24,376 nt of DNA from Oscillospiraceae bacterium. GTDB lineage: Bacteria > Bacillota > Clostridia > Oscillospirales > Oscillospiraceae. Position numbers and translations under genes: made by a program. Numbering within the stretch: the stretch's first letter is position 1; the number at the start of each line of letters is the position of its first letter. Positions 1-24,376 of the stretch are shown piece after piece. Under the pieces are notes generated by a model. It worked only from the letters and a program-made list of their open reading frames with translations, had not been told where the DNA came from and searched no databases. The stretch spans positions 1 to 24,376 of the forward strand of contig JAGBGB010000099.1 in the NCBI GenBank assembly GCA_017936205.1, written 5' to 3'.

Positions 1-97
1 AGCAGTGCCATTCATGTTGACATCATTTCTTGACTTTGTCGAAAAACGCTTACACAAAATTTTCTGACCTACCGCCTGTATGGATTGCAATGGTTCC

Positions 98-126
98 CGG
101 AACGGCACATAGGCCGTTCCCTACGG
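98..126 (-). repeat. Orphan arm of a GTAGGG-type foldback element
   Basis: The sequence is self-complementary: GGAACGG (99-105) pairs with CCGTTCC (114-120), and it is followed by CTACGG. This matches the plan of the right arms of the foldback repeats elsewhere in the window, a self-pairing arm ending in CCCTACG. The flank further right (GTACGA then AAATCGG) also resembles the right flank of the copy at 5591-5804. No matching left arm is visible in bases 1-97; it may lie before the window start. The rest of 1-175 shows nothing else recognisable. Confidence 0.35.
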
Positions 127-175
127 TGTTGTACGAAGCACTCGTCCACAAATCGGGTTTTGGAGATAGCTATTC

Positions 176-206
176 GGGCTGCCGCACCTGGTTGGTGCGG
201 CAGCCC
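176..206 (-). terminator. Strong hairpin after the TraB lipoprotein gene
   Basis: A perfect 13-bp stem (GGGCTGCCGCACC at 176-188 with GGTGCGGCAGCCC at 194-206) and a 5-base loop, 17 bases past the stop codon of the minus-strand gene. The minus-strand sequence after the stem has no clear T run, so this is either an atypical terminator or an RNA-stabilising 3' hairpin. Confidence 0.55.
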
Positions 207-223
207 GTGGGATTATAGGGGGA

Positions 224-2593
224 TTATTCTGCGTAGCTTACAAGCTCTACGGTATAGCCGGCGGCACGGAGGCCGTCCAGCAGACCGCCGTCGGCAAGGA
301 GATGTGCCAGACCTACGGCATAGAAAACGGTCTTGCCGCTGCTCAGATAGCCCTTGGCGGTTTCGATCATTCCCTGATCACGGTCTGTGGACATGGCATT
401 CCAGTACTCCTCAAGGAGAGCCTTTTCTTCTGCGGTGGCATCAGAGGGAATGCTCATGCTGTCTACCATAGCGGTCTTCAGGGCTGCTTCGTCCCCTTGG
501 CACCACATCGCATACAGCTCCTCTACCTCGCGGATGTACTCGCTGCGAGAAGATGCCAGAACAGATGCCAGCAGGCACTGCTGCAGCTCATCGGAGAAGC
601 CGGTGAGCATCTGCATTTGGGATTCCATGCTTTCCACATTCAGGATCTCCTTGCCTGCCTTCTCAGCCAGCTCCAGCAGTCTCATATCCATGCCCTTGTC
701 TGCGACCAAGGTCTTCTGTCCTGCAAGCATAGCATTGGCAATGGTGGTTTCCCACATAGAGACCTTCATGAGCTCCGCAGTGGCGTTATACTCGCCGCAA
801 TACTTCAGATACCTTACAGCAGCATCATACACTTCCTCATCCAGATGGTCAGCTGCAGTGGTTCCGTCTGTGTACAGCATCATGGAGGCGATCATCTGGG
901 CGAAGTTCTCGTCCTCTGCCATAGCCTCTGCACTCTTGTTCATGTCGAATTCCACTGCCAGTGCATCTGCTGCATCGAAGGCGGTGTAAACCTCCTGAGG
1001 CAGGAAGGCAGTCTTCTCGTCGCCTACATGGATGGTACCCAGGAGCCAGAGCTCGTTACCGCTCTCATCGGTCACACGATAGAACAAAGGCGTGGCTTTC
1101 TCTTCCGGTTCAGCCTCAGGAAGGGCTTCCTCGGTGATCTGCCCATAAACAGTGGGATCACAAGCATCGAAGCCTCCGTAGATCTGCTGACTCAGCACAT
1201 AGTTTGCACCCTCAATGGTGTGAACGCCCTGGAATTCCACGCTGTAGGAGCTGGGCAGCCGGGTATCCTTGTCAATGCCCATATAGCCCTTGAGCTCCTT
1301 GTGCTCGTAGGCAGAGGCGCTGTCGTCCAGAACAGTGTTGTCACCGAAGATGTCCTGCATGGTCATGGACTTGAAGTAGTTCAGGCAGTCCTCGTTATCA
1401 GAGGTAAACTCCAACAGATAGCCTTCTCCCAGATCATGGAGCTCAGCACCTGTGAGCCATTCGCCGGTAGAAAGGTACTCGGTGAAAATGTTGTACATCC
1501 CTTCGCTGTAGCTTGCAGCATCCAGAGCACCTTCGTCGGACAGCTCACCGTTGACATAGTAGCTGTAATTGCCCTTAGCGAACTGCTCCTCGGTTACATA
1601 GGTCTGCTGTCCGTCCTGGGTGACTTCCGTAATATTGTTGCTGATCTTTGCAACATAGCTTGCACCCTCGCCATATTCTGCGGCAGCGGTGCTGGTCTGT
1701 GCTGCATAAGCCGCAGCCTGACTGCTAACGACCTTCATAAACTGGGTGCTCTTGGCAGTGGAGGCATACAGGTTGAAGGTTGCCTGCTCCAACAGACGGG
1801 GAGCCTCTACATCACTGAGGAGGGTATAATCTGCTGCATCTGCGGGGGCTTCGGCAGAAAGACTTGCCTCTGCCTGAGCATCAATGACGGTCTTGTAGCT
1901 GACGGTAACCTCTGCTGCGCCCTGAATGTAGGAGGCAGAGTAGCGCATTTCTACAAAGGTGCCGTTCTCGATCTTGGCAGAAGCCTCTGCGCTGATCAGC
2001 TCGGCATAGTCTGCTGCGACCCAGCTCTCCAAAGCAGTCGGCGCAGAGAACTTCAACAGGGTAGAAATGCCGCTGTTGATGGTTTCTACTTCACCGAAGT
2101 TTGCAGCATCGAAGAGGCACAGGGGGATCTGACGGGCAAGGTAGTCCTCGTCATTGGTTTCTTCCTTGTGCTTTGCCTCGCCGAAGGTAGCATAGGTCAC
2201 ACCGGACAGATACTGCTCCGTGTAATCAAAGTCAGACAGATAGCTCTCGTCGCTGAAGGTCAGCTTGCCTTCGATCTTAGCAAGGAGCTCCCCTTGCAGA
2301 CCCTCATAGATGGCAGTAGCCTTGTCTTGACGGCTGTAGCTTTCTCCGTTGACGGTATAGCCCTCTTCCGCTTCGATGTCCATGTGGACGGCAGTGGCTT
2401 CCAGCAGAGCTTCACCGGCCTGAGCAAAAAGCTCCTGCTCCGTAAGCTCACCCTGGGTGGTAGGCTCCGTAGTCTCTGTGGGAGCTTCAGAAGGAGCCTG
2501 TGTAGTCTCTGTAGGCTCTGTGTCTGCTCCGCAGGCTGTCAAGCTCAGAAGCATAGCTGCAGCCAGCAGAAACGCGATCCATTTTTTGAACAT
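224..2593 (-). CDS. TraB/GumN-family lipoprotein with a long N-terminal extension
   Basis: A 789-residue predicted lipoprotein. The start chosen is the ATG at 2593, preceded by AAAGAAGGAAAC; it gives a signal peptide ending in the lipobox LTAC (Cys21). A longer frame upstream lacks these features and overlaps the promoter. After an acidic T/E/P-rich linker, residues ~45-500 form two regions of similar style, rich in beta-strand and alanine, resembling lipoprotein domains of unknown function. Residues ~503-789 are a TraB/GumN domain: the early motif GTIHVG and the late motif YAVGLAHL are both present. TraB/Tiki-like proteins are known or proposed metal-dependent proteases, but the substrate here is unknown. 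The domain is at the extracytoplasmic face if the lipobox is used. It is transcribed alone, divergent from the surface protein gene. The TraB assignment is firm; the role of the N-terminal part is unknown. Confidence 0.88.
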   Translation of the reverse strand: MFKKWIAFLLAAAMLLSLTACGADTEPTETTQAPSEAPTETTEPTTQGELTEQELFAQAGEALLEATAVHMDIEAEEGYTVNGESYSRQDKATAIYEGLQGELLAKIEGKLTFSDESYLSDFDYTEQYLSGVTYATFGEAKHKEETNDEDYLARQIPLCLFDAANFGEVETINSGISTLLKFSAPTALESWVAADYAELISAEASAKIENGTFVEMRYSASYIQGAAEVTVSYKTVIDAQAEASLSAEAPADAADYTLLSDVEAPRLLEQATFNLYASTAKSTQFMKVVSSQAAAYAAQTSTAAAEYGEGASYVAKISNNITEVTQDGQQTYVTEEQFAKGNYSYYVNGELSDEGALDAASYSEGMYNIFTEYLSTGEWLTGAELHDLGEGYLLEFTSDNEDCLNYFKSMTMQDIFGDNTVLDDSASAYEHKELKGYMGIDKDTRLPSSYSVEFQGVHTIEGANYVLSQQIYGGFDACDPTVYGQITEEALPEAEPEEKATPLFYRVTDESGNELWLLGTIHVGDEKTAFLPQEVYTAFDAADALAVEFDMNKSAEAMAEDENFAQMIASMMLYTDGTTAADHLDEEVYDAAVRYLKYCGEYNATAELMKVSMWETTIANAMLAGQKTLVADKGMDMRLLELAEKAGKEILNVESMESQMQMLTGFSDELQQCLLASVLASSRSEYIREVEELYAMWCQGDEAALKTAMVDSMSIPSDATAEEKALLEEYWNAMSTDRDQGMIETAKGYLSSGKTVFYAVGLAHLLADGGLLDGLRAAGYTVELVSYAE

Positions 2594-2627
2594 TATGTTT
2601 CCTTCTTTCCTTTTAGAATCATGAAGT

Positions 2628-2656
2628 ATTCTATCATTGCAAAGAAGAAAAGTCAA
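2628..2656 (-). promoter_or_regulatory. Promoter of the TraB lipoprotein gene
   Basis: On the minus strand, TTGACT (2656-2651), a 17-bp spacer and TAGAAT (2633-2628) lie about 35 bases before the ATG at 2593. The match to the housekeeping consensus is 5/6 and 5/6. Confidence 0.7.
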
Positions 2657-2737
2657 GGATAATATTACAGACTGTTGTCTTTACAAGAACAAACGTATCT
2701 CTTCGGAGGACAACTGTATTATTTTGTTTTCCTGATA

Positions 2738-2766
2738 TTGACAAGCATTTTTTTACATGGTAAAGT
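2738..2766 (+). promoter_or_regulatory. Promoter of the secreted repeat-protein gene
   Basis: TTGACA (2738-2743), a 17-bp spacer and TAAAGT (2761-2766), about 80 bases before the ATG at 2849. The -35 box is perfect and the -10 box is 4/6. No other gene lies in the interval. Confidence 0.65.
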
Positions 2767-2848
2767 AGTAAATAAGAATAAGGTCGAAGACTTTTCTCGG
2801 GAAAAATCTTGGTTTTATTTGCTATTTCTGATACAGGAGGAGATTTCT

Positions 2849-5530
2849 ATGAAGCGTTCCCCAAAACAAAAGCTGCGAAGCTGTTCCCTTCGGCTCTTGA
2901 GTCTTGTGCTGGCGGTAGTGCTGCTTACAAGCTGCATCCCCCCGATCCTCGCCGCAACCCCCTCATCCACAGCCAACGCAAGTGCAACTCTGGCGTATAC
3001 CCTCAATGGTCTGCCCTTAGGCAGAGCCATTCAGAACTTCTACGTAGGTGCCACCTATGTGTACATCACTCAGAGAGTGGATGCAACCACCTACCTATCC
3101 CGCTTGCAGATCAATGGAAAAACTGCCACCTATGTTGACCGCATGACCTTCACCAACTGCGGTCACGGCCAGTCCCTGGACTTCTACACCTACGGTGGAA
3201 AGGAGTACTTCTACATGGGCTGTAAGGCGGAAACTGCCACCACCTACAACTGGTCTGTGCAGGTAGCCCGCTTGCAGTATCAGGCAGGAAAGACCTATGA
3301 CTATACGGATCTGAACCGTATGTCCTACATGAACTATGCCAATAAATCCGCCTCCCGCTTGGGAACCACCTATCGTGTGGCCTGCGGTGTCAACGGCAAC
3401 TATACCATTTTCCGCATCCAGACCGAGGAGGGCACTGTGACCTACTCCGGCTACAACACCAACAAGCTCAACGCCCTGCTGGATGCCAGCAAGTCTGTGC
3501 GGATGGACAGCGCCGATGCCAAGGCTGCTTGCTCCTTCTCCTTCACCCAGAGCGGTACGGGGATCATCCGTCCCAACGGATCCTTCCAGGGCATTGATAT
3601 GTCCTCCACCAAGAGCATCTACCTCTCCGGCGGTGGTCATGGAGATACTCCTCAGATTGCTCGTATGAACTCCTCCGGCAGCTATCTGAAGCTGATCAAG
3701 GTTACGAATGTTGGCGCTCTGGAGATTGAAGGTGTGCAGTGCAAGCGTGGTAATGTATACTTCGTCATCGTCCCCGGCACCACTGCTGCAGAGAAGAAGG
3801 ACTACCATAAGATCTATTATATTAAGGAAAGCACCTTCGGCATTACCCACACCATCAGTAACATTGCCGGCAAGGCTGCTACCTGCACCTCCACCGGTCT
3901 GTCCGACGGAGCCAAGTGTACCACCTGCTCCCAGCTCTTGGATGTGCAGGAGGTCCTGCCCAAGCTGGCACACACTGTAGTAGATGTTGCCGAAGTCCCT
4001 GCCACCTGTACCACGGAGGGCACTACCGCGGGTACCAAGTGCTCTGTGTGTAATACCATCCTCAGCGGCTGCACTACCGTTGCTGCCACAGGACATACGG
4101 TACAGGAGATCCCCGGCGTGGAGGCAACCTGTACAGACAACGGTGTGACTGCAGGCTCCAAATGTACCACCTGCGGGCTCATCCTCAGCGGCGGCCAGGT
4201 CATTGAGGCAACAGGCCACAAGGTCATAGAGGTTCCCGCTGTGGAAGGAAACTGCCTAACCGAGGGCAGAACTGCCGGAACCAAGTGTGAGGTTTGTGAT
4301 GTCATCCTCAGTGGCTGTGAGGTCATTGAGGCAGCCGGACACAGTGTGGCGGTGATCCGTGGAACCCCTGCAAGCTGTCTGAATTCCGGTCTGTCTGACG
4401 GAGAGATCTGTGAGCTCTGCGGACAGGTGCTGAAGGAGCAGGAGATCCTGCCCCGACTGGGCCATGATTACAGCTATGTGAACAACGGCGATACCCATAC
4501 CGCCTCCTGCAGCCGCTGTGATAAGGTCTCCACCACTGCCCACAGCTACGAAGCAGGTACTTGTATCTGCGGCGCAGCACAGCAGACAGATGCCACTGTA
4601 GACAGCAGTATCGTGATCAATCATACTCTGAATCTGGCAAGTGATATTTCTGTAAACTATGCAGTCAAAGCAGAACTTTTGAAGGATTATGTAAACCATC
4701 GTTTGGTATGTGAGATTCCTGTTTACGAAGGACACACCCAAGTAGGCAGCACAACCGTGACTCTTGCACCTGTTCTGAATGGCAGCTATTATTACTACAC
4801 CCTGACCGGTCTGACCGCAGTGCAGATGGGTGATGTGGTCGAAGCCAAGCTCCATATGGAGAAGAACGGTGAAGCCTTTGTTTCCAGCATCGACAGCTAC
4901 AGTGTGGCTCAGTATGCCTACTCCCAGCTCAACAAAGAAGGCACCTCAGAGGCTCTGAAGAAGCTGTGTGTAGACCTGCTCCGCTACGGCACAGAGGCAC
5001 AGCTTTACAAGGGCTACCGTGAAATGGATTTGGTAGATGCTGTTCTGACCCATGAGCAGGCAGCATACGCTTCTGATTTGAATGCTGTTTCCTTTGGGAA
5101 CAACAACCTGACCCTTGCCGATCTGGATAACCCTGTGATCAGCTGGGTGGGCAAGGCTCTGGACTTGGATTCCAAGGTAGGTTTGAAGTATATTTTTGAC
5201 ACTGCCAACTACAGCGGCAGAGTGGAAGACCTGTCGTTAAAATTGAGTTATGTAAACCACGAAGGAAAGACCGTAACAGCAGAGATCAAGACTGCAGAGG
5301 CCTATGGAAACAGCGAAGGTCGTTATGCCTTCACCTTTAACGGCTTGCTGGCAGCTGAACTCCGCACCGTAGTGGATGCAGCCATCTATGAAGGAGATAC
5401 TCAATTGTCTCAGACCCTCCGCTACAGTGCCGACACCTACGGCAACAACAAAACCGACCAGCTCCTGACCCTGTGCCGTGCTCTCTTCGCCTACTCCGAC
5501 ACCGCAAAAACCTACTTCGTAGGGAAATGA
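2849..5530 (+). CDS. Secreted surface protein with five 41-residue CxxC repeats
   Basis: An 893-residue exported protein. The ATG at 2849 follows an excellent AGGAGG at 2835-2840; the open frame continues upstream to 2675 but without a signal peptide there. Residues 1-36 are a signal peptide; both LTSC (Cys29, lipobox-like) and ILA-A (Ala35, signal peptidase I) could be used. Residues ~45-330 are Tyr/Thr/Gly-rich and probably beta-structured. Residues ~344-545 hold five tandem 41-residue units of the form ATC-x(5)-G-x(4)-KC-x2-C, ending in a His-containing linker. Residues ~588-893 contain two related modules, each ending near YGTEAQLY or FAYSDTAKTYF, a type common in secreted proteins of gut Clostridia. 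No LPXTG signal and no catalytic motif was seen. An extracellular binding or adhesion role is inference. A hairpin terminator follows at 5546. Confidence 0.85.
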   Translation: MKRSPKQKLRSCSLRLLSLVLAVVLLTSCIPPILAATPSSTANASATLAYTLNGLPLGRAIQNFYVGATYVYITQRVDATTYLSRLQINGKTATYVDRMTFTNCGHGQSLDFYTYGGKEYFYMGCKAETATTYNWSVQVARLQYQAGKTYDYTDLNRMSYMNYANKSASRLGTTYRVACGVNGNYTIFRIQTEEGTVTYSGYNTNKLNALLDASKSVRMDSADAKAACSFSFTQSGTGIIRPNGSFQGIDMSSTKSIYLSGGGHGDTPQIARMNSSGSYLKLIKVTNVGALEIEGVQCKRGNVYFVIVPGTTAAEKKDYHKIYYIKESTFGITHTISNIAGKAATCTSTGLSDGAKCTTCSQLLDVQEVLPKLAHTVVDVAEVPATCTTEGTTAGTKCSVCNTILSGCTTVAATGHTVQEIPGVEATCTDNGVTAGSKCTTCGLILSGGQVIEATGHKVIEVPAVEGNCLTEGRTAGTKCEVCDVILSGCEVIEAAGHSVAVIRGTPASCLNSGLSDGEICELCGQVLKEQEILPRLGHDYSYVNNGDTHTASCSRCDKVSTTAHSYEAGTCICGAAQQTDATVDSSIVINHTLNLASDISVNYAVKAELLKDYVNHRLVCEIPVYEGHTQVGSTTVTLAPVLNGSYYYYTLTGLTAVQMGDVVEAKLHMEKNGEAFVSSIDSYSVAQYAYSQLNKEGTSEALKKLCVDLLRYGTEAQLYKGYREMDLVDAVLTHEQAAYASDLNAVSFGNNNLTLADLDNPVISWVGKALDLDSKVGLKYIFDTANYSGRVEDLSLKLSYVNHEGKTVTAEIKTAEAYGNSEGRYAFTFNGLLAAELRTVVDAAIYEGDTQLSQTLRYSADTYGNNKTDQLLTLCRALFAYSDTAKTYFVGK
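3878..4492 (+). repeat. Five in-frame 123-bp tandem repeats (CxxC units)
   Basis: The first conserved cysteine codon of each unit lies at 3884, 4007, 4130, 4253 and 4376, an exact 123-bp period with no length change. Units share ATC/GNC/ASC, then a TxG turn, then a C-x2-C pair except in the last unit, which also has C-x2-C (CELCG). The units have diverged in sequence, so they are not a recent duplication. Confidence 0.9.
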
Positions 5531-5545
5531 TCTCCCTATAGCCTC

Positions 5546-5586
5546 AAAGCCGCCGAGGAGCCCCAAACGCTCCCTGGCGGCTTTTT
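5546..5586 (+). terminator. Rho-independent terminator of the surface-protein gene
   Basis: AAAGCCGCC (5546-5554) pairs perfectly with GGCGGCTTT (5576-5584), with an additional partial inner stem, and runs into TTTTT. It begins 15 bases past the stop codon at 5530. Confidence 0.85.
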
Positions 5587-5590
5587 CCAA

Positions 5591-5804
5591 GTCAAATTCC
5601 GATTTTCCGCACAGTTTGATGTATCGCTGCGTAGGGGCGCGCATTGCGCGTCCGGTTCATGGCGTAACGCCATGAACACAAAAACAACCGAAAATGATGT
5701 AATTTCTCCAAAAAACGAAACATTTTTCACAACCACCAATTCTTGGTGGTTGTCGGACGCGCAATGCGCGCCCCTACGAATGGTACGATGAATCGGAATT
5801 TGAC
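5591..5804 (+). repeat. Foldback repeat, copy A (complete)
   Basis: A 214-bp element. The outermost ends are a perfect 14-bp inverted repeat (GTCAAATTCCGATT at 5591-5604; complement at 5791-5804). Inside are 25-bp inverted arms (5630-5654 and 5754-5778, beginning CGTAGGGGCGCGC). Between them lie two smaller hairpins: GTTCATGGCG/CGCCATGAAC (5655-5677) and CAACCACCAA/TTGGTGGTTG (about 5730-5752). Related copies occur at 18416-18626 and 24124-24299. It sits exactly between two converging terminators. It has no credible coding capacity; short frames through it recur only because the repeat recurs. Its size and ends resemble a non-autonomous MITE-like element, but no transposase for it is visible here. 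Confidence 0.85.
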
Positions 5805-5818
5805 GTTGGAATTGGAAA

Positions 5819-5853
5819 CTGCCCTTCGTGATGGTTCGGATCACGGAGGGCAG
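5819..5853 (-). terminator. Terminator of the flavin/Rnf-like operon
   Basis: CTGCCCTTCGTGAT (5819-5832) pairs with ATCACGGAGGGCAG (5840-5853) with one G-T pair; on the minus strand the stem is followed by a short T-rich stretch. It begins about 21 bases past the last stop codon of the operon. Confidence 0.75.
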
Positions 5854-5874
5854 CCTTGTTGTTTCAGATTGGGA

Positions 5875-6312
5875 TCATAAAAGAATGCCTGCAAAGGCTT
5901 GGAAGGCGAGGTACAGACCGAAGGCGCTGATCACAGGAGCCAGCTTGGCTGAGGGGCCGGTGGACAGGCGATCCTGAATGGAGCTAAAGAGCCATGTAAC
6001 CAGCGTAAAGACTGCACCACCAATGAGAGCGATCTTCCAGCACTGTGCAAGACTGACCACTCCTGCTGCCAGAGGCAGAATGCCGAAACTGAGCACCGCA
6101 AACAGAGGAATGCAGATATAGCAGCGGCAAGCACCGGGAGCCAGATAATGATCCAACAGTAAAGCGATCAAGCTAAGCAGAACCATATTGGGAATGCTCC
6201 ACTTAGGAAGAACCATAGCAGGGCCGAAGGTGCGCAGCAGTACCATGGCAGCCATAGCAAGGGTCAGAATAACGACCAGCATAAGGTTGAGGAAATAGGT
6301 TTTCTGTTTCAT
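5875..6312 (-). CDS. Small membrane protein ending the Rnf-like operon
   Basis: A 145-residue hydrophobic protein with about four membrane segments (residues ~8-27, 42-58, 66-90, 94-111) and a hydrophobic C-terminus. The ATG at 6312 is chosen because GGGGAGG lies just before it, inside the end of rnfG; it starts 4 bases after the rnfG stop. A cysteine cluster C62-x-C64-x2-C67 sits at the start of a membrane segment, with another cysteine at 91. It occupies the position where rnfE/rnfA often follow rnfG, but it is shorter than those (~190-200 residues) and I do not see their conserved motifs. I do not recognise the family. It may help RnfC/D/G transfer electrons across the membrane, but that rests only on context. 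Confidence 0.8.
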   Translation of the reverse strand: MKQKTYFLNLMLVVILTLAMAAMVLLRTFGPAMVLPKWSIPNMVLLSLIALLLDHYLAPGACRCYICIPLFAVLSFGILPLAAGVVSLAQCWKIALIGGAVFTLVTWLFSSIQDRLSTGPSAKLAPVISAFGLYLAFQAFAGILL

Positions 6313-6316
6313 CACA

Positions 6317-6916
6317 TCAGCCTCCCCAAGAAGTTGCACCGGAATCCGCATCTGCTCCGGTGACGAAGGCAACCGCAGAGTTCACACTGCGGGCAATGGC
6401 CTTCGAGGTTACGGTTGCGCCGGTAATAGCATCTACCTCTACCCCGTCCCCGGTCTCTGCTTCCGCAGTTGCACCGCTGAAGGCATCTTCGCCGGTGGTC
6501 TTAATAGACACATCGCCGCCGGTATTCAGGAACTGTGCAAGGAATTCGTGGTCTGTCAGAGCCTCGGCGCCCAGTCCGCAGGTTTCGGACAGGTCAGTAA
6601 CGACGAGACCTGTAACCTTCCCTCCATTGTTGACACCTATCAGCATGGAGATCTCGCCGGCGTAGCCATAGACAGCGGTCTCGATGACAAAGCCATTGTC
6701 TGCCTTGAAAACACGGCGAATATTTGCATCCTCACCGGTATAGGGCTCCTCTGTAAATTCGCTGCTGCCGGGAAGAAGGGTCTGGGAATGCCACAGGAGA
6801 TTCATAGCGTCCTCGATTTCGCCCTTGCTCTTCAAGCCGTAGGACAGACCGAAGAGAATGGCAGAGCATAGGACGATTGCCAACAGGGGGATCAAAACAT
6901 TTTTCAGGGACTTCAT
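6317..6916 (-). CDS. rnfG: RnfG-like FMN-binding electron transfer subunit
   Basis: A 199-residue protein with one N-terminal membrane anchor (residues ~7-27) and an extracytoplasmic FMN-binding domain. The flavinylation motif is clear: D162-A-I-T-G-A-T-V-T170-S, matching the SGATxT site of RnfG/NqrC, where ApbE attaches FMN to the last threonine (Thr170 here). In Rnf and Nqr complexes this subunit carries covalent FMN between membrane and peripheral subunits. Its ATG overlaps the stop codon of rnfD by four bases (ATGA), so the two are translationally coupled. The ApbE enzyme needed to load the FMN is encoded three genes upstream in the same operon. A second SGAT at residues 147-150 has no Thr at the acceptor position. 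Confidence 0.88.
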   Translation of the reverse strand: MKSLKNVLIPLLAIVLCSAILFGLSYGLKSKGEIEDAMNLLWHSQTLLPGSSEFTEEPYTGEDANIRRVFKADNGFVIETAVYGYAGEISMLIGVNNGGKVTGLVVTDLSETCGLGAEALTDHEFLAQFLNTGGDVSIKTTGEDAFSGATAEAETGDGVEVDAITGATVTSKAIARSVNSAVAFVTGADADSGATSWGG

Positions 6917-7860
6917 GCTTTGGCACCTCCTTTTTTCACGCCGAAGCGTCTGGGGGCAGTATAACGGTCAAGGATCCACACCAGCGCATTCATCAGAAGG
7001 ATGGCGTAGGTCACACCCTCCGGGAACAGACCGTAGTAGCGGAACAATACCGTCAAGCCACCGCAGCCCAGACCGTAGAGGATCTGTCCCCAAGCCGTAG
7101 CCGGAGAGGTAGCATAGTCCGTTGCCATGAAGATGGCACCCAGCATCACACCACCGGACAGGAGGCTGTACAGCATCCACTGTACGGGAGCATCGGTTTT
7201 GTGGAAGATCAGGGTCAGCACTGCCACGGCTCCAAGGTAAGCTAAGGGGATCCGAGGTGAGATGACCTTCCTTACCACCAGATAGAAGCCGCCCAGAAGC
7301 AGGGCCAGAGCAGACAGCTCCCCGATAGAGCCGGGGCAATTGCCCATAAACATATCAAGAAGACTTTCTTCAGGCAGTGCGGGCATGACCATGTGGTGCA
7401 GAGGGGTGGCAGCAGTTACGCCGTCTACGCCCAGGGCAGCATAGCGAACCATTCCCACAGGATAGATCAGCATCATAAAAGCTCTTGCCAACAGTGCAGG
7501 GTTGAATACATTCTGTCCCAAACCGCCACACAACAGCTTAACCGCTAAAATGGCAAAGACGCTGCCCACGCCTGCCAGCCAATAGGGAACCGTAGAGGGC
7601 AGGGTCATGGCCAGAAGCAAGCCTGTAACCAAACAGGAGCAGTCGATCACCGTATTCCGCCTGCGGGTCAGCAGGCAGTACAGATACTCCGTTGCTACAG
7701 CACAGATCATGCAAACACCCACAACCGCCAGTGCACGCAGACCCAGTGCCCACACTCCCACCACAAGGGCAGGGAGCAGAGCAATGACCACATCCAGCAT
7801 CAGTCGGCTGGTGCGGAAATCCCCACGAATGTGAGGAGAGGAAGCTACAGTCAGTTTCAT
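6913..7860 (-). CDS. rnfD: RnfD-like membrane subunit
   Basis: A 315-residue integral membrane protein of the NqrB/RnfD family. The start is the ATG at 7860 (MKLTVASSPH), which overlaps the rnfC stop as ATGA; the upstream extension of the frame only mirrors rnfC. Family features seen: the N-terminal SSPHIR, the segment GQNVFNPALLARAF, and the motif DGVTAATPL, which corresponds to the FMN-threonine site of RnfD (SGATPL in others). About nine or ten hydrophobic segments run through the protein. In Rnf it holds FMN and riboflavin and passes electrons between RnfC and RnfG while coupling to ion movement. Here RnfA, RnfB and RnfE are absent from the operon, so its electron partners are uncertain. 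Confidence 0.9.
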   Translation of the reverse strand: MKLTVASSPHIRGDFRTSRLMLDVVIALLPALVVGVWALGLRALAVVGVCMICAVATEYLYCLLTRRRNTVIDCSCLVTGLLLAMTLPSTVPYWLAGVGSVFAILAVKLLCGGLGQNVFNPALLARAFMMLIYPVGMVRYAALGVDGVTAATPLHHMVMPALPEESLLDMFMGNCPGSIGELSALALLLGGFYLVVRKVISPRIPLAYLGAVAVLTLIFHKTDAPVQWMLYSLLSGGVMLGAIFMATDYATSPATAWGQILYGLGCGGLTVLFRYYGLFPEGVTYAILLMNALVWILDRYTAPRRFGVKKGGAKA

Positions 7861-9149
7861 TTTTGTTTCGCCTCCCTTAGTAATTTTTTGCCCAGACGGA
7901 AGGTTTCGGTCAGGGGCAGCTTGCCGGGACAGGTAAAGGAGCAGCAGCCGCATTCGATACAGTCCAGCACATGGAGCCGATCCAGCTCCCGTACCTTCTG
8001 TGCCTTGGTGAAACGGTACAGATACAGAGGCTGCAGCTTCATGGGACAGACCCCAACGCACTTGCCGCAACGGAGGCACACGGGATTCTCTGCGGCACCG
8101 TTCAGATCCTTCAGCAGGCAGAGAATGGAGTTGGTGGCCTTGACCACAGGGACGCTGAGATCCTTCTGTGCAATGCCCATCATGGGGCCGCCACTGATCA
8201 CACGCTCTGTCCGATCATGGAGTCCCCCTGCCGCCTCAATGAGATCGTGGAAGGAAGTGCCGATACGGACAATAAAGTTCTGGGGCTCAGAAATAGCCTC
8301 ACCGGAAATGGTCACAATTCTCTGGGTCAGGGGCTTACCCAACCGCACCGCCCGATAGATGGCAGCGAAGGTGGATACATTAAATACCGCACAGCCTACA
8401 CTGACCGGGAGCTGTCCGGGCTGAACCTCCCGACCGGTCAGGGCTTGGATCAGCTGTTTCTCTGCCCCCTGGGGATAACGGGTAGGCAGAACTGCCACCT
8501 CGATCTCCGGGAACTGCTTGGACAGCTTCCGCAAGCCCTCAATGGCTGCAGCCTTGTTGTCCTCTACCGCCAGAACCAGACGGTTAGGCTCTAAGAGCTC
8601 CTTCAGGATCTTCATGCCCTCTAACACATGCTCAGGCTCTGTCCGCAGCAGGGAGTCATCGGCGGTGATATAGGGCTCACATTCACAGGCATTGGCAATG
8701 AGGGTATCCACCTTCCCCATAGCGGAAAGGGCCTTCACATTGCCGGGGAAGGCAGCACCGCCCATACCTACGATGCCCGCATCCCGAATGGTGTTCAGGA
8801 TCTCCTCGCGGGAGGTAGGGATGTTCCCGGGTTGAACCGTATCCCGATAATCGTTCTCAATCACTACCGCCATAGCCTGTCCCAAGGTAGGATGGGGACG
8901 GCTCTCAATGGCAAGGACCGTACCGGAAACAGAGGCGTGTACGGGAACGCACAGACCCTCACCGTCACCGATCTTCTGTCCCAACAGTACATGATCTCCC
9001 ACCTTGACCAGAGGGGTACAGGGTGCACCGATGTGCTGCTGCATGGGGATCACTACCTGCTTGGGGGTAATGGTGCGGAATTCTGTGATTTTCGTGGACA
9101 TTTCTTTGTTATATTTGGGGTGGATGCCGCCAAAAAACAGATGCTTCAT
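7857..9149 (-). CDS. rnfC: RnfC-like iron-sulfur/NADH subunit
   Basis: A 430-residue cytoplasmic-face subunit. The N-terminal ~110 residues are the RnfC barrel-sandwich region (GDHVLLGQKIG, then ASVSGTV). The flavin/nucleotide-binding SLBB/Nuo51-like core follows, with GIVGMGGAAFP and NACECEPYITAD. Near the C-terminus are two 4Fe-4S motifs, CLRCGKCVGVCP and CIECGCCSFTCP. In Rnf complexes RnfC is the NAD(H)-reacting subunit. The length (~430) matches clostridial RnfC. Its start follows GAGGTGAAAGC and lies 23 bases after the apbE stop. With no RnfB here to deliver ferredoxin electrons, NAD(H) is the most likely electron donor side; this is inference. Confidence 0.93.
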   Translation of the reverse strand: MKHLFFGGIHPKYNKEMSTKITEFRTITPKQVVIPMQQHIGAPCTPLVKVGDHVLLGQKIGDGEGLCVPVHASVSGTVLAIESRPHPTLGQAMAVVIENDYRDTVQPGNIPTSREEILNTIRDAGIVGMGGAAFPGNVKALSAMGKVDTLIANACECEPYITADDSLLRTEPEHVLEGMKILKELLEPNRLVLAVEDNKAAAIEGLRKLSKQFPEIEVAVLPTRYPQGAEKQLIQALTGREVQPGQLPVSVGCAVFNVSTFAAIYRAVRLGKPLTQRIVTISGEAISEPQNFIVRIGTSFHDLIEAAGGLHDRTERVISGGPMMGIAQKDLSVPVVKATNSILCLLKDLNGAAENPVCLRCGKCVGVCPMKLQPLYLYRFTKAQKVRELDRLHVLDCIECGCCSFTCPGKLPLTETFRLGKKLLREAKQK

Positions 9150-9172
9150 GCTTTCACCTCAATTTTTATAGA

Positions 9173-10201
9173 TTAAGTTCGAATCAATTCCCGGAAGCCG
9201 TGGCTGTAGAAGCGTTGCCCTTGGGCATCGATCCACAGCGCTTCGGCTCCGTATTGCTCCAGCAGCTGCTGCCCTTCCTCTTGGGGCAGCAGGAACAGTG
9301 CCGTTGACAGGGCATCTGCAATGCCGGAGTCCTTGCAGACCACGGAAACCGACCGCCAGTACTCCGAGGGGTACAGGGTCGCAGGGTCGATAATATGATG
9401 GTACAGCTTCCCCTCTACCACATAGGCACGCTGATAGTCCCCACTGGTAACTACGCTGCCCTCCTTCAGGTACAGGGTGTGGACATAACGCTCTCCCCCA
9501 TCCGGATCCTGGATCCCGATGACCCAGGGGCTTCCGTCTTCCTCCTTAGGTCCCGTAGCGCACACATTACCGCCTACACTGATCAGCAACCCCGGCTCTG
9601 TTTCCTCTGCTACCCGTTGGACAGCCCAGCCCTTGGCAATGGCACCTACATCTAACTTTAGCAAAGGATCGGAGAAGAATACCGTTCCGGCTTCTTCATC
9701 TAATACAACAGACTCGGGATCTGTGTGCAGACTTGCCTCCTCCAACGCCTCCCGGGACGGGAGGGTGGCAGAGGTGGGATCGTCGATCCCGTCGCTGCGA
9801 GCCTCATGCCACAGGGACAAGACACTGCCCATGGCAGCATTGACCTTGCCCTTAGTAGCAGCATACAGCTCCTTGCAGTCTCGGAGCAGGTGCAGAATGA
9901 CGGGATCTACCTTTATGGGATTGATGGCAGCCTGATCATTCAGGGTCTTCAGATTGTTCATGCCCTCGTATTCGTTGTAAATGTCGAAGAGCTGATGGTA
10001 CACCAGCAGCTTGTCATGGATCTGCTGTGCCCTTGCCTGAAAGACTTCCTCACTTTCTGCCCGACCCACAATGGTAGTCAGGGTGTCAAAGAGGCTGAGG
10101 AAGGTGGCTGTATACTGCTTCTGCTCCGACTGTTGGGGCAGGAGGCCGCAGCCACTGAGAAGGATACACAGGCTCAGGCTCAGGCAAAGGAGCTTTTTCA
10201 T
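9173..10201 (-). CDS. apbE: ApbE-type FAD:protein FMN transferase, lipoprotein
   Basis: A 342-residue lipoprotein: the signal peptide ends in the lipobox LSGC (Cys18). ApbE signatures are present in order: FDTLTTIVG near the start, DVGAIAKGWAV, ISVGGNVCATG, and HHIIDPATLYP, followed by a DALSTALF segment. ApbE moves FMN from FAD onto threonines in targets such as RnfG and RnfD, outside the cytoplasm. Both are encoded just downstream, so the operon carries its own maturation enzyme. The same family is called FmnB in the Listeria extracellular electron transfer locus. The start ATG overlaps the stop of the upstream lipoprotein gene as ATGA, implying coupled translation. Confidence 0.94.
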   Translation of the reverse strand: MKKLLCLSLSLCILLSGCGLLPQQSEQKQYTATFLSLFDTLTTIVGRAESEEVFQARAQQIHDKLLVYHQLFDIYNEYEGMNNLKTLNDQAAINPIKVDPVILHLLRDCKELYAATKGKVNAAMGSVLSLWHEARSDGIDDPTSATLPSREALEEASLHTDPESVVLDEEAGTVFFSDPLLKLDVGAIAKGWAVQRVAEETEPGLLISVGGNVCATGPKEEDGSPWVIGIQDPDGGERYVHTLYLKEGSVVTSGDYQRAYVVEGKLYHHIIDPATLYPSEYWRSVSVVCKDSGIADALSTALFLLPQEEGQQLLEQYGAEALWIDAQGQRFYSHGFRELIRT

Positions 10202-11256
10202 GCTTCCAGAGCCTTCAGGATCAAGGCTTGGAAGCCGCCGATGGCGATGGTTACAGAGGCCGCCAGATCTGCATCTGTGGGAGCAGTCTTTTCATTCACG
10301 GCAATGCCACTGACCTCTTGTGCAGTCTTCCCTGTTACATAGGCGGCAAAGGAGGCAGCCTGCTCATTCCACTCCGCAGTAGCTCCTGCCCATGCCACCA
10401 TACCGTAGTCGGGGCCCAGCTGATTCTTGGTCAGCATGGGAGCCGTCAGGTCCGTGGTAATGGTGCCGCTCTGATCAAAGCTGACCTTTGCTTGGAGGCT
10501 GTCAATGTAGCAGCTGGTGATCACGCCATCCTTTTCTGTCAGAGCAGTCACATCACAGTCCAGCTGTGCAGTTCCCTCTGCATCAGCGGTAGCGCTGACA
10601 CTGCTCTTGGCGGAATTGATGGAGGCAAGCTTCAGAGTATCTCCCCCCTGCGCTCCAAGATGCTTGGCATTGGCAACGGCTTCTTCGATAGCAGACACAT
10701 AGCCGCCTAAGTAAATAGTAGCGGTAGAAGCCAGATCGGAGCCCTCGGGAGCTCTGCCCTGCTCGTTGACCGCACCCTCTCTCAGCTCTTCTACGGTTTT
10801 GCCCACCGCATACTGCGCCAGAGCAGCAGCCTGCTCGTTCCACTCGTACTTGGCGCCGCCCCAGGCGACCATACCATAGTTCTCTCCCAGCTCATTCTTA
10901 GTGGAAATGGGAGCAGTAAGATCTGTCGTAATGGTTCCCGTGGCATCAAATTCGATCTTAGCAGAAATACCGTCAATGATGCAGTCCTGAATGATCCCAT
11001 TGTCGTCTACCAGAACAGCGACCATGGTCACATCGTAGGCTGCGTTTACGGCATTTTCGCTGTCTGCGGCATTTGCAGTAATGGCGAGTCCGGTTTTCAG
11101 GGCTCCTTCTACAGAGGGGGTAGCTTCTGTAGGCTGTGTTCCCTGGGTGGTGCTGTGATCCTCAGTGCAGTTGTAGACCACAGGGGTGCCCACGCAGCCA
11201 CACAACAGGCTCAGGGACAGCACAAGGCTCATTAGAATTGCGAGTCTTTTCTTCAT
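10198..11256 (-). CDS. Lipoprotein with two ~156-residue FMN-binding-like repeats
   Basis: A 352-residue lipoprotein: signal peptide with lipobox LCGC (Cys21), a short T/E/P-rich linker, then two homologous domains at residues ~55-195 and ~212-352. Each repeat contains a TGTITTDLTAP segment, an LGxxYGMVAW segment, an EWNEQAA segment and a terminal segment (DLASTATIYLGG and DLAASVTIAIGG). I recall proteins of this look in Firmicutes near ApbE and Rnf-like genes, but know no experimentally defined function. The terminal segments lie where D-x2-SGATxT flavinylation motifs occur in FMN-binding domains, but the acceptor position reads Tyr182 and Ala338; the nearest threonines are Thr180 and Thr336. 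It could be an extracytoplasmic flavin or electron carrier. The start follows GGAGGAACC. Confidence 0.82.
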   Translation of the reverse strand: MKKRLAILMSLVLSLSLLCGCVGTPVVYNCTEDHSTTQGTQPTEATPSVEGALKTGLAITANAADSENAVNAAYDVTMVAVLVDDNGIIQDCIIDGISAKIEFDATGTITTDLTAPISTKNELGENYGMVAWGGAKYEWNEQAAALAQYAVGKTVEELREGAVNEQGRAPEGSDLASTATIYLGGYVSAIEEAVANAKHLGAQGGDTLKLASINSAKSSVSATADAEGTAQLDCDVTALTEKDGVITSCYIDSLQAKVSFDQSGTITTDLTAPMLTKNQLGPDYGMVAWAGATAEWNEQAASFAAYVTGKTAQEVSGIAVNEKTAPTDADLAASVTIAIGGFQALILKALEA

Positions 11257-11302
11257 ACATGGTTCCTCCGAATTTATTCTTTTATCTTTACTCGTCCTTC
11301 CG

Positions 11303-11830
11303 TTAAGAGGGAGGAGAAAAGCGACCGATCAGGGAGTGAGAGGACAGGATCCTCAGGACTCCCCCTGCTGCAGCCCCGGTGGCAAAGCCCGTGAACAGGG
11401 ACACCAGCAGCAAATAGGGCAAATATGCCCCGATATAAACCGTCTGCATCAGCAGCATGGCAGCAAGGATCTGCCCAATGTTATGAGCTGCCGCTCCCAA
11501 GATGCTGATACCGTATAGTGAAAAGCAAGGCAGCCTTCGGGAAAGCAGCATGATCCCCAAGGACAGCAGTCCCCCTGTCAGAGAGAACAGTAAACCGCTG
11601 ATGCCGCCACCGAATATAGCCCCCATGAAGCAGCGCAGTGCCACAATGGCAAGGGTCTCCCCTGCCGGAAGCAGCCAGATCGCCACAAGGGTCACAATAT
11701 TGGCAAGTCCTAACTTGACCCCTGGTAGTGGAATCAACAGCTGCAGGGGCAGGAAGCGCTCTGTATAGGATAGAGCCAAAGCAAGAGCAAGCAGAATGGC
11801 ACAAAGCGCCAGCTTTTTCGTTCCCTTCAT
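11303..11830 (-). CDS. Gx transporter family membrane protein (EetB-like)
   Basis: A 175-residue protein with about five membrane segments and the family stretch PLPGVKLGLANIVTLVAIWLLP. This family is often annotated as heptaprenyl diphosphate synthase component I, a name probably inherited from gene neighbourhood. It commonly pairs with a NusG-II protein, as here, where the two genes are 4 bases apart. From memory, the EetA and EetB proteins of the Listeria/Enterococcus flavin-based extracellular electron transfer locus are this pair. A role in membrane electron transfer or quinone/flavin handling fits the operon but is inferred. Confidence 0.85.
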   Translation of the reverse strand: MKGTKKLALCAILLALALALSYTERFLPLQLLIPLPGVKLGLANIVTLVAIWLLPAGETLAIVALRCFMGAIFGGGISGLLFSLTGGLLSLGIMLLSRRLPCFSLYGISILGAAAHNIGQILAAMLLMQTVYIGAYLPYLLLVSLFTGFATGAAAGGVLRILSSHSLIGRFSPPS

Positions 11831-11834
11831 CCCA

Positions 11835-12218
11835 TCACCCCACTACAAAGTCCACAGCAGCCTTGCCCACGATCCGCAGCTCCAGCCCGTTGGGCAGGCA
11901 TACAATGCTCCGCCCCGGCTGACTGATCCAGCCACTGTGAACGCAGTCCCCTCCGGGACAGTCACTTTGGGTAATGGCAGCCCGACCATCTTTCAATACA
12001 ATAGTATTGTGATAGTCCCCGGAGATCTCAATGGTCTCCTGTGTGCTTAGGGGAAGCTCTCGCAGAAGTGCTCCATTCTGATAGATCTGCACAACAGCCT
12101 CCTGTGAAGATGGATGTTCAGGCAGGAACAGTGCCCCTACTCCTAACGCCAAAACAAGAACCAGCCCAATAGCGATCCAATCCCCTTTTCGGAAGGAGAG
12201 TTGTATTTTTTTGTTCAT
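11835..12218 (-). CDS. NusG domain II membrane protein (EetA-like)
   Basis: A 127-residue protein with one N-terminal membrane helix (residues ~14-32) and an extracytoplasmic NusG-II domain. The family signature is clear: SDCPGGDCVHSGWI with Cys87 and Cys92, then SIVCLPN with Cys107. The start is the ATG at 12218, preceded by GGGGAGAAGGG; the longer upstream frame runs into the promoter and lacks a ribosome site. It is the first gene of the eight-gene operon. Despite the name, the family is not the transcription factor NusG; it is usually found next to Gx-transporter genes. The three cysteines could be redox-active or bind metal, which I cannot tell from sequence alone. Confidence 0.86.
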   Translation of the reverse strand: MNKKIQLSFRKGDWIAIGLVLVLALGVGALFLPEHPSSQEAVVQIYQNGALLRELPLSTQETIEISGDYHNTIVLKDGRAAITQSDCPGGDCVHSGWISQPGRSIVCLPNGLELRIVGKAAVDFVVG

Positions 12219-12260
12219 ACCCTTCTCCCCTCTGCAGTCCTTGATCCAAAACACAAAGCC

Positions 12261-12276
12261 CGCCCATTCTTGGGCG
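12261..12276 (-). other. Hairpin at the 5' end of the operon leader
   Basis: CGCCCA/TGGGCG with a 4-base loop, starting about 10 bases downstream of the expected transcription start and 43 bases before the first ATG. On the minus strand it has no T run directly after it. It may stabilise the transcript. Read on the plus strand it is followed by TATTTTTT, so it could also stop transcription entering from the other side. Confidence 0.4.
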
Positions 12277-12293
12277 TATTTTTTCCTTATACT

Positions 12294-12322
12294 ATCATAT
12301 CTGATTTTACAAGAAAAGTAAA
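12294..12322 (-). promoter_or_regulatory. Promoter of the flavin/Rnf-like operon
   Basis: On the minus strand, TTTACT (12322-12317), a 17-bp spacer and TATGAT (12299-12294), about 75 bases before the first ATG. The -10 is 5/6 and the -35 is 4/6. No other promoter-like sequence was noticed in the short gaps further down the operon. Confidence 0.65.
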
Positions 12323-12478
12323 GCAGTAATTTTCTTCCATTTTTAAAGCAATTGCCTTCGTCCGACTCATAGAGAGCGATTATTTCCATCTGTAAGGAAG
12401 CGGTAAATCCGAATTCAGGTTATAACCTTTAATAAGCAAACCGCTATATAGCAAGGCCTTCGGCGAAAATCATGCGCT

Positions 12479-12594
12479 GTAGGGGCGAAGCTGTGTCTTC
12501 GCCCGTGGCACTACGATTTTGAACCATACTCAAAAAGAACGATGTTCTTTGCCATTCGGTAGTTTCTCGGGCGAAGACACAGCTTCGCCCCTAC
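12479..12594. repeat. Foldback repeat of a second type (element D)
   Basis: Perfect 27-bp inverted arms lie at 12479-12505 and 12568-12594 (beginning GTAGGGGCGAAGCTG), with 62 bases between. Each arm is itself a hairpin (GGGCGAAG/CTTCGCCC). The arms start with GTAGGGGCG like copies A-C but then differ, and the interior is unrelated. A 12-bp direct repeat, TAAATCCGAATT, lies on both sides (12404-12415 and 12662-12673). The element fills the gap of about 360 bases between the operon promoter at 12322 and the hairpin at 12687; no gene was seen in that gap. Confidence 0.8.
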
Positions 12595-12686
12595 GCACGG
12601 TGCAGTATTTTGCTTGCGAGCAATACCACATTGGGTAGTAAGCTTGCGAAAGGTGATAGCCTAAATCCGAATTTGAAGTAGTTACG

Positions 12687-12728
12687 AAGGCTGTCCTCTG
12701 TGATGTGAACATCACGGAAGACAGCCTT
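12687..12728 (-). terminator. Terminator-like hairpin after the aminopeptidase gene
   Basis: AAGGCTGTC (12687-12695) pairs with GACAGCCTT (12720-12728), and an inner GTGATG/CATCAC stem continues it. It lies about 13 bases past the stop codon at 12742. The minus-strand tail is only weakly T-rich. Confidence 0.65.
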
Positions 12729-12741
12729 TACACTTCAACGA

Positions 12742-14712
12742 TCAGCGATCCTCGTAGAAGACCTTCATGCCCTTGTAGGTCATGTAGGTATCCAGCTTGG
12801 AAACCAGCTCCATAGGAGCGTGCATGGACAGGACGGGGACACCTGCATCAACGGTCTCGATGTTGCGGTTTGCCATATAGCAGGCAACGGTGCCACCGCC
12901 GCCCTGGTCTACCTTACCCAGCTCGCCGGTCTGCCAGATCACATCGTGCTTGGCGAAGAGGGCACGAACATAGCCCATGACCTCAGCAGCTGCATCGGAG
13001 GAGCCGGACTTGCCACGGGCTCCGGTGTACTTGAAAATACCGGTGCCGTAGTTGATACGGGTGTTGTTCCGACGGTCGCAGGTCTCTGCATACAGGGGAT
13101 CGAAGGCATTGCTTACATCCGCAGACAGACAGAAGGAGCCCTCGAAGCAGCGGCGGAGGCTTGCACCGGTGGCTTCGCACAGATCAGCCATAAAGGTCTC
13201 GAAGTAGTCACTCTGCATACCGGAAATGCCGTTGGAGCCAACTTCCTCCTTGTCAGCCAGAACGCAAACAGCAGTCTTGGCAGGAACACCCAGCTCTAAC
13301 AGGGGCTTGAAGGATGCGAAGGCACATACACGGTCGTCATGACCATAGGCAGCAATCAAGCTACGATCAAAGCCTACCTCACGGGCAGGGCCTGCGGGAA
13401 CCATGGTCAGCTCAGCAGTCAGGAAGTCCTCTTCCACAATGCCGTACTTCTCATTCAGCAGGCACATGGTAGCGAACTTAATACGGTCAGCACCCTCGTC
13501 CTCGGGCAGGGGCTTGGAGCCAAGGAGAATGTTCAGATTCTCACCGGTGATGCCCTCAGCCATGGTCTTACGCATCTGGTCGGCAGACAGATGGATCAGC
13601 AGATCGGTAACACAGAAAATGGGATCGGCGGGATCCTCGCCAACGGTCACATTGATGACGGATCCATCCTTCTTCACCACAACACCGTGGATGGCAAGGG
13701 GTGTGGTAGTCCACTGATACTTCTTGATACCACCGTAGTAGTGGGTCTTGAAGTAAGACATCTCGCTGTCCTCATACAGGGGATTGGGCTTCAGATCCAG
13801 ACGGGGAGAGTCAATGTGTGCGGCACAAATATGAGTACCCTCATTGAGAGACTTCTCGCCGATAACAGCGAAGATCACAGCCTTCTTGTGGTTGTTGCCG
13901 TAAACACGGTCACCGGGCTTCAGCTCCATGCCGGGAACCAGAGGCTTGAAGCCGTGCTTTTCTGCCTCTGCAATGGTCCATTCCACTGCCTCTCGCTCGA
14001 TCTTGCAGTTGGAGATGAAGTCCATATACTCCTTGCAGTAGGGCTCCATGGCGGCCAGATCCTCGGCGCTGATGCGGTCATAGCCGTTCTTGGGGGCGTT
14101 CAGCAGGGTCTTGCGCTGTTCCTCGTATTTCTTTTCTTCCATTTTGAAAACTCCTTTCAAAAAATCAGTACATTGTTTTGAAAACTGCTCTAACTCCATA
14201 TCAGAGCAGAGGGTATGGTCTGTCATAGCAGAAAATTCCTCGCTGCTTTTCTGCGCACGGAGCCGTAGTCGGGCGTAATCCTCCGTGATACCGTCTCGCT
14301 TCATGAGCCTCTGAATACGGCAGTCCTCCGAGGCAGTCACTGCAACGGTCACATCACACAGCTCACCGAGCCCACCTTCAAACAGGGCGATGGCATCAAT
14401 GGCAGCATAGGCAGCCCCTTGGATCCGTTGGAGGACTTCCTCCTTCACATAGCGGTGGGTGATACGGTTCAGCAGGAGCAGCTTCTCCTCGTTCTGAAAA
14501 ACGATACCGCCCAGTGCCTTCCGATCCAGACAGCCATTTAAGAAGGCTGTGGGGAAGTTGGCTTCCAACTCAGCCAGCATGGCTTTGTTTTCCTGCAGAA
14601 GCTCATGATACAGAGCATCGCAGTCAACACAAAGGAAGCCTAATTCTTCCGCCGCCTTTAGGAGCGTGGTCTTTCCGCTTCCGCTTCCACTTGTAATTCC
14701 AAGGATCCTCAT
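12742..14712 (-). CDS. Fusion of dephospho-CoA kinase and M18 aminopeptidase
   Basis: One open frame of 656 residues without an internal stop. Residues 1-190 look like CoaE, which phosphorylates dephospho-CoA in the last step of CoA synthesis: P-loop GSGSGKTT, CDALYHELL, and DRKALGGIVF; the length is near that of a free-standing CoaE (~195). Residues 191-656 are a metal-dependent M18 aminopeptidase of usual length (~466): AAHIDSPRLDLK, DKEEVGSNG, LSADVSNAFDP and a terminal HAPMEL supply the expected zinc ligands and catalytic acid. Met191 (ATG at 14142) has its own AAAGGAG site, so a free aminopeptidase of 12742-14142 may also be made, perhaps as the main product. The start ATG at 14712 overlaps the ywlC stop as ATGA. 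The kinase half is somewhat divergent (NRITHRYV where others have HP). Confidence 0.85.
   Translation of the reverse strand: MRILGITSGSGSGKTTLLKAAEELGFLCVDCDALYHELLQENKAMLAELEANFPTAFLNGCLDRKALGGIVFQNEEKLLLLNRITHRYVKEEVLQRIQGAAYAAIDAIALFEGGLGELCDVTVAVTASEDCRIQRLMKRDGITEDYARLRLRAQKSSEEFSAMTDHTLCSDMELEQFSKQCTDFLKGVFKMEEKKYEEQRKTLLNAPKNGYDRISAEDLAAMEPYCKEYMDFISNCKIEREAVEWTIAEAEKHGFKPLVPGMELKPGDRVYGNNHKKAVIFAVIGEKSLNEGTHICAAHIDSPRLDLKPNPLYEDSEMSYFKTHYYGGIKKYQWTTTPLAIHGVVVKKDGSVINVTVGEDPADPIFCVTDLLIHLSADQMRKTMAEGITGENLNILLGSKPLPEDEGADRIKFATMCLLNEKYGIVEEDFLTAELTMVPAGPAREVGFDRSLIAAYGHDDRVCAFASFKPLLELGVPAKTAVCVLADKEEVGSNGISGMQSDYFETFMADLCEATGASLRRCFEGSFCLSADVSNAFDPLYAETCDRRNNTRINYGTGIFKYTGARGKSGSSDAAAEVMGYVRALFAKHDVIWQTGELGKVDQGGGGTVACYMANRNIETVDAGVPVLSMHAPMELVSKLDTYMTYKGMKVFYEDR
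14143..14157 (-). promoter_or_regulatory. Internal ribosome site for a separate M18 product
   Basis: On the minus strand AAAGGAG (14157-14151) lies 8 bases before the ATG at 14142, which begins the aminopeptidase domain (MEEKKYEEQ). These bases also encode the LKGVF that ends the kinase domain. The site decides whether one or two proteins come from this frame. Confidence 0.7.
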
Positions 14713-15743
14713 GCTTCCTCCCTCGGGTCAACGATATGGAAGCCGGCGGCTTTTTTTAGGCGGTTTCCCACGGCGTAGGCTATACCGCCACCTTGGGGAC
14801 AACGGGCATAGATGGTTTGGATCTCCGGCTTGTCCAAGTCTCGCAGGGCGGAGAATAGGCCGGCGGACAGGCTGCGGTTGTCGGCTCTGCTGCCATAGGC
14901 GGTGGGATTGCAGCCTTCATATAAGGGAAGCTCCTCTTGGAAGCACAGGACAGCGTCCTCGGGTCGGATGTGTTTGCGGATATAGGCAGCAGCCTCTTCA
15001 TCGCTGCCGTCTACAATGATCACCTCTGCCCTGGGGGAGTAGTGGATATACTTCATACCCGGGGCTCTTGCAATGGCATCCGGGGGCAGCTCTCCCAGAA
15101 CCGCCGGGTCTACTTCTAATTCTCCCAGAAGCGCTACCAGCTCCTCCGGGGTAATGCCGCCGGGTCGCAGCAAACGGGGAACCTCTGCAGTCAGATCGAT
15201 AATGGTAGATTCCACCCCAACCTCACTGGGCCCACCGTCAATAATGGCAGCGATTCGACCATCCATATCATGGAGCACATGCTGGGCGGTGGTGGTGGAG
15301 GGCTTGCCGGAAAGATTGGCAGAGGGAGCCGCAATGGGAACTCCCGACAGACGGATCAGTGTCCGTGTTGCCTCATGGGCAGGGCAGCGGACACCTACAG
15401 TATCCAGCCCTGCTACAGTTCGCTTGGGCACACAGTCCTTCACAGGGAGGATCATGGTCAGGGGCCCCGGCCAATACCGCTCTGCCAGCAGCCATGCCCG
15501 TTCCGGGATGCTGTGGCAAATGCTTTCCATTTCCTTCGGCTCTGCAATGTGGAGAATAAAGGGATTATCCTTAGGTCTGCCCTTGGCCTCGTAAATTCGG
15601 TCAACAGCAACCTCGTCAAGACCGTTGGCTCCCAGACCGTAGACCGTTTCCGTAGGAATGCCTACCAATTCACCTCTGCGGATAAGCCCGGCGGCATATG
15701 CCAGATCCTCACGGCTGTCTCCACGGAGCATTTGTGTTTTCAT
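14709..15743 (-). CDS. ywlC: L-threonylcarbamoyladenylate synthase (Sua5/YwlC)
   Basis: A 344-residue protein, the long Sua5 form rather than the short TsaC/YrdC form. It makes threonylcarbamoyl-AMP from threonine, bicarbonate and ATP, the first step of the t6A modification of tRNAs that read ANN codons. Seen: IPTETVYGLGANG, KGRPKDNPFI, SAPSANLSGKPSTT and ESTIIDL in the YrdC domain (residues ~10-195), then the linker PGMKYIHYSPRAEV leading to the C-terminal Sua5 domain. It starts 6 bases after the prfA stop. The prfA-ywlC neighbourhood is conserved in Firmicutes; prmC, often between them, is missing here. Confidence 0.95.
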   Translation of the reverse strand: MKTQMLRGDSREDLAYAAGLIRRGELVGIPTETVYGLGANGLDEVAVDRIYEAKGRPKDNPFILHIAEPKEMESICHSIPERAWLLAERYWPGPLTMILPVKDCVPKRTVAGLDTVGVRCPAHEATRTLIRLSGVPIAAPSANLSGKPSTTTAQHVLHDMDGRIAAIIDGGPSEVGVESTIIDLTAEVPRLLRPGGITPEELVALLGELEVDPAVLGELPPDAIARAPGMKYIHYSPRAEVIIVDGSDEEAAAYIRKHIRPEDAVLCFQEELPLYEGCNPTAYGSRADNRSLSAGLFSALRDLDKPEIQTIYARCPQGGGIAYAVGNRLKKAAGFHIVDPREEA

Positions 15744-15749
15744 GGGTTT

Positions 15750-16832
15750 TTATTCACCGCTTTCTCTTAATTTTTCTGCTTGATCGGCGGCAATGAGGGC
15801 ATCAATGATCTCGTCCAGATCGCCGTTCATAATGGAGTCGATCTTATATAGGGTCAAGCCGATGCGGTGATCGGTGACACGGCTCTGGGGGAAGTTATAG
15901 GTGCGGATCTTTTCGTTCCGCATACCGCTGCCAACCTGAGACTTCCGTTCTCCGGAATAGGCGGCTTCGATCCGCTCCTGCTCCATTTGATAGAGCTTGG
16001 AGGAAAGCATCATCATACATTTTTCACGGTTCTGGAACTGGCTCCGCTCCTCCTGACAGGCAACCACAATGCCTGTGGGCTTATGGAGGAGGCGAACAGC
16101 GGAGGAGGTTTTGTTAATATGCTGGCCACCGGCACCGGAAGAACGATAAACCTGCATTTCAATATCCTCCGGGCGAATGTCCACATCGGCCTCTTCCATC
16201 TCAGGCAGAACGGCAACAGTGGCGGTGGAGGTGTGAACTCTGCCGCCGGATTCTGTTTCCGGCACTCGCTGTACACGGTGTACACCGGATTCGAATTTGA
16301 AACGGGAATAAGCTCCGCTGCCACGGATCTCGAAGTCTGCCTCCTTGATGCCTCCCAATTCTGTTTCGCTGTAGTTCAGCAGCTGAACGCTCCATCCCTT
16401 GGAGGCGGCATAAAGCTGATACATACGGAACAGACTATGGGCAAAGAGGGCACTTTCCTCTCCGCCTACACCGCCGCGGATCTCCACAATGACACTCTTG
16501 TCATCATTGGGGTCGTGGGGCAAGAGAAGGATCTTTAATTCCTCTTCCAGATCCTCGCACTTCTGCTTGGCAGCAGCATATTCCTCCTGGCACAGCTCCT
16601 TCAGCTCCGGATCATTCTGACCGCTCATAAGCTCCAAAGCATCTGCCAGATCCTGTTGGGCTCTCATGTAGCCACGGTAGACCTCTACCACGGGAGCCAG
16701 ATCCTTCTGCTCCTTCAAATAGGCAGCCGCCTTCTTGGGATCTGCGAAAAAATCCGGCTGCTCCGTACGAGCACCGATTTCAATATACTTTTCTTCTACA
16801 AGCCGCAGCTTGTCTAACATTTTTTGATCCAT
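15750..16832 (-). CDS. prfA: Peptide chain release factor 1
   Basis: A 360-residue protein, exactly the usual RF1 length. It ends translation at UAA and UAG. The peptidyl-tRNA hydrolysis motif GAGGQHINKTSSAVR is present, and the stop-codon reading loop is VQRVPETESGGR with the P-x-T tripeptide of RF1, not the SPF of RF2. The C-terminal RTYNFPQSRVTDHRIG is typical. The ATG follows GAGGATTTCAT and lies 26 bases after the rlmA stop, so the genes probably share a transcript. Confidence 0.97.
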   Translation of the reverse strand: MDQKMLDKLRLVEEKYIEIGARTEQPDFFADPKKAAAYLKEQKDLAPVVEVYRGYMRAQQDLADALELMSGQNDPELKELCQEEYAAAKQKCEDLEEELKILLLPHDPNDDKSVIVEIRGGVGGEESALFAHSLFRMYQLYAASKGWSVQLLNYSETELGGIKEADFEIRGSGAYSRFKFESGVHRVQRVPETESGGRVHTSTATVAVLPEMEEADVDIRPEDIEMQVYRSSGAGGQHINKTSSAVRLLHKPTGIVVACQEERSQFQNREKCMMMLSSKLYQMEQERIEAAYSGERKSQVGSGMRNEKIRTYNFPQSRVTDHRIGLTLYKIDSIMNGDLDEIIDALIAADQAEKLRESGE

Positions 16833-16858
16833 ATGAAATCCTCGAATATAAGATTGGG

Positions 16859-17656
16859 TTAGTTGCGCCGATAAACATTCAGAATGACCTCTGCACAGTC
16901 AGACAGGGTGTCTGTGTTTGCCAAAGCCTCAGCTGCGGCTTTGCTGATCCGCCACACATGGGGAGTCATGGACAGGAGATTCTGCACCTGCTCCCTATGC
17001 TGCACATGGAAGTCAAAGTTCAAAGTCTCGCTGTGCAAGAGCGTGAAGCCCTGCAGCTCAGGCTGCAGATCCTTCTCCTTCTCTACCAAGGTGGGATAAA
17101 TGATGTTCTTCAGAGCAGTCAGGTGGGACTTCCCTGCCAAAACCTGGACAAAAATACCGTCCTTCTTCAGCACTCGGGCATATTCCTCCTCCATGGTCAA
17201 GGCGAACATGGAAAGAAGGCAGTCAAAGGAGCCCTGTGCAAAGGGCAAGTGGGAGGCAGTTGCTGTAAGCCAGCAGGTGTCCTTGTAGTGACCGGCGGCA
17301 TAGCGTACAGCCTCCTTGGAGATATCGACCCCATAGCGTTGGGGAATGTGGCTCAGGTGGGATAAATAGTAGCCCTCTCCACAGCCTACATCTAAAACAG
17401 CCTCTGCCTGAGGCGCATATTCACAGACCAGAGTTCTTAGTGTTTCCCCAATGGGTCGGTAATAGCCGGCATCCAGAAACTGTCTGCGGGCTAAGACCAT
17501 TTCCTTGGTGTCTCCCGGATGAAGGGAGTGCTTCTGCTGGACGGTCAGAAGGTTCACATATCCCTGTCGTGCTACATCAAAGCTGTGACCGTCTTCACAG
17601 TGCCAGCTTTTGGAATCACAAATCAGGGGCTTTCTGCATAAGGGACAAATTACCAT
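16859..17656 (-). CDS. rlmA: 23S rRNA guanine-N1 methyltransferase, RlmA family
   Basis: A 265-residue SAM-dependent methyltransferase. The start is the ATG at 17656 after AAGAAGGACTTGCTT; it gives the RlmA N-terminal zinc finger Cys4, Cys7, Cys20, His24 and removes an unsupported 43-residue extension. The SAM-binding motif VLDVGCGEGYYLSHL is at residues ~90-104, with a later FDCLLSMFA segment. The family methylates N1 of G745 or G748 in helix 35 of 23S rRNA; the form that gives tylosin resistance in Gram-positives (RlmA-II/TlrB) is related, and sequence alone does not settle which G is used. It is the first gene of the rlmA-prfA-ywlC-coaE/M18 operon and is divergent from the deacetylase gene, 52 bases away. 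Confidence 0.9.
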   Translation of the reverse strand: MVICPLCRKPLICDSKSWHCEDGHSFDVARQGYVNLLTVQQKHSLHPGDTKEMVLARRQFLDAGYYRPIGETLRTLVCEYAPQAEAVLDVGCGEGYYLSHLSHIPQRYGVDISKEAVRYAAGHYKDTCWLTATASHLPFAQGSFDCLLSMFALTMEEEYARVLKKDGIFVQVLAGKSHLTALKNIIYPTLVEKEKDLQPELQGFTLLHSETLNFDFHVQHREQVQNLLSMTPHVWRISKAAAEALANTDTLSDCAEVILNVYRRN

Positions 17657-17708
17657 AAGCAAGTCCTTCTTTTTGGTATATACTATCCCAAGAAGGGATG
17701 TGGTGTGT

Positions 17709-18398
17709 ATGAGAAAGTGGATCCTTGGATTGATCCTGTGTCTTCTGCCCTTTATGGGACAGAATGTGGCTGCAGAGGAGGTCAAGTATGTGGCTCTGAC
17801 CTTCGATGACGGTCCCTCAGGTCATTATACAACGGAGCTGCTGGACGGATTAAAGGCTCGAGGGATCAAGGCGAGCTTCTTCCTCTGCGGCTATCGCATA
17901 GAGCAGTTCCCCAATCTGACCCGCCGAATCGCAGAGGAGGGGCACGAGATCGGGACACACAGCGATGCACACCGTTTTTTTAACGAAATGAGCCCCACAG
18001 AGATCTGTGAGGATCTCAGTCGGTCTGTAGAAAAGCTTCAAAGCATCACCGGACATCGCCCTGCACTCCTGCGGCCTCCCGGTGGGATCTATGATATGCA
18101 GGTGCTGAGGAACACCGCCTGTGCAGATCTGCCTGTGATCCTGTGGTCTGTAGATCCCGATGACTGGTGCTGCTCTAATAGCGAAACCATTGCAAAGCGG
18201 GTAACGGATCGAGCAAAAAACGGAGATGTGATCCTGATGCACGATATGTCCGAGTCCAGCGTAAAGGCAGCCTTCAAGATCATCGACCGCTTACAAGCAA
18301 AGGGCTTCCGCTTCGTCACGGTATCCGAGCTTGCAGCCCTGTCAAACACCGAGCTCCACGGCGGAAAAGCCTACTCCCGCTTCCCAATGGAGGAGTGA
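17709..18398 (+). CDS. Secreted polysaccharide deacetylase (NodB/CE4 family)
   Basis: A 229-residue protein with a signal peptide (residues ~1-22, ending NVAA-EE). All five NodB motifs are present: TFDDGPS (base Asp and metal Asp), HSDAH (metal His pair), RPPGG, DPDDW, and ILMHD (catalytic His). It probably removes acetyl groups from peptidoglycan or another cell-wall glycan, as in PdaA/PdaB-type enzymes. The ATG at 17709 is chosen; an in-frame GTG two codons earlier (17703) is a possible alternative, and the AAGGG at about 17690 serves both. It is transcribed alone, and a TATACT at 17679-17684 may be part of its promoter. The foldback repeat copy B starts 17 bases after its stop. Confidence 0.9.
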   Translation: MRKWILGLILCLLPFMGQNVAAEEVKYVALTFDDGPSGHYTTELLDGLKARGIKASFFLCGYRIEQFPNLTRRIAEEGHEIGTHSDAHRFFNEMSPTEICEDLSRSVEKLQSITGHRPALLRPPGGIYDMQVLRNTACADLPVILWSVDPDDWCCSNSETIAKRVTDRAKNGDVILMHDMSESSVKAAFKIIDRLQAKGFRFVTVSELAALSNTELHGGKAYSRFPMEE

Positions 18399-18415
18399 AG
18401 CAAACAATTTGCGCT

Positions 18416-18626
18416 AAATACCGATTTATCGTACCATTCGTAGGGGCGCGCATTGCGCGTCCGACAACCACCAAGAATTGGCGGTTGTGAAAAATGTTGC
18501 GATTTTTGAAAAAAATACATCTTTTTCGGTGTTTTTTGTATTCATGCCGTTCCGCCATGAACCGGACGCGCAATGCGCGCCCCTACGAAGGGGTAAATCA
18601 AACTGTGCGAAAAATCGGAATTTTAC
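18416..18626 (-). repeat. Foldback repeat, copy B (inverted, complete)
   Basis: Same element as 5591-5804 in the opposite orientation. The 25-bp arms are at 18439-18463 and 18563-18587 and are identical to those of copy A. The outer ends are less perfect: AAATACCGATTT (18416-18427) against AAATCGGAATTT (18612-18623). The inner CAACC(A/G)CCAA hairpin is kept, with the base change leaving a G-T pair; the other inner hairpin has one mismatch. It fills the gap between converging genes, and its right end overlaps the stop codon of the AlaX gene (18623-18625). Confidence 0.85.
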
Positions 18627-19768
18627 CTTTGGAAGAATGTACGGATGGATTCCTCATTGGCAGAGACGGAGCCTTGGACGAAGTTGGGCTTGCCGCCCCC
18701 ACGACCTTGGAGGGCGGTGTTCAGCTCCTTGACGAAGCTGCGCAAATCTCCGTCCTTCGTACCTATGGCGTAATTGTAGCCGCCCTCCTTCTTGGAGAAT
18801 ACGGCACAGTAGCCGCTGCAGCCATGCAAAATAGCATCACACAGGCGACGGGTGGAATCGGGAGACAGGCTATCTTCAAAAAGCAGAATATCAGTCTGCC
18901 CCGCGAGAGCCTGTGCCTTCAGAGAGAAGAGCTGATTCTCCAACTGGGCGCAGCGGAGCTTTGCCTGATTCAGCTCCTCTGCCTGTCTGCGAACATAGGA
19001 AGCGGTTTGATTGGGCTTGGCAGACAGAAGCCCGGAGATCTCACGATTCTGGTCGGCAACGGTATTGAGCCACTGGAGTGCCTTCTTGCCACACAGCAGC
19101 TCTACACGGGAGCCGTTGTGGAACTTGGTGGTGGACAGCAGCTTGATCAGACCGATCTCTCCGCTGTGTGCCACATGGAGACCGCAGCAGGCACAGAGAT
19201 CTACATCTGCAAATTGCACCAGACGGACTTGCCCTTCGATCTCCTTCTTGCTACGGTAGGACAGGGTCTTGAGGGTCTCCCTGTCCGGGTAGAAAATATG
19301 ACAGGGAATGTTGGCGTAAATCGCTTCGTTTGCGGCATACTCAATATCACGGAGGGTCTCATAGTCCAGCTCTCCGCTAAAGTCGATGGTAATGACCTCA
19401 CTTCCCATATGGAAGCCCACATTATCATAGCCAAAGCGGCTGTGAACAATGCCGGAAACCAACTGCTCCCCGGAATGATGCTGCATCAGCATGAAACGGC
19501 GATCCCAGTCGATCTTGCCATGCACCCTCTCTCCTACGGACAGAGGACGGTCGCAGAGGTGCACCACTTCCCCATCTACATCGGATACATCCAGAATATT
19601 GGCATCTCCCAGCGTGCCGGTGTCATAGGGCTGACCGCCGCCTGTGGGATAGAACACCGTCTGATCCAAGACAACGGCATAGCCGCCCTTCACAGCCTCG
19701 CAGGAGCGGACGACCGCATCCATTTCTGTTTGGTATTGATCTAAATAATATAGTTTCTCGGTAGCCAT
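18623..19768 (-). CDS. Long AlaX-type alanyl-tRNA editing protein with DHHA1 domain
   Basis: A 381-residue free-standing relative of the alanyl-tRNA synthetase editing region, which removes serine or glycine wrongly attached to tRNA-Ala. Residues ~1-85 are the beta-barrel (FYPTGGGQPYDTG), ~90-235 the editing site, ~245-290 a helical linker, and the C-terminus is a DHHA1 domain with GGGKPNFVQG. The zinc site normally has HxxxH plus CxxxH. Here the second pair is present (CCGLH in DLCACCGLHVAHSGEIG), but the first reads HHSGEQL, with Gln102 where the second histidine is usual. The ATG at 19768 follows GGAGG. It is divergent from the DUF2812 gene. Its stop codon lies within the end of foldback copy B. 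Confidence 0.9.
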   Translation of the reverse strand: MATEKLYYLDQYQTEMDAVVRSCEAVKGGYAVVLDQTVFYPTGGGQPYDTGTLGDANILDVSDVDGEVVHLCDRPLSVGERVHGKIDWDRRFMLMQHHSGEQLVSGIVHSRFGYDNVGFHMGSEVITIDFSGELDYETLRDIEYAANEAIYANIPCHIFYPDRETLKTLSYRSKKEIEGQVRLVQFADVDLCACCGLHVAHSGEIGLIKLLSTTKFHNGSRVELLCGKKALQWLNTVADQNREISGLLSAKPNQTASYVRRQAEELNQAKLRCAQLENQLFSLKAQALAGQTDILLFEDSLSPDSTRRLCDAILHGCSGYCAVFSKKEGGYNYAIGTKDGDLRSFVKELNTALQGRGGGKPNFVQGSVSANEESIRTFFQR

Positions 19769-19823
19769 AAGGGAGCCTCCAAATCATTCTTGCATTCCGA
19801 CTATCATAAGCCATATTTCTGAT

Positions 19824-19853
19824 ATTATACCAAATCTACCATATAAAAGGCAA
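19824..19853 (-). promoter_or_regulatory. Promoter of the AlaX gene
   Basis: On the minus strand, TTGCCT (19853-19848), an 18-bp spacer and a perfect TATAAT (19829-19824), about 55 bases before the ATG at 19768. Confidence 0.65.
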
Positions 19854-19903
19854 TAGGAAAGAGAAAAATAATCCATCCCTCTCCGCTCCTGTGTGCTTTT
19901 CTA

Positions 19904-19932
19904 TTGACAAGTACCCTGTTCCACGCTATTAT
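19904..19932 (+). promoter_or_regulatory. Promoter of the DUF2812 gene
   Basis: A perfect TTGACA (19904-19909), a 17-bp spacer and TATTAT (19927-19932), 29 bases before the ATG at 19962. It is back to back with the AlaX promoter. Confidence 0.8.
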
Positions 19933-19961
19933 ATTAGTATAAACTTACAGGAGGGATCCCT

Positions 19962-21101
19962 ATGCGTGAAGCTGCTGAAAAGAAGAAAGGGCTTCTCCGT
20001 TTCATACCCATTGCAAGCTGTGACCCCATTAAGCTCTGCGGCTGGTTGGAGAACATGGCAGAACAGGGCTATGCTTTGAAGCATAACGGCATCCGCTTTG
20101 GCTTTGCCTCCTTTGAACAGGGACAGCCTCGGAAGCTCCGCTATTGTGTGGATGTTACTCCCACGGAGTATACTGCTTCTTCCAAGGACTGGAGTTATTG
20201 CTCCAAATACGGAAATTACTACATCTATGTCAGTGAGGAGTCCGATCCCACTCCCCTCCATGAGCAGCCGGACACAGCTCTGAATGCATGGAAGAAGCAG
20301 GAGCGAAATGAATGGGGTGCACTTTTCTGGAATCTCCCTATCATGATCCTTGTCCTTTTCCCCGCCCTGCTGGGGAACAAGCTTTACCTTACACTGGCAA
20401 GCTCCGAATGGCTGCTTTTCGTCTTCTATTTCATTTTCGGTTATATCGTGGTTTCCCATATCCGAGCTGCCCTTTGCTGCCGTCGGATCCGAAAGGCTCT
20501 GGAGCTGGATCAGGATGTTCCCACAACCGTACCCAAAAAATCTACCAAAGCGCTGCATTACATCTCCCTTGCCTTCCGTATACTTCTGGTATTGGGTGCG
20601 TTGGTTTATTGTGCGTATAAGCTGAACTTCCTCCCCGATCCTGTGGGGGAGCCTCACATTTCCCTTAGCACCTTTGATTCTGCAACAGAAGCTTGGGATA
20701 TCGTTCCTTCAGAGGAGCCGCGAACCTACAGTGAAGATCACGGCTTCCTGTATCCCCTCACATATGTATGGCGTGAGGAAGGCAGCCTCTACGCTCCCGA
20801 CGGCACAGAGCATTATATATCCTTGGACGTGAACTATCACGAGGCCCGCACCCCTTGGCTGGCACAGCAGCTTGCTGAGGAATATTATGAACGGGCTCAG
20901 GAATTCGTCACATGGGACGGAGAGCTATCCTTGCCTGAGTTTGACCGAGCCTATGTGAAGGAAGATATGGGTTCCGATTTCCTTCTGCAAAAGGGAAAGA
21001 CCCTTGCCCTGGTTCGCATCTTCACCACCTATCCCGAGGAGCTCCCCTCAGAGCTGATCTCCCAATGGGCAGACAAGATTGTTGCCACCTTCGAAAGCTA
21101 A
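19962..21101 (+). CDS. DUF2812 membrane protein
   Basis: A 379-residue protein. Residues ~10-95 form a DUF2812 domain: a CGWLENMAEQGYALK-type segment, then FGFASFEQGQPRKLRYCVD and the following KDWSYCSKYGNYYIY. Two membrane segments follow at ~120-160 and one at ~205-225; the remaining ~150 residues are probably extracytoplasmic. DUF2812 proteins are common in Firmicutes, often next to a PadR-family regulator; none is seen here. No function is established. The ATG follows AGGAGGG at 6-base spacing. The gene stands alone with its own promoter and terminator. Confidence 0.85.
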   Translation: MREAAEKKKGLLRFIPIASCDPIKLCGWLENMAEQGYALKHNGIRFGFASFEQGQPRKLRYCVDVTPTEYTASSKDWSYCSKYGNYYIYVSEESDPTPLHEQPDTALNAWKKQERNEWGALFWNLPIMILVLFPALLGNKLYLTLASSEWLLFVFYFIFGYIVVSHIRAALCCRRIRKALELDQDVPTTVPKKSTKALHYISLAFRILLVLGALVYCAYKLNFLPDPVGEPHISLSTFDSATEAWDIVPSEEPRTYSEDHGFLYPLTYVWREEGSLYAPDGTEHYISLDVNYHEARTPWLAQQLAEEYYERAQEFVTWDGELSLPEFDRAYVKEDMGSDFLLQKGKTLALVRIFTTYPEELPSELISQWADKIVATFES

Positions 21102-21118
21102 GCCCATAAATATCAAAA

Positions 21119-21156
21119 AGGACAGAGCCCTACATTTTCTCACAGGGTTCTGTCCT
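21119..21156 (+). terminator. Terminator of the DUF2812 gene
   Basis: AGGACAGAGCCCT (21119-21131) pairs with AGGGTTCTGTCCT (21144-21156) with one G-T pair, preceded by an A run and followed by CTTATTTAT. It begins 17 bases past the stop codon. Confidence 0.85.
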
Positions 21157-21179
21157 CTTATTTATAATACTGTTTCTTG

Positions 21180-21325
21180 ATAAGATGGTTTGAAAACCAT
21201 TTTATTGCAGGATGAATATCCTGCACCGCCTATGGCGGCAAGAACAGTATTACAGGTTATTTCTTGGCGGCTTTGCCGCCATGCCGCTTACCAGCGGCAT
21301 AATAAAACGGTTCATCCGTTTTATT
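21180..21325. repeat. Array of six consecutive short hairpins
   Basis: Six separate dyads follow one another: 21180-21205 (ATAAGATGGTTT stem), 21207-21224 (GCAGGAT/ATCCTGC), 21226-21238 (CCGCC/GGCGG), 21266-21280 (GGCGGC/GCCGCC), 21281-21300 (ATGCCGCT/AGCGGCAT) and 21301-21325 (AATAAAACGG/CCGTTTTATT). Stems are 5-12 bp with loops of 2-5 bases. The stems differ in sequence, so this is not a tandem repeat. It lies between converging genes. The remaining 21326-21399 shows no further feature. Confidence 0.75.
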
Positions 21326-21399
21326 AGATATAAGTATAAGGGGTCGGCGTTTCGCTTCGGTTTAACTGTTACCTGTCCACTGTCAAATGTCCAATAGAA

Positions 21400-22125
21400 T
21401 CAGACCTGTTCGCTGCGACCTACCTTAGCCTTGGGGGAGATGTGGATCTCCTCGCTGTACTGTACCAAGTCGATATTGCAGTCATCCTCGATGGTGACGA
21501 TGCGGCCGCAGACTCTGGGGGTCCGGACGTTCTCCAGCTCGATGGTATCGCCCTCGATGCCGCTAGGAACCTCTACCATACCGCTGACCGTCTTGAAGAC
21601 AGAGGACAGCAGAGGGATCTTCGCCAGCTTGCTCAGTGCAGCAGCTCTGCGGATAATGATCCGACTGCCACCGATGCTGCCGATCTTCATACCGGTGCCC
21701 TTGATCTCAATGTTCTCTGCGTTCAGCAGACCATCACATTCCAGAGTGCCGGAAATGCTCACAGCTTCTGCCTCTACACCGCCGTCAGCCTCTACCTCGC
21801 CGGAGACCTTCAGGGATCCGCAGCGGATGCTGCCGCCGCACTCCATGCTGCCGGAGCAGCTGATCTCATTTTGTACCCACAGGTCACCGCCGTTATCCAG
21901 AGAGCCGGAAACGCTGACGCTGCCTGCACGGATGCTCTTGCTGAAGCTGCTGCTTCCGGCAACCTTTACGGCACCCTTGCAGTCCAGCTCTGCTCCTCTG
22001 GAGGAGCCTGTGGTGGAGAAGCTTGCACAGCGAACCAATCCGCTGAGCTTGCCACTTCCACTGATTCGGATATCCTCATATTCTCCGGGCGCGATCTGCC
22101 CACAGCCGGCAATACTAATATTCAT
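21400..22125 (-). CDS. Bactofilin-type polymer-forming protein
   Basis: A 241-residue protein of repeated short beta-strands (SGSGKLSG, SVSGSLDNGG, SISGTLECDG and others), the pattern of a bactofilin beta-helix, with an amphipathic stretch at residues ~160-180. Length and context match the B. subtilis YhbE/YhbF bactofilins, which are encoded behind YhbD and linked to cell-envelope or flagellar functions. Here only one bactofilin gene follows the YhbD-type gene, 22 bases downstream. The ATG follows GGGAGGTAATGAT. Its function in this organism is inferred from the family; a cytoplasmic scaffold at the membrane is likely. Confidence 0.85.
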   Translation of the reverse strand: MNISIAGCGQIAPGEYEDIRISGSGKLSGLVRCASFSTTGSSRGAELDCKGAVKVAGSSSFSKSIRAGSVSVSGSLDNGGDLWVQNEISCSGSMECGGSIRCGSLKVSGEVEADGGVEAEAVSISGTLECDGLLNAENIEIKGTGMKIGSIGGSRIIIRRAAALSKLAKIPLLSSVFKTVSGMVEVPSGIEGDTIELENVRTPRVCGRIVTIEDDCNIDLVQYSEEIHISPKAKVGRSEQV

Positions 22126-22147
22126 ATCATTACCTCCCTATGATCGT

Positions 22148-22540
22148 TCAATCTTGTTCCTGACGGCAGAGCTGCAGGACCTGTTGGAGAATATCCTTCC
22201 GCTCTCCCTTGCTGTTCTCGAAGTAGATGCTCTGGATCTCATGGGTCAGGAAGCTCCGTTCCCCGAATACAGTCTTCAGGATCAGACTCTGACGGGGTGC
22301 TTCCTCTCGGAATTGCTTGGCAAGGTCATCCAGAGGAATGTCATCCTTCTGACTCTGGATCAGCTCAATACGCTGACAGATCAGCTCCTCCGGGAAGAAG
22401 GTCTCCTGCCCGGTCACTGCAGACTTCTTAATAAACCAGTCCTCCGGGATCAGTCCCTTCCGCTTCCAGCGGTACAGTGCTCCGTAGGAGATGCCGTATC
22501 GTTGGAGCAGCTCTTTCTTGGAAATCAATGCTTGTTCCAT
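22148..22540 (-). CDS. YhbD-type MerR-like regulator (DUF4004)
   Basis: A 130-residue protein. The N-terminal ~45 residues are a MerR-like winged-helix region ([32 protein letters not shown]), followed by [20 protein letters not shown]. This closely follows the YhbD/DUF4004 family of Bacillus, which precedes the bactofilin genes. The ATG follows GGGAGGGCATT. A consensus promoter with two matching dyads lies directly upstream, so autoregulation is likely. I infer that it controls itself and the bactofilin gene. Confidence 0.85.
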
Positions 22541-22553
22541 AATGCCCTCCCTT

Positions 22554-22570
22554 GTGTAACATTGTTACAC
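22554..22570. promoter_or_regulatory. Downstream operator dyad of the yhbD-type promoter
   Basis: A perfect dyad, GTGTAACATTGTTACAC (7 + 3 + 7), just downstream of the -10 box and ending 14 bases before the start codon. It shares TAACATTGTTA with the dyad at 22581-22597; the two centres are 27 bp apart. Confidence 0.7.
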
Positions 22571-22574
22571 TCAG

Positions 22575-22603
22575 AGTATAGCATAACATTGTTACGCTGT
22601 CAA
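22575..22603 (-). promoter_or_regulatory. Promoter of the yhbD-type/bactofilin operon with embedded dyad
   Basis: On the minus strand a perfect TTGACA (22603-22598), a 17-bp spacer and TATACT (22580-22575). The spacer, 22597-22581, is exactly the near-perfect dyad GCGTAACAATGTTATGC. MerR-type regulators bind between -35 and -10 boxes, which fits the protein encoded downstream, although classical MerR spacers are 19-20 bp. Confidence 0.8.
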
Positions 22604-22686
22604 TAGGTATTCACAATTTTTTTATATTTAATTGATGTTGAGTTGATGTTGCCCGACTATAGTTATAGCATAAGGAGGTGCTTCTT

Positions 22687-23385
22687 ATGCACGAGGATCT
22701 GTACACGCAACGACAGGACAAGGCGAACTGGGCATTGGGGCTATCCCTGCTGTCCTTGCTTGGCTTCGGGCTGTCTGCATGGTTGAGCTGCTGCTTCCTC
22801 TCTCGGGATGCCGCAGCCGTAGGTGCTGTGCTGCTGATGCTGCCGAGCATCCCCCTGCATTGGAAGGGGAAGAAGAACAAAGCACTCTATTTCTACAGCT
22901 TTGCCCTCAATTCCATTGCGAACGGTTTGACTGTGGCAGTTTATTATCTCAGCTTTCAGATTCCCTTGGACATTGTCTCAGTTTTCCTTGGGCTGCTTGT
23001 GCCTGCAGTGCTCTTGCTGTGTGCCTATTTGTTCTTCGGAGTGCTGCAGAAGGCAAGAAGCTGGACGACCCTCCTGCTGCTCCTGAGTAATTTAGCTCTT
23101 ATGGTGGGAGCTGTGGTGAAATGGGTCAAGGATGGCTCCCCTGTTTACAGCGTCTGCTTCTTCGGTCTTATTTTCTCTCTGATCTATATCATTATATATT
23201 CCGTTTCCCTGTATCGGCAGAACCGCTGTGTGCACAGGGATCTGTCTATGGGCAGCTACGGGATCTTCGCCATCATAGGGGTCGTGGTCATTGTGATCCT
23301 CAGTGAAGGGGAGGCTCTGGACTGCGTATTCGAGGGCATAGGCGAGCTGATCCCCGGTAGATCCAAGAAACCGAAAGCGAAATGA
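22687..23385 (+). CDS. Multi-pass membrane protein of unknown function
   Basis: A 232-residue protein with about six or seven membrane segments (residues ~16-36, 41-55, 65-85, 92-117, 122-140, 152-175, 193-210) and a basic C-terminus (RSKKPKAK). The start is the ATG at 22687, 8 bases after AAGGAGG; a GTG at 22678 overlaps that ribosome site and is rejected. I do not recognise the family, and no catalytic motif is visible. Upstream lies a direct repeat of TTGATGTTG (22632 and 22643). Confidence 0.8.
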   Translation: MHEDLYTQRQDKANWALGLSLLSLLGFGLSAWLSCCFLSRDAAAVGAVLLMLPSIPLHWKGKKNKALYFYSFALNSIANGLTVAVYYLSFQIPLDIVSVFLGLLVPAVLLLCAYLFFGVLQKARSWTTLLLLLSNLALMVGAVVKWVKDGSPVYSVCFFGLIFSLIYIIIYSVSLYRQNRCVHRDLSMGSYGIFAIIGVVVIVILSEGEALDCVFEGIGELIPGRSKKPKAK

Positions 23386-23447
23386 TCGTCATATTCTGAT
23401 TCATTCATCCATAGTCTGCAAGACAAATTGCGAAAGAGGTGTGCAAA

Positions 23448-23618
23448 ATGAGAAAATTTCTAAAAATTCTGGACATCATTCTGGATTGGGCCGATTTCGG
23501 TGGAGCCTTTCTTGCCCTAATTCTGGGAATCGCAACCGGAAGTCACTGGCTGACTCTTTTGGGGATCCCTCTCTCCATTTTCTGCTGGCTCCGATACCGA
23601 AAACGAAATCAACTCTAA
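23448..23618 (+). CDS. Small membrane protein (56 residues)
   Basis: A short frame starting MRKFLKILDIILDWAD and ending in RYRKRNQL. Two hydrophobic segments (residues ~19-30 and ~35-48) suggest a hairpin in the membrane with a positive C-terminus. A ribosome site AAAGAGGTG lies at suitable distance before the ATG, and the next gene starts 28 bases after its stop, so the frame fits an operon. No family is recognised. Confidence 0.65.
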   Translation: MRKFLKILDIILDWADFGGAFLALILGIATGSHWLTLLGIPLSIFCWLRYRKRNQL

Positions 23619-23646
23619 TCAAAAAATAGAAACGGAGGTACGATTT

Positions 23647-24042
23647 ATGAAGCGTTATTCCATTCTCCTGCTGATCTTAGCATTGATCCTGTGTATCAGC
23701 GGATGTGCTAAAACAAACATAGACCCCCAAGCAGAGGTAACCCTGCACTTTGTCTATGGAGGCAAGGACATCCACGCTGTATTGCAGCAGGATGAGGCAG
23801 AAAGCATCCTTGCAATATTAGACGGAAACCCCTATGATCCCGCCTTTGCCGGGGTTCCCTCCTGCGGCTTCCACGAGGACATTTCTCTACAGGTGGGCGA
23901 GCAAGTTTTCGCCATTGCCTGCGACAGCTGCAGCTACATACAGGATACAGGGAATCAGAAGTATTTCAGCATCTCCGACGAGGACATGGAATACATCCGC
24001 AATCTCTTCTCCCACTACGGCGGCCACTTCCCCTGCGTTTAA
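23647..24042 (+). CDS. Small lipoprotein of unknown function
   Basis: A 131-residue protein with a signal peptide and lipobox ISGC (Cys20). The mature part is ~111 residues, with a predicted beta-rich start (VTLHFVYGGKDIHAVL), the segment GVPSCGFHEDISL, and FAIACDSCSYI containing C-x2-C. The ATG follows GGAGG. It probably sits on the outer face of the membrane. I do not recognise a named family; the conserved-looking cysteines may form a disulfide. It follows the 56-residue membrane gene closely. Confidence 0.8.
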   Translation: MKRYSILLLILALILCISGCAKTNIDPQAEVTLHFVYGGKDIHAVLQQDEAESILAILDGNPYDPAFAGVPSCGFHEDISLQVGEQVFAIACDSCSYIQDTGNQKYFSISDEDMEYIRNLFSHYGGHFPCV

Positions 24043-24123
24043 CCCCCACGCTCCCCCTTGCATTTCTCTTCAAATCCCAATTAATCGATCCGTTGGATCG
24101 AATTGAAAATAAAAAAGGAAAAT

Positions 24124-24299
24124 GTAAAATTCCGATTTGTCGAACAGTTTGATTTACCCCTTCGTAGGGGCGCGCATTGCGCGTCCGGTTCATGACGGAA
24201 CGGCATGAACACAAAAACCACCAAAAATGATGTATTTTTTCCAAAAATCGCAACATTTTTCACAACCACCAATTCTTGGTGGTTGTCGGACGCGCAATG
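24124..24299 (+). repeat. Foldback repeat, copy C (truncated)
   Basis: Same orientation as copy A. The left end (GTAAAATTCCGATTT), the 25-bp left arm (24163-24187), both inner hairpins and the first 13 bases of the right arm (24287-24299) are present; then the sequence departs from copies A and B at 24300. The right outer end is missing. The rest of the gap after the lipoprotein gene (24043-24123) holds no feature I recognise. Confidence 0.8.
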
Positions 24300-24376
24300 G
24301 AGGCTACTGAAAAAGTCCCCTTGTAAAAATTTTTACCACAAAACTCGGCGTATTCCGAACATTTTGAAACCATATA
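24300..24376. mobile_element. Possible end of an insertion sequence
   Basis: Directly where copy C breaks off, the sequence reads GAGGCTACTGAAAAAGTCCC and continues AT-rich to the window edge. Ends with ACTGAAAAAGTCC are, from memory, typical of transposons of the IS1182 type. No transposase is visible in the 77 bases left, so this is only a suggestion. Confidence 0.3.

Follow-up and report, generated by a model that had tools for sequence, protein, structure and literature searches.

An RnfCDG gene set without RnfA, RnfB and RnfE beside EetA/EetB-like genes in an Oscillospiraceae bacterium

Gene content and conservation of the operon

The window, a stretch of 24,376 nucleotides from an Oscillospiraceae bacterium, contains eight genes on the minus strand, which are given here from the NusG domain II gene to the membrane protein gene, followed by two motifs within the RnfG gene.

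11835..12218, minus strand: NusG domain II protein (EetA-like), 127 aa; PF07009, 3.4e-26
11303..11830, minus strand: EetB-like (PF07456) membrane protein of the EetB/Gx type, 175 aa; PF07456, 1.6e-37
10198..11256, minus strand: two-repeat lipoprotein, 352 aa; without Pfam match
9173..10201, minus strand: ApbE flavin transferase, 342 aa; PF02424, 1.3e-63; lipoprotein-type signal
7857..9149, minus strand: RnfC-like NADH-side subunit, 430 aa; TIGR01945, 1.6e-152
6913..7860, minus strand: RnfD-like transmembrane subunit, 315 aa; PF03116, 3.4e-108; TIGR01946, 1e-85
6317..6916, minus strand: RnfG-like FMN-bind protein, 199 aa; PF04205, 4.9e-15
5875..6312, minus strand: five-helix membrane protein, 145 aa; probably a shortened RnfA relative
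6467..6487, minus strand: coding region of DAFSGAT, the first RnfG motif (residues 144-150); position calculated from the start of the gene
6332..6352, minus strand: coding region of DADSGAT, the motif in the C-terminal tail of RnfG (residues 189-195); position calculated from the start of the gene

An earlier note on this DNA had described eight genes with gaps or overlaps of -4 to 46 bases, and indeed, all eight are present on the minus strand with spacings, calculated from the coordinates, of 4, 46, -4, 23, -4, -4 and 4 bases. From this spacing we infer a single transcript. For the membrane protein gene, the ATG at 6312 is a more likely start than the TTG at 6372, since the homologues begin there.

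When the gene order was compared across loci, the core lipoprotein-ApbE-RnfC-RnfD-RnfG-membrane protein was kept in all eight loci examined that have the membrane protein (the window, L010, L011, L052, L053, L054, L055 and L056). Since the core order is identical in 8/8 loci, the arrangement is beyond chance. EetA-like and EetB-like genes are present in four of the eight (the window, L052, L055 and L056) and were not seen in the stretches L053 and L054; in L010 and L011, the stretch starts only within the lipoprotein gene. In the tree, the RnfC proteins of the eight loci form one clade (support 100/100). The membrane protein was missing from 19/19 other genomes searched, and thus the system is patchy.

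RnfC keeps two CxxCxxCxxxCP sites and the glycine-rich loop, and these cluster and loop motifs were present in RnfC of all eight loci; its best matches among solved chains were RnfC of 9eri, 7zc6 and 8ahx. RnfD aligns with RnfD of 7zc6 and keeps the flavin-site region DGVTAATPL. The regular expression for the RnfD motif matched in six of the eight loci, with variants in the rest, and it also misses the RnfD encoded on another contig (C28) of the same genome. In the Pfam scan, the operon RnfD matched PF03116 only, without PF00175.

Flavinylation motifs and the small membrane protein

RnfG (2.8e-18 against RnfG of 7zc6) has three ApbE-type motifs, DAFSGAT (residues 144-150), DAITGAT (162-168) and DADSGAT (189-195), and the last one lies in a conserved C-terminal tail; to judge from the literature covered, this feature is new. 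The strict RnfG motif DxxTGAT was found in six of the eight loci and variants of it in the other two. DAFSGAT was exact in 110 of 119 aligned RnfG homologues, with D, S, A and T kept in 119/119; the more distant systems L052-L056 have no first motif of this type, and RnfG of L010 and L011 has two added repeats with DIVAGAT instead. The tail pattern D..[ST].A[TS].WG was present within the last 20 residues in 117/120 homologues and in 0/18 distinct canonical RnfG-type sequences of relatives. These motifs predict two or three covalently bound FMNs on RnfG, where one is usual, with the final one on the C-terminal tail. Multiple motifs are not unique to the half-Rnf, since two of nine RnfG-like frames in full-Rnf loci have two strict motifs (five have one and two have none). 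The tail also keeps WGG, and since WGG is not part of the ApbE motif, it may act as a docking tail.

The lipoprotein repeats have an FMN-bind-like fold. Their ApbE motifs are altered, DLASTAT (174-180) and DLAASVT (330-336) and not DxxSGAT; both are without the glycine, and the second repeat is also without the alanine. Single changes of G to A or A to V in the ApbE motif are described as lowering flavinylation to about 50% (PMC12052999). The extra motifs of RnfG and the altered motifs of the lipoprotein had both been passed over in the earlier note.

EetB has been described as the FAD exporter for ApbE (PMC9973259), and the operon EetB is a probable FAD-export ECF-S subunit. This published function explains EetB better than the earlier proposal that EetA and EetB help electron flow.

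The small membrane protein had been called novel. In fact, its relatives are numerous (of 2596 candidates, 2277 proteins matched at E<=0.001), and kinship with RnfA is likely. Its model has five helices and a mean pLDDT of 82.8; Foldseek and VIA matches were weak, a PDB sequence search gave no match, and there was no hit in the viral library at E<=0.001. Profile comparison to RnfA gave a probability of 88% (P 3e-6), with controls at most 3.3%; the 35 near sequences alone gave 49% and the 7 distant ones alone 89.7%. On the basis of this profile comparison, we regard the protein as a probable, shortened relative of RnfA; conserved cluster cysteines are missing from it. At the curated PF02508 cut-off, the window protein was unmatched and 3 of 35 members matched (best E, 0.002). 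No cysteine column is kept across the distant members. A CxxC pair (C64, C67) suggested as a redox site by the 35 closest sequences was dropped, the two columns being Cys in 1/7 and 0/7 distant members.

Rnf and Ndh2 genes in operon-bearing genomes

RnfA and RnfE had no match in the eight system loci, nor did RnfB, apart from matches of 21-22 bits to the frames that encode RnfC in L055 and L052. The earlier statement that RnfA, RnfB and RnfE are missing thus stands for the operon but not for the genome, which carries a separate, complete rnfC-D-G-E-A-B on contig C28. The operon RnfCDG is therefore a second, divergent set beside a complete Rnf in its own genome. RnfC of C28 pairs in the tree with RnfC of a same-genus genome (98/94).

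If the operon RnfC, RnfD and RnfG joined RnfA, RnfB and RnfE of the other locus, a second, conditionally expressed six-subunit Rnf would result. RnfA/E are indeed encoded elsewhere in the window's own genome and in 4/5 other operon-bearing genomes, and the RnfC proteins of the operon and of C28 are 53% identical. Nevertheless, we consider such a hybrid quite improbable: the Rnf on C28 already has its own C, D and G, the system RnfC proteins form a separate clade, and the operon supplies its own membrane protein in 8/8 loci. Moreover, genome G279, which is 99% complete and has a single RnfC match, carries the operon with 0 PF02508 (RnfA/E family) matches genome-wide, and hence the half-complex can stand alone there. 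A normal six-subunit Rnf elsewhere in the genome had been named as a finding against the earlier reading; C28 formally provides one, but its own C, D and G and the genome G279 weaken its force. Because the window's own bin is only 72.5% complete, absences there count for little, and the case for absence is built on G279 and the remaining 99% complete genomes.

That the operon entered the bin by contamination was rejected for contig C199 on the basis of RF1 identity and shared neighbours. The full-length RF1 proteins of 10 same-genus genomes are 82-89% identical to the RF1 of this contig, two more genomes give partial matches (85% and 93%), and coaE_M18-sua5-RF1 are together in 5/5 same-genus stretches examined (L013 ends inside coaE_M18). 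None of the operon genes was found in those five stretches.

A clostridial Ndh2 query, which could miss a very divergent Ndh2, matched 0/6 operon-bearing genomes (including the 72.5% complete one) and 0/2 same-genus genomes, a total of 0/8 genomes of the family; as a positive control, it matched 4/4 genomes of the class that were chosen as Ndh2 carriers. UbiA and polyprenyl synthase (DmkA/DmkB) were not found among the window genes scanned.

Among 40 other loci with the lipoprotein, 12 have Ndh2, 8 have a full or near-full Rnf including RnfE and RnfA, and 20 have neither; the ApbE gene adjoins the lipoprotein gene in 34/40. DmkA or DmkB is encoded in 12/12 of the Ndh2-type loci, and both are in 8/12. 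EetA and EetB are both present in 11/12 Ndh2 loci and 8/8 Rnf loci and in 1/20 loci with neither. The comparison of these 40 loci and the null Ndh2 query in 6/6 operon genomes support the idea of an Rnf-derived stand-in for Ndh2.

Known systems and a proposed electron route

The operon resembles the Rnf complex (RnfCDGEAB) in RnfC, RnfD and RnfG: among solved structures, these three match Rnf chains best, and they retain most of the cofactor motifs. It differs in that RnfA, RnfB and RnfE are absent and a 145-aa RnfA-like protein is present instead, in the three ApbE-type motifs on RnfG, and in the addition of ApbE, EetA/B and the lipoprotein. The Listeria-type locus encodes Ndh2, DmkA, DmkB, EetA, EetB, PplA and FmnB. 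With this locus, the operon shares the EetA-like and EetB-like proteins, a two-repeat FMN-bind-like lipoprotein and ApbE (FmnB), and the order EetA-EetB-lipoprotein-ApbE is that of several clostridial Ndh2 loci (L089-L094, L160 and L161). In contrast to the Listeria-type locus, it has RnfCDG and the membrane protein, with no Ndh2 match in the genome and no DmkA/DmkB among the scanned window genes. By fold and repeat number the lipoprotein would fit a PplA-type protein flavinylated by ApbE, but its motifs deviate from DxxSGAT.

The NQR/RNF-like systems described by Meheust et al. 2021 (PMC8238504) also have just one path of the RnfD/NqrB type and an FMN-bind protein of the RnfG/NqrC type, and they are thought to work one way (PMC8238504). 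There, the NqrB/RnfD protein carries a fused PF00175 domain that binds NAD, and the systems are mostly from Actinobacteria and the candidate phyla radiation (PMC8238504), whereas in the operon RnfC is a separate subunit and RnfD lacks PF00175. Clusters of Rnf plus eetB, reported from 572 Clostridia genomes (PMC9973259), are similar in that eetB adjoins rnf genes and apbE, but the operon is without RnfB. Since RnfB marks Rnf in the definitions used for that eetB survey (PMC8238504), the operon would be classed as neither Rnf nor NQR/RNF-like. In the literature covered, we found no description of RnfCDG without A, B and E beside EetAB, nor of extra ApbE motifs on RnfG; such clusters may nevertheless be listed in supplementary tables.

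In the published account of Rnf, electrons move outward through RnfA/E and reach NAD+ by way of RnfG, RnfD and RnfC (PMC12174285). Since the outward leg is gone without RnfA/E/B, a ferredoxin-driven cycle is impossible from the operon alone. We lean towards an NADH:extracytosolic acceptor oxidoreductase that consists of half an Rnf and is coupled to the machinery of flavin-based extracellular electron transfer. NADH would reduce RnfC (FMN and two 4Fe-4S clusters), and electrons would cross the membrane via the RnfD flavins, in reverse of the usual Rnf direction, to RnfG with its two or three putative covalent FMNs and from there to the two-repeat lipoprotein or an outside acceptor. FAD would be exported by EetB, perhaps with EetA, and FMN attached by ApbE; the RnfA-like protein would probably keep a docking or scaffold role and not a [2Fe-2S] electron path. 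Several observations weigh against this route: a terminal reductase is missing from the operon, the lipoprotein motifs are altered, 20/40 lipoprotein loci have neither Ndh2 nor Rnf close by, and the distribution of the system is patchy.

If the complex ran inward, outside electrons (from reduced flavins, humics or partner cells) would pass from RnfG via RnfD to NAD+, the direction of the canonical RnfG-RnfD-RnfC leg (PMC12174285). However, the partners of the module are those of Ndh2-based electron export. Moreover, for most outside donors the potential of the NAD+/NADH couple lies too low, and we regard inward flow as highly improbable. Another, still unlikely, possibility is that the outward electrons go to an extracytosolic enzyme or repair system close by (a reductase from another locus, or a system that removes O2 or peroxide) and not to an outside mineral or shuttle. 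FMN-bind proteins serve several extracytosolic systems (PMC8238504), and a reduced multi-FMN protein is described as reacting with oxygen (PMC10339131). On the other hand, the Pfam scan of the eight operon genes matched no reductase family beyond those described, and other lineages have this partner module together with Ndh2 and DmkA/DmkB.

Electron export by the half-Rnf would suggest that the NADH leg can be detached from an ion pump and put to use in the place that Ndh2 has in other lineages, next to the same module for flavin export and the lipoprotein, and it would give a testable electron-export route for a family with a null Ndh2 query in 8/8 genomes searched. Rather more tentatively, the operon could represent a new class of NADH-driven exporter, with a self-sufficient RnfC-RnfD-RnfG and a remnant RnfA-like subunit, and with a multi-flavin RnfG wire that has a natural C-terminal "flavin tag" and passes electrons to a lipoprotein with ApbE sites of a new variant motif, [DE]-L-x-[SA]-x-[AV]-[TS]. 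The engineered flavin tag would have a natural precedent in such a C-terminal ApbE motif.

The operon and its surroundings

The earlier note had described eight genes spaced by -4 to 46 bases, and gene calls on the minus strand bore this out:

12218 to 5875, minus strand: operon of NusG_II/EetA-like protein, EetB-like protein, two-repeat lipoprotein, ApbE, RnfC, RnfD, RnfG and 145-aa membrane protein

Contig C199, which carries the window, is part of a 2.46-Mb bin (364 contigs, 72.5% complete, 1.67% contaminated). C199 matches same-genus genomes in RF1 and gene order and, judged by its sequence, is genuine for the genus. Close homologues bearing an organism name belong to Oscillospiraceae, except one labelled Clostridia. 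RnfA, RnfB and RnfE were not found in the operon, as claimed, but the claim failed for the genome: a whole-genome search revealed a separate rnfC-D-G-E-A-B on contig C28, with its own RnfC (53% identical to that of the operon), RnfD and RnfG. Every one of the 20 genomes in the relatives set, the own genome among them, had RnfA/E-family genes, and the 145-aa protein occurred in the own genome only (1/20). The same-genus stretches fetched around the matching gene order did not contain the operon. The operon is therefore an additional, patchy unit. A third RnfC-like gene (44% identical) lies at 1690-2964 of L158, a 4.3-kb contig of the same genome (C311), on which no other locus query matched.

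Palindromic elements, probably small repeat elements, flank the operon on either side and also occur elsewhere in the window (5630-5778, 12479-12594, 18440-18586 and 24164-24172). Their ends, GTAGGGGCG, matched 7 times in the window (0.14 expected), and the two pairs of arms measured were 25 nt (100% complementary) and 36 nt (92%). A 656-aa frame (12742-14712, minus strand) fuses dephospho-CoA kinase (CoaE) to an M18 aminopeptidase; in the same-genus stretches L012, L014, L015 and L017, matches extend across the two domains. A 951-aa frame (2675-5530, plus strand) with repeated segments like ATCTxxGxxxGxKCxxC had no Pfam match, nor had the long plus-strand frame 302-2662 opposite an 810-aa frame (224-2656, minus strand) with a C-terminal TraB/PrgY/gumN domain.

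Conservation and the membrane protein

When gene order was compared across Oscillospirales, as the earlier note had proposed, the core lipoprotein-ApbE-RnfC-RnfD-RnfG-membrane protein kept this order in all eight loci including the window (6 order-sample genomes and two uncultured Oscillospiraceae contigs; two loci begin within the lipoprotein gene). EetA and EetB were additionally seen in four of the eight; at L053 and L054 they were not found within the stretch fetched. In the order sample, the membrane protein occurred in 6 of 394 genomes, all among the 47 with the lipoprotein. The eight RnfCs form one clade (support 100/100); the canonical RnfC of the genus to which the window belongs is placed as its sister with moderate support (85/90).

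The membrane protein, with five predicted helices and weak structural matches, is probably a shortened RnfA relative: its profile matched the last two helices of RnfA (57 columns, 35% identity, 88% probability, P 3e-6). Taken by themselves, the seven distant members gave 89.7% and the 35 close ones 49%; the controls (RnfE, EetB, RnfD, RnfG, NusG_II, ApbE, reversed sequences and 60 column shuffles) stayed at or below 3.3%. No cysteine column was kept throughout its members, and it probably cannot hold a [2Fe-2S] cluster. Its role is one that we infer.

The operon's RnfC, RnfD and RnfG might instead work in a hybrid assembly with RnfABE, and RnfA/E are present in five operon-bearing genomes, own included. 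Against this counts the sixth, G279 (99% complete), in which the genome search gave no PF02508 (RnfA/E family) match and the sole RnfC match was operon-type. G279 is the strongest evidence for a half-complex working without RnfA and RnfE.

RnfG motifs and the proposed direction of electron flow

The window RnfG has three ApbE-type motifs: the usual DAITGAT, a further DAFSGAT at residues 144-150, and one in the C-terminal tail GADADSGATSWGG. Among homologues close to the window, the tail pattern D..[ST].A[TS].WG stood in the last 20 residues of 117 of the 120 best; in an alignment of 119, its D (99%), S (97%), A (98%) and T (99%) were conserved, and the commonest residue at the positions between them reached 38-66%. 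DAFSGAT was exact in 110 of these 119, and its D, S, A and T were kept in every one of the 119. The tail was absent from all 18 distinct sequences of canonical RnfG type taken from the own genome and its relatives. Of nine RnfG-like frames in full-Rnf loci of the order, two likewise had two strict motifs, five had one and two had none; the tail was not found at any of the printed ends. The distant systems of G185, G097, G226, G067 and G279 have the tail and no DAFSGAT; the most distant, L010 and L011, have two added repeats with DIVAGAT in place of the tail. Therefore, each of the eight RnfGs has two or three candidate flavin sites. The extra motifs fit, by sequence, the pattern that ApbE substrates need, given as D-x-x-[ST]-G-A-[ST] (PMC12052999); WGG is also kept in the tail, which could serve docking instead. 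In L010 (4361-5401) and L011 (3694-4767), RnfG is built of three FMN-bind-like repeats, the first with DAVTGAT or DVVAGAT and the other two with DIVAGAT.

In Rnf, electrons are described as moving outward via RnfA/E and back to NAD+ via RnfG, RnfD and RnfC (PMC12174285). Inward flow is accordingly one rival for the operon, and service to an unlinked reductase another. Because only RnfC, RnfD and RnfG are left, accompanied by an export lipoprotein and by additional flavins predicted on the outer side, the reverse of the usual direction would be the simplest reading: NADH would reduce RnfC, and electrons would pass via RnfD to RnfG and on to the lipoprotein or an acceptor.

The lipoprotein module and its electron donors

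A clostridial Ndh2 query had no match in eight genomes tested of the window's family (six operon-bearing) and matched all four class genomes chosen for having Ndh2. We inspected the lipoprotein surroundings in 40 other genomes. Ndh2 was nearby in 12 (DmkA or DmkB in all 12, both in 8), a full or near-full Rnf in 8 (L168 without adjacent RnfB, L176 with RnfC beyond the stretch) and neither in 20. Among these last 20, two carried DmkA alone, in one case at the start of a contig; none of the 40 combined RnfCDG with the membrane protein. ApbE adjoined the lipoprotein in 34 of 40, and EetA and EetB occurred together in 11/12, 8/8 and 1/20 of the respective groups. Therefore, a single flavin-export/lipoprotein module is combined with different electron donors, the half-Rnf among them. 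EetB is described as an FAD exporter required for flavinylation, and 572 Clostridia genomes have it close to Rnf genes (PMC9973259).

When tested for the defining parts, the half-Rnf belonged neither to Rnf (no RnfA/E or RnfB in the operon) nor to Listeria-type EET (no match to the Ndh2 query) nor to the NQR/RNF-like class (no PF00175 fusion). Our verdict is that the operon would act as the NADH leg of Rnf does, here linked to EET; the earlier proposal of an Rnf-derived route for electron export was right in outline.

In a same-genus genome (L168; G009, contig C12), the lipoprotein-ApbE pair adjoins a divergent Rnf (C, D, weak G, E, A), which is followed by EetA-EetB; RnfB was matched weakly and farther away. 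The lipoprotein relatives P0123, P0124, P0125, P0127 and P0131 are 508-521 aa long, a length that would fit a third repeat.
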